DNA of 64,000 nucleotides from contig OX621164.1 in assembly GCA_951640195.1 (NCBI GenBank), forward strand, positions 911,098 through 975,097, read 5' to 3'. Position numbers and translations under genes: made by a program. The notes below the pieces were generated by a model. It did not search any database. It had not been told where the DNA came from and was given only the letters and a program-made list of their open reading frames with translations. Source of the stretch: Porpolomopsis calyptriformis (Eukaryota; Basidiomycota; Agaricomycetes; Agaricales; Hygrophoraceae). Below are positions 1-64,000 of this stretch, piece by piece (positions within the stretch are counted from its first letter, which is position 1; the number at the start of each line of letters is the position of its first letter).

Positions 1-2739
1 CACCATAGCCCTTTCTGACCAATGCTTAGACGAGGGCCATCGCATGAAGAATACGCAAAGTAAACTTTCGCAGACGTTGACCACATATTACCATTCCCGC
101 TATCGTCTAATTCTCACCGGGACGCCCCTCCAAAACAACCTTCCCGAGCTATGGGCCCTGCTAAACTTTGTTCTCCCCAAGATCTTTAACTCTGTGAAGT
201 CATTCGATGAATGGTTCAATACACCTTTTGCCAATTCTGGCACTGGGGATAAGATCGAGCTTAGCGAAGAAGAAGCGTTGTTGATCATCCGTCGATTACA
301 CAAGGTGCTGAGGCCGTTCCTATTGAGGCGGCTAAAGAAGGATGTGGAGAGCGAGCTGCCAGATAAAGTAGAAAAGGTCATCAAGGTCCGGATGAGCGCT
401 TTACAGAGCCAATTGTACAAACAAATGAAGAAACACAAGATGATCGCCGACGGGAAAGATAAACATGGGTGTGTCCATCCCCGAATCTTTTTTTTTTTAC
501 CCACAACTCCTGACTTTGTCTGTATAAAGAAAATCCGGTGGCGTGAAAGGTCTCAGTAATGAGCTTATGCAGCTTCGAAAAATTTGTCAACACCCATTCT
601 TGTTCGAGAGTGTGGAAGACAATATTAGTCCCAGCGGCATGGTAGACGAAAAGATTGTGCGGACTTCGGGCAAGATTGAACTGTTGAATAGAATTCTCCC
701 AAAATTCTTCGCTGGTGGTCATAGAGTGTGTCCTCACTGCGCCATCCTTGCTCCGGGTATCAAATTGATTTTTTCCAGGTGCTCATCTTCTTCCAGATGA
801 CAAAGGTTATGGATATAATGGAGGACTTTTTGAAAATGATGCAGTGGTCATATCTTCGTCTGGATGGCGGCACGAAAACCGATGAGCGGGCTCAGTTCGT
901 GCAGCTTTTTAACGCAAAAGACTCCGACTATAAAGTATTCATATTGTCGACACGCGCTGGCGGCTTAGGCTTGAATTTGCAGTCCGCCGATACTGTCATT
1001 ATGTGAGTTTGGTCTATGTCTGTTGGCCCCAACACTAAAGCTTATCGTGGATTCTTAGTTTCGACAGCGACTGGTGGGTACAAATGATCCAACTATCTGT
1101 TCCTGTTTAATGACGTGCTACTTTGTACTCCAGGAATCCCCACGCCGACCTTCAAGCGCAGGATCGTGCTCACCGAATTGGACAGACAAAAGCTGTCCTC
1201 ATCCTACGCTTTATCACAGAGAAGAGCGTGGAGGAAGCGATGTACTCTCGTGCGCGTTACAAGCTTGATATTGACGACAAGGTCATTCAAGCTGGCCGCT
1301 TTGACAACAAATCTACGCAAGAGGAACAAGAAGAGTTCTTGGTTGGTGTTTCTATGGATGTGTTTGACCCTGTCGTGTTTACTGAGTTCTCTTTGCAGCG
1401 ATCGATCCTTGAGGCTGACCAAGAAGAGGAAAACGAAGAAGCTGGCGATATGAATGATGAAGAGCTCAATGTGTTAATTGCGCGGACCGACGAAGAGGTC
1501 GGCCTGTTCCGCGACATTGACCTCAAAAGGGAGCGCGATAGCCTGGAATCGTGGCGGACTGCTGGCAACCGAGGGAGGCCTCCGCCTGCACTAATGCAGT
1601 TCGAGGAGCTCCCGACGTGCTATCAGACTGATGAGCCATTCGAGGTCAAAGAAGTTGATGAATCTCTTGAAGGCCGTGGTCAGCGACGAAGAAATGTCGT
1701 TAGTTACAACGACGGATTGAGTGATGAGCAATGGGCATTGGTGAGTGCCCCAAAAAACTTTATGCCGATGTGTTCTCATCGTTGTATTCCAGGCCCTAGA
1801 AGAGGGTGAAGATTTGCAGGAACTTGCGGAACGCGCTCGTGACAAGAAGGACAGGCGAGCGATGAATAAACTTCTGCGGGAGGCTGAAACCTCCGGCAGA
1901 GGCACGCCCATATCGGATACTGACTCCCGTGGACGCAAAGGCAAGAAGGGCAAAAGCAAGATGAGCGCACCAGATTACGAGCCTGCTTTGCCTGCTGGAA
2001 ACAAGAGAAAGCGTGGAGTCAAGTCATTGTCCGTAACGCCGTCAATAAACGGCGAGGATGATGATGAGCGTGATCAGGCATGTTGTTGAGATATGTTATT
2101 GATACCCTTGGGTTGATTGTCCTTTTATTCAGAAACGGCGCAAGACGAAACCGGCCGACCTACCTCCACCAGTTAGGGAGAAGATGAAGAAGGCCTTTGC
2201 CGAGTGTTACCGAGCTGTGGTGGCTTGTGAAGACGAAAGTGGCCGTAAACGCTGTGAACTCTTCCGGGAACTTCCAGATAAAAGAGTAAGAGTTGACCTT
2301 TTCAATGTGTAGCCATCTCTAACAAATAATATAGGATTACCCGGATTACTACCAATTAATAACGCACCCCATCGCCCTCTCCCATCTCCGAAAGCGAGGG
2401 GGTGGCAATTGGTACAAAACTGTTTCAGCCTACCGGGACGATTGGAAACTCATGTTCCGGAATGCTCGCACGTACAACCAGGAAGGCTCATGGGTCTACA
2501 TCGACGCTGATGAGATGGAAAAGGTGTTTGATATTGTATTTGACCGCGTTACGGTTGGATCTGGGTTGCCTGGCGCTGCGCCTGGCAATGGGAATGGATC
2601 TACAGCAGGTTCCCACGAGTCGGCGTTGACGCCAGTGGACGAAGACGAACGGCCACCACCTGCGAGAGGTAGAAATGCTGTCCGGAAACAAGTTATCAGC
2701 GAGGATGAATACCTTACAACGCCCAGTGACGATGACTGA
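1..2739 (+). CDS. STH1: Snf2/Sth1-type chromatin remodeling ATPase, 5'-truncated by the window
   Basis: Catalytic subunit of an RSC- or SWI/SNF-class nucleosome remodeler, acting in the nucleus. The window opens at helicase motif II (DEGHR, about base 31). It continues with TGTPLQNN, the [10 protein letters not shown] segment, the helicase C lobe with [12 protein letters not shown] and [12 protein letters not shown], a SnAC region ([19 protein letters not shown]) and a C-terminal bromodomain ending in DYPDYY and [13 protein letters not shown]. Proposed exons: 1-468, 530-725, 779-1002, 1059-1073, 1134-1341, 1399-1740, 1793-2077, 2133-2285, 2335-2739. The fourth exon is only 15 nt. The 57-nt intron at 1342-1398 is in frame and open, and was placed from family conservation. 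The intron at 2078 has a GC donor. STH1/snf21 is preferred over the SNF2 paralogue because little follows the bromodomain, but the missing N-terminus leaves this open. Confidence 0.93.
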
Positions 2740-3100
2740 AGGTACATTTACGTAGATACTGTCCGGTCTTTTGTGTATTTTGCCGTTTTGTATTGTATTG
2801 CTTGTATTCCTCAGCCAAGACACACCAGCACCCAGCTATCGATTTATGCATCTACTAATACCTCTTTTGAGTTCCAATGACGGGGATCTAAGCCACCATC
2901 TGAGCCACCATCTAAGCCACCATTTTCTGCTCGCGCGCCAAGCTAGATCTTTACGTGATTTTTCAAGGGGACGTGACTTTTCAAGGGGGTTGGGTTCACA
3001 TCGAGCGCTGCCATCCACGCGTAAGCCTCGTTGTCCCGCAGTCATCTTTGCATAGCTCATAAACCACACCGGCCTGGATGAGCTAACAATTGTGCTTGAC
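2740..3100. other. Intergenic stretch with short direct repeats
   Basis: Holds the 3' UTR of the remodeler and the promoter of the next gene. No ORF is supported. Three near-identical 12-nt units (AGCCACCATCTG-like) lie at about 2890-2925. A two-copy repeat of about 19 nt (ACGTGATTTTTCAAGGGG and ACGTGACTTTTCAAGGGG) lies at about 2953-2990. The ACGTGA cores could be bZIP-type sites, which is only an inference. Confidence 0.5.
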
Positions 3101-6100
3101 ATGAGCCGTGCTATCATACCTCGCAAGCCTCTCATTCTTGATCTCGTGGATTTTTTTAATCCAGAAAAACTCAGGGCAGAAAATGCTCTCCAAGACGCAT
3201 TGTCAGAATGCGAAAGCGTATTTCATGAGTCCAACTTAGACTTGGTCTTTGAGGATTTGCTCTCAACGCCAACTGCCCTAGTGCAGCTCGTCCTCTCAGG
3301 CAAGTGTGGGCCCGTATTATTCTGACATAGGTTCTGACTCTTCGACCCAGGCATCGAAAACTATGCACCTTTGTGTAGTTCAATCATGAATCGATTTCCC
3401 AACGATGCTGCTTCATTCCCGACCTCACTCGCAGCTCAACTTCTCAAACGGTTCTCTCTCTTCTTTTGTTTCCTCAACCACCCCTTCCCAGATGATATCA
3501 CCTATTCTCTGAATCAATACCGGCGATCTGTTGAATTGGCGTTTCCTGTTCTTCAAGAGCTGGCATCTTTCGAAGATCCCATCAAAGATGCGCCTCCCAG
3601 AGAAGACGAGTTGTTCGCTGATGATCCACTATGGTCCATCAAGACGAAAAAACAGCAGAACAAAAAACGAGTAAAAAAATTTCATGTCCTTGACGAAAAG
3701 CCTTTCCGAAGGTTTGGGGTTGACGTCCCGAGCACTCGTCAAGATGCTGAGGACCTGTCCACCGGCATTTTGCGAGACCAAAGAGTGACATTGGAGGTGC
3801 TCTAACACTTGGTTGATATTATACCTTACTGACATTGTTGATACAGTACTATCTTACCACCCTTCGTCTCCCCGGGGTCCATGAATCCATCAAACTTGCT
3901 TATATTCCATCCAACATTCCTGAAGTCTCACCCGTCCGTACAAACAGAAATCCACAGGAATCAACCGTTGTTCAAGACTCTTCAAATGAAGTCGTTCCCA
4001 TGGCCTATCCTATCGTGCAACCAATGAGAGCGGCGCTCTACTTTGACAGCGTGAAAGGATTCGGGTCCTGGAGGATTCTTATCTCGACACGTGCCGATCG
4101 CAGGTTACGAGAAGCCCGCAAAAAGGAACCGGAGCTGTTTAAAATTATTGTTAAAAAGATGAAGTATGGTGGGAATTTTACACCTCCAGCCTGTCCTCGC
4201 TGATAAGTCTCAGGGAACTCTCCAAAGGTCACTTTTCAAACGATAACCAGAAGAGGCTGAATGGTGGCACTTCCGATATCCCAATCTATGAAGCAAAAAT
4301 GACACGCGATTCCAGACTTGTTGTGCGTCTTACTCTTGTATTCCAACGAGAAATGAATTCACAGAGAACGGTGCAGTACCAAGTTGATTGCATCCCCGAA
4401 TATGATAGTGAGGTAAGTCGGTTTAGACTGCTTCTTTCCGGTCTTCTTCTGATGAAACTCCAAGGTTGAGCGGCAAGGTGAATCTCTGTCCGTTCTTCAA
4501 GTCTTTTTCTACCTATTCTGAGGATTTTAGTACTTCGTGTGTTCGGCATCTATACCCACGCCCAACTTGATGGACGATTATGGGACTCAGTTGGTCATCA
4601 GCTTGGGCGGAAGGGGAAAGAGTATAAACGCAGGCAGGGCATTTTAATTATTCGCCAATGCAACATATTCACCCGTCTACTAAGGTGTATTTTTCGGAAC
4701 CATTCACGTTGCGGAAGCGACCCAATGATATTACCTGCATCGTTTCCTCCCCTACCAGACGATACCTCTGTTCAATCTACCAACTTCCCAGAGCTACCCA
4801 ATGAAGATTTGGATCAGGTGAACGGTACATTTCTACTCGGAGGGAGCGCCTGCTTATTGAGGTTGCCCTAATAGATCCACTCCCTTCTTGTGTTGGTTCT
4901 CAATATTGCTCGATACTTTTCCCCATTGACTTTCATTAACAGCCTAGACAAATTTGTGCCGTTCTCTCAGGTGCGAATCAAAACTGGACTTATAGATTTG
5001 ACCTACATACTCTTCATTTTTACAGGCACTTTTGAACAGTACGTGTCCCCCTTTGGAAACCGGTGCATGACATTTTGTGAAATTCTTTCTCAGGTCTTAT
5101 AGCGGAACGTGACGTGGCTCATGTTTTCAACGTAACGTGCGCTGTTCGAGTTGCGCATGGCTAACTAAATCTGACCTGGTTCGGTTAGCCCACAAGAAAA
5201 AGAAATTATCGAACATGCGCATTCTTGTTACGTTCTTGGTCGTAGCGGCACCGGGTGCGAATTCAAAAGTATTTCTCCAAAATCCACGCAACTGAATGCT
5301 TTCCATCAAATCATCTAGTAAAACGACCACCATGATCTTCAAGATACTTGGGATGGAGAGAGCATGGGCGTTACATAATCAAGACATGAAGAAACCTCGC
5401 CAAGTGTTCGTCACGAAATCTCGGGTCTTAGCAGAAAAAGTGTCCGAGTATTTCTCCAAGCTCTCCGAATCTTTATCAGTGGCTGGCCGTTCTCCCAAAG
5501 AACTTGCTAGACTTGCCAAGTCAAAGCCAAGTCAACAAGAGGAAGGAGGCTTGATCGATCTCGAAGACGAACCTGAATGGCGACAGGATCTTCCTTCTCG
5601 ATTCAGCCTTCTAGAAGAGAGACACTTTCCATTGTTCATCACCTTTGATTGGGTACTATAATTCTGACAATCCTTTATTGACGTGACTTATTATACTGTT
5701 AGCTTTGCAAGCTATTGGAAGCTGACATTCAGAGCCTTCCCGAACCCAAGTATCCGTCCTTTAAATACTCCCCGACAAATGCCGAATCAGATGACATTAA
5801 CACGGTCGTGTTTGGGAAGCGTGGCCGTCGCCAAGGCGCGCTCGTTACATACACGGATTTTTTGGAATCTTATTGGCCCCACTTCACGCAAGGACTAACT
5901 AAAGGGTTGGGTAAGTTTTTCCTCCTCTTCTGTATCTGAAGATCCATCAAACTTCCCCCCACAGACCCATCCTTGGTTTTCAGCGAATTCATGGGTCAGC
6001 AAACATAACTTTATTTCTTAGCTTGGACTCATCCATATGTAGGTGTTATCAAGGGGTCAAGCCATGCCCTCGCTTCCGAAGGGCGATGCTTGGAACGCGA

Positions 6101-9100
6101 GTCTTACGAAAAACTTAGCTTCCGATCTCATTCAACATTTGCATCTCAGAGGGACACCATCTTCAGCATTTTTGAGTTGTACGCACGAGCAAAGGGCGGA
6201 CGAGGTGAATATGATGTTGCAGACAGGTAACCATCATAATCCTACCACATCTCAGCCGCTAAATTGTATCATTTGAAGAACATATTCAATCTTGAAAGTT
6301 CTAGAAGAGAGAGGCGTGCGAGGACAAAAAATCGACTATCTGTAAGTTTGCGCCTTGACCATAGATACTTTCTGACGTAGGTTCTAAAGGTATGTTGACG
6401 AGGCACAGGACAACCTGCTAATCGATGCCTTTCGTACGTGCACGTCATCTTCAACCCCTTGAACGCCTATTTACCTTGTGGTCAGTGTTGCGATTGCTAT
6501 GCAGAAATCCAGACGGCCTTTTCTGGGCTGGGGATACCGCACAAACGATTTCCCTGGGTAGTTCCTTTAGATTCAACGAGCTGAAATCCTTTTTGTTTGA
6601 TATTGAGGTAATCATTCAATCTCCGAGATCCCATTCACTCAAGCTGAGAATCTCGGAGCAGCGGAGAAGAGAGAAGTCTAACGGTGCAGACTTACCCCAA
6701 AGGCTCACACAAGCACCTCGGACTTTCGAACTCGCCATAAATTATCGTTCACACGGAGGAATCGTCAATTGTGCACAATCTGTAATCGAACTCATCACCA
6801 AGTTCTGGCCGGATTCGATTGATATTCTCCCCCGAGAGAGAGGTATAGTTGAGGGTCTTAAACCAGTCTTCTTCACTGGTTGGGATCAAGACACCGTCAG
6901 ATACGAGCAATTCTTGTTTGGTGAATCGTGAGCTTCTCTCTCGTTTATTTGCCAATGGGTTTCACAATGATTGCAGAGGGAACCGTATCGAGTTCGGAGC
7001 ACAACAATGTAGGCCACACTACTCCGAGTGTTTCCAAAACGCTGACAACCCTCCAGGCATTCTTGTACGCGATGAGGTTGCCAGAGACAACCTCCGTCAG
7101 GATGTGGGGGACATAGGGCTGATCATGTGTGTATCTTATCATCCATTCAAAGCGCCCTTAAGGCTCATGCGGTTGGGAAGGACTATTTATGAAGCAAAGG
7201 GTCTTGAATTTGGCGATGTGAGGATGGTTTGAATTGCTTTGCGGGACTATGCTTATTTGCATCAGGTTTTACTTTACAATTTTTTTCAGGATTCCGCCGT
7301 TGATCTCTCCAGATGGAGGGTTGTCCTAAATTCTGAGTCATCAACCGAACCAGCGCCTCGTTTTGACGAGATACATCACGCTAGTATTTGCAGCGAGGTA
7401 AAGGGTAGCATCATTTGCAGTTTCACAACTGACAATCTCTGCACAGCTCAAGTTCCTTTACGTTGCCATTACAAGAGCAAGACAGAATTTGTGGATTGTG
7501 GATTGTTCTGAAAAGAGTCAACCTATGCGGGTGTGTGAGATCATGGAAATCAAAGGTGGTGTCCCTAATTGAACCATCAGGTGTATTGGACAAGGAGAAA
7601 ACAGGTTCAAAACTGCACTCCAGGTACTTTCCAACTTCTCTCAATCTGTCCTCAGAAGTTTGACTTGGTTCAGGAACCGACGTTCCTCGTCTGGCAGTGT
7701 CATCCACTCCCGAAGAATGGGCTGCTCAAGGTAGAACCTTGTTCCAAAATAAGCGATATTTGCAATCCATGCATTGCTTTGAGCGAGCTTTGCTGCCTCG
7801 AGAGATGGCAGTGGCAGAGGCATTCTTACTGAGGGAAAAGGCACGATCCATGCAAATTACCTCCAAACAGGGCAGCACCGAACGGTCAAAAGCATTTCTT
7901 GTTGCTGCTGAAGCATTTCTTGGCTGTGCCGAGGCAGCAACCAGAGATCGACTTGCTTACTTTCGAAATGCTGGCGATTGCTTCGAGCGTGGCGGAGAGA
8001 AAGGAAGAGCAGCCGAAGCATATTTAATTGCGAAAGAGTACACCCTTGCTGCGAAAGTTTACCATAAGGCTTCCATGGTCGATGACGCTGTCCGCGTTGT
8101 GAAAACATATCGGGCTGCCATGCAGGACGACCTTGCTGAAACGATAACCCAAGTTGCTCGGCTATACTATTTCAAGGAAAACAAAATGGAGTAGGTTCCA
8201 ATTTAATTCCATACTTCCCTAGACCTCATGTTCTTCCAGTCAGGCTAATGAGCTATTTTCTTCTGATGAAGAAGAATTGGAGTTCACAGAAATGTACGAT
8301 CTGGATGAAGCCCGTTCGACTTTGTTGGAAACCCTAGGCAGATATGCTGATGCAGCCGAGCTTCACCTTGCAGAAGGCCGCACATTGGAAGCAATCAAGC
8401 TCTTTTTGATGGACGAGAAGAACATAACGTCCGTTCGTCGTGGCTATGACTGCATCCTCCAAGGGCTATGGCAACATCTCCCGTTTGGGGTCACGAGAGA
8501 ATCGGCTCAGAGAAACGACACTCTTTCTGAGCTCCTGAAGATGGGCAATCAATTGAACACTCAGCTATTGGAACCAAGTGCTGTAGATGAGGTGCGTCCA
8601 TGACCCCCGAGTAGATTAACATTGCAGTTGTCCACAAGAACTTTACAGATCTCAATGTTCCATGCCATTATGTCAGGCAATACCAAGAAACTACAAAACT
8701 TGGGCCGCAAGTTTCATGAGGCTAATAATCAGGTCTCCGCCCTCCATTGTTTTGATCATGTCTTCGTCAATCCTCCTCCAATTCAAGTGATGGAAATCAG
8801 TGATGCGCTGGTCATGCTAGAGATGTTCTCCACCTATGCGTGGCTCTTGCATGATGTCGCCTTCGATCCTGATCCTCCGAAGAGCCCCTCTCTGCACAAA
8901 TTGTTTGGTTTTCGCTCCTTTACCGAAGATACGTTTCTTATACCGGCCCATACTTTTCTTCGCTCCCAATGTCGTGACACCAGTTACCTTCAGAGTGACC
9001 AAGGAAGCGCAGAGATCTCGATCTCCTATTCAAAGTTATTGCGGGTATTCAAGCAATCCCTTTGCGAACGGCTCAGCGATCGAGTTATGGCGGAGAACAC

Positions 9101-11517
9101 CATGTGCTCCAAAGCTCGACCTTTCTCCCCGTGCGTTCCTTTTGTTGTGTTCGGTAGATGCTACCGGCGGGAGTGTCATCAGGCGCACACCACTAGAGGG
9201 TCTTTGGCTTCAGACTGGTACAATAGTCTCGTAAGGCTTCACATGCAGCAGTTTTTAATTTTGCGAACCCTTCGCTTTGATTATTGGCGGCATCGGCAAG
9301 AGTTGTAGGTCGGATACATCTATAAGGTGGACGCGAATGCTAATGCCGCCGTTTTCAGGAGGAGCTGGATCAATCGACTTCACAATGTTCTCAACCCACC
9401 GCACTACCTGCTTGGAACTGTCGCGAATCTCGATCTATCTCTCATTCCCGAAGCCTCGAAAGGTGTACAGGCGGTCAATGAAGTGGTGCGACATGAAATT
9501 TCGAGGCTTGACCCAAACCATTTTCTCCCACCACCACCCTGGTTTTTGACATCTGTTCTTACGTATGCAAACTTGTGCTTCACCTTCGATGGCAAGGAAG
9601 CACCTGGATACCTCCACAGTTCTCCTTGCGTGATGTCATACAGATACCCAGATTACCTGCGAGATAAAGGCGGCGGGTATGTTGTAGCCGAATTAATGGG
9701 ATGTCTACACGGATCGAACCCAGAGTGTCTTTCCGCAGGCATTCTATCTTTACGGTGAGTTATGCCAAAACCAGTATTTCTTGTTGGACACTCAATATTG
9801 TACAGACATATCATCAACAAGAGGTTGCCTATCAATGTTGGCATTCTTTGCGACTTCATTGATTACCTTTGCGGTTCTCTCATATTGGAAAAACGATATA
9901 AGGCTATGTCCCTGCTGCACAACGTAACCATGCCGCGAAGCTGGATTACAAGACTCAGTAGAACTTTTGGGGACATAGGGAAAAGAGACCCCAAGCACTT
10001 TTGGATGATTGTTCCCCCACTTGCGGAGTTATTGCATCAGATGTATGCCCACGATGGTATGTCAGCGGTAGTTGTATTGTGGTATCTGAGATAACGAGAG
10101 CGAAATTAGACTATCTTTATTTTCCAAACCGCGACCGCTTGATTTGGGACATCTTCTTAGCTCGCGTGTAAGTACAGGGTTCAATTTCTTCCGCATCTCC
10201 CGTCTAACAATCGGTTTCCAGTTGTAGGGATTTATGCCTTCGTAAGTGCCGTTCATCTCCGAAGATTACTTTGTTGACATTCCCTAACAGTTGGGTACAA
10301 CATGAAGATTGAACCATTTCGGGATGATATTGGAAATGCGATCCATTCGATAAAGAAAAAGTATCCTCAAGGTCCCTTCGGTTCTATTTATAGCCCGTAT
10401 GTTTCCCTCTGTCTGGTTCCCATCCTGACAATTGACAATATTCAGTTATGTGAACGCCCAACGTTGGGATCACTTGGTCCGGGCGGTGCGAGGATCCACA
10501 GATGGCTCAGCTATGGATGAAATGATACAAATCTGTCATAAAAGCCAGATGAGCTCCCTCTCGAATCCCTTACCTAAAGTGCGGCGGATAATCATTAACA
10601 ATGTTAACGAGATTCTTCCCGCTCTCCACGCCTCTCACGCGCCCCAGACTTCAGCCTTGAGAGCCGACGCCGAACCTTTCGTGCCATCAACGAGAAACAC
10701 CTATTCTCTCCTCTCTAGCGAGGTGACTGAAGGCACTCCAGAAATCCCGGAAGCGATAGATGGCACTGAAGATGATGATGTAGAAGATGATTTGGAACTG
10801 GTCGAAGACTCAGAAAGCCATCAGATGGATGCGGTCCCGCTGAACATTCCACAAGCTTGGCATGACACGGATCTTCCTTCGGAATCACAGATCAAAGCCG
10901 CCTGTTTGATTCAAACAGCGTATCGACGTGTACTCTGTCATCGAAAAAGAACTGCTACAACTGGTTTGGACGCCACCAGAACGAGGATCTTTTCTGCATG
11001 TTACAACCAAGCCCTGAAGATGGAATGGCCAAGTAAATATTACCGACTCCTCTTCCTTGGCCCTCTTGTCCATGTCTTGCTTTGTCTGGAAAGGATACAA
11101 GAGCTGGTACTTCCAATAAAGAATGTCACGAAGAAAAGCTGGGCTAAGGCAAAATATCAAGAACTTGCTGATTTAGGGAAACGATTAACTTTGGTGACGT
11201 GAGTGGCTCAAATACAAGTGCTCGACGATATATTCACACAAGTCGGAGATGTTAGGGGCATCCTGAAGGAAGCCAAGCAATTGCAGAGCGTGTTGAAACC
11301 GGATGGAAGCCTTCACACGCGTCCTTCAAGACTTCCGGACTTGAAGAAACACGTTTTGGAGGTGGAAAAGCTTGTCGACCAACTTCCTATGAAACCCCCA
11401 TTGGATGTCCGGGACAACATCCATCTCGGTCTTAGAGGGATCGTCAAGGAGAAAGAAGCCTCGAAAAAGACGAAGCAAAAGCCAGAACTGTGTACGGACG
11501 ACTTATACGATGTATAG
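3101..11517 (+). CDS. Large SF1 (UvrD-like) helicase with TPR and IQ motif, TRANK1-like
   Basis: A multi-exon gene for a giant P-loop protein of the family that includes animal TRANK1. Visible SF1 motifs, in order: Walker A GRSGTGKTTT, split by a phase-2 intron (5255-5318); YVDEAQDN (6391); FWAGDTAQTISLGSSFRF (about 6520-6575); LAINYRSHGG (about 6732); IYEAKGLEFGDV (about 7187); and YVAITRARQNLWIVD (7459-7500). Downstream, about 7690-8190 carries TPR-like helical repeats (EEWAAQGRTLFQNKRYLQSM, FLGCAEAATRDR). An IQ-like motif LIQTAYRRVLCHRKR lies at about 10907-10950. The protein ends EKEASKKTKQKPELC and then a stop. I start at ATG 3101; an in-frame GTG nine bases upstream is not a plausible eukaryotic start. 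At least 25 introns are implied, including a 13-nt micro-exon (4465-4477) and a GC-donor intron at 3300. Function is unknown; helicase or RNA/DNA translocase activity is an inference from the motifs. Confidence 0.85.
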
Positions 11518-11947
11518 GAGTGTTGTGCGGTTTGCCATAAGTTTGGCAATTTTGACGGAGTTTGGCAAACTTAGGTTTGCTGAATGAATGCTAAAGGCAT
11601 ATTCGTCCTGGAGAACGAATCAGATTACATCTATAAACCAATGTCGACCCTCTGGCGAGAGTGGGCTTGAAATACTTGATCACTACTTACGGGGGGTTGT
11701 AGCATGACCTTGGAAAAATCGCGTAAGAAATATATTTTGTCGCACAACAAGGTGCCACATTTGGCCTCCGCAAGCAAAGTGTTAAAACATTCGATGGAAA
11801 TGATGGCCCTCTCGCAACAACTTGAGAAAAATTCGAATGGGTTATTACGACGCCTTGACATCTTTTGTAGTTTGTTGCCCGTAATAGTATCGTGTACGGC
11901 CGATGCCCAGAAACCACGAAACCCTGGCAGGAGGGAAATACAAGTGA
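11518..11947. other. Gene-free interval between convergent genes
   Basis: Lies between the stop of the large helicase gene (+) and the stop of the DUF7704-type gene (-), so it holds two 3' ends. Short open frames here show no family signature and no codon pattern I would call. No repeat or RNA gene was recognised. Confidence 0.5.
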
Positions 11948-12638
11948 TCAGACAAGGAGGACGGCAAGATGCAGAAATAGATACCTGGCAGCAAAAAGGA
12001 GGACGACGACGGTAATATTCCCATGCGTGAGCTCGTTCCACGCTGCGGGATTGTATCGAAGATGGGGTGGAAGACCGACAAATGTAATCACGACACTAAC
12101 GGACTTGTGATTATGGTGGGTTGAGAGATTGAGAAGACACATACTGGGTGATCTGATGGACGGGTAAGTACATGAATAGAGAATTTACGGAACGGAAGAA
12201 CGCACATCAGCGAGAGCCAGTGCCGTCAAGAGCCCACCGACGATGCGCTCTTGTGCGACGGGATCGTTGGGTAACGCGTCCCTTGCGGCTCGGAGCACAC
12301 AAGAAGATATGAGGCCGAGCAAAAGGTAGCCTACAATATCATGTTTTTAAAAGAACGGCGGATCTATCACATGATGATACGCACAGTTTATGAGCTGCCA
12401 GATGGCCATTGTGGTGCGATCATCGAGGAAACCTGAAGGGGGAGAGGCGCTGTCGGAAGGGATGAGCTGGTGGTAGAACCAGCCCGCGCCCGAGATGAGC
12501 CATACGAGGATGGTCGGGATGATATCGGAGGCTTGGCTTGTTTAGTTGTGAAGTAGAATGAGTTCAAACGGACATACCTGGTTCCAAGTAGAGGAAAAGG
12601 AACTGATAAAAGCCAGGCAAAGCTTTGAAATTGGCCAT
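11948..12638 (-). CDS. Small multi-pass membrane protein, DUF7704-type
   Basis: A roughly 150-residue protein assembled from several short exons. It starts at the ATG at 12638 with MANFKALPGFYQFLFLYLEP. It continues after an intron with ASDIIPTILVWLISGAGWFY and then IWQLINCGYLLFGLISS-like segments, the run AARDALPNDPVAQERIVGG, and a last exon with FVGLPPHLRYNPAAWNE followed by HGNITVVVLLFAARYLF. Hydrophobic stretches suggest about four membrane spans. The pattern matches the fungal DUF7704 family as I remember it; the function is unknown. The start lies 94 bp from the start of the divergent CofD-like gene, so the two probably share a promoter. The splice path between ALALAD and the last exon is uncertain. 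Confidence 0.72.
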
Positions 12639-12732
12639 GAAGAGGTAATATTCCGTTCTCTGCGAATACCGGTGACTTCAACCGTCACGGAGTTCCATCA
12701 ATCCTACCTTATTACATAATATTATAGCTGCT
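12639..12732. promoter_or_regulatory. Shared divergent promoter (DUF7704-type / CofD-like)
   Basis: Only 94 bp separate the two ATG codons of oppositely transcribed genes, so both core promoters must lie here or inside the transcribed leaders. No strong TATA box is evident beyond an AT-rich run near 12710-12727. Confidence 0.55.
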
Positions 12733-14739
12733 ATGTCGTATTTCGGTTTGACCGCTGCAATAAGACGAGAGGTCGACAGCCCCGGTTCATTCGTCTTTGA
12801 TCTACCGACCGAGTATCCGAACAGACCAACTTGGACTCGCGCTGCGACTCCAGTTACCACCTCCGAACACCCTTCCCTCTTTGACCCTTCTACCCAGGAC
12901 GCGTCTTATCCTTCCTTCCTTGTCGTCTCAGGGGGAACCGGAGGCAATGCCATCTGCTCCGCCTTTGGAGAGGCTACCACCTACATTCTCCCCGTCTCTG
13001 ACGACGGCGGCTCCTCGAGTGAGATCATACGCGTTCTCGGAGGTCCCTCCATCGGTATGCACTTAATTCTGCATCCAAATTTTATGTCCTACTCTATTGC
13101 TCTTCTGCCAGGTGACATCCGTTCAAGACTGGTGAGGCTGATACCACCTGCCGCACCAGCATCGCCGTTGTGTGCCATCCGCGGGCTGCTATCTTACAGA
13201 CTCCCCGCGCATTGTTCTGACCGGGAGGCGCGGGAGGAATGGAGGGAGATCGTAGAGGGCAGAAGCCCATTGTGGACCGGGATTCCGAATGATAGGAAGG
13301 AAGTGATTCGTGGTGCGTGATGTGTGCCAAGTGGTTTCAACGATCTCACCCGTTCCAAGGGTTTCTGGTCTCGTTCGAGAGCGAACTGCTCAAGCGAGCT
13401 CACAAAAACTTCTCCTTTCTCAACGGAAGGTTCGCCACCAACCTAGAGGATTGTACTTATTATTCAGTTCTCGGCCAGTATCGGGAACTACTTCCTAGCG
13501 GCAGCACAAAACTTCTTCCGCTCACTTCCCTCCGCCATCTTTCTATTCTCGTCTATTACAAACAGTCAGGTCATCCATTGACACCCGTCACTCTCGGGAT
13601 CCCGACTTACCGCTTTCATCCCAGGCCAACATCCTCCCTGTCATAGTCACAAATCACACGGTCACCATCGCTGCTGAGCTGGTCAGTCTTCTTGAGCTCG
13701 AGAAATAATTAACACTATCCGTTATTTAAATATACACCTAAAGGAGAACGGCGAGAAACTGGTGGGGCAGTGCGAAATATCACATCCGGTGCGTGTGCGA
13801 ACCGCGGCCCCTTCGATCAGTATCGGCATCGAGTCACCCTTTGACGAGGACACGCTCGACCGAGCGCCCTCTCGCAAACAAAATGTCATGTTTGAACCCC
13901 AAGCGAAGAACGATTACGAGTCCCTTGGGTCGCGAATCCTCAGTGAGCCCCTTTTACTTACGAGCTCCTTACAGAGATTTTTTTTTTTTTTCCAGGGGTT
14001 TACTACATCAATGCGTACGGGCACGAGGTGTACCCATCGCCAAATCCGGACTTTTTATCTAGCATAGCTTCAAACGATGTTCTAGTTTATTCCTGTGGAT
14101 CCTTATGGACCAGGTGCGGTATCGTCACTTGAGGAGTGTAACTGAACGAAAATTCTCTTGGGCTTGAAGCATCATCCCGTGTCTAGCACTGCGAGGAGTC
14201 GCAGCTGCTATTGCACGTTCGCGCTCCCTTCGTGCCAAAATTCTCCTTCGTAAGCCGTCAGATCCGTTTCTCTCCCCACTTACCAGTCAATTCCTTCCCA
14301 TCTTAGTCAATTCAAGCAACGACCGCGAGACAGACGGGTACACAGCTGTCGATTACATCCGGTTTGTTTGAAAAAAAAAAAAAAAGGCGACTTGCCGAGT
14401 TACCGACGTTACCCATGCCAGGACGATCGCACGGACGTTGAACGACGAGTACGGCATCCGACCGCATGGTCTAGGTAATGCGACCACGATTTATCCTATA
14501 TCGGCATTCGTCACGCACCTCGTTCATTTACGGGGCGCGGCTGTCCAGGTGGATGTCGAACTCATCACTGTAGGTCTCGTCGTCTCACCTTGTCTAGTGG
14601 GTTTTATTTTCTTTCTTTCCAGAGAATGGGAGTGAAATGTGTAGAGATTGCCAATGGTGTAGACGTAGGCGAAGTGCCAATGTTCGATGCCGTTGGCGTC
14701 CGACAGGCTGTTGACGAAATCTTGGCCGGAGATAGGTGA
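12733..14739 (+). CDS. CofD/YvcK-like protein (UPF0052 family)
   Basis: Relative of bacterial YvcK and the phospholactate transferase CofD; yeast YNL011C is of this type. The sequence shows the nucleotide-sugar-binding opening VVSGGTGGN, followed by the characteristic SDDGGSSSEI. Later blocks include LVGQCEISHP, GVYYINAYGHEVYPSPNPDF, NDVLVYSCGSLWTSIIPCL, KILLLNSSNDRETDGYTAVD and GVKCVEIANGVDVGEVPMFD. The coding sequence is interrupted by about six short introns with poly-T or poly-A runs inside (13979-13992, 14370-14384). ATG 12733 gives an N-terminus typical for fungal members. The biochemical role in fungi is not established; a regulatory role binding UDP-sugars is known for bacterial YvcK only. 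The stop is TGA at 14737. Confidence 0.9.
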
Positions 14740-14987
14740 AATCAACCAAAAATTTTATCAGATTGGACTAGGATGATAGATAAATACAACATGTCAACAT
14801 AGACAGAGATAATGGGAAGATACTGTATTTACAACATTACCGACGGAGGTACAGTCGACCTCTGTCGATAGTTGGACAAATTTCCGGTACCAAAAAAAAA
14901 AAACGCGAAGAAAGAGAGAAAAATACAGGAGCTACACGGGGACGGAAAGCTCGAATGATGTGCTTTCCAGAGCGATGGAATGCTGCA

Positions 14988-16859
14988 TCATGTTGACGAT
15001 CGTTGCTTTTTGAGCGTTTCGATGATGTGATTGACACCTTGTGGCTCCAACACCACCTTCTCGCCGTCGCACTTGGCCTTTGAGGTGAACTCTGAACAAA
15101 GTTCGGTGATATCTGTATCCTGTAAAGTTTATGACAAAAAAGATGAACCTTGGCAAGGAAGAGAGAAGGCGAAAAAAATAAGAACCTTGAACATCGGGTT
15201 AGAAGTGATATTGCGCCAAGCTGTCAACACCTCGACATTCTGGTCGCTCTTTTGAGTCTTGGGCAGGACCGCGCCCTGACAGTCGATCACAGCGCCCGCG
15301 TGTTCGTCCGCGCTCTTCCGAATGGAGGGAGTGGGCGTGGGCGCGAAGGGTGAGGGGCCGGAGGCGATGATGTGCTTCTGAAATTCCTCCTTGGAGTTTG
15401 GACATTGTTGATGCGGCTTGTTTTCGTCCGAGACCGAGGACGGTGCGCGGTCTCTGATCATCATCTGAGAGGCGGCGGCCGGATGCGTCTTGGGGGATGA
15501 TGAGGACGAGGGGGAGGAGGAGGAGGAGGCAGCGGCCGGGCTGGATCGCATGGGTGCATGGAGCACGGGGCTCATCGAGGTCGTCAGGCTGAGACCGTAG
15601 TCGACGGGAGGACCCTGCTGGGCCATGTAGCCGTTGAAGAGGTTATCCATTTGGCCACTCTCCTTTGTAGATGGGGTTGGGGTTGGCCAAGACTGCATAT
15701 TATAATCGAACGAGTTCGCTTCGTTGATGGGGATGTTGGGGGACGAGCCGTCGAAGGCATCCGCAAAGGACATGAAAACTGGATTGCTGGCGATTGTTGT
15801 ATAAGGCAGCTTTGGTGACAGGGGACCGCCAAAGCCAAAGTCGATAGGAGGTATTGAGGGGTCAGCGAGTTGTGCGTTATCATCCAACAGATTGAGCGCG
15901 GCGGGGTCGAATGCCATCAATGAGTTCCAGTCTAAGGGCTCACTGGGGAAGTGAGAAGTTGGTGTGGGTGCGGGAGGAGAGGAGGCGATCGAGGACGAAC
16001 TCGACATGTTGTCGAACATGCTGAGAGGGGAATCATGGGGGAGTGAAGGAGGGGAGGCGAAGATTGCGGAGGAAGAGGAATGATCGATAGACGAACTAGC
16101 GGCGTTTTTGGGAACTGAGAACGTGAAGGTGGTCTCTTTCAGCATCATGTTCTCCTTCTGAAGTCGAGCGAGCAAGTCGCGAAGATTTTCGTTCTCTGAG
16201 ACCGCTTGCTCATTCCTGGCCTCGAGGTTGGCCACTCGATCCTCCAACTGTGGCAGGTTATGGGACGAAGCGAAGAGGGGAGAAAAGCACTCACGTCCTT
16301 CACATGTTTCTCTTTTCGCTCTCGGAAGGCACGCTGGGCTGCACGGTTCTGCTCCTTCCGTTTGAGTAAACGAGATGGATCCTTTGGCTCCTTTTTTTGA
16401 TCGGCCGGTGAGGTGAGAGTGAGCGAGAGAGAGGAGGAAGAGACGTACGCCGGTGCTGGCCTCGGTGCTCTTGCGGCGTGTTAACGCTTTCTTATTGTTG
16501 GCTACGAGGTGGACTATCAAATCGCTGTTGGGAGGACGAGTGTGTTTCGACATACGATTTTGAGCGTCGTCGACGTCATCGGTGCTTGCCTTGCGCTTCA
16601 AAGCGGGGTCGTCGTGCTCAGCACGATGGTGTTCATTGTTCGCGTTGGGAGGACTCGGGCTGCTGTCCTCGGAAGGCGGAGTGATCGCAGGAAGGCGTGG
16701 ATTCAAGATAGACTGGGGGTTTACGCCATCGGCATGGATGGGAATAGTCGAGCCGATGGCAGTCGGAAATTGTTTCTGAAGGAGAGCGATAAAATCATCG
16801 TCAGGTAGCTGAGAGTAAGACGGATCCCATAGGGTAGATGGTGTCGGGTAGGCCTCCAT
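14988..16859 (-). CDS. AP-1-like bZIP transcription factor (PAP1/YAP1 type)
   Basis: Nuclear regulator of oxidative-stress genes in fungi. Proposed exons: 16859-16449, 16390-16295, 16247-15186, 15119-14988, giving 566 residues. The basic region in exon 2 reads KRKEQNRAAQRAFRERKEKH and joins the leucine zipper in exon 3 (LEDRVANLEARNEQAVSENE, then LLARLQKENMML). The short exon 2 carrying most of the basic region is split off by introns on both sides. The C-terminal cysteine-rich domain ELCSEFTSKAKCDGEKV lies in exon 4, and an n-CRD-like CPNSKEEFQKH segment lies further upstream. These cysteines are the redox switch that controls nuclear export in Pap1/Yap1. The middle is low-complexity Ser/Pro. 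Exon 1 is preceded by a GAGGAT repeat at about 16865-16900. Confidence 0.93.
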
Positions 16860-17030
16860 TTCGAACGGAGGACGAGGATGAGGATGAGGATGAGGATGAG
16901 GAGGAGACGCGATTGGGTGGTGTTTGATTATGTAATTTTATTTTGATCACGACCATCAAATTACCTAATTTAGCCGAGTTTTATACAAAAAGTTCACGGC
17001 ATTCAGACACGAATCCTTCTCGGCCAAAAT

Positions 17031-17828
17031 TTATGCCAAAATCTTGACAAACCGATTTGGTAATTCTCCTTTTTCCGTCCATTTTTTCACTCCAATCGCA
17101 AACAGTTCTGGCGCCTGCAAATTCCATGAATGCCGCATTCCATCCACCTTCACCCCCTCGCTCTCCTCGTTCCCCTCTTTCAACACCCTTCCAAGCCTCC
17201 CCACCTCTTTAACACTGTCATTCACCGCCCCCGCTATCGCCAGCGTCCTCGCCCGAAGCCCGGTCGGCTTACAACTCGCCGCCAATGACCGGGCTATCTG
17301 CCTCCCCAACTCAAACGTCGTCGACGTCCACATATCGCTCTGCAGTCCTTCCGGCACCTCAAGCCCTGCCAGCCGGCACAGGCGTGTAAACAGCGATCGA
17401 GGCAGACCCGCGAGCGGGACAACGCTGATCCAAAAGATATATGGCGCAACCGCCGTCAGCACAGGCGCGTCATGCCATGTCTTGCCGCATCCGGTGACGA
17501 CGACCGTCTCGACGAGCTCTGGATGGTGCTCCGCCAGATGCAGCGCGACATATCCGCCTAGACTCAGCCCTACTACGTGTGCTTTCCCGTTCTTGGCTTC
17601 TTTTCGAATCAGATCCGCCAGAAGGGATGTCGCAAAAGGGACAGAGAATGGCCGGAGATGCCAGCTGTCTGCATGCGAAGGGAGATCTGGTACTAAAAGA
17701 TGATAATCGGACAGGTGCGGGACAACCAAGTCCCATTCACGGTGCGACGAGAATCCACCGTGCAAGAGGAGGATGGTGGTATGCTTGGTGACATTGTGAG
17801 CGACACGAGCGATGGATGGGTCGTTCAT
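17031..17828 (-). CDS. Alpha/beta-hydrolase fold protein
   Basis: Single-exon protein of 265 residues. LLLHGGFSSHREWD at residues 21-34 is the oxyanion-hole HGG region. GLSLGGYVALHLAEHHPELV (about residues 88-107) is the nucleophile elbow with the catalytic serine in G-L-S-L-G. A histidine near the C-terminus, in DGMRHSWNLQAPELFA, is a good catalytic candidate. There is no signal peptide, so it is probably cytosolic. Substrate is unknown; the family covers esterases, lipases and C-C hydrolases. Its ATG is only about 50 bp from the stop of the upstream Erf4 gene on the same strand. Confidence 0.85.
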   Translation of the reverse strand: MNDPSIARVAHNVTKHTTILLLHGGFSSHREWDLVVPHLSDYHLLVPDLPSHADSWHLRPFSVPFATSLLADLIRKEAKNGKAHVVGLSLGGYVALHLAEHHPELVETVVVTGCGKTWHDAPVLTAVAPYIFWISVVPLAGLPRSLFTRLCRLAGLEVPEGLQSDMWTSTTFELGRQIARSLAASCKPTGLRARTLAIAGAVNDSVKEVGRLGRVLKEGNEESEGVKVDGMRHSWNLQAPELFAIGVKKWTEKGELPNRFVKILA

Positions 17829-17879
17829 TGATTATCAGATAATAATATTGGCTATTTATACACGTGGTATTCTCCCAAA

Positions 17880-19165
17880 TTACTGAAAAACATAAATCAG
17901 CAGTAGAATATGGAAGGGAAAGAGCTCTCTCACATAATACTCAATCTCAAGCTGTGAATCGACCTCAGAAATCACTCCTCGCCAACCAAGATGGGCACGT
18001 ACGAATAAAAAGGCCACCTTCTGAGGCCAAAGCATGTTCAATCCCACAGGGTTGTAAAGTTCTTCGTTCAGATACTGAAATAACAGCTTCAATCGCCGCA
18101 TTTCCTATCAAACCATGATCAACAAAACCCAATCGACAAGTACTCGTTCCCTACCTTCTCGTAATGAGAGGTGAAGAAAAACTGTGAAAGGTGAAGTGTA
18201 AAGACCGCGAGGAAGTTGTCAACGAAAGCGTGTCGAGAACTATGCGCGGATATGAGCAGTTCATTGATCGCATTTATTGATTCCAAAAACTGTGTCGGGG
18301 TAATCTGCGCGAGCGTGATGAAATCGAAATAATGATTGGAGTAGAAGAAAAAAAACTAACCCGGCCCGCGAGCTCCAATGGATATATCGGAGCGAATTGT
18401 ATTAGCTCGCCCCCGGCATAGTCCCTTTCGACGCGCAAGATTTCCCGTGGATGATGAAGGCCGATTTGTCCCATCGGCGGTGTCCCATATGCCGAATCCG
18501 CTGGAGGTGGCCCGAAATAGTACGCAGATTTGGGTATGAGTGGTCGTCGAGTGCTGAAGAAAGAAAAAATGTGGTAGGACGAACGCACACAGGGGGGGTG
18601 GGGGTTGCACGTACTTTGCCTGACCCTGTAATATCGCAAACGTTTTCGACTCTCTCCCCGACCGATAACGATCTCTCCGGTCTGTGTGGTCATCACTCTC
18701 TGGGGGATCGATGACTTCCCACGGATGGGGAGGTGACGGGGAACGAATGGCCAGTCGGAGCGTCGAACGACGCCGCGCCGACAACCCCTCCTTCTCTTCA
18801 TTTCCACTGCTGACACCACCACCACCACCACCACCATCACCAGCGTCCTCTTCGACCGCGACCAATGTCCGGTTCGCATCCATCCCAGATGGATCCGTCT
18901 CCCCCTCTTCCACATCCAGACCCGCATCCGCCAAGTCAACCTCGCCTGGGTCACCACCTCCACCACCACCACCACCACTGCCGCCGCCCATTTCGATCCG
19001 CCACTCGCTCTCTCTCGTTCCTACCCTGGACAGCGGGGGGCTCGGCAAATGAGACACATTCGACTCCCGCTTCTTACCACCACCCTCCGCTTCACCGCCA
19101 CCACCACCACCGCTTCGCACCTCCGTCAGCTCGTGTACCATCGTTGAATCTTCCCCTCCGTCCAT
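17880..19165 (-). CDS. ERF4: Erf4/GOLGA7-type subunit of Ras palmitoyltransferase
   Basis: Partner of the DHHC acyltransferase Erf2 at the ER/Golgi, needed for palmitoylation of Ras. The conserved domain is seen as SAYYFGPPPADSAYGTPPMG, GLHHPREILRVERDYAGGEL, then after an intron ITPTQFLESINAINELLIS, and then MRRLKLLFQYLNEELYNP, GLNMLWPQKVAFLF and LEIEYY. The N-terminal part is low complexity with long glycine runs encoded by (CAC)n on the plus strand. Introns lie between ILQGQAK and the domain, after LELAGR, after SHYEK, between AFLF and LEIEYY, and probably after LEIEYY. In that last model the stop codon TAA at 17880-17882 is the first codon after the splice site. Retaining this 51-nt intron keeps the frame and adds a hydrophobic 17-residue tail. 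Confidence 0.9.
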
Positions 19166-19675
19166 GTGTTCCCGATTTGATGCGAAAAAAAAAAAAAGAA
19201 AATACCCAGAAGATACCCGGATGAGCTACCGGGTTAAAAAATATGTCTAAAAAGGCGAAAACAGATAAAGGTGTGTTCCAAAGCCGGGTTGATTCGTGGT
19301 CGACGGTGCGTGTCAGGTCAGAGCTTATGTATCGTGCATCTCTTGGTGGCGTAAGCAAAGGAAAGTGCTTAGGTAATTGAAGATGAAATATCACGTCTGC
19401 GTGCGTGCTCGCCTGGGAAGATCTACCCCAGTTCATATTATATCACTGGCATTAAATATACATTCTTTGATTCTGGTCTACGAGGTAGGGGATGATGCAC
19501 GGTGTGAAAGCATGGTCATAGGAGAGGAAAAAGTAATAAATGGCGGAATGGCGTTATTGAGGTAATGGGGACAAGACGAATGATCGAATCATGAAAAAAA
19601 AAAAAAAAAGCGATGACAGGCATCACATATCAAAACATAACCAGACGGGACGGGCATCAAGACAAACAATCACCA
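19166..19675. other. Promoter of ERF4 and 3' flank of SSN6
   Basis: No gene is supported. The stretch contains A-rich tracts (about 19186-19200 and 19591-19608) and weak short ORFs. It serves as upstream region of the minus-strand ERF4 gene and as downstream region of the minus-strand SSN6 gene. Confidence 0.5.
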
Positions 19676-22600
19676 TTACGATGTCTCCATCTTCTCTGAG
19701 CGCAGGGCAGACGGTGGAGAGGGCGTATGTTTCACGGGCGGCGACGATCCACTGGGTCGAACGATTTCAGACAACTTGGAACGGGTAGAGGGCGGTGGCG
19801 GAGGCGACGTCGATCGACTTGCCGCAGGCATCATCATCTCATCGCGGTCGTGTGTCCCAGGCGAAGGCGCACTCGACGTCGGAGAAAGTGTCGTGATCGG
19901 AGGGAGCGCAATAAGCCCCGCCGACCCACCCCCTCCACCCCCATGTGACGCCGACAATCCGGCACCAATCGGCCGCGGATGTGGGGGTAACACGGCAGGT
20001 AGCGGTGGGCTGGGCGGATACGGATCAATAGACTGGCGTGCTTCGGGCGAGCGCGACGTCCGTTGGGGACGAAAAGGGGTGGGCGAGGTGCGTGTAGAAG
20101 CTACTGGTGATCGTCTTCCGACCGGCGGCGACGCTGCCCTGTGCTTCATCGAATCCGTCCTCAGCCGTTTATTATCTACCTCATCAGATCCCGGGCTGAG
20201 CGGTCTTTTCAACGAACCCGATGGCGAGGCACGGCTTCGTGTGGATGCGCCAGACCCATGGCGCGAAGTAGGTGGCTGTGGAGAACGACCTCCCTGTCGA
20301 CTCCCACTGGACACAGTGGGTGAGCGCATGGAAACGTCACCATCATTGGCAGGTGCTGGCATTTCTGGGGCTCGGTACGATGCCTCTCTAGCTAACCCCA
20401 TAAGCGCATCCTCGACGCCTTCATCGTAATTCTCATCAACAACCCTGGAGGGTGCGCGCGCAGTCGCACTCGTGGGTGACGGCTGGATCGACGACCCCGA
20501 ACCATTGGAACTGATAGGTTCAGGAGACACTTTAGTGTGACCGCCATAAGCAATTTTGAAAGACCCTGGCCCCGGTAAGGGCCCGCGTTCAATTTCAGTT
20601 CGGGCATGTTCCTCCTTGGCACGTTTCGTCGTCCTCTTCTTTCTCTCCTTCTTCGGCGGGGGATCGTGATGGGCGTGGTGAGCTCCATCCGCATCCTTGT
20701 CTCTCGCTGCCCGTCTTCGTCGTTCCTTTGGTTCGGGAGCTGGCGTTGGGCGAGGACTTTCGGATGGCCGCACATTGCTTCCAACGACATGCGGTGGAGG
20801 TGCATTATGTGTCGTGATCCTGGGAACGTCAGGGGATCCAGTATACCGAGGACCGTCCCTCCTTTGATCGACGATCATTTCCTCATGACGAGGCGGGTTG
20901 ACGTCCCGTTGATCCCGAGCGTCATATCGAGGGTCGTATCTCCGCGGAGGTTGCTCATGCCGAGGACCAGGAGGAAGAGGGGAACTATGACGTCCAGCAG
21001 ATGACTCCCAGTATCCATGCGTTGCGTGCGCCGACCGCGGAGATCGTTCATGCGGGCTGTGCCGATGGGGACCGGGCGATCGTGAAGGAGGGTAGAAGCT
21101 GGGTTGCTGCAACGGTGGTGGCGGCTGATTGACATACTCTCCACTATGTCTCGAACGACGCTCACGATCCCAGTCGCGAGGATGGTCGCTTGGAGGTGGA
21201 TGGCGCTCCCAGCCCGCGTCATGTTCGCCGGTGCGAGGCCGATCGGGTACGTATGATTGTGGGGAATGTTGGGATGACAATGGCGTTGGTTGGCCGGGAC
21301 CGACAGGTTGGCGACTGGAAGTGGAATATGTTGCAAAGGGAGGCGGCGGCGAACGCACGCGACTGGATTGAGGAGGGGGTGAGGGAGACCGAGAAAGAGG
21401 TCGACGGGCGAAATATGGATCTTGGTGGTGAGCCGGCCCATGGGGTGTGTTTCGAATATCATCGGGGGAATGTTGTTGTTGGGGAATGGGGTGATGAAGC
21501 AAAATGCTCTGATGGCCAGCGGGACCACGGTTGGGGCCGTCGCGAGAGGGATAGTCACGAGGATGAAGGGGCGGTCGATCCACTTCCATGGGTGCCAATG
21601 GTGTGTGAGAGGGATGGTGGCGACTCTCGTCAAGGATAACGGGTGGAGGTGGGCCACCTCTAAACGGTCCTGGGGACGAACGTCCTGCACCCACTTGAGA
21701 CGGTGGTGGGAGAGAGATATTGCGATCATTCGAGGGACCTCTGGAATCCGCACGGAAGACGGGGCGAGAGCCAGCGGGCTGTAACAAGAGTGGAGGGCCC
21801 GACAGACTGGGTGGGGGGACGACAGCGCTGGCGTACGCGGTCGGGTGGACATCCTGAGGACCTGGAGCAGCAGGGAGTTGGCCGCCGGTAGCCTGTGCGG
21901 TCTTCAACAATTGCAACCTGTGGGAGATGACGGGATTGGTAGGGTCGAGCTCGCTAGCCCTGGCGTAGGCATCGATGGCATCAGAAATTTGATTATTGCA
22001 ACTCTCGTATAGACTGCCCAAGTCGAACCATACTTCGGAGATATAAGGGTTGATGCGGATAGCTCGCGAGTAGGCATCCAAGGCGTCGCGAAACTGATTG
22101 ATTTGGAAATAGAGTACACCGATGGAGCACCAAAAGGTTGGGTTTCGACCATCTCGATAAACGGCTTGTTGATACGCTTCATAGGCTTTGCTGTACTTTT
22201 GACCGGCCATATAAGCACGTCCGAGAAGGTACCAACTCTGAGCATCCGAGGGATCTGGCGATAGAATTGAGCGTACGTCAGGAGAAATTTTTGTTATTAC
22301 ACTGACCGGCTTCCAAGCTTTTGGTCAAATATTGTATGGCAAGGTCTTGGTTCTGAAACGAGGACCCATCCTGATGGTACAACCAGCCCAACTGTTGGAG
22401 AACCTTGGCGTGGCCAGGATTATCGGCGACGACGCGCTCGTAGGCATCCTTGGCACGGACATGCTAGATGGCGAAGGAATGTCAAAATAGATATGAAGGT
22501 TGAAAAGTATGAGCCGGCTTACATCCTTCTGCTGCTCATAAACATGTCCGATCTGAAACCAAATGTCCGCGTGGGCAAGGGGACTTGGGGGGTTACGAAG

Positions 22601-23832
22601 GATGCGGTCGAAGCAGGTCAAGGAGTCATCGTACTTGCCCTGCTGCTTATAGATGATGCCAAGTCGAAAGAGGATCTCGTTGGCTTTATCGAAATCTAGG
22701 TCTTCGTAATGAGTTTAAAATAATGTTCGTAAGAATTGATAAAAGGAAGGCAACCTTTGTCCATCCTCAAAACGGAGGAAAACGCCTCCTCGGCGTGATC
22801 CAAAGAACCATAGCGGTCGTAGAGGATGCCAATGCCATACCAGAGCTTGGGATCTTCCTGGAAGGGGGAGGGGTGGGGGTTAGAAAAGAAGGAGGAGGGA
22901 AACGGATTAGGATACTTTAGGGTTTGGGAGCAAATAAAGGGCTTGTTGGTAGGCGGAGTAGGCTTTTTGCAAGTCATCCTGCATCAGGTAACAATGACCT
23001 ACGGTGGTGGTGTGAGCATGTGCAAAAAGGAAGGAGAGGGAAGCGAATACCCAAAGCACTCCAGACTTCGCCATTTTCCTCTTGGAGGGAGAGAACTCGC
23101 TGGAAATAATCGATTGCCTGAAATGGAAGTTGTGATACGTCATGAGCACAAGAGAGATCTTAGATAAGGGATCTGAGATTGAAACAAGCGAGAGCAAATA
23201 GTGAGCGGGGGACCGCTTGTGTCCGCGGGAAGGAGATCATCGGCAAAGAAGAAGGGGGGAAACGAATGAATGGGCACGGAGAAGATCGGAAACTTTACCT
23301 TTGGATAGTTTTCTTTGATCCGAGCAATACCTGCGACTTGCGTAAGGCCAGACAGGGACATCGGATTATGCCGGAGGGCATTTTCATATGCCGATAACGC
23401 GTGTTCCAGATCGCCCATCTGCTCCGCAACTCGGCCTGGGAAAAAAAGAAATTATATATCGTTAGCAACGGGAAACCGAATCTCCATAATAATGGGAATT
23501 GAATATGGAGAGGGGTGGCGGGGCGGGGCGGTGAAACTGGGGAGTGAGGACATACCTATCAGGAGCCAGGTCTGCTCGTTGGCGACGGCGAGCCTGTGGA
23601 TCATGGACGGAGGCGGGTTGGGACCGTTGGTGGGGACTGAGGTGGGGGAGATGATCGAGTTGGGGTGGCTCGAGGCGTTGGACATGCTGCCGGGGGTGGT
23701 TGGGATGGTCGAGTTACCGTTCAGATGAGGGGGTGGATGGGCTGAGGGGGGATGCGAAACCAGGGTGTGGGGATGGGAGAGGGAGGGGTCGTGGACACGT
23801 TCAGGTTGTCGAGGCATGTGGCGGATGGACAT
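19676..23832 (-). CDS. SSN6: Cyc8/Ssn6 general transcriptional corepressor, TPR protein
   Basis: Partner of Tup1 in a nuclear corepressor complex. About ten TPR units are spread over eight exons. Visible pieces: NEQTWLLIG, RVAEQMGDLEHALSAYENAL, IARIKENYPK, AIDYFQRVLSLQEENGEVWS, HCYLMQDDLQKAYSAYQQAL, EDPKLWYGIGILYDRYGSLD, NEILFRLGIIYKQQGKYDDS, HVRAKDAYERVVADNPGHAK, DAQSWYLLGRAYMAGQKYSK, FWCSIGVLYFQINQFRDALD and VWFDLGSLYESCNNQISDAI. The large last exon (from about 22250 down to 19676) then runs into about 700 residues of Pro/Ser/Arg/His-rich, presumably disordered sequence. I chose ATG 23832 (MSIRHMPRQPERV); an in-frame ATG at 23922 exists, but its extension is hydrophobic and unlike the family. 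A T/A-rich tract at about 23960-24010 lies upstream. Confidence 0.95.
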
Positions 23833-25608
23833 GTTGGTGGGCAGAAAGAAGAGGGGTGAAAGGGTATCAGGGATGTGATATATATACAAGAAGAACGGGA
23901 AAGTGGGATCAAGGCCCAACAACCAGTCCTCGCACGATCATGGCGATCAAGTTGGAATAAAAAAAAAAATTGGAAACAACTCTTCTTTTTTTTTTTTTTT
24001 TCCCTTTTTTTTCCTTGACGGCATAGATTCGAGATGAGATCGAGATCTGTCGGGTCATGCTTCGCTGAGTCAGCTCTCGTGCCTACTTCCTATTTCTATT
24101 TTCGGTCTCATCGGCTACTATATCCATCAGCTTATCAAGATTCCCATCCAGTCACGAGGATACCACTCGCAGTTGGTAGTCCGAGTTTAAGAGTCTAACA
24201 GACACTCCCGACCTCCTGCACGTGTGAGCGAACGGATCCCCATCGGAATCAGTCCTCGTTCAATCATCATCATCTTCATCACCATCCTTAACCTCCTTCG
24301 TTAGCCTTATTTCTTCCAAATTGAATTGCGTTGCATTCCCGCAGATTGCCGGCTACCCTACTTTACCATCCCTCGGCTCGTTCCCGGCACCCCGATCCCA
24401 GATCTCGGGCGCGATACTTTCAATCCAAGGGGCGTGTGCGATCGACGCATGTGGCATTTCCGCCGTATCCAAGGCGCTGAGGGGAGATCGTTAACACACC
24501 CCAACGTCGTTATCACAACTCACATCCTTCCGCTCAAGCACACAGCAATACCCTCCGACTACCCTCACCCGACCTGTCCTTCTCCGGTTAGGGCATGATT
24601 AGGGTCGACGACGGCGACCCACACTCAACTGGATAGCCATTAAAACGTACCGGTGTTCCTGCTTCCATTCTGCACATGGCAATATATACGCTGTGCACCT
24701 ACCGTATTCATAAGTACACATTAAGAAAACAGATGAGATGCGCCGTCCTGGCGTTTCTCTCCCCTTATATGGTCCAACATGCCAATTATAGTCCACGCTC
24801 TTCCTCAACAAACGGCCACGCTCCTTGTATTCCCCATACACAGTATAAACTCGCCGCAACCCTAACTTACTCATACTGACAGTCCAGTGACATATCTAAA
24901 CGGTTTCCAGGCGAGATGATCCACGCCGAGTCCTTTTCGGGAACGGAGCCAATACCCTTTGCGCAGCGAACCTCCACCGCAGCGCCAGCCGCAATCGAGC
25001 TACCTAATAGAACCTTTCAAGATGACCGTACTACCGTAGCGAAGACGCATGGATCGGTTGTTGAACGTTCGCGCATTAGAAGCGTCCGTCCGATAAACTA
25101 GCCCTCACCGGACAATTAGTCTGGGAGTAACTTTCTTCCACCGTTACATTAAAGTCGCAAGTAGAACGCCAGAACTATCATCATTCCCCTTATGGCACTA
25201 GCTTCTTCTACACGAGACAGCGGGAATTGGGGAGCACAGCGTTCCGTTATCAGCATTGATGACGGGTACTGTAGTTCATCGAAGATCTCATCTTGTGGAA
25301 AGTTAAGTTTAAAAGGAGCAGCGCCAATACACGAGGACGGTCAAACTGCCTTCTTGATTCCTTCCCTGTCTAGACCGCTCAGCTCGAGTGAGAACAGAGC
25401 AAAAGAAAGGGACACGCCGAATTATTTAACCTCCGAAACGACTCCGACTCGAGAACTTTCGTCCCGCGAATGTGGCAACTCTGAGTGAGAAGGATTATAA
25501 GCGACTAAATCCCATTGGTGAAGGATCACAACAGGAACCAACTTGGGTCTATCTGATAACTGCTCTAACTATCACAATGCGATGTTCCAATCAGGAACAA
25601 AGGAGGAT
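23833..25608. other. Long gene-free region upstream of SSN6
   Basis: About 1.8 kb with only short, unsupported ORFs. The first part holds the likely SSN6 promoter and 5' UTR, with long T and A homopolymers at about 23959-24012 and a CACGTG E-box near 24219. The rest (24600-25600) shows no family signature, inverted repeat or RNA gene that I can recognise. It could be old transposon remains or a lncRNA locus; nothing in the sequence decides this. Confidence 0.45.
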
Positions 25609-26949
25609 TTAACAAGTGAGACCCTCCAGCTTGCGCATGAGCACGTCATCAGAAATGAATGGTCCACCGAAGTAGATCGGGACCTGTGTCAAATCTTCAA
25701 AATCGTCATAAACGAATCGGTCAAAAATCTTTGCGGTTCCACACGCATGAGAGACTCGAGCGATCGCCAAGTGGAGGTTGCATATCCTGGGATCTGGCAA
25801 GCCGATTAGGTTCCCACCCTCCCCTCTTCCAAACACAATCTCTTGACCGTCCTGGATGGCACTCATTGAACGTGGAATACGAGTACTAACTTTTCGGAAA
25901 AAGTATTTCCACTAGACGACGCAGATGTAAACGTGACAATGATAATGATTGGAACTCTTACCTGACCATCGCAAAGTCTCGCTTCAATTCCCCAAGCCAT
26001 ACTTTTATTCATCGCATCGTGAGCATCGGATTGGAGATTCAGTGCATTGCACGGATGGTCTATGTACTGTAGAACAGTTTCCGCAGTGACAACTGAGCCA
26101 GTGAAATCTTTAATAGCGGCCCACGTCTGGAGCTAGAAAAAAATGTAAACAACCGAGAGACCCGACAATCAATGAGATTGAAAGTTACCTTTGAGTCTAT
26201 CGAGAATGGGATGATATGGGTGCAACGCGGAATCACCATATCCTCCGTGTCAAGGAAAGAGAAATCTGTGAGAAGACACTTGGACCCATCTCGTAGCATA
26301 ATCTGCGAAAAAGGTCAGCCTAGAAGATAGTATGAACTATTCATGACGCGCAAGATCTCTCAAAGCTCCTTGGCTCTTTCGACTATTCGCTTTCAGTATC
26401 AATTGTCCGATCTCTGCGATGCGTTTGAGACGGGGCGTAGAATGTACCGTGTACTGTGGGGTCTGTTTACCACCAGGATTTCTGACTTGAAATCCAGAAT
26501 ATTAGTTACGATTTGAAGAAATGAGACTTGACTGACATGCAATTACCAAGTGAGAAAGGTAGTGACTTGCAAGGTTTGTGAGAGGGGTGGGGTCGCAATG
26601 CTGGAGTTCATTATGTATTAAAGTTGCCCAGTCATCAGCGGCCATAGTGTAATCGCCACCCAACACGTTGAGGACTTGAGAAAACGACAAGTCAGTATCA
26701 AGGGTATTGAGATGAAACTGGAAGATCACCTAGATTTTGAACAGCAATAATTCCGCATTTGTTAAGCTCAACGAGGAAATCTCGGGCCATAGTCGCTGGA
26801 GACGGAGAGTGGTCGAGGAGAGCACTCAGGAGGCCATGGGCAGGTACGCGGTAAACTGAATTTGTCGTTCCGACGCGTTCAGCAAATCCCAATGGGGCCT
26901 CCTGTCCACTCATCAAGTGCAAGAGAGGCAGGGGATATGATGCAAGCAT
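25609..26949 (-). CDS. HNH_2-type protein, tandem copy A
   Basis: Fungal HNH-nuclease-like protein, expanded in agaricomycetes. ATG 26949 opens MLASYPLPLLHLMSGQEAPL. Exon pieces then give LGGDYTMAADDWATLIHNEL, NPGGKQTPQYTVHSTPRLKR, and the HNH core MLRDGSKCLLTD, CTHIIPFSIDSK and HPCNALNLQSDAHDAMNK with MAWGIEARLCDGQ. The last exon is WKYFFRKVSTRIPRSMSAIQ through LMRKLEGLTC. The core matches the C..TG / C.HI.PFS / N.L.L....HDA pattern of HNH_2. Copy A has CLLTD where copy B has CLVTG, and CTHI for CAHI. I could not find a clean phase-matched intron just before the MLRDG exon, so this copy may be damaged. Nuclease activity is inferred from the family, not shown. Confidence 0.65.
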
Positions 26950-27018
26950 TAGAATGTTTATTCAAAGCGTGGGCTGCCAAAAGCAAACGACCTTATGTAA
27001 TATAAGACCAATGACGAC

Positions 27019-28336
27019 TCAACAAGCTAGAACCTCCAGCTTGCGCATGAGCACATCATCAGGTACGAAGGGACCACCGAAATAGGTTGGAACCTGCGCT
27101 CCATCCTCATAATCGTCGTCAATGAATCGGTCAAAAATCTCTGAGGCCCCACAGGCATGAGAGATTCGAATGATCGCCAAGTGGAGGTTGCATATCCTTG
27201 GATCAGGTAATGCGATTAGGTTCCCGCCCTTTCCTCCTCCAAACACAATTTCTTGACCGTCCTGGATGGCGTTCATTGAACGTGGAATACGAGTTCTGAC
27301 TTTTCGGAAAAAGTACTTCCACTAGGCGACGCAGATATAAACGTGACAATAATCGCGGTGGACCTCTTACCTGTCCATCGCAAATCCTCGCTTCAATTCC
27401 CCAAGCCATAAATTTATCCATCGCATCGTGGGCGTTGGATTCGAGATTCAGCGCATTGCTAGGATGGTTTATGTATTGCCGAACATCTTCCGCAGTGAAC
27501 CTTGCGCCAGTGAACGCTTCAATGGCGGCCCATGTCTGGTGCTAGCAAGAAGGGTAAACAACCGAGAGTCCCGGCAATCGAAAGTTACCTTTGAGTTGAT
27601 TGAGAATGGGATTATATGAGCGCAACGCGGAAACACCGCATCCTCTGCGTCAAGGAAAGGCCAGCCTGTCACAAGGCACTCGGTCCCATCTCGCAGCATA
27701 AGCTGCGAAAAATGTCAGCCTATAAAAGGTAGTATGAAGCATTCGTGACGTGCAAGATCTCTCAAAGCTTCTTGGCTCCTTGTAACAGTGGCTTTTCGAA
27801 CCAATTCTTCGATCTCTGCAACGCGTTTGAAATTGGGTGTAGGACATACTGTGTCCTGTGGGGTCTGTTTACCACCAGGATTTCTGACTTGAAAATCAGA
27901 ATATTAGTTACGATGCGTTTGAAATGAGACTTGGCTGACATGCAATTACCAAGTAAGAAAGATAGTGACTTGCAAGGTTTGTGAGAGGAGTGGGGTCAGC
28001 ATGCTGAAGTTCATTATGTATTAAAGTTGCCCAGTCATCAGCGGCCATAGTGTAATCGCCACCCAACACGTCAAGGACTTGACGAAACGACAAGTCAGTA
28101 TATTGAGATGAAACTGGAAGATCACCTAGATTTTGAACAGCAATAATTCCGCATTTGTTCAGCTCAACGAGGAACTCTCGGGCCATACTTCCGGGAGATG
28201 GAGAATGATCGATGAGAGCGTTCAGGAGGCCGTGGGCAGGTACGCAGTAAACTGAATTCATCGTTCCGACACGTTCAGCAAACCCCAATGGGGACTCATG
28301 CTCCCGCACTAAATTCAGAGGATATGATGCAAGTAT
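27019..28336 (-). CDS. HNH_2-type protein, tandem copy B
   Basis: Close paralogue of copy A about 1.4 kb away, same strand, aligning end to end including introns. It has the better-preserved HNH core: MLRDGTECLVTGWPF, CAHIIPFSINSK and HPSNALNLESNAHDAMDKFM, and ends with GGPFVPDDVLMRKLEVLAC. At the position of copy A's initiator ATG it has ATA (28336-28334), so translation must begin elsewhere or the copy is dead; the next in-frame ATG begins MNSVYCVPAHGLL. The same unresolved splice junction before MLRDG is seen. Upstream pieces: LGFAERVGTMNSVYCVPAHG and DWATLIHNELQHADPTPLTN. The role is unknown. Confidence 0.65.
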
Positions 28337-28416
28337 AAATGAGCCAATGATCTTACATAATAATACTTTAAACTCAGAACCATCGAGTCGTAAACATTAC
28401 ACAACACACACAACGA

Positions 28417-28839
28417 TGACCAGTGAGTGACATCCGGCTGCTTTGTATCTTCACTAAAATTCCTCCTTTCTCTTGGTCCTCTTAGGGGGCAATCAGCGAG
28501 AAACCGATCGCTTGAAGGCTCAGAAGAAGTTGGCGGCTGCTAAAGGGAAGCCCAAGGAGAGCGCCGCTTCTCTCGCGAAGCGAAAGGAAGCGTAAGTCTT
28601 TTTTTGTTTTTCCCATTTCCCTTTTTTTCCCTTTTTCCTTTCGCTTTTCCGTGCATTCGGGGGAGCTCCATCTTTTCCCATCTAGAGATGCCGAAATACT
28701 CAGAGCGAAACAAAGGGTATGTAATCGCAGAACCCTGGGACGGTATTATAAAAGAAATCTCATTACATTACCCTGCCTTGTGCAGAAGAAAGATGAGGAA
28801 AGGGCTACCGCAGAAGATTCCAAATCGGCCACCAAATGA
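28417..28839 (+). CDS. SERF-like (4F5 family) small basic protein
   Basis: A 65-residue protein built from four small exons: 28417-28423 (7 nt), 28486-28591, 28686-28716 and 28786-28839. The product begins MTRGNQRETDRLKAQKKLAA, carries GKPKESAASLAKRKEADAEI and ends KKDEERATAEDSKSATK. This is the signature of the small EDRK-rich factor family, which modifies protein aggregation in animals and is otherwise poorly understood in fungi. All introns have GT-AG ends and the phases fit. The first exon codes for only two whole codons, so ordinary ORF-based calling would miss the gene. Confidence 0.88.
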
Positions 28840-30117
28840 CATCTTATCTTGTACTCGCGTTGCTATTTCCTGATCGTTATTAGATCGGTTTTGTGGAGAG
28901 AGGGAATGGTGATTGTAGTCTTGTTGTCTTTGTATCGACTACGGTCATACCTCCTTCTGATCGATGGTATCATATGGCTGTTTGACTGATGGTACAGGTT
29001 CCTCCGGCATTCAGTCTGATGACCCGATGACATTGCTCTGCTCAGTCCAGAGCCCCATCTGTCTGTATCTGATGATCAGGTCTGGATGGGGCTGCAAGCA
29101 GGGAGATAGATGGTGGCGGTGAGCTTAGCGCTCATCACCATTATCTTCCAGGGCTGAGCTTTGTCATCTAGATTGAAGGAAAAAATGCAGTGTCGAACGG
29201 AGGTCGGAACATCAACAGGGGGTCAGCACGTTCAATGACCCTATCCCCATGCTGTGTGATCCCCAGACGCTCTCATCGGCCTTCCCTGCCGCAAATCTAG
29301 GACATTTGGTGATTTTGAACCTTGACAGAGACATCCTATTTTCAATCGTCGCCACCACCCAATGACACGGAGTGACATGTCCGTTATACCCATGATTGTT
29401 TTGTTCCAGGGTTGCGTTCCGGTCCAATTCAAGCTTTCAAATCCCTTGTGTGCCTGGATGCCTGTAACGGCACAAAACCCTAGAAACACTTTTTTAGTCT
29501 ATGACATCGCCAGATCACTTTCCCATAATTGTGTTTGAATATATATCATCGCCTTGTTCCATGCCAGATCAAATATCCGCCGGACAAAGATGGTTTGAAA
29601 AACCCACACCTGATCGCCTAACTTCTCGGTGCCATGTCCTAAGCAAATTTAATGGACAGCAAAGTGAATTCAAATGAAGCCAGTGTCGTGGATCCGGTTT
29701 GCCTATGTTGATCCGGAAGAAGCCGACAGCGCTATCACAGGGATAATAACACGCGCGAAGATGTACCACGTTTACTGTCAGCTAACAATAAAGAAGTGCC
29801 TTGCAAGCGCCTGGCAGCCGACTTCAGAGAAGGCGATGATGCACCTGAGGATTCGGGTTTGACTTTCACAACGGCGACTTGATCGGAAATAAATAATTTC
29901 AGAACCTTTGTAAATAATATTGGAGATCAATCTTCCATGAAAAAATATATCCAACAGAACGTCACTTACTACATTACGACATCCCTAGACCCGGTTATGA
30001 AGTCTTCAGGAGGCAGATGACCGTCGTCAGATAAGTATATGTCTAGATGCTCAAGCGCATGGATGAGGCAACGTAACATCCCAACGATTTGGGTAAAAAT
30101 CTCCGAACCCCCCACTT
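28840..30117. other. Gene-free interval
   Basis: About 1.3 kb after the SERF-like gene and before the 3' end of the Brr6-like gene. Only short ORFs without recognisable features are present. I see no terminal repeats, tRNA arms or tandem repeats. Confidence 0.45.
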
Positions 30118-31471
30118 CTATTTTATTTTAGTTGCCCCCCCTCCGACAAGGCGCCGCTTCCGTGTCGGCGTCTGTGGTTCCTCAGAAGCCACCGAGTTCC
30201 AGGGACGGCCCCAGTTGGGCGTGGGAGCCGGTGAAAGGTATCCTCCAAGTTGATTAGGAGCGAATGGAGTCACGGGGATCGAAGAGTGAAACGGTGGGGC
30301 AGGTGAAGGAAGGTGATACTTGGAGCGGTATAGAGAAAGAAGCGCGTTTATGAATATCGTCAGAAAGGAGAGCGATGTCAATGTGAAAGCCTGTATTGGA
30401 GAAAATCACAGGCGATCAGTGAAATAGACGTCATTTGACAAACTTGGGTAGATCACCAGTGTTTTCCAGCTGATAGGCTCAACAAAACTGTTTACGATTT
30501 CTGCGATGAGTTCGGCGCCAACTTTGGCTCGCTCAATCACCGTGGGATCCCGTCGCATGCACATTTCCCAATTGCTGCATTGCCGGGCCATTGCTGGAAT
30601 AGGATTAGAAGCGCACATATTGTTCTTGTATTGAAGTGAACACATGGCGATCTCCTGTACAATGTCTATTTGATAATCGTAAGGGTAAGTGAAAATACAA
30701 ATGGCAAATTTTCTGAAAAGGCAAACCCATGGAGTGTTCAGAAACACGTTGCGCAACATCGCGTTGCACGGTAAGAATGAATTGGAGTACCAGATAAAGA
30801 AACAATAATATCAGGCACAGGTTGAAGAATACCTGGAGATACCTATAAACCAATATCAGTTGTTGTCCACAAGAATTGAGTACAACGTACCCTAGAAGGA
30901 TATACGGCATATCTGATTGGGGAATGGGCGCAGTGGACATATTGAGCGTATAGTGGTTTGAGGTGTTTTGAGTTGGCAGGCTGCTACCATCATCACCCTC
31001 CGATTCGGTCCCGTCATCATCTCTTGCCTCTTGACTATGCGTCACCCTTCCTCGATTGTCGCGAGCCTTCTGTCTAGATTTGAACACCCTCCTCATTCCG
31101 CCGAGTGCGACGACTCTCCCTCCGTCGTTCGCCTTCTCTTCGACTTTGGGCGGGCTGGCCTCCACCATGTCCACATCCTTGATTTCCGGCTGGGGCCAGG
31201 GTGTTGATGGGAACGCCTTCGCGGCGGAGAAATTGGGGGGAGGTGCCCAGTCGTGGACGTGGGGTGAGTTGGGTGGCGGCGTGTGAAACATGAATGGGAT
31301 ATTGTTATTCGCACCGAACGTTGTTGGTGGTGTTGCAGGGAAGGCAGGCGGGGGTGGGTTCATGTCATTCAAGGTGCCTGGGAAGATCCCCGTCAGGTTT
31401 GGAAAGTGAGTGTACATCAAATGGACACACGCTTGGAAGGTGTGCTTGTAGCTTCGTGAGATACGGCCCAT
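30118..31471 (-). CDS. Brr6/Brl1-type nuclear envelope protein
   Basis: Integral inner-nuclear-membrane protein needed for nuclear pore complex assembly and membrane lipid balance. Visible features: a Pro-rich N-terminus, a first membrane span LQVFFNLCLILLFLYLVLQF, then the lumenal disulfide domain with four cysteines (CSLQYKNNMCASNPIPAMAR then QCSNWEMCMRRDP), the signature RAKVGAELIAEIVNSFVEPI, and a second span SLSFLTIFINALLSLY. Several short introns separate these parts. Start: ATG 31471 gives an extended N-terminus; ATG 31363 (MNPPPPAFPATPP) is an equally good candidate and looks more like the family. Brr6 and Brl1 cannot be told apart here. Divergent from the ClpP gene. Confidence 0.92.
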
Positions 31472-31664
31472 ACAGGCTTTATGTTGCTACTGGGACGAGA
31501 TGTGAACTGAAAGTCCATTGGGGCGTCTTTAGAACGCTCTGTCCGCGATCCCATTGCCCCACGTTAACAATACTTAAATGTAACAAGACGGGGAAGGGGA
31601 TTGGAACGTGGAAGTCGGGTGAAGGTCGCGTTGGTCACGTGCTTACACCTCGCTTTTTTCTCTC
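31472..31664. promoter_or_regulatory. Divergent promoter region, Brr6-like / ClpP
   Basis: A 193-bp interval (301 bp if the Brr6-like protein starts at 31363) separates two oppositely directed starts. A CACGTG E-box (TCACGTGC) lies at about 31635-31642, which could bind bHLH factors. No TATA box is clear. Confidence 0.5.
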
Positions 31665-32792
31665 ATGGTCGTCCGTTCGGTGATTCCAACGTTTTGCAAG
31701 CGACTGTCCTTTTCAGCTCGTCGATTTTATCATGCACGGTCACCACCGTCAGCGAGCCTTGTCCCGATAGTGATCGAGCAAACTGTTTGTTGAGCAATCG
31801 TCCCATGTTCTTCCTAGGTCGTTAATACATGCCCTACCTTCATCAAGGGAAGGGGAGAGAGATCGTACGATATATTCTCGCGTCTTCTCCGTGAGCGTGT
31901 CATCATGCTGTACGGTCCGGTGCGTCGCAACTCTTGGATGGTGGCATAACCAACATAACTTTGCCTGTTAGATTCGAGACACGGATGCTACTCTGACGGT
32001 TGCGCAACTGTTGTTCTTGGAAGCCGAAGAGACGTCGAAGCCGATCCACCTTTATATTAATTCTCCAGGAGGCAGTGTCACGGCTGGATTGGCGATCTAC
32101 GATACAGTACTGTCTGTTGGCTGATCGTTGGTATCTTGCTTATCGCAATTTCACAGATGCAGGTCCGAGAAAGTTCCATTGAAGTGGGTATCAAACATCT
32201 GACGTCTTAGAACCCGGCCAGTATGTTTCACCGCCTATACATACCTATTGTGTTGGTCAGGCGTGCTCGATGGGCTCGCTCCTCCTTGCAGCAGGTGTGC
32301 CGACAATGCTCCCTGGTCTGAATAATAATGTTGACTGCACCAGGTCAAAAGGGGAAGCGACACTGTCTGCCAAACGCTAGTATCATGATTCACCGTAAGT
32401 TTCAAGTTGGCAGGAGAATTAGTCCGATCGATTTGATTGTAGAGCCCTCTGGCGGTGCGTCTGGTCAGGCGTCGGACATTGCGATACACGCCAAAGAGAT
32501 TCTACGGGTCAGACGGGTATTGACGGGTATATATCAACGGCACTGCTCTAAGCCGGGCGAGAGTGAGCCGACAGGGCTAGATCGATTTGGTTAGTGCATT
32601 CACAGCCACGTCCCGCCCGTTCCTGATCACATCAACAAAGAGAGAGCACTCGAGCGGGATTATTTCATGACTGGTCTGCTTCCATGAGCTTTGCCAGTTG
32701 CCAGTTGACTGATGCTCTGAGCAGCACAAGAAGCACGTGATTTTGGGATCGTTGATGGCATCCTGGAGAAACGACCGGGTGGTAACGAGTGA
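31665..32792 (+). CDS. clpP: Mitochondrial ATP-dependent Clp protease proteolytic subunit
   Basis: Serine peptidase of the mitochondrial matrix that works with ClpX. Exons: 31665-31784, 31848-31919, 31972-32106, 32157-32162, 32222-32294, 32344-32394, 32443-32589, 32641-32673, 32725-32792. The N-terminus [20 protein letters not shown] is a mitochondrial presequence, Arg/Ser-rich with no acidic residue. Core blocks: [56 protein letters not shown] with the catalytic serine (ACSMG), ASIMIHQPSGG with the catalytic histidine, and the acidic residue in the [18 protein letters not shown] tail. The 6-nt exon encodes exactly the conserved Met-Gln of IYDTMQ. All exon phases fit together. Confidence 0.95.
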
Positions 32793-32989
32793 TGGATTAT
32801 CGCCCAGAATGGTACGGTTGCACTGCTAAGTCCATAAGATTCCATCACGGAAATTCACTCGCTATTTTTGAAAGTTTAATGTAAATTCATTGCGGGGTAC
32901 TTGACTTGACAGTCGTCTGACAGCCGCCTTTGGATCGAGGTCGCTAACCCTCGCTAATCCCCCCTATCCAAAACGCGATCAGAACATTA

Positions 32990-35105
32990 ATGTACGGCCC
33001 TTTCATTGGCCTCAAAATCATCAACTCCAACTCAGTGCTAACGTCCATGATCTACCTTGTTTACGCCCCCTTAGTTTATTTCTCTTCCTTCGCCCTAGCA
33101 GATTTCATACCTATCCCGCTCACCTTCGATGATGATGGCCGGTATCTCGTCGGTGTCAATATGGTGACGTCCCCGTGTTTTTGCTTACTCGGACAAATGC
33201 CGACTCCTATCCTGTAGTCTGCCGGCCCTTCACAGCAGTCTTTCCAATTCGCTCTGTCCACAAGCATCCAGGATGTCACCGTGCGAGGTATAGATTGTGC
33301 TTCATGCATCGGTGGCCCAGGGTTCGTTCCCGTCTTTCTCGGGCTTCCCTTGTACTGACCGCTATTAGTTACAACCTTTCCGCGTCATCTACCGCGATAC
33401 CGTTGCACTCCAATGCCTCCTCAGGCGTTCAACTTGTTGGCGGGTCCGCGAACGGAAGTTTGGTCTTGGAACAATGTGGACTGGTTGAGAGCAACGGTAC
33501 TCTCTGGTCGTATTCGAATCAATCAAGTATGCACAATCTCTCCAATCATCTTCTCACACTGAATCATCCCCCTATGTTTCTTTCTAGTCATCGTAGTCAA
33601 CCAAACAGACTTTCCCCTTTCCTCTCGTACATCGGGCATATTCGGTCTAGGGCCCAACGGGAACAACACCGACTTGACAAACACTCCCTTTGGCCAATGG
33701 TTTTCTTCCCATCCCTCTTCAACCAACTTCACGTTCGGACTCGCACTCAATCCTCCTCGCCAGAACTCGACCGATGCCGGCCTCTTGCATTGGTCTAATC
33801 TCGACCCATCTGCTTACACTGGTGCCATATCCACCGTGAACGCCATTCCACCCACCTACGGCTCAAGTTGGTATGTTCAATCCGATGGCTGGACTTTCCA
33901 AGCTCCCGGCGGCCAAGCCGCAGAGGGTCCATGTAGGAGCATTGTGGACCCCATCTACCCCAATATCTCTCTCCCACAAGCCTGGGCCCGCGAGATACGT
34001 TAGTACATCTCTTTACTTGGACCATCCGAAATGAAACGAACACCCTTCTCCTAGATTCTAAAATCCCTGGCGCTACCCCTCAAGCTTCGACCCACTTTGA
34101 ATACTGGCAGTTGCCATGTTCGACAACCATGAGCCTCACCGTCCTTTTTGGTGGCGCGAGCTTCACCATGGATCAAAATAGTCTCCTCGCCAACTCAAAT
34201 GGTCTCTGTTATAGCAATATTGTGGGACCAGTCGATCCACTAGACTCAACGTGTGTCTTTGGTTCAGCCTTTATCAGCACTCTCTATCTGTACGTATCCT
34301 GCTGTCGGCCTGCGTCTCCCGTTTCTAATATTTCTGCACACCATTAAGCATCGTCACCATATCTCAGCTGGCTCAAATGACTCTTGGGTTTGCTAGCCGC
34401 TCGCCATCGTCATCATCATCATCATCGTCGTCGTCGTCAGGACCGTCGGTTGTGATCGCCGGGCTGATAGCCGGAGCCGTCGTCATAGGAGTGATACTCC
34501 TATTCTCCCTGTTGTACATCGCTTACCGAACGCGATCAGCCCTCCGCCTTCCCGCATCTCAAATCCAACTCTCCAGTCCATCTTCCTTCTCCGGAACAAA
34601 TATATTGTATTCCGAAAACTCCCCTGACTCTCACACCTCTTTCGGTCAAGTCCGTGGCCCCTCCGATACCCCGCTCCTCACCGCTTTTTCCGACGCCGTC
34701 CCCCTACTCGCCCAGCACCGCCCCGTCACCGTCTCTATCGAACACAACCTCGACAACCTGAGCAGCAACCACAGCACCGAATCGCGCTGGAGCCCAGAAC
34801 CCATCCTGACCCCTCCCCCAGAGGCAAGGTACTCGCCACCCCTCAGGTCGCGCCCGCAGCAGTCCCCCCCCCAGGACTTCACCATCGAACCCTTCGTCGG
34901 CGTCCCACAGCCACCGCCAAGGTTGACCGGGATGGACGAAGTCAAGAGGGCGTTCGACGAGAGGAGGCGGAGGGAGCGGGCGGAAGAGGACATCGATTCG
35001 ATGGCGAACGAGCCTGGGAGCGATGCCCGCTCCGAATCCTCCGTCACCGTCGTCTCCCACACACGCCACCCACCGGGAGTGTTACCCAAAGCCTATCAAT
35101 ACTGA
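32990..35105 (+). CDS. Aspartic-protease-like single-pass membrane glycoprotein, probably inactive
   Basis: Predicted type I surface protein of fungal peptidase-A1-like architecture. It has an N-terminal hydrophobic signal (MIYLVYAPLVYFSSFALA), a large ectodomain with many N-glycosylation sequons (NLS, NAS, NGS, NQS, NQT, NNT, NFT, NST, NIS), and a TM helix VVIAGLIAGAVVIGVILLFS-like near 34450-34520. An 11-serine linker precedes the TM and a disordered cytosolic tail follows it, ending VLPKAYQY. The pepsin-like segments SGIFGLGPNGNNTDLTNTPF and the second lobe LPCSTTMSLTVLFGG are visible. Where an active enzyme has D-T/S-G the protein reads FALSTSIQDVTV in lobe 1, and no DTG/DSG is seen in lobe 2. 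Several introns occur, for example after VGVNM. Start could be ATG 32990 or the internal ATG near 33047. Confidence 0.75.
34397..34438 (+). repeat. TCA/TCG microsatellite coding poly-serine
   Basis: (TCA)n followed by (TCG)n inside the membrane glycoprotein gene, coding the serine stalk just before the TM helix. Length is likely variable between strains. Confidence 0.85.
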
Positions 35106-35645
35106 TCCCCGTCTTGCCATTCGTTCGACACTCTCTTTGCTTCTTTTTCTCAAACGATGTTTTCCCTCCCCTGCGAACTGGATCCCGGGCGATTCATAAC
35201 GCATCCCGCTCACTTGTGGTATTGCACTTGGTGGATATTGATTTAAGGACATTGCTGCGTGCAATTACTTATCCCACTTTGTAGCATACAATCTTGTATA
35301 TACAGTACTTGTTTCATCCCCCAATTCCCCCTACTAATAATCGGCCGTTATATTCGCAGTCTTCACTTTTAGGGCAATTTTGCCGCAAAAAAAAAAAAGA
35401 TTTTTGACTGCGATCGATTTGTGGAAAGCTTCTGTAACTCGACGTGCCATGTATATATATATCATATTTAAGAGCCATTCCACACCCTCGCGTCAACCCA
35501 ATCAGATCGAGGATTTGGTCTTCTATTCGCATCCGGCGTAGGACTCGACTGACTTCGATCAGTAATAGCAGGAGCTGCACGGGAACGAGCGACTCTGTTT
35601 TACGATCAATACCAATGTTCGTCAAGGAAATAGACGAAACTATAG
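35106..35645. other. Interval between convergent genes
   Basis: Contains the two 3' ends of the aspartic-protease-like gene and the ADAM gene. An A-tract (about 35386-35398) and a TATATATATAT-like run (about 35453-35463) are present. No coding evidence. Confidence 0.5.
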
Positions 35646-38600
35646 TCACCTCGATCCCGGCTGCAAGGCAGCCGGCGGCTCGCGCAGAGCCGCTGCATCA
35701 GGGCCCGCCCGTCTATCATTCCTTCTCGTCAAACTAGATCCAGGGCCCGCTGCCGACGACGACGCCATCGGTTGTCTTTCCTGACTCGGCAATCGCACAT
35801 GGCGGGTATTCGCCGCTAATGCTGGCTCCACATAGATCGGAATCGGATTGCGACGCTTCTGACTACAGCACCGCCTCAATGCTAGAAAAAAAAAAAAAAA
35901 AAAACCTCATCTCAATCACAAAGCAAACGGGCATGAATTCCCCGACGAAAACGCACCTCCGACAACCGCCCAGAGCACGACGATTAACAGGATGCCGGCA
36001 ACAATCGACACAGGAATGGCTATTTGGAGGTTTTGGGTGTACCACGCCTTGAGATCCGTCAGTCAGTAATCAATCTGGGGGGAAACTAAACAAACCTTTG
36101 CTGTGTCGAGCAAGCTACCAGGTTTGCATGACCCCCCAACGCAAGTTCCTCCATAGCCTATATAATCCCGTCAGGCATGATATAAAGTTACCATGAGAGG
36201 ACGTACCGCACGGAGAGCCATCGACGAGCAAACTCTGAAGTTGCACACACTGGTTACTCTGTGTCGGATCCTGACAAGACACTTGGCAGGACTGCTGATT
36301 TTGGTTGGGACAAGCTTGGCTGAGATTCAAGGAGGCACCGGCCGCCTGACATTGCTCTGCAACAAATTGATAGGTTCAAAGCTCTCAAAAACCTGTTTCA
36401 CTTACTGGACAGTGAAGTACATTGGCCACTCGCACAAGCCAAGCCATTGGCTCCACAACTTCGCCCTGTGTCATTATTTCTCATTCAACATACCTACCAC
36501 GGGACCCCCAAAAAAATCAAGACTCACCGTTGCTGGCGAACAGATCAGGCGGACACGTCGACGAGTTGCCCGTACACGACTCAGCGGTATCACACAATGT
36601 GTCCTGTGAGGGCCGACAAACCTGTGTGGAGGGCGAGAAAGTACATTGTTGGGTGCAGCACGGGCTGCTGTCTGGATCGCACACGGCTCCAGGAAGGAAT
36701 TTACACGTCTTGGGATTACAACAGGGCGAGTTGATGCCCTGACCGGGATCGCAGTCTTCGCCCGTTTCAACGATACCGTTTCCACACATTTGCAGAGTGA
36801 TGAACTGGCGGTTCGGGTCTGGATCGAGTAAACATGTGGTGTTGGTTTTCGCTGCCGATGATCCTTGCATGAGTGAACCTGGATTGGAGAGGGAAAGGCC
36901 ATCGCCGTTAGCTTAAGGATAACAACGACCGCGTGGAACGCACAGATATTCCCAAGACTACACGGGGAAAAATTCATTTCACCCGATTCCGCGATAGGAC
37001 TCATGAGGAACTGAGAGTTTGCGCTGCATGAGGTGGCCGAGAGGGGACAACAAGCTGCACTAGAATTGCATCCGTCCGCACACTGGAGCAAAAAGGCACG
37101 ATAGGTGCAAGGTTCTTTCGAACAAATAGGGGTACTTACATCGTGCTAGTAACAAATCAGCCAGAAGTCACAACAAGGGAAAAATGAGGAAATCTCACGA
37201 TGGCACCAAAGTTATGGCCGATCTCATGAGATATGACCTGCCACTCTACACGTCCAGCAGTGGACACGGCCGTTCCGGACACAACTGACGGGGAGTTTCC
37301 GGACGAGGTCTGCTGGCACCTAAGGTTCGTGTAAGCCATAGGGGGTATCGCAAAGACTAAATCTGAGATTACAATGTTGAGAGCCATGCGATGCCCACTT
37401 CGGTACCGGTCGGACAACCACTCATGAGATGCCATAATCCGACTTGATCATCACCTTTACTCCCTCTCCACTGTGAGAACAGAGAGAGACGGTCGTTGAG
37501 ATCGGTGTTGCAGTCGACGTTCCAGGGTAAGGTAGGGTCAGGAGAACCCGGGCATCTGTTGTCGTCGTTGAGAAAATTGAAAGTAGAAAGAGGAGGAGGG
37601 TAGGTACGTTGCGTTTTGTACTAGAAGCTCTATTATCCCGAGACTAACATTGAAAGTGCTCTGGGAAGGAATGAGTACAAAGATGATTGAGCGGAGAGAA
37701 GAGATACTTTGTATAGGGCGCTGGCGGTATTCCAATTAGTGAGGATCTGAGTGGTAGCATTCTGTTGGGATCCGTATTGGGTTGTGTATTGACAATCAGC
37801 GGCGACACCCATGTAGAGCTGAAAGCAATTGAGCCAACAGGGTCATCGAACGAGAGAGAGGAATCATACCACTTTCTGATTCGCTGGACACCCCACGTTA
37901 CTACCGATAGAATCTACAAAGCTGGAAAAGGAACAAGGTTGGAAAGGAAGCGAGCCAAGACCGTTTACTCACTTGGACCCAGAACCGCTCCCAGCAATAT
38001 CGTCCCTCCTCTCAAACGGACTGAAGAGGCCGAAAGGGTCAAGGGAGGGAGGTGGCGGTTTTCGCAGAGCCGGGTTCAGAAACGGATCGGTGTTGTACCG
38101 GAGGGAGTCATGACCACACATCTTCGGGCGGGGGGGGGGGAAGAAGGAAGAGTCCAAGGGGAGGCCAGCTCTGCGGGCAGCCTCCTGCTCCTCAAGGGGA
38201 CTCATCACGTCCGAGTCCCGCCATATGACGAGGCCGGAATCGAGATCGTCGGCGAGGGTGATGGGGGGATCGAGGGGGTGCTTGTGTCGGAGGTAGTTGT
38301 CCTTGGTGACGACGTTGTAGGTGATGCCGTTGGCGGTGAAGGCGCCTTCGAAGACGGGTGCGGCCCCGGCGTGTTCGTCGCCTTGGTGGTGCATGACGAT
38401 CCTGGCCCAGCCGAGCTCGGAGTGGGGCCGTGCGGGACGGGCGAGGACGCGGGCGATGTCCTCCTGCAGGCGGGTGGAGGAATGGGCGGGATGGATGACC
38501 TCGCCCCAGTAGGCCTTGACGGAGCCGCGGAGGAGAGGGAGGGAGTGGGATAGGCGGGAGGGGCCGGCGGGGGTGGGGGTGTGGTAGAAGTGGATGCGGG

Positions 38601-38905
38601 CATCGGGGTGGATGAGGTCGTGGTTGGGGCGGAGATGGAGATGGAAGGTGTGGTCGAAGGCGACGAGGGTGAGTCTAAATGAGTCGTCATATTGAAGCGT
38701 GGACGAGGGTGTGGATTTGTATGGGGTCGATGGCGGTCGTGGAAGGATTTCAAGGGAGAGGGTGGAGGGATGGACGAGTGTTCTGAGTGGGCGTGGTGCG
38801 ATGCTGCGAGCTGGAGGAAAGGTTGGGAGTGAGGTATGAAGACGAATGAAAGCACAGACCGAAGGCTATCTCAGATAATACGAGGAGGAGGAGAAATGAT
38901 CGCAT
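35646..38905 (-). CDS. Fungal ADAM metalloprotease with disintegrin domain and membrane anchor
   Basis: Membrane-bound zinc endopeptidase of the adamalysin family. ATG 38905 opens a signal peptide MRSFLLLLVLSEIAF. A prodomain follows with a candidate cysteine switch, RPKMCGHDSLRYN. The catalytic domain contains GRVEWQVISHEIGHNFGA joined across an intron to IHDC, giving HExxHxxGxxHD. The Met-turn is probably FLMSPIA. The disintegrin-like domain is Cys-rich: CGNGIVETGEDCDPGQGINS, CCNPKTCKFLPGAVC, CCTQQCTFSPSTQVC and CDTAESCTGNSSTC. A further Cys-rich segment is followed by the TM helix IAIPVSIVAGILLIVVLWAV and a basic tail ending EPPAALQPGSR. About ten introns. Substrates are unknown in fungi. 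Confidence 0.92.
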
Positions 38906-39140
38906 GATGAGAGGTACATACATCCGCCTGTAAATGGGGTGAGTTGGAAGGAAAGAAGGAAGGAAGGAGGTAAACCTGCGGAATAATGAGGAGGAGAAGA
39001 AAGGAATGGCCTGTGCTAGCCAGTTGATGGTAGCGCGATGGATGGTGATGGTACGTAATCAAGACAGGGGCTTATGACGGAACGGAACGGTATATATTCA
39101 ACAAGGTACTAAAACACCTTCCAGGGTGGATAAATAATAA

Positions 39141-40088
39141 CTAGTGGGTCACGGTGAACTGGAAGGGGGGAAGGGGGGAAGGGGGGAAGGTGAGTGGAGT
39201 GAAGAAAGAAATGGCGAGGTCGCTTACGTAGACTGCGTCGTCGAGTGTACCACGTTGAGCGACAGGGACGAGCAAGGGCTGGTGGTTTGCAGCAGTGTTG
39301 ATGGTCGCGATCCTGTACTGGCCAGCGGGGAGCCCTCCAGTGACGGGGGTGGAAAGCACGCCGTTTAAAGCGGGGGCATTCAGACCTTTGAAAAGGACAA
39401 AGCTGTTGGGGTCCTGGGGTGTGGGGTCGTCAACGCTGATCTGTTGAATGACGATGTGGGAGTGACCCTTGATCTCGCCGGCCTTGTTCACCCCCTGGGG
39501 TGCAGCATAGTAGGCGCTTGCTGGGTTGGCGAAATGACCGGTCTCCAAGTTTCGGACGGCGATTGAGATAGTAAAGTTCGTGTTCGCGCGGATTTTCCCG
39601 CCGCTTTTTGGGAAAATAAGTTTGGCCGAGGGCATATTCGCCGCGGAGGGGATAACGCCCATCGGGGCGGGGTTGCAAGAGCCGGTCTTGATTTGTAAGC
39701 CGTTCGTGATCGGGAGGTTGGGAACGGTAGCGCAAAAGTTGATAAAGTTGTTGCCGGACGTAAGAGAAGGTTCCTGCCCGAGTGCGGGGGTGGACTGGCC
39801 ATCCTTCAAGAAATTGGTAGCGATCACGCTCTTGAGAAGGGTGAGGGACTTCTGGGGGTCTTTGTTGTTGGGGGTGTTGGTGACGGAAGCGGAGGGGGGG
39901 GAAGCGGAGGCGGTGGACGTGTGTACGGTGGACGTGTGTGCGGACGTGTGTACGGACGTGTGTACGGACGTATGTGCGGTGGTCGTATTGAGAGGATGAG
40001 CAAGAGAATGATGAGAGCCGATATTCTCTGCCCTGAGAGAGAGTGCAGAGACGACGGTTGCGAGCGAAAGAAGGGCGAGAGACTTCAT
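39141..40088 (-). CDS. Secreted protein of unknown function with THS-type repeats
   Basis: I do not recognise a characterised family, although the body resembles widespread fungal secreted proteins of unknown role. ATG 40088 gives signal peptide MKSLALLSLATVVSALSLRA; the longer open frame begins with TTG and was not used. Residues about 37-62 are tandem repeats of T-S-V/A-H units (HTSVHTSVHTSAHTST), encoded by roughly 12-nt DNA repeats. The conserved-looking body contains GNNFINFCATVPNLPITNG, GSCNPAPMGVIPSAANMPS and GEIKGHSHIVIQQI. A terminal intron with donor GTAAGC probably joins LDDAVY to FTVTH and the stop. That intron contains the GGGGGGAA tandem repeat at 39160-39187. Confidence 0.75.
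   Translation of the reverse strand: MKSLALLSLATVVSALSLRAENIGSHHSLAHPLNTTTAHTSVHTSVHTSAHTSTVHTSTASASPPSASVTNTPNNKDPQKSLTLLKSVIATNFLKDGQSTPALGQEPSLTSGNNFINFCATVPNLPITNGLQIKTGSCNPAPMGVIPSAANMPSAKLIFPKSGGKIRANTNFTISIAVRNLETGHFANPASAYYAAPQGVNKAGEIKGHSHIVIQQISVDDPTPQDPNSFVLFKGLNAPALNGVLSTPVTGGLPAGQYRIATINTAANHQPLLVPVAQRGTLDDAVYVSDLAISFFTPLTFPPSPLPPFQFTVTH
39160..39188 (+). repeat. GGAAGGGG tandem repeat
   Basis: About three units of GGGGGGAA on the plus strand, inside the proposed last intron of the secreted-protein gene. On the coding (minus) strand this is a pyrimidine-rich run just upstream of the 3' splice site. Confidence 0.75.
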
Positions 40089-40205
40089 CTTAAGGAGTGA
40101 CAACGAAAGGAATGGGAAGAGAATGAAATGCTGAAATGCTAATGAGCGTTTAAGTAATAAATAGTCACATGACTTAACGATTCCAAATGGGGAAATAAAT
40201 TCCCA

Positions 40206-40910
40206 TCACCAAGACAACGACGATGACGACGACGGCGACGGCGACGACATTAATTTGCCTTTGAGCTTGCACATGAATGTCGCTAGCACGTCCACTTCCT
40301 CTATCCGGCGCCACTCCTCTGATCTGAAATGTTTTTCAGCAATTCCAGCAAGAACACGGTGTGCCTCAGCCACGTCGAGGAGGATCGGCGTGCGGCCCTT
40401 TACGAATCGCCAGCTCTTTCGCCTGTTTTGCTCCTTTGACTCTCGTCGCGGCCTGTTCGCCGGTGTTGTTGTCAACGCCGTCGTCGGTGTGGGCGAACGG
40501 TGTCGACCGTCGGTCTCGAGCAGCATCGGTGGTGGTGGGTCTTCTGCTGTGAGCGGCGACGGGTGCACGGTAGGAACGAGGTCGAAATGCGAAAGGTATC
40601 GATAGACGACCGCCGGGGACATGTTCGCGAATTTGACCTGTTCGAGTATGAGCGTAACCGTACGAAAATATGAATATTGATATACCAATGATTCCATCCT
40701 TTCTTCCTGTCTTTCCGTCTTCCTCATACCATCCACCCGTCGACGTTTCACTCTCGGTTCTCCCTCAATCCTCTCCCCGGTCTGTCGCTTCACGCCAGCC
40801 GAGATTCCAAAATACGCCTCCTCGCTCGCCTTCTTTCGAGCCTGAGGACGCGAACGAGAGCCTGGCTGACCGTTCATTATACCCGATGAATTTGCTATAG
40901 GTGGTGCCAT
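40206..40910 (-). CDS. SAP30-like Sin3-binding protein
   Basis: Predicted subunit of a Sin3-HDAC corepressor complex. An intron between MES and VKFANMS (plus-strand region about 40638-40690) joins the basic N-terminal half ([20 protein letters not shown], a likely nuclear localisation signal) to the Sin3-binding domain. That domain reads [20 protein letters not shown], then [17 protein letters not shown], a Ser/Thr-rich linker, and [20 protein letters not shown] with [15 protein letters not shown]. This matches the SAP30 Sin3-binding domain as found in basidiomycetes. The ATG lies 60 bp from that of chorismate synthase on the other strand. The C-terminus is a run of serines. Confidence 0.82.
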
Positions 40911-40970
40911 GAGTGCAGGACGGAAGAGCGATGAGCTTACCGTAATCAGTCAAATCCTCTTTCGTTGCCA
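40911..40970. promoter_or_regulatory. Very short divergent promoter (SAP30-like / chorismate synthase)
   Basis: Only 60 bp separate the two initiator codons, so the promoter elements and both 5' UTRs must overlap or extend into the coding sequences. No TATA box is visible. Confidence 0.6.
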
Positions 40971-42423
40971 ATGTCAACATACGGCACCCTTTTCAGGGTC
41001 ACTACCTACGGTGAAAGCCATTGCCCCTCCGTCGGCGCCATCATCGACGGCTGCCCCCCTGTGCGTACTTTCTCATCCTCCTCTCCTTCCTTCCCCCTTA
41101 CACAACCCCCTAGGGCTTGCAACTCACCCCACAGGACATACAGCTCCAGCTGACCCGCAGGCGCCCTGGCCAGAGCAGCCTCACCACTGCCGTACGTTCC
41201 CAACATTCACCCCTCTCGCTCTCTTCACCCCCCCCCCGCAGAGAGACGAAAAGGACGTCGTGCACCTCCAATCCGGTCTCGAACACGGCGTCACACTCGG
41301 CACACCCATCGCCCTCCTTGTAAAAAACGAAGACCAGCGTCCGAAGGACTACTCGGAGACCGACCTCTACCCCCGTCCGAGCCACGCCGACTATACTTAC
41401 CTGCAAAAGTATGCCATCAAGGCGAGCAGCGGTGGTGGCCGCAGCAGTGCCCGCGAAACCATCGGTATGTACCACCCTCGCTTTCGATCACCTTACCACC
41501 ATCACCACTCCAAGGTCGCGTCGCGGCGGGTGCCATTGCAGAAAAGTACTTAAAAACAGCGTACGGGATCGAAATCGTCGCCTTCGTGTCTTCCGTAGGA
41601 CAAATCCATCTCCCATCCACCGACCAACAGGACATTCTCTCAGACCAATTTCGCACACTACTCTCGACCATCACCCGAGACGAGGTGGACAAGCATCCCA
41701 CTCGGTGTCCTCACCCCGAAACCGCCGAAAAGATCACTCAGGTTTGTCACACCCTCCGACCACTCAGACTTCCCTTATCTACTTCCAGCGCATCATCCGT
41801 GCCAAAGAATCCCAGGACTCGATCGGCGGCAAAATCACCTGCGTGCTACGCAACATACCCCCCGGTCTTGGCGAGCCCGTCTTTGACAAGTTTGAAGCCA
41901 ACCTCGCGCACGCCATGCTCTCCATCCCCGCCACCAAGGCCTTTGAAATCGGATCTGGGTTCCGCGGCACAGAGGTACCGGGAAGCACGCACAACGACCC
42001 CTTCGTCGGACGCGCGGACGGTTCGCTCGGTACGACAACGAACTGGAGCGGCGGCGTGCAGGGTGGGATCACCAATGGGGAACATGTCTATTTCAGGTGC
42101 GGGTCTCTTACCTCCAACCGATTTCCTCCTTTCAACCGTTCAACTCCAGGGTCGGCTTCAAATCCCCCGCGACCATTTCGCTAGCACAGCAGACGGCTCA
42201 GTATGACGGTAAAATGGGCACATTGGCCGCCCGGGGACGACACGATCCGTGTGTCGTGCCTCGGGCGGTGCCTATTGTGGAGGCCATGGCCAGTATCGTC
42301 CTCATGGATCTCTTGCTCATCCAAAACTCGCGTCGGGCAGCGACTGCGCTTTTACCCCCTGTCAAGACGCTGCCTTCGACGATGGTCATGCCCCCGACGC
42401 GGGAAGTGGCACGAGAAACATAG
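40971..42423 (+). CDS. ARO2: Chorismate synthase
   Basis: Last step of the shikimate pathway: EPSP to chorismate with reduced FMN. Exons: 40971-41060, 41114-41191, 41242-41464, 41515-41741, 41789-42096, 42150-42423; all phases fit. Signatures: [20 protein letters not shown] (family N-terminus), [104 protein letters not shown] and [20 protein letters not shown]. An in-frame-looking longer start at 40909 belongs to a different frame and was rejected. The fungal monofunctional/bifunctional enzyme carries its own flavin reductase activity in yeast and Neurospora; no added reductase domain is seen here. Confidence 0.97.
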
Positions 42424-42558
42424 ATTAAATCGTAGAGGATACAGCGTTGTACGGGGTATTACAAGTGGTCATACATCATATGCATCATCACAGCATCGAC
42501 AGCAAATGATAGGTTCCAACTGCCACCACCACCACTATTGACAAAAGCCAAAGTTAGC

Positions 42559-43134
42559 TTATCGACGACGAGGACGAGGACGAGGACGTACATGAACATT
42601 CAGCAGCCGTCCAGGCCACGTCCCGAAACAAGCATCCACCTCTCTCGCTAATCGTAACCTCTCATCTGCATCCAGCGCGTCCTCGCACGGCAGGTCTTGG
42701 GCGTATATGACTGAACGCACCGAGGAGGGCACGAGCGGTGTGCGCTCACTGGCCGCGGCCCCATGCTGCTTCCGCTCCCACGCAAAGAGGCTCACGCGCC
42801 GGCCGAGCGGGCCCCACAGTGGGTTGGACCCGCCCACGCCGCCGTCTGTCTCGGGCGAGCGGAGGGGGGCGGAGATCGAGGACGAGGGCGAGCCTGAGCG
42901 GGAGGAGGAGGTCGGGCTCGACTGGCTCGACGGGGGGGCCTTTCTGCGGTAGTAGCGGCGTATCCCCGAGGCGATGCGCACGCGCGGGAGGAAGCGAACA
43001 TGGCGGGGGGCGGTATCGGCGGGTGTGGTGGTGTCCTGGGTGGGTATCGGCGGGTCGTCCGTGGGAGGTGCTGCGCTGTGAGAAGATGTCGAGGGGTGCC
43101 CGTCGTCGTCTGTGTCGACACGGGAATGTTTCAT
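42559..43134 (-). CDS. Uncharacterised basic, Ser/Pro-rich protein
   Basis: I do not recognise the family. The reading frame is open for 191 codons from ATG 43134 (MKHSRVDTDDDGHPSTSSHS). It has a disordered N-terminal third, a basic patch RHVRFLPRVRIASGIRRYYR, a Ser-rich linker, and an ordered-looking C-terminal block with LWGPLGRRVSLFAWERKQHG, ERTPLVPSSVRSVIY and DADERLRLAREVDACFGTWP. The last residues (HVRPRPRPRRR) come from a CGTCCT-type repeat preceded by a possible GTACGT donor, so the true C-terminus may lie in a further exon. Coding status rests on the long GC-rich open frame and its position opposite the F-box gene. Confidence 0.55.
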   Translation of the reverse strand: MKHSRVDTDDDGHPSTSSHSAAPPTDDPPIPTQDTTTPADTAPRHVRFLPRVRIASGIRRYYRRKAPPSSQSSPTSSSRSGSPSSSISAPLRSPETDGGVGGSNPLWGPLGRRVSLFAWERKQHGAAASERTPLVPSSVRSVIYAQDLPCEDALDADERLRLAREVDACFGTWPGRLLNVHVRPRPRPRRR

Positions 43135-43240
43135 AGTCTCTAAATGTGTCTCTGCAAGCTGTGCTCGTCGTCGTCGTCGTCGTCGTCGACGTGGTCGGCC
43201 ACCCGATCACGGGACTTTCAGACGACGACTGACGACGACG

Positions 43241-44930
43241 ATGAAAGTTTGGTCGTTCCTGCGCGATACGTTCTCCTCACGGCGTCGCGCAAAGCCGACC
43301 ATCGCAGGACTCGCTCACTGGTCAGGTACGTGTCTTTTGCCCTCGCTCGCGAACCGTTTCGTCAACGTTCCACAGTGCCAGACCGTCGCATCGCTGACAG
43401 GTCTCTGCCACCGATCCCGTACGATATCTACCTCGCCATCTTCGACCACATACAGCAGTGCGAGGATGGAGATGAGCAGAATTATCGATCACATCTCGCC
43501 AATCTCTCTCTCGTTTGTAGACTCTTCAACGCCGTCTTTGTCCCCCGTCTGTTCGATTCCATACGAATCTTTCAAGATCTGGGCAAGGGCAAGGAAGGAA
43601 GAGGTCTCTCATTCTACAAAGCTCTCCTCAACGATCGTGAACCCGTTCGTTCGCTCAGACTCTACGTCAGAACGTGCTCCTTCGGATTCATGGACACCAA
43701 GCTTTCCCAACGGCCAGCACAGGCCATCGCCCGACTGGTCAATCTTCGATCGCTCTCATTATCCAACCTCGTCCTCACCACGACTCTATTCGAAGCCGCA
43801 AGCGTGCTAAGCCACCTCACCTCTCTCTCTATCACCCACAGCCAGCTTGCGCCTGATATCGATATCCCCCGGGACGCGGCTGTCCAATTAAAGACGTTTA
43901 TCTTCATTAATACCTACCCTACCCCAGAATTTGCCGAAAGTCTTGCACGCTTCATCGATTCTTCCTCCCTACGCGTGCTCAGCACCAGCTGTGTCGATTT
44001 TCTCCGCGCCTTCATCAACCAGCCAGTCAAATCTAGTCTCGAAGAGCTCACGTTCCCACTAACCGTTGAGATTGTCCCCGATCTTGTCGGATTCCTCAAC
44101 CGAACGAGCTCCATCACTACCCTTTCATTTCCGGTCTATTCTGGGCACAAGCCAACAGAGTTTCAAGGCCTCTTGCCCTCGTCCCTACCTCGGTTGCAAT
44201 CTCTCCATTGTCCATCCTGTCTCGTGGCCGTCTTCGTACCCGGCCGACCCGTCAAACGAATCGACCTCAATGCTCCCACTTACGCGGGCACCAATCTTGA
44301 AGAGACTAGCCTCGGTGACAGAGTTCGCTTGTTTTCTATATTGCAACGGTCGACCGCCGCGATTGAGATGTTACACGTACCGGTCGACACGTACTTTGTC
44401 GCCTCATTTGGTGACCATTTCCCTCGATTGCGGACATTGTATCTAGAGTGCCCAGCTCAGCGCAAACAATCAGACGTGCGTGAATCGCCCCCCCTCCTGA
44501 CAGATGTTACTTCTCTCACTTGCATTCACAGTTTACGCAAACAATCGATACATTGTGTCAACGGTGGACCGAAACACCGCCGCTGATCGAACTTCGGATC
44601 AAATCTCGTCATTGCTGGTCATCCTGGATGTTCAACCTCGAGATGCAACACCACTTAATCGAATCGTCCGTCGCCGTAGCCTTCCCCACCGTCAGACAAG
44701 TCGTCTTCACCGAGTCTGTCGAATGGAGGAAGGACCGGCACCACTGGCGACCCGTCATCCCTCGCGTGGCACGACTCATGCTCAAGTCCAGATTGCAGCT
44801 CAGCAGTTTCCCGTTCGTCAAGGACTATAATGGCTGTCTAGCCTCGTTATTCCAACCGGGCGAATTGAATAATGGTATGCGCCAAATTCTTGGCCTGCCT
44901 CTGCACTCCTCGCAGTGTATATCCTTCTAA
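43241..44930 (+). CDS. F-box-like protein
   Basis: Likely substrate adaptor of an SCF ubiquitin ligase, a family heavily expanded in agaricomycetes. ATG 43241 gives MKVWSFLRDTFSSRRRAKPT and, after an intron at about 43320-43400, joins to SLPPIPYDIYLAIFDHIQQC followed by NLSLVCRLFNAVFVPRLFDS, which is the F-box. A long region with regular leucines follows (LVNLRSLSLSNLVLTTTLFE, ASVLSHLTSLSITHSQLA), suggestive of degenerate leucine-rich repeats. A further intron near 44476-44537 leads to the last exon (FTQTIDTLCQRWTETPPLIE, ending around 44930). An in-frame ATG at 43144 would put the start 9 bp from the divergent gene, so 43241 is preferred. Confidence 0.75.
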
Positions 44931-45867
44931 GCTTGATTTATTCACCCGTCATATGTTGATATTCATTCACGCTTTAACCCATCTCGCTTTCGAAAAAAGT
45001 TATGCTGTCCGCACGGACCTTCGGCATTCATTACCACCATATGCTGTTTTAGAAAAAGTTTGTCTAATAACGAATCCCCTGCATATATAATATGATTAGC
45101 TGCTTCGTGAGATGTTGTTTTCGGCGAGGTTTTCCATCCCAACCGGTAGTAGGCTTGTGGACGTGGATGTCTTCCCGCTGCTTAATTACGTCCCTCGTTC
45201 CGTAGAACGCGAGAACACCCGGAGATATCAATTCGCAGCGTTGTGGGTTCACAATGCCATCGCGATATCCACATCCTCGGACCATAAACGCGTGAAATTT
45301 CATTCCGGGAAGATTGAAGGCTGGTCCGTGGACTATCACCTGGTAGGGTCATTCAGGAAGGGAGACATCCGTCTCCCTTCCTATAGACCGAGAACGTCAG
45401 CAGGCTTTGGTCGATGACAGACCGTCGCTCACAATATAGGTCGCCCGACTTGGGGCAGGATTTCGTGATTGAAAAAACGTGTTTAACACTTTGAATAACT
45501 CACAAGGAAGTCGATCTTGGTAACAGCCGATGGCTGGTTTGTCCCAGAAGAATGGTCTAGTTCACGTTCTTTGTTTTCGATACTTCTGTGAGCGGATGGC
45601 CACACTCTCCAGTGAGTTTTGCGACATTCAAGTCACCCTCCATGACTGTATGAAGGGCACTGTGAGAGTACTTGAAGATGGCAACTGGTTGAATCATTTG
45701 GCTCGAGTTTGTGAATTATTGTAGGTACAGTTTAGTGTTGTAACGGCTCGGTCCAGTTACGGCTTAGCCGTTGAGCCGGACCGATGTGGGACTGAGCCGG
45801 ACTGAGCCGTTGGCTGATGGTCCCTGATGGCTCATGTCCAAATCGGGACGGCTAGCCCCGGCTCAGC
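44931..45867. other. Gene-free interval before the transposon nest
   Basis: Contains only unsupported ORFs (for example 45112-45417 and 45530-45724). From 45733 the sequence becomes rich in GGCT/AGCC words and starts with TAGTGTTG, resembling a hAT terminus (see rejected items). The last 8 bp (45860-45867, GGCTCAGC) are the left target-site duplication of hAT-1. Confidence 0.5.
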
Positions 45868-47161
45868 TAGTGTTGCCGTGGTTCCGCTCAGAAGCAGCTA
45901 GCTACCGGAGCCAAGCTGTAGCGGAGCTGAGCTGAGCTGTAAATCTACTTCGTGGTTTGATATGGCTCAGCTTTCCCACAGTATTGGCTTCGAGCTGCTC
46001 GAGCTGTAGCTTTGATCCAAATCTGTCCATTAAAGCCGTGTAGTCTGCTGCAAGCAATAATGTTGTCTATCCACCTCTCTCTCTCTCAGACAAACAATAA
46101 GAACTTGGGAGTGCATCCACCTGCCAAAGGCCTCGAGGTTCCAGCATGCCCTGTAACGTGAGTATATATACATACGATGTACGTCCGAACCCGCTAAAAA
46201 ATCATGCCTCCCAGAGCGTTTGCCAACGGTTCAATGGAGTCATCTTTTCAAGCAGCTGTCCCCCCAGTCTCAGTCCCCTTAACGCCACTTAAACCAGGGC
46301 ACCGGAAACGGGGGCGACGTGATGCCCCTTCATCTGAGTATACAATCCCCACTTCGCTAACTCCAAGTCGACGCGAGAGCCGCCGCCCGAGGCAGACAAG
46401 CCCAGTTCCAGTTCCCGCCCCAACTCTCTCATATCTAGAAGTCCCCTCTTTGGTTTCATCAATACATCACGATAGTATCTTTGGAGAGCAAGCCCCCGGA
46501 AGTCAAACAACGACTCCCGCCTCTTCGCTTTCCTCTCTTCCTCTAAGGACCTCTTTTGCATCAAGCTCTTCTCACATGATTCTAGACTACCACTCATCTA
46601 CTCAATCACAGGGTCGCACAAGATCAAATTCAAGATCATCGTCTGGAAGATCGCAAGGTTCTAACCTTACCACCAATCCATACAGCAAGCATTGTCGACG
46701 ATCCTCACAGCCTGGACCCACTAGAAATAAAACTGGAAAGAAAGCCCGCGATGTCTGGTCGTTCTTTTCAGCCGAGGGGGATATTAATTTCTGCCTACTT
46801 TGCAAGTAAGCCCCCGATGTTTTACGATTGATCTACATGAAAATATTTATTGCATAAACAGACATGGAAATGAAATGGACATAAGGAAGAACGTCAAGCA
46901 TTACAGCAAAGGAACAGGGACCACAGTTCTGCGGAAGCATCTTGCTGAATCTCATATCAGTCTATGGGTTTCTGGATGCGACAAACTCAATATCTCAATC
47001 AACGCAAAGGAAGTACAGCAAGCGGTAACACATTATCGAAAGGAACAGGGCCAGGCAACTTCGGAGCCATCACCACAACTGGCACCAGTAGGCCGCAACT
47101 TCTCAAAGGAAGCATTCGTTGATGCGATTGCTGAATTCATTGTTGCCGATGATCAGGTCAG

Positions 47162-47531
47162 TGTCACGGACACTTTTTTCTTTTTCTTTTAGTCATACTT
47201 GATTAGTCTCCATTCCGTTTATCCTTCCGCTTTGCCGTTTTATATATAGAGACTGATCACATGTACCCTCCTTCCGACTCTTTCACGAGTCACATTCCGT
47301 TTCCGTTATTCTTTTTGTGACTCTTCACTAGTCACATTCCGGATTCTGCTTTGTAATCATACATATGACTGACTCATGGCGACTCAGGTAGTTAGTATAT
47401 AAAGCCTGACCTTTAGTCAGTAGGTTAAGTTCGATTCCTAGTTAGCTCCCCCACTCTTTAGTCGAATTCCATTTTCCTCATCAGCCCCTCCAACGCGAGA
47501 AGTAAAACCCTTCGACTACCGAATCATAACA
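47162..47531 (+). repeat. 5' LTR of the gypsy element
   Basis: 370 bp, begins TGTCACGGACAC and ends ATCATAACA (TG...CA). It differs from the 3' LTR at six sites: 47168, 47347, 47359, 47366, 47494 and 47514. It contains a TATA box and the predicted start of R. Confidence 0.97.
47396..47404 (+). promoter_or_regulatory. LTR TATA box
   Basis: TATATAAAG lies 31 bp upstream of AAGTTCGATTC (47427-47437). That 11-mer is complementary to the sequence just after the LTR, so the start of R is predicted at 47427. The same arrangement is present in the 3' LTR and the solo LTR. Confidence 0.75.
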
Positions 47532-47532
47532 A

Positions 47533-47543
47533 GAATCGAACTT
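47533..47543 (+). other. Primer binding site of self-priming (Tf1/sushi) type
   Basis: GAATCGAACTT begins one base after the LTR and is the exact reverse complement of AAGTTCGATTC at 47427-47437 inside the LTR. There is no TGG as expected for a tRNA primer. An 11-nt fold-back between the 5' end of the RNA and the PBS is the known priming mode of Tf1-type elements. Confidence 0.75.
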
Positions 47544-47706
47544 CCTTCTTGCGCATCAAACTACTTCCACTCTGGATCCTGCCGAAGACTTAACAAGGTC
47601 AATCTTCTCATCCACAGATTCAGATACTCCCTTTCAACCTATAGTATTCCAAACCCCTGCACAATCCATCATCCCCCTTTCCCCCTCGTCATCATCACTA
47701 ACATCA

Positions 47707-49128
47707 ATGTCTCAACAAGAATACGAAGCCGATCAGAGCGTTCCCGCACCTGGACCCAGCAACATCCCCCCTACCATTCAAGAAGAAGAAGAAGACGTCG
47801 TCCCATTTAACATGGAACAAGAGCTCAGAGACCTAAGAGCACAAATCGACCAATTCCGTGGTTGGTACTACAGCGAAGTCGACATCAATGACGAACTCCG
47901 AAAGGAATTAAAAGCTCTCAAAGAAAGTCGACAAGAAGACTCAGAACCAGCCACCCCTCCCCCACGACGACGATCTGTACTTCGGGGACCTGGACTTTCC
48001 CCCTCGAATCCTTTCGTTTACCCTGCAAGAAGAACCCAATCCGTCCAACCTCCTCTCCCATTGACCTTTCCCACTCAACTACCTACCCAGATGACTGCTC
48101 CCCCTGCACTTCCAGCCCCCACCAAAATCAAAATCGCCGATCCAACTGAATACGATGGAACTTCAGAGAAGCTTGAAGATTTCATTCATCAATGTCGACT
48201 CAATTTTGTGGTCAAAGACTACAATGACAAACAGAAAATCATCTATATGCTCTCTTATCTCGGTGACGGCAATCCACGGGCTTGGGGACGACTGTTCACG
48301 GAAGGAGCTGATAGAACGAGGAATTTCGTGTGGGACTACGCAACGTTTTTGGACGATTTCAGGGAAGCTTTCGGAAGGATTAACCCAGCAGCGAAGGCGC
48401 AGATCGAACTAGAGAAAGTGAAGATGACAGGAACGATTGAAGACTACAACCTTCGATTCATGCAACACGCAGCAAGAACTGAGTACAACGAGGCCGCCTT
48501 ACTTCGGTTTTACAAAGCCGGACTTCCCCAGCCGATCCGAACGCGGATCTACTCGATGGATAATATGCCGTCGACCTTGCTGGATTGGACGACGAAAGCG
48601 GCCCAATTCGAAGAACAGTACCAGGAGCAATGAGCTGAACAAGCGTTGTGGTCAAGTCGAGACCAAAAAGGAAAGAAGTCTGAAGCCAAATCGAATCCCC
48701 GAGGAAACCCTTCCCACTTCACCACCACCACCACTTCATCCCCGATCAAACAAGAATCAAGAGAAGCCTCTCTCAAGACAGCGAAACGAGACAACTCCTC
48801 CATCACTTGCTACAACTGTGGCAAAAAGGGACATTACGCCAATGAATGTCGAAGCCCACGCGCTGAAGACGTTCCGGCACGTCAAGAATCCTCAACTTCT
48901 ACTCGAGGAAAAGGAGGAAATCGCGGTCGAAGCAAAGGACGAAATGTCTGAACAATCAATCGGGTTGATACGGAAGAATTGGAAGCGCGGATAGAGGAAG
49001 TATCAGAGGATGACGAAAAGGAGAAAAGGACGGCTAAGGACGACTTGAAGGATATGGGAATCGCGAATTGGGACAAGGAGAGACGGGCTGCGCTAGCTCG
49101 AGCGTTAAAAGAGCAAAAGGATTTTTAG
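47707..49128 (+). pseudogene. gag: gypsy gag with CCHC zinc knuckle
   Basis: ATG 47707 (MSQQEYEADQSVPAPGPSNI). The capsid-like part contains PTEYDGTSEKLEDFIHQCRL, KIIYMLSYLGDGNPRAWGRL, FREAFGRINPAAKAQIELEK and YNEAALLRFYKAGLPQPIRT, the usual retrotransposon gag pattern. The zinc knuckle CYNCGKKGHYANEC lies at about 48808-48849. TGA codons at 48631 and 48949 interrupt the frame and both fit CGA to TGA. The frame closes with TAG at 49126. The N-terminal 90 residues are acidic with a predicted coiled coil. Confidence 0.9.
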
Positions 49129-52100
49129 TCTGGCCAAGTGCTAAAAGCCCAAGCACTTTGGCTGTGTCCCATGTATGTGTACCACCATCTATGAAAAACT
49201 TTCGTTTTCTTGGCACACTTGAACAGGGCAAAGGCGCTCTCGAATTCTATCTTTGGATCACGAGTGCTGACAATCTTCAACGAGTGGCTATCATAGCACT
49301 CATTGACTCTGGCGCCTCAGGGAATTTTATTGACGAAGCATTCGTTCGTCAAATGGAGATATCGACCTATCCGTTGGATGAGGTTATACCGGTATGAAAC
49401 GCTGATGGTTCCGAGAACCGAGGAGGTCCCATCACGCATGACACAGACCTGTTTATCGAGGCACCAGATCTATCTTTTCGAGAACGAATCCGGTTGGAGG
49501 TCACCAACTTAGGAAAAAAGCAACAGGTCATCCTCGGCTTCCCATGGCTCTTGCGACACAACCCCACCATCAATTGGACAAAAGCCACCTTAACCTTTGC
49601 ATCTGGTGACACGCTGTTCAGTAGTATGCGAGTCGGAGTGTTGCCCCCACAGGAAGAACTCTACGTCTTTGATTCGAGTCTGAAACATGACTCCTTTATC
49701 CGTTTGGTCGGAGTTGACCACTCTCGACCAGTTTCCATCGAGGAAGACATCAAATCCTTCATTCCCAGTCGTTATCACAATTTCTGGTGTGTTTTCCATA
49801 CCGCAGAATTCGACAAACTTCCTCCTCAACGTCCCTTTGATCATGCAATCAACCTCTACCCGAACACCAAATTTCAAGTCGGGAAACTCTATCCCCTTTC
49901 CCCCTATGAACAGGTGGAACTTAATAAGTTTATTGACGAAAATCTCAGAACAGGTCGGATGCGTCCATCGAAATCACCACAAGCTGCTCCTTTCTTCTTT
50001 GCGAAAAAGGCTGAAGAGATCAATGCCAAAGGTCTCAGTGCTGGTCTACGTCCCATCCAGGACTATCACTACATCAACTCAAAAACCATTCCTGATCGTT
50101 ATCCCCTCCCCCTTCTATTGGAAATTCTCCAAGTGCCGAAGCTTGCTACTGCTTCGCTCTTCACTGTCATCAATATTCGATGGGGATTTAACAACATACG
50201 ACTCAAGGAAGGCAACGAATGGAAGGCAGCTTTCATCACCAATCGAGGACTCTTTGAACTGACTGTCATGTTCTTTGGACTACGAAACTCCCCGGCATCC
50301 TTTCAACGAATGATAGACATTCTCTTTAAACCTGTTCTGGACTCTGGCTGTGTTCACATCTATATTGACGACATTCTCGTTATGGGCAACACCCCCGAAG
50401 AAATCCGCCACTGGACCGACGAAACCCTCAAACTCATGGAGAAGAATCAACTATCCACCAAACCCATCAAATGCCAAATGGAGAAGACCTCTGTTACATA
50501 CCTTGGTACAATCATCAGCAAAGGTCAACTCGCTATCAACCCAAAAAAGGTAGACGCCATTATCAATTGGCCGACACCCCAAAAGCTGCGAGACCTCCAG
50601 TCCTTCCTTAGCACCACCAACTTCTGGCGTCGTTATATCAAAAGTTTCTCCTCAGTCGTTCGTCCCCTCTGTGGCCTTTTGCGGAAAGACCAACCTTGGG
50701 ATTGGTCTCCTTTGTGTCAAAAAGCCTTTGAACAACTCAAATATCTCGTCACTACAGCCCCTGTCCTTCTTACCCCATGGCCAGACCTTCCTTACCTCTT
50801 AGAAACCGATGCCTCCGATTTCGGTATTGGCGCAGTCTTATCTCAAAAACACGACAATGGTTGGCACCCCGTTGGCTTTTTCTCGAAGTCCCTACTCCCT
50901 GCCGAGTACAACTATCCTACCCATGACCTGGAAATGCTTGCGATCGTCACTTCCCTCAAATATTGGCGCTATCTTTTAGAGGGCGCAAGGGATACTGTAT
51001 TAATAAAAACGGACAATTTAGCGCTCAAGTATTTCATGCAGAACAGATCCCTCTCCAGACGACAAGCATGTTGGATGGAATTCTTAGGTAGATTCGACTT
51101 CAAGATCGAGTATTCCCCTGGAGTCAAAAACAAAGCCGATGGACTCTCCCGCCGACCCGACCACCGTCGTACAGAAAAAGAAGAACCAGAAGGCAAAGCC
51201 CTCCTCCCCCCCGAACGTTTCATCAATGCTATCATTTCCATGTCCGAACCCTCTTTCATGTCAAGACTTCGCTTCCCCGACTTCAATCAAATCCCAGAGG
51301 ACATTCGCATCAAATTATCCGATTCCTCTTCCGGCTACTCCTTCACTGACGGAATTGTGAGAGATGCAGGAGATCGTATTGTCATGCCAGCGGACGTATC
51401 GCTACACACAGAGATAATTCGATTGACCCACTCCCTACCCCATGGAGGCCATCCCGGAATCGAGAAGACACGTGAGCTTGTGTTGCGGAACTACACCTGG
51501 AGTAGTGCTGCCCCTGACATCCGTGTATTTGTATCATCCTGTCCGACCTGCCAACAAGTCAAGCTCTATCCTTCGAAGCCTGCAGGTCTCCTGGAACCCA
51601 TTCCCCCTTCGTCTCGACCTTGGGAAGAAATCACCGCTGATCTAATCGTGGAACTCCCCCAATCATCTGGCTACGATGCTGTCTTAGTCGTTGTCGATCG
51701 CTTTACCAAACGCGCTCATTTTATCCCGACGACATCGAATATTTCTGCAGAAGGAGTTGCAAAACTCTTTAGGGACAATGTATGGAAACACCATGGTTGG
51801 CCAAAGAAGATCATAACCGATCGAGGGACTCAATTCGCTTCCAAATTCGCGAAAGCTCTCAACACTCATTTGGGAATCATCTCCGGTCTATCCACCGCTT
51901 ATCATCCCCAAACTGATGGTCAAACGGAACGCACCAATCAAGAACTTGAATAATACCTTCGTTTATATACAAACTTTATGCAAGACGATTGGTCCAACTG
52001 GCTATCCCCAGCTGAATTCGCATATAATAACTGACAACACTCCTCGATGAAACACACTCCCTTTTACCTTGATACTGGCCAACATCCCTTCGTCCCATCT

Positions 52101-52688
52101 ATCCCTGCGATCCCTACTTCCAATCCCGCAGCAGATGCCTTTCACGATCATCTCACAGAAGCCTGCGAAGAAGCCACAAAAGCTCTAGAAACAATGGCCG
52201 AAACCATGAAACGCTTCGCAGATCGTAAACGGAAAGATACCCAACTCCAAATAGGTCAATTTGTTTATCTTGATACCTGTAACTTAAAAACAGGTCATCC
52301 AACCCTCAAGCTTGATGTCCGACGTACTGGACCATTCAAAGTTCTAGAAAAAATTGGAAAAGTCTCTTATCGCCTGGCCCTTCCCTTATCATGGAAAATA
52401 CACGACGTCTTTCACGTTTCACTCCTGAGATCCGCTAACATTAACTCCGATCTCCATCCAGAGGAAGTAGATGATAATCTCCGTCCACCTCCGGATGTTA
52501 TTCAGGAGAAAGAAGAATACAAGGTCGAACAAATTCTCCAACACCACGGATCTACTCGACGTCGTACGTATTTGGTCAAATGGGTTGGCTATCCCATTGA
52601 AGAAGCAACCTGGGAGCCAAAGAAGAACCTCCTCCATGCGAAAGAACGAATTCTAGAATACGAACACTCAATTCAAATGGCAACCTAA
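49068..52688 (+). pseudogene. pol: gypsy pol: protease, RT, RNase H, integrase, chromodomain
   Basis: One frame throughout. Protease: ALIDSGASGNFID. RT: TNRGLFELTVMFFGLRNSPA, YIDDILVMGNTPEE. RNase H: LLETDASDFGIGAVLSQ and an ALKYFM connection region. Integrase: HHCC finger (HSLPHGGHPGIE, CPTCQQVK), catalytic DLIVELPQ, DRGTQFASKFAKAL and the TERTNQE glutamate. The C-terminal chromodomain (about 52516-52680) reads EYKVEQILQHHG and then YLVKWVGYPIEEATWEPKKN. Defects: TGA 49395, TAA 51951, TGA 52032. In RT motif A the catalytic Asp is Asn (FTVINIRWGFNN; codon AAT at 50172-50174, where GAT is expected). The chromodomain keeps Tyr, Trp and Tyr at the three cage positions. Confidence 0.94.
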
Positions 52689-52807
52689 TCATTCTTTCAC
52701 GGTATCAACTCCCCTCGTTTATGTTTTCACTTTTGTCACCTTTCCAAACTCCGACTCATCCTTATAATCTCTTTCATCTCCGTCTTTCACTAGAAATCGA
52801 CATCACT

Positions 52808-53386
52808 ATGCCTGCAGAACGCTCACACCAAACTGCTCGTAAGTCTACTGGTGGTCGTCCACCCCGCACTCCTCGTATGTCCACTGGAGGACAATCCCCT
52901 CGCCGCGCTCTCCCTCCGCTCGCTTCCACCTCTTCCGCCTACGGTGAAGCTGAGCTCGCCGGACAACTCTGGCAACATAACCATCGCGCGCGTAACCGGG
53001 ACCTTCCTATATGGCCAGAAGAAATCGTCGCGCCACCCATCCCACCCGAGCAAATCATCGAGTTGTTGCAGAAGGACGTCAAATACTACAAAGACGAAAT
53101 CGCGAGATTGAATGAAGAACTGTATAATCAAGGAATGAGCTTGGATGGAAAGAGAAGAGCAAGCGAGTATTGGTGAGAACAGGCCAAACACTGGGAGACG
53201 AAATATGAGGAAGTCGCAAAGGTACTTCCCCATCTTGATTCCCTAGCTCCTCTAGTTTTCCCAGGTCCGCTCATCATTCCCCCCGGTTCGTCGTCGAACC
53301 CCATCACCATCCCTGACGACGACGACACTTCCCCAGCCGACATTGTTTCCTTGTCAGCCACCGTTTCCAACAAGGACTTATTCTAG
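52808..53386 (+). pseudogene. gypsy ORF3 with a histone H3 tail-like N-terminus
   Basis: Extra ORF between pol and the 3' LTR, in another frame. ATG 52808 (A at -3) starts MPAERSHQTARKSTGGRPPR; residues 8-16, QTARKSTGG, equal histone H3 residues 5-13, and P-R follow at the H3 P16-R17 spacing. A second, degenerate unit RMSTGGQSPRR follows about 14 residues on. Then comes a Ser/Ala/Pro stretch, LWQHNHRARNRDLPIWPEEI, a predicted coiled coil (EQIIELLQKDVKYYKDEIAR and LNEELYNQGMS), a TGA at 53174 fitting CGA to TGA, a second heptad-like segment (KHWETKYEEVAKVL), and an acidic C-terminus (TIPDDDDTSPADIV) ending in TAG at 53384. An alternative upstream in-frame ATG at 52721 would add 29 residues. 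I know of no assigned function. Confidence 0.7.
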
Positions 53387-53466
53387 TCCTTCACCTCCTC
53401 CGCACCCATCAACACTCTCGAAGCCGCCTCGAATTTCGGGACAAAATTCCTTTTAGTGTGGGTGTA

Positions 53467-53836
53467 TGTCACAGACACTTTTTTCTTTTTCTTTTAGTCA
53501 TACTTGATTAGTCTCCATTCCGTTTATCCTTCCGCTTTGCCGTTTTATATATAGAGACTGATCACATGTACCCTCCTTCCGACTCTTTCACGAGTCACAT
53601 TCCGTTTCCGTTATTCTTTTTGTGACTCTTCACTAGTCACATTCCGGATTCCGCTTTGTAATCGTACATACGACTGACTCATGGCGACTCAGGTAGTTAG
53701 TATATAAAGCCTGACCTTTAGTCAGTAGGTTAAGTTCGATTCCTAGTTAGCTCCCCCACTCTTTAGTCGAATTCCATTTTCCTCATCAGCCCCTCCAATG
53801 CGAGAAGTAAAACCCTTCAACTACCGAATCATAACA
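53467..53836 (+). repeat. 3' LTR of the gypsy element
   Basis: 370 bp, starts TGTCACAGACAC and ends ATCATAACA. It is preceded by a poor polypurine tract (TTTAGTGTGGGTGTA) and followed by the duplicated GTCAG. It is identical to the 5' LTR except for six CpG-type transitions. Confidence 0.97.
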
Positions 53837-56527
53837 GTCAGGTTTCCGTGGAATAAAATGCTTCAGTTGACATCGTATTATTACAGTCCATCAATGTCAT
53901 CGAATGCCCTCAATTGCGGGCTCTCTTTCTTATGCTGCGATGCGGCCTCAAGGACTCTGATATACCCCACTGAACCACCATCCGAGAATGCATTTTGGAG
54001 CTTTTTGACAACCATCTTAATGAACTTGAGATGGATATGGCTGTAAGTTGTCCTTCTTTTGGTTTCATAATGCTCACAGTGATAGACATCAATCAGCAAA
54101 ATCTCATTCACAATGGATATGTGGTCAGATCCCAACCTGACACCTTATATGGCAGTTACCGCACACTGGATCGAGACGCAAATCGAGAACACGCCTCGTG
54201 GCCCACAACACACCTTGAAGCTACAGGCAGATTTGGTAGGATTCATGCGGGTGCAAGGACACCACAGTGGTGATCATCTTGCACACGCTTTCATTCACAT
54301 CTTGAGGTGTATCAAGATTTTGCACAAGGTTTGTTGCTACCTTGTCGTTTATTACCCCTCTAACTGTGTCAGTCTAGATTGGATGGGTCACGCTTGACAA
54401 TGCATCCAACAATGACACCTTCATGGTTGCGCTACAACAGGAGCTTCGCAAGCTAAACATACCATTTGATGCTATACAACGGCGCATTAGGTAAGATTTC
54501 ATATAATGCTAACGCAACTAATTTCACATGTATTCTCATCATAAAATTAGGTGTTTTCCTCACGTAGTCAATCTCGCATGCAAGGCTGTCCTTGCAGCTA
54601 TTACAAACATGAATTTTGCAAGAGACGAAGCTCCCGACTTTATCCCTGTTAATGAAGGTTCATCCTCAATTGATGATGCTATTCGCCGAGACCCAATTGC
54701 CATATCTCGAACCCTTGTTCATACAGTAAGTGTGCCCTCTTTCTAAAATTGTGGTTTAGTGTATTTATCTTTATAGATATGAGCGTCTTCGCTCCGCCGT
54801 CAATATTTTTCAGAAGTTATGAAAGCTCTCAAAGAGCATGATCTACAGCTGCTATGTGACGTTGATACCCGATGGTCCTCGACCCTGCTGATGGTGGAGC
54901 GCGTACTGCTTCTCCGTGAGGTATATTTTTTGTTTTATCTTCTGCGCATCATTCACAGCTTCAAATTTTAGGCAATCAAATGGTTTCTTGATCATGACGA
55001 CTTCAAGGAGTTACGGAGGTACCAACTCAATGCAAATGAGTGGAACGTGCTTGAAGTATTCAAGGAAATTCTTGCGGTAAGTACTGTATTCATTTTTTCA
55101 TTCACACCCACACTTGAATATGATATCTAGGTACCTCACGCATTTCAGCAAAAGCTATCAGCTGAAAAGACACCAACGCTATGTAATGCGATCCCATACT
55201 ATGATGCAATGATGCGCGTTTGGGAGAAGCATCAATCCGACCACCCAGAGACCTCTCAGGTGATCGACAAAGGCCTTGACAAGCTGGAGGCATACATTTT
55301 GCGAGCATCGATCGTTCCGGCATATGTGTTGGCCATGGGTCTGTGTTCCAATGTGTTTATTGGCTTGCGTGCACTAACTGTCTTCCCTAGTCATCAACCC
55401 ACTCATGAAACTGAAGTGGTACAAGCGGTACGAGCCTACTAAACTAGAGGGGGCCAAATCAGTCTTTACTCATGCGGTACGCTACTGATTTTCATTCTGT
55501 TAATGAAATTTCACCTATGCCGAATGATCACAGCTGCGCGCATACCGGAAAGAGCCAACAAGTCCATGTCAAGACTCATTGTCTGGACAGGATAGCAACA
55601 CACCCTTGTGACATGCCTGGGCAGACCACATCCTTGAACTAGACAAGGAGGATGACTACTCACAGGAACGCGGCTTGGAAGCGGAAGTCGAAGCATACTT
55701 GGCGGATTCACAAACTAACAGCAATATCCTGATATATTGGTATAGAGCTCGTCTTATTCACTTCTACATGTTAATCACTGAGTTTTTAAATTGCAGGCAG
55801 GAAAATCAATTGCGCTATCCTACAATATTTACCCTGGCGATGGACATCATTCCTATCCAAGGGTCTGCTGTCCCTTGCGAGTGAATTTTTTCCTCCAGCA
55901 AGGAGACCACCACAGCGCGTCGCAACCGCATTAGTCCCAAGACTATGGAAGCCCTCCAGATGCTCAAGTTTTCCTTCAAGAAAGGGCGAGGATTGGACTT
56001 TACTGCTGGGACCAGCTGAGAGGCTGAACTTGAAGAACTCACTTTCAAGTTGGTTGATCTGCCGGAAGATAGACTCGGCTAGAATGACTGGTCTCTTGCC
56101 TCGTGAGTTCTGAGATCCCTACACATCTAACGGACGCGCGAGGCTGTTAAACACCTAGGGTTGGTGTGTTGCCCCTTCCCTTTGCCGAGCCGACACCACA
56201 TACACATCCCCGCAAGCACAAAAAACCTTATACCATTTCAAACAGCTGCAAAACGACTGTTCCATCTTCCTTCTTCTCTGACACAGTATATTTGTATATA
56301 CATCTTGACTCCTTATAGTGCAAACAAGTCTCGTAGATGAGTGGAAAACAAATTTTATTTACAGTTGCCCAATTTGGAGGTAAGCTGCAGCTAGCTACAA
56401 GCTGAGCCGCTCGAAAGCGGAGCTGGTCCCATTTTGGGATGAGCTGACTTGAACTAAGCTATCCCGTGAGAAAAGCTACTGGAGCCAAGCAAAAGCGGAG
56501 CGGAGCGGTGGCAACACTAGGCTCAGC

Positions 56528-56747
56528 CACGGTCTTGCTACCAATCGAGTTGGGATCAAGTTAGCAACTCAACTTGCACAGCACCACACCACACCATGGC
56601 AACACTACACCAGACCCTTCATTCTCAATTTATTCTCCAACTGAAATCGAGGGGGCTGGGAACGAGACTACAAGTCATGCTTATTGACTTTGATTGGTGT
56701 GGGAAAGAAGGGTCGGTGAGATATCCAGCTTTGGGGCTCAATGGGGA
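56528..56747. other. Spacer between hAT-1 and hAT-2
   Basis: 220 bp of host or older repeat DNA. It contains GGCAACACTA at 56598-56607, the same word that ends hAT-1, and a CACCACACCACACC run just before it. The last 8 bp of flank (56748-56755, GTTTCAAT) are the left duplication of hAT-2. Confidence 0.5.
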
Positions 56748-57159
56748 GTTTCAATTAGGGCCTAGCACGGGTATGGCAAACCCGGGTATACCTGCAGGTA
56801 GACACCTGCGGGTGGTGTACAGGTCGGGTTAAATGGGTACGGGTGACCTGGCTAGTGGGTACAGGTCGGGTATGGGTAAGCCAATGAGAAAATGTGTATA
56901 CCCGGGTATTACCCGTTACACCTGTATCATTTCACAATCACAATTGGCTCGACTCCTCCTTGTTTCCAATTCCTTCGCACCGATATCCGCACAGGTTCAT
57001 TTCAATATATTAAATTCTACCCTACTCATGACAATTTATGATATGCAGATGTGATTTACTCAAAAACACGAGCATAGCATCAAGCACCCCAAAAATGAAT
57101 TGGATGCTTAAATGGCGGGACACTGGCGATGGCCATGAGTTGGGCCTCTTGTCCGCACC

Positions 57160-60100
57160 ATGATACGTCAGTCTGGTCTATTTTTTTGCACTTTATGGCT
57201 GATAATCTGTAAGGATCATCGTCTGACCCGCCGAGCACACCAGAGCGAGAGCAAACCCCAACAGAGACTCAAAATTCACAATCATACAGTTCTCCATCCA
57301 AGAACACTCGATCACAAACGTCAGCCAAACCCATTGTCATCGTATCACCTCCAAAGGGTCGATCAAACAAGTCTTCAAACGTCAATTCTGATCTGGATGT
57401 ATGGCACAAAACTGACGATGAAATCATCGGTAATTTTATCCATCCATAAACTCAGAGGTACTAATGAATATAATGGTAGATCTTGCATGCAAATCATGGA
57501 AATCAAAAGCATATGACCACTATTCTGTCTCTCTGATTTGCCATCTCACCGGAACGAATAAACCACACCACTTGACATTTAAATTCACCTGTAAACATGA
57601 CCCTGTGAATCACCCTCCACAGCTGCGAGATCGCATGAAAACAGCTCAGGGTACCAAGAACTTGGATCGTTCAAGTACTGCATGCAATCGTCGTCGAGGA
57701 GCTGCCGACGACAGCAATAGTGGTGCACAACAAACACTGACTGAGAGTGTATCCAGATATACCCCATCTCGTCACCGTGCTATCATTGCAATGCATTGCG
57801 CAGTCTCCCACCGTCCATTTAATTGTGTAGCTGATCCACTTTACCTAGAGGAGGTACAGCTTCTACACCCTGGAATCAAGATTCCATCTCCGAGTACTGT
57901 AGCACGCGATGTTCAGACAATCTACAGAGAGGGATCTATTGGCGTCAAGGAGTATTTCTCTGTGAGTCTGATAACTTCGTTTCCTTGATAACTTAATGCA
58001 TTGATTGATGTTATAGAATCATAACAGTGCAATCCACCTTGTAATTGATGGCTGGACAGCTCCATTCGCTACTTCATATCTTGGGATTGTTGTAGTGTGG
58101 TTGAGTAAGGGTAAAATATGGCGTGCAATACTAGAATTTATACGGTATAACACTTGCTTCATGATATTTTGGTAGCTGAAGTTTTGCTGTAGATTAACCG
58201 AGCGTCATACAGGCCAGCATCTAGCAGAAGTCACGGCAGGATGTCTGAAATGCTTTGGTCTTGAAAACAAGGTTGGCGTATTTATACTTAGACATTTCTA
58301 TATCTAACTCTTTGATAGTTTCATACTATTTGCATGGATAATGCAAGTAATTGTGATGCTGCTGCAGACCATCTCGCGAATCTTGTTGACAATTTTCGTG
58401 GCTCATTATCTCGCTCGCGATGTTTTCCGCATACAGTAAACCTTGTTGCAAAGGTATGTCATTACTGTTGATCTTAATATATAGGCTAAGTACTAGCGTA
58501 CTATAGGCTTTGATCACCTTTTTCTTCCGCCAACCAAAGAGAAAGAAGTCTGTAAAGGTCGCAACTGGAACAAAGCGAAAGTATACAAGACGACAAGGGA
58601 TTGCGGTTATGCCTGCAGGAGCAGCAAATATTGAAGTAGAGTCAGTGTCACGGACACTTTTTTCTTTTTCTTTTTAGTCATACTTGATTAGTCTCCATTC
58701 CGTTCATCCTTCCGCTTTACCGCTTTATATATATAGAGACTGATCACATGTACCTTCCTTCTGACTCTTCACGAGTCACATTCCGTTTCCGTTATTCTTT
58801 TTGTGACTCTTCACTAGTCACATTCCGGATTCCGCTTTGTAATCGTACATACGACTGACTCATGGCGACTCAGGTAGTTAGTATATAAAGCCTGACCTTT
58901 AGTCAGTAGGTTAAGTTCGATTCCTAGTTAGCTCCCCCACTCTTTAGTCGAATTCCATTTCCTCATCAGCCCCTCCAACGCGAGAAGTAAAACCCTTCGA
59001 CTACCGAATCATAACAGTCAGGCGAGAGTGATATTGAGATTGATCCATCATTGCATGATACAGATGAGCTGCCGAATGATGATGAAGCCTCTATTCTAGA
59101 TCCAGCCAAGGCAGAGCATGATAATGCTGCAGTTTCGTCTGTGAAAGTCCAAGCAATCACTACGATGGTGAAACGCGGTGTAACCCTTTCAGAGGAAGAA
59201 CAATTTACAGCTCTTGGGCTATTCCCAAAGGTAATCCCAATGCTATCTTATCATAAATTGCTAAACAGGCTTTATTTTAGGTTGCTGGTCTAGCTTGCCG
59301 TGTCCATGATTCCAGCATACTCAAGGAAAAGTTTGAGAAACTTGTGGATGCACAACAAGATCCAGAAACTAGGCAAAAGAAATCTCTGGATCGTCATGTT
59401 CCAACGCGGTGGAATTCAGATTTTGCTTGCCTAGCAGCACATCTGAAATTCGAGACACCTGTGTGACAACTCACAAGTGATGCCAAAAATGACCTCAAGG
59501 TCTTTGCCCTCACGGAGGGGCACTGGGCACTGGCTAAGGAACTTGTCGACGTGCTTGAAGTAACCTCAAATCTTTCAAGTAACACACTGAGTTAACAGAT
59601 ATAATCCTAGATCTTCCAAGACATCACCGATTTGTTCTCTCAAGCAGAGGTTCCACTTGTTCATGAAGTTATACCAATGCTCGAGGCCATGGAACATCAA
59701 CTGGTTAATGTGCGAGATGCAACTGACATCCCAAATGTTATCTGCATTGCTGCACAGGCAGCGCTACTAGTTCTTTCTAAATACTATGCCCTGACTGATG
59801 ACAACGAGGTGTATCGAATTGCCATTGGTAAGGCCTCGTCTTGTATTTATTTGAGTTACTTATTTCTATTGCAGTAATGTGCCCCGACAAAAAGCTGGAG
59901 TGGTTTGCAAACAACCCTGACTGGCGGCCAGAGGATCATGCTCTTGTTAAAGATGTGGTTTGTAACCGCTGGAAGGAGACGTATGCACCATCAACCCCTA
60001 CCAATGCCACCACTGGCTTGGTGGACCAGACGTCATCCTCATCCTTGCCAAGTCATGGTTCACAGGTAAAATTTTCGCTTGTCAAATCATATTCTATGGT

Positions 60101-60621
60101 TACTAATAAGTTTCGTTAGATCCGTGGTCGCTGGGCCAGCTCTTCCTATGGCTTGTTAACCTCTGCCAGCACTATAGCTCCCCGAGACCCCGACTCAATT
60201 GAAGCCTATCTAGGTGCCCCAGTAATGAGCAGTGAGGATTTAAAGGCAAGTGGAGGACCCTTAGTATTCTGGGAACAAGCCCTTCGTATGCGTCCTCGGG
60301 TTGCTCGCATGAGCCTTGACTTTCTCTCTGCCCCAGGTATTTTCAATTTGGTTCACATTGATGTGTAATCTTATGAACAGCATTCCAGCATCATCTGTCG
60401 ATGCTGAACATGCATTCTCTGTTGGCCGCCTTCAAGTGAATCACCTCCAGCATGGGATTTCGTCTCAATCTTTCAAGGCTCTCGTTGCCCTTGGCTCATG
60501 GTACAATACACCCCTCATGACAAAAGATTTGAAGGCAGCAACAGCTGCAGTGGAAAGTCGAGCAGACCGTAAGGGTAAAAACAAGGCTACCGATAATATT
60601 ATAGAAATTACAGACAATTAA
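57160..60621 (+). pseudogene. hAT-2 transposase, interrupted by a solo LTR
   Basis: Multi-exon transposase. Visible: SKAYDHYSVSLICHLTGTNK (zinc-finger-like N-terminal region), CVADPLYLEEVQLLHPGIKI, HLVIDGWTAPFATSYLGIVV, FHTICMDNASNCDAAADHLA, RCFPHTVNLVAKALITFFFR, DRHVPTRWNSDFACLAAHLK, and the dimerisation block ASSVDAEHAFSVGRLQVNHL. The stop is at 60619-60621. The solo LTR lies inside an exon between NIEVES and GESDIEID, and a TGA at 59464 (fits CGA to TGA) breaks the frame after KFETPV. The start codon was not determined. Confidence 0.85.
58646..59016 (+). repeat. Solo LTR of the same gypsy family
   Basis: 371 bp, flanked by GTCAG on both sides (58641-58645 and 59017-59021). It is highly similar to the two LTRs at 47162 and 53467 but has its own small differences (extra T in the T-run, an added TA in the TATATA run, C/T changes). 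It is the product of an LTR-LTR recombination after a complete insertion. Confidence 0.97.
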
Positions 60622-60916
60622 ATGTACTTAGCCATTCAAAAACCTCTGTACCTGTGGGTAACCCGGGTACCCGTAGCTTTACCTGCAGGTTAACCCGGGT
60701 AAATTGGGATGGGTACGGGTCGGGTACGGTCATCACCTTCCAAGTTCAAGCACCCGCAGGTATGAGCCGGGTTTCACCCGGGTTAACCCATGCTAGGCCC
60801 TAGTTTCAATGGCCAGATGGTGCAGAGGCCAACAGCCTTATTTCGAAGAAACCCGACCTTCAATGGCTTGAGAAATTGAAGTTGTTGATATAATTTTTTA
60901 TAATTGAACCACAATC

Positions 60917-63019
60917 ATGTCTAATTCAACACCATTCAAAGAGTGCGCAAAGCCTTTATGCCCAGTGGCCTTGAACATTCCTGGGTCTGGGGGTGAAAGT
61001 GTCGTTGAATCATGTATGAACCAAATCGTCTATCAGAGTGTTAATCACTTATCTTTTCTTTAGCTGAAAGCCAGTTTAAAGGCAAAGACACACAGGTCAC
61101 GATTGAGATCTTCTCAGATGAAGAAGATGATAGGTAAGTATACTTTGTACGCGAGACAACCACTATCTCCATTGATTATTTATCGTACCGCAGAGAATAC
61201 TCCATCCGAGCCACTCTGAAAAAACCCCGCTCTCGTCTTACCATCCAGAGCTCAAGCTCAGAGGCATCTGACAGTGAACCGCACTTGTCTGGAAAGCATA
61301 GGCCAGTGGCATCGAAAGATGACTCGCCTGAGAGATGGCCACGCGAAACACGCCGAACTACCTCGACACCCAATGTGGCACGTAAATTGCCCGGACCCGA
61401 AACACCATTACCATTGTATATTGACGACGATGGACCGGAAGAACCATGGACCATTGATGATGGGTCCATCCTAATACTGTACGTATTCGATCATGAAGGA
61501 TGGAATTCTGTCATCGATGATGAGCTCGGCCTGAAATAATGATACCAGCAATGAACCAAAAAGTGCACGTAAACCAATTCGCCTTCCTCCCCGCCCCAGT
61601 CCCCCTTCTCCGGAACCTGGCAAGTCACACGATGTTGGTACAAGCAGCACGAATTCGGATCACATTAAGTCCACCACAACGCAGCCATCCGCCACAACGC
61701 ATCCATCCACCACAATGCATCCATCCACCACAACGCATTCATCCATCACAACGCATTCATCCATCACAACGCATTCATCCACTGTGACTTCAGTATCCAC
61801 ACTCATGAACAAATCTCGCCGTCAAACCAAGAAAAGCCACGCGGCTGCGGAACAATCTAGACGCGAGGCTTACGCTCAAGAACTGTTCAAACAGCTGAAT
61901 ACGAGTGTCTTCAAGGATGGGTTACCTCAGGAGACAAAGTTGAAATGGAGTAAGACATTGCGGACAACCGCTGGAAGAGCCAGAGTGCGTCGGTGAGTTG
62001 ATTATCACTTCCCTTTTCTCTTTTCGTGATTGACATTGGACAGATTAGCGGACGGTGCCCAGAGCAATGAGATTGAATTGGCAGTTAAAGTTCTAGATTG
62101 CGATGGTAGGTTTCTTTTGTATCAGTTCTGAACGAGATGACTCATTCCGTTTGTCCCAGAGCGTATTAGAGACACACTCTCGCATGAGATGTGCCACTTG
62201 GCTTGTTGGGTCATAAACGGCGACCTGAAAGAGAATCATGGGAGGATCTGGAAAGGATGGTGAGTGCTAAGGAATCATTTGTGATCATCCACGAATGCGC
62301 TCCTTGTTCTTATCGCAGGGCTGCTAAAGTAATGCGCAAGCGTCCGGACATAGAAGTTACGGTACGTGTCTCGCTAGTCTCAAGGGGCAAGTTTAATGAA
62401 AAGACGCGCAGACGAGGCATGATTATGATATTTCATACAAGTACCAATGGAGTGAGCAAGAACCCATTTTCATTATCCACGAGTGCTTTCTGATTCGACT
62501 TCATGCCCAGAATGCGATCAATGTTCATATATGTAAGGAGTTCTACGAGAGAGAGGGGTCGTTGAAACCTAACACTAACATTGAATTCTCCATTAGATAC
62601 GGTCGGTTCAGCAAGTCCATTCAACCCGATAGATGCAGTTAGTCCACCTTCCCTTCCCCTCCCAATTTCTTCGCAATTGACTCGCCATCCCAAAAACAGT
62701 TTGCGGAGAGTGCAAGGTCGGCCAACTTGTACCCTTATTCCCCGTCGCGCCCCCCAAACCGGTAGATGAAAGAAAGAAGACGTCTGAGAAAGTTCAGGGT
62801 GAGAGCCTTGTCTCGGCGGTCGTTTTTCTCTACCAGGCTGATGCGTTGCTTCCTTTCAACCTTGCCTCTATAGATTCTCCACGTCAGATTGATCAATACC
62901 CATCTCTACGGGTTGATCCTCAACTATCACCAGGTCCCCCTACCAAAGAGTTGGATCCTGATCTAGACTCGGAGGTGGAGATTCTGGCGACAACACTGGG
63001 AACCATACACGTACTGTGA
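60917..63019 (+). CDS. GCNA/SprT-like zinc metalloprotease
   Basis: Relative of germ cell nuclear acidic protein, which acts on DNA-protein crosslinks. ATG 60917 starts MSNSTPFKECAKPLCPVALN. The N-terminal half is acidic and disordered (EIFSDEEDD, SSSEASDSEPH, LYIDDDGPEEPW) and includes a tandem repeat of six 18-nt units (61671-61778; T-H-P-S-T-T type). The SprT-like domain follows: EAYAQELFKQLNTSVFKDGL, KLKWSKTLRTTAGRARVRR, IELAVKVLDC, ERIRDTLSHEMCHLACWVIN with the HExxH zinc site, then NHGRIWKGWAAKVM, and a zinc ribbon (SCTKCDSIYGRFSKSI, DRCVCGECKVGQLVPLF). The tail is unstructured and ends in TGA at 63017. About eight introns. No inactivating change was seen. hAT-2 sits directly upstream of the gene. 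Confidence 0.88.
61671..61778 (+). repeat. 18-nt tandem repeat, six units, in the GCNA-like gene
   Basis: Unit CCACCACAACGCATCCAT with small changes, in frame, encoding repeats of the form T-T-H-P-S or T-T-H-S-S-I. The last two units are identical, which suggests recent slippage. Confidence 0.9.
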
Positions 63020-63159
63020 TATGAACGGCTCTATGTAGAGGCATAAGTAGTCCAAATCTTGTCTGTCAACTCGGATTTGAAAATTATAAAGCCCACCAGC
63101 GACGCAAAATCCTTAGAATAGGAATCTTGAAAACCGTCCTACAATCGAACGAGACAATT

Positions 63160-64000
63160 GGTCCGCTTCCTTTCATAAATTCTGCACATCATCCCCTGGC
63201 ACTCTTGCACTTGATGAGTGAACAGGAGGCCGGATTGGGATTTACTGAACACATTAGAACGACAAGTTCAGCTGACCGCATATCTGCACATGGCCTCCCG
63301 AAGGCTCCCATTGACCGCTCTCCGTCTCTGGCAACTATGACCTGAGAGCTCGTTGTTGAGCTCTACAAATGTCCTGTGGGATTAGCACGCAAAATCTAGG
63401 TGACGTTCCCGTTTCATTTTGACAAATACCCTTGATGCTGAACCTTGTTGTTTCGCTCAAGTCCTCGACATGATGGGTGGTAGCTACACTATGGCCACCA
63501 TGACTGGGCAACTACGGTATATAATAAACTCCAGCACGGTGACCTCACTCTTCTCACAATGTTAGCAAGTCACTACTTTTCTCGTAATCATCTGTCAGTC
63601 TCTCTCTCTTCCTTTCATTTCTTCAAAGCCGCTAATATTCTGCTTTCCAAGTTAGAATCCGGGGGATAAAAGGACCACACAGGACACTGTCGATCACACG
63701 CCCAGTCTCAAATGCATCGCAAAGATCAAAGAACTGGCATGAAGAACCACTGCTCAAAGGAGCCAAGCTGCGCTGAGAGATCTTGCGCGTTGGGAATCCT
63801 TCATCATGCATTCTCTAGGCTGATGCTGTTTTTTGCAGATTATCCTGTGAGGTGGGACCGATTGCCTCTCACAGGATTCCATTTCAGAGGCGAAGATGGG
63901 TTGCTTGCACGTTGGACCCATCTCATCCCATCCTCGATCTACTCGAAGGTATCTTTCAGTCTCGCCAATTGACAGGGCCCTCAGTTTTCTACTTTGTTGT
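63160..64000 (+). pseudogene. HNH_2-type protein, broken inverted copy C, cut by window end
   Basis: Plus-strand relative of copies A and B. It starts HHPLALLHLMSEQEAGLGFT and HGLPKAPIDRSPSLATM, then shows stops (for example after LATMT), a decayed HDWATTVYNKLQHGDLTLL segment, and a shifted piece with DQRTGMKNHCSKEPS. The HNH part is recognisable only as GFHFRGEDGLLARWTHLIPS followed by SIYSKV; the cysteines of the A/B core are gone. It lies about 140 bp after the GCNA-like gene. Confidence 0.8.

Follow-up and report, generated by a model that had tools for sequence, protein, structure and literature searches.

The third open reading frame (ORF3) of an LTR retrotransposon in the window (the whole 64,000-nucleotide stretch of Porpolomopsis calyptriformis DNA analyzed here) very probably encodes, at its N terminus, a mimic of the histone H3 tail around lysine 9 (H3K9). 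ORF3 lies between pol and the 3′ LTR and begins MPAERSHQTARKSTGGRPPR; codons 8 through 16 of this stretch, QTARKSTGG, match H3 residues 5 through 13 exactly, as the first-pass annotation of this DNA had claimed, and the same nine residues are present in three H3 genes of the host itself. ORF3 is a non-histone protein with an H3K9-type segment. The interpretation as a histone-tail mimic, put forward in the same annotation, is well supported at the level of sequence because the motif is constrained across copies of the element and recurs both in a second element family (2b) and in non-histone proteins that contain several such segments.

The element and its third open reading frame

Pfam domains found in the element are the Ty3 capsid, zinc knuckle, reverse transcriptase (RT), RNase H, integrase core, SH3_Tf2-1, and chromodomain. 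Paired LTRs with a target-site duplication, the order gag-RT-RNase H-integrase, and a C-terminal chromodomain with an aromatic cage identify it as a chromovirus. Its features, in window positions, are as follows.

47162 through 53836, + strand: LTR chromovirus retrotransposon (Ty3/gypsy), from paired LTRs, the duplication GTCAG, and Pfam domains
47157 through 47161, no strand: left target-site duplication GTCAG, from the sequence at the element edge
47162 through 47531, + strand: 5′ LTR, with 6 differences from the 3′ LTR in 370 positions
47707 through 48951, + strand: gag, with Ty3 capsid and zinc knuckle (Pfam Ty3_capsid, zf-CCHC); frame broken by a stop at 48631 through 48633
49068 through 52688, + strand: pol frame with RT, RNase H, and integrase (Pfam); in-frame stops at 49395, 51951, and 52032
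52518 through 52664, + strand: integrase chromodomain with a Tyr-Trp-Tyr cage (Pfam Chromo, HP1 alignment), kept in copies
52748 through 52807, + strand: tract preceding ORF3, with TATAAT and a pyrimidine run in most copies shown
52808 through 53176, + strand: ORF3 of the present copy, from the ATG at 52808, 122 codons plus TGA (53174 through 53176)
52829 through 52855, + strand: QTARKSTGG (ORF3 codons 8 through 16), putative mimic of H3 residues 5 through 13, from translation, genome pattern, and conservation
52874 through 52906, + strand: second repeat RMSTGGQSPRR, Met at the K9 position, from translation and copy alignment
53045 through 53233, + strand: predicted long-helix stretch (residues 80 through 142 of the L002 model); the stop of the window copy falls inside it
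53177 through 53386, + strand: remainder of the ORF3 frame past the TGA, to the TAG at 53384 through 53386, from the reading frame
53467 through 53836, + strand: 3′ LTR, 370 bases, pairing with the 5′ LTR
53837 through 53841, no strand: right target-site duplication GTCAG, from the sequence at the element edge

The copy in the window is decayed, its gag and pol frames being interrupted by stops. ORF3 had initially been taken as a single frame from 52808 through 53386; this overlooked the TGA, past which the frame continues to the TAG. The window copy ends after 122 codons, and the commonest ORF3 length among the copies read is 192 codons. The tract immediately upstream of ORF3 is a possible internal promoter, judging from its sequence; some of the copies shown lack an AG ahead of ORF3, a point that bears on whether an ORF3 mRNA could be spliced. 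The element is inserted in other DNA (46204 through 47161 and from 53842), and on its left side two overlapping open reading frames end at the LTR. A Pfam scan of these two frames gave no match; we take them to resemble a transposase.

Similarity to H3 extends beyond the nine residues. Pro and Arg recur at the spacing of H3 residues 16 and 17 (GGRPPR in ORF3, GGKAPR in H3), and the degenerate second copy, RMSTGGQSPRR, follows the first in the ORF3 translation, both as previously described. A back-translated, degenerate QTARKSTGG pattern occurs at 70 places in the 33.5-Mb genome, in agreement with 67 ORF3 copies and the three host H3 genes, and the reversed pattern occurs at none; the exact motif is present in 67 of 93 ORF3 N termini. 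A chance match was rejected on the basis of these counts (70 vs. 0) and of the conservation across copies. Capture of a whole H3 gene was also rejected: the ORF3 of copy L002 has no histone domain (Pfam, E up to 0.1), and a long helix is predicted instead. No Pfam family exceeded the cut-off for this protein, the best being SlyX (E 0.056). A protein search with a single ORF3 returned 19 candidates and none at E 1e-3, and viral contigs searched with the ORF3 profile gave 83 stretches and no confirmed match; two peptide patterns likewise had no match there.

The AlphaFold2 model of L002 ORF3 is of low confidence (mean pLDDT 60). Residues 1 through 42 are predicted to be unstructured (mostly pLDDT <50), followed by a helix at 43 through 64, a confident helix at 80 through 142, and an unstructured tail; this low-confidence model has one long helix where a coiled coil had been suggested. 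The ends of ORF3 in this family (family 1) carry NPITIPDDDD.

Conservation of the H3K9-like segment and its second repeat

ORF3 copies were gathered by likeness to the 122-residue ORF3 rather than by the motif alone (105 matches, in which a single copy can be represented by several pieces). Of 100 element loci examined, the best match included the start of ORF3 in 93; 77 of these passed a helix-motif check, and 72 share a common register that ends in a stop at codon 193; 19 of the 72 contain internal stops and were retained, while copies with indels (L051, L054, L058, and the L091 group) were excluded from the dN/dS analysis. A subset of 59 comprises those members of the 72 with an ungapped pol end.

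Across the 72 copies, Gln8, Thr9, Lys12 (the K9 equivalent), Ser13, and Thr14 are each invariant (72/72), and the remaining positions are kept in 71 (Ala10), 62 (Arg11), 70 (Gly15), and 70 (Gly16). The exact motif, found in 58 of them, is encoded by 14 codon strings with varying third bases; 10 of the 15 amino acid changes in the motif are Arg to His or Cys, a CpG-type decay. Pairwise dN/dS (raw/CpG transitions masked) is 0.06/0.03 for the motif (residues 8 through 16), 0.11/0.04 for residues 1 through 7, 0.61/0.24 for 17 through 22, 0.21/0.06 for 23 through 28, 0.31/0.19 for the linker (29 through 45), 0.15/0.11 for 46 through 78, 0.04/0.07 for 79 through 122, 0.14/0.17 for 123 through 146, and 0.47/0.59 for the tail (147 through 192), these ratios being descriptive only because pairs are non-independent and synonymous sites in the helix region are nearly saturated. 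Synonymous divergence in codons 79 through 122 (pS 0.66) is far above that of the ORF3 tail (0.19) or the pol end (0.16), a pattern of sequence variation that suggests mosaic subfamilies.

In the 59-copy set the corresponding values are 0.036/0.016 for the motif, 0.15/0.08 for the chromodomain, 0.16/0.15 for the whole of ORF3, and 0.24/0.20 for the pol C terminus; the 32 copies among them without a stop in ORF3 or the pol stretch yield comparable values (motif, 0.042/0.027; pol, 0.27/0.24). The motif ranks second among 184 nine-codon ORF3 windows for fewest amino acid differences, and fifth (masked) or sixth (raw) by dN/dS when overlapping windows are included; helix windows near codons 97 through 100 are constrained about as strongly. 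Neutral drift of the motif in other copies, which had been named beforehand as evidence against mimicry, is not what the copies display: motif dN/dS is 0.02 to 0.06, compared with 0.20 to 0.27 for the pol C terminus. Both copy sets and the window ranking point to a segment kept by selection, with the pairs being non-independent. From its low dN/dS and that of the motif, ORF3 has the behavior of a genuine gene, one in which the mimic ranks among the most constrained parts.

In an explanation without functional mimicry, the N terminus would be a basic tail, rich in proline, that binds nucleic acid or directs nuclear import, or else a piece of H3 exon 1 that the element captured. The ORF3 tail is indeed basic. 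Furthermore, the reading of two host H3 genes (L102 and L103) fits an intron directly after codon 13 (ARTKQTARKSTGG), that is, after ARKSTGG and at the end of the ORF3 match, so exon capture is conceivable. However, a merely basic tail need not hold Gln, Thr, Lys, Ser, and Thr at 72/72 while third bases vary; the absence of the reversed pattern from the genome and the recurrence of the segment, near the ORF3 start in family 2b and in eight other proteins, also speak against this explanation, which we regard as quite improbable.

In most copies the sequence of the second repeat is P-[R/H]-M-S-T-G-G-Q-P-P-R. Met24 occupies the K9 position in 71 of 72 copies, with STGG next in most, and the preceding residue is Arg in half of the 72 and His in the other half (36 each). 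In the five copies of the L091 group the first repeat is kept and the GG of the second is lost; L096, a member of this group, also has Ser in place of Gly15. As in K-to-M inhibitors, Met stands at the position of the target Lys within the motif of the enzyme, and in fission yeast H3K9M traps Clr4 and blocks H3K9 methylation (PMC5030085). By analogy, the Met repeat could act as a methyltransferase trap like H3K9M, although the His that precedes Met24 in half of the copies may weaken such a trap. The sober alternative is that the repeat may be a worn duplicate; selection on Met24 cannot be demonstrated by synonymous change, because Met has one codon.

Related element families and proteins with several H3-like segments

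The integrase had been described as ending in a chromodomain with Tyr, Trp, and Tyr at the methyl-lysine cage positions, and this holds (Pfam Chromo, E 3.2e-13; HP1 alignment), the aligned residues being those that we take to form the HP1 cage. In 66 family 1 copies these positions are Tyr in 66, Trp in 64 (the other 2 are stops), and Tyr in 66. Searching the genome with the end of the integrase produced 848 candidates, of which 150 were scored, and 151 matches; among the 150 matches listed, 91 are 72 to 100% identical (family 1) and 59 are 53 to 56% identical. The ORF3 side was read in two of these 59 places, L105 (type 2b) and L104 (type 2a).

In family 2b, whose integrase end is ∼55% identical, ORF3 begins MPRQVLYARKSTGRRPPR; that of L105 begins MPRQVLYARKSTGRRPPRG and meets a stop 62 codons on. 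The genome contains 121 matches to the N-terminal part of the 2b ORF3, including partial pieces. Twenty of these and L105 were read, 21 N termini in all: every one keeps the Lys, and 11 have an uninterrupted ARKSTG. Among the 59 integrase places, the 12 that match query residues 3 through 212 are each followed closely by a 2b ORF3 match (compared by eye), and the other 47 have none among the matches listed; 2a-type elements may therefore outnumber 2b.

The one family 2a copy read (L104) has an ORF3 that begins MPATRSPSPQVAIRRAGR and lacks ARKS; it aligns to family 1 ORF3 at 25% identity over 80 residues (BLASTP, E 0.018). The L104 ORF3 is a long protein whose central part resembles a coiled coil; toward its end, PIDLDLEYPDDDD recalls a SUMO-interacting motif. 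The Tyr-Trp-Tyr cage is kept in the chromodomains of families 1, 2a, and 2b (one copy each of 2a and 2b), and the comparison of mimic with cage says little because all three families keep the cage. A simple rule in which the mimic accompanies every such chromodomain fits poorly with family 2a, where the cage is intact and the ORF3 motif is absent (one copy read).

These observations bear on the main rival to the mechanism favored below, namely that ORF3, methylated at the K9 equivalent, is bound by the chromodomain of the element's own integrase and serves as an assembly, nuclear, or targeting factor. The chromodomain of the MAGGY chromovirus binds H3K9me2/3 (PMC3350952); the element's own chromodomain keeps its cage under constraint (dN/dS 0.15 raw, 0.08 masked), and both motif-bearing families retain the cage. 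Against this stand the 2a copy, with its cage and without the motif, the eight multi-tail proteins described next, which have no chromodomain of their own, and the Met repeat, which such binding leaves unexplained. We consider this self-binding possible but rather unlikely.

A profile of 18 ORF3s retrieved two proteins, P0001 (E 3.2e-5, aligned over 18 columns only) and P0002 (E 0.14). Both contain three QTARKSTGGRPP-like segments, of which the first lies close to the N terminus. Using them as queries gave at least 4144 matches at E up to 10 (7980 candidates scored), and many of the 120 matches listed are H3 or H3-like. Besides P0001 and P0002, the sequences of 11 of the 120 were read: six are non-histone proteins of 180 to 223 residues with three to four segments (P0003, P0004, P0005, P0101, P0102, and P0103), and P0104, P0112, and P0116 look like H3. 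Named sources are Daedalea quercina (P0004), Armillaria solidipes (P0101), Peniophora sp. (P0102), and Armillaria ostoyae (P0103), with placement in the Agaricomycetes confirmed for D. quercina, A. ostoyae, and the genus Peniophora. P0001 through P0005 and P0101 through P0103 are thus eight non-histone proteins with three to four H3K9-tail segments, otherwise of low complexity and with neither an integrase nor a chromodomain of their own; from their sequences, they form a possible class of poly-H3-tail proteins. P0004 contains the YARKSTG form, as in family 2b, alongside the QTARKSTG form. The other two of the 11, P0117 (Allacma fusca) and P0006 (Cooperia oncophora), are named as animal proteins and also contain repeated H3-tail segments. 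In P0117 there are three of these, separated by acidic linkers, and the Pfam domains listed for it include no histone fold.

Possible mechanism and comparison with known systems

H3 residues Q5 through S10 are gripped by HP1 chromodomains, and R8 through G13 are read by H3K9 methyltransferases, of which the Pre-SET domain is a mark. The host genome has one Pre-SET place. A chromoshadow family search of the genome for HP1 found nothing and was uninformative, its controls being equally silent.

A decoy or trap directed against H3K9 methylation is, tentatively, the mechanism we find most likely from the sequence evidence; three observations favor it, namely the Met repeat, the lack of a chromodomain in the multi-tail proteins, and the pathway enzyme in the genome. 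The ORF3 N terminus would present a tail that carries a substrate-like K9 copy and an inhibitor-like M9 copy; a long helix follows, and possible pairing of such helices would display several tails together. These tails would engage the host H3K9 methyltransferase, the K copy as a competing substrate and the M copy as a trap, and would also engage H3K9me readers; with writers and readers so engaged, silencing of the element would be weaker. In this scheme we infer the exposure of the tail, the pairing of helices, and the engagement of H3K9 writers and readers. A broader proposal, which we offer as speculative and on the unlikely side, is that fungal chromoviruses and wider Agaricomycete proteins use H3K9-mimic arrays as an anti-silencing weapon, with this element coupling a K9 decoy to a natural K9M-type trap in one oligomeric protein.

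Methylated ORF3 could instead bind host HP1 and guide the preintegration complex to heterochromatin, or shelter the element there. The motif contains the HP1 epitope (Q5 through S10), and several tails per protein, as in P0001 through P0005 and P0101 through P0103, would give avidity; on the other hand, the integrase already carries its own reader, and the chromoshadow search, although uninformative given its silent controls, yielded no HP1. Such recruitment of HP1 seems improbable.

A retrotransposon gene selected to imitate the very histone site that silences retrotransposons would show an arms race at the H3K9 mark. ORF3 is a small protein, testable with peptides, and it links to the chromovirus integrases with an H3K9me reader. 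The Met repeat is a natural case beside the K-to-M oncohistones and, if it acts as proposed, would represent the oncohistone principle arrived at by natural evolution. Multi-tail proteins from Armillaria, Daedalea, and Peniophora suggest that the class may be wider.

H3K9 histone mimics are known from viruses. Histone mimicry is also known from host proteins (PMC10611923). Among the open-license PMC titles and abstract openings listed, none described a retrotransposon H3-tail mimic; mimicry as such is already known, and what appears to be new, within those listings, is a retrotransposon protein that does so.

With MAGGY-type Ty3/gypsy chromoviruses the element shares LTRs, gag-pol order, and an integrase chromodomain with a full cage; it adds an ORF3 with a copy of the H3K9 tail, which is not mentioned in the consulted part of the MAGGY paper (PMC3350952). 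Known H3K9 mimics, targets of G9a/EHMT, likewise have a short ARKS-type segment in a non-histone protein, whereas ORF3 has nine exact residues near its start, a second repeat with Met, and a place in a retrotransposon gene (PMC10611923, in the part consulted). The second repeat shares with H3K9M, a dominant inhibitor of Clr4/G9a, the Met at the K9 position before STGG; H3K9M is a mutant histone, whereas the ORF3 repeat is non-histone and has His in place of the preceding Arg in half of its copies (PMC5030085). Fungal transposon TET/JBP genes resemble ORF3 as mobile-element genes thought to counter host silencing but, as portrayed in the consulted part of the source, act on DNA methylation or bind DNA and involve no histone mimic (PMC12730594). 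The multi-tail proteins P0001 through P0005 and P0101 through P0103 share with ORF3 the K/QTARKSTGG and YARKSTG segments, several of them followed by RPP, APR, or similar; unlike ORF3, they have three to four segments each. Plant VANC is also a transposon anti-silencing gene, one that works through DNA methylation or DNA binding rather than histone mimicry.
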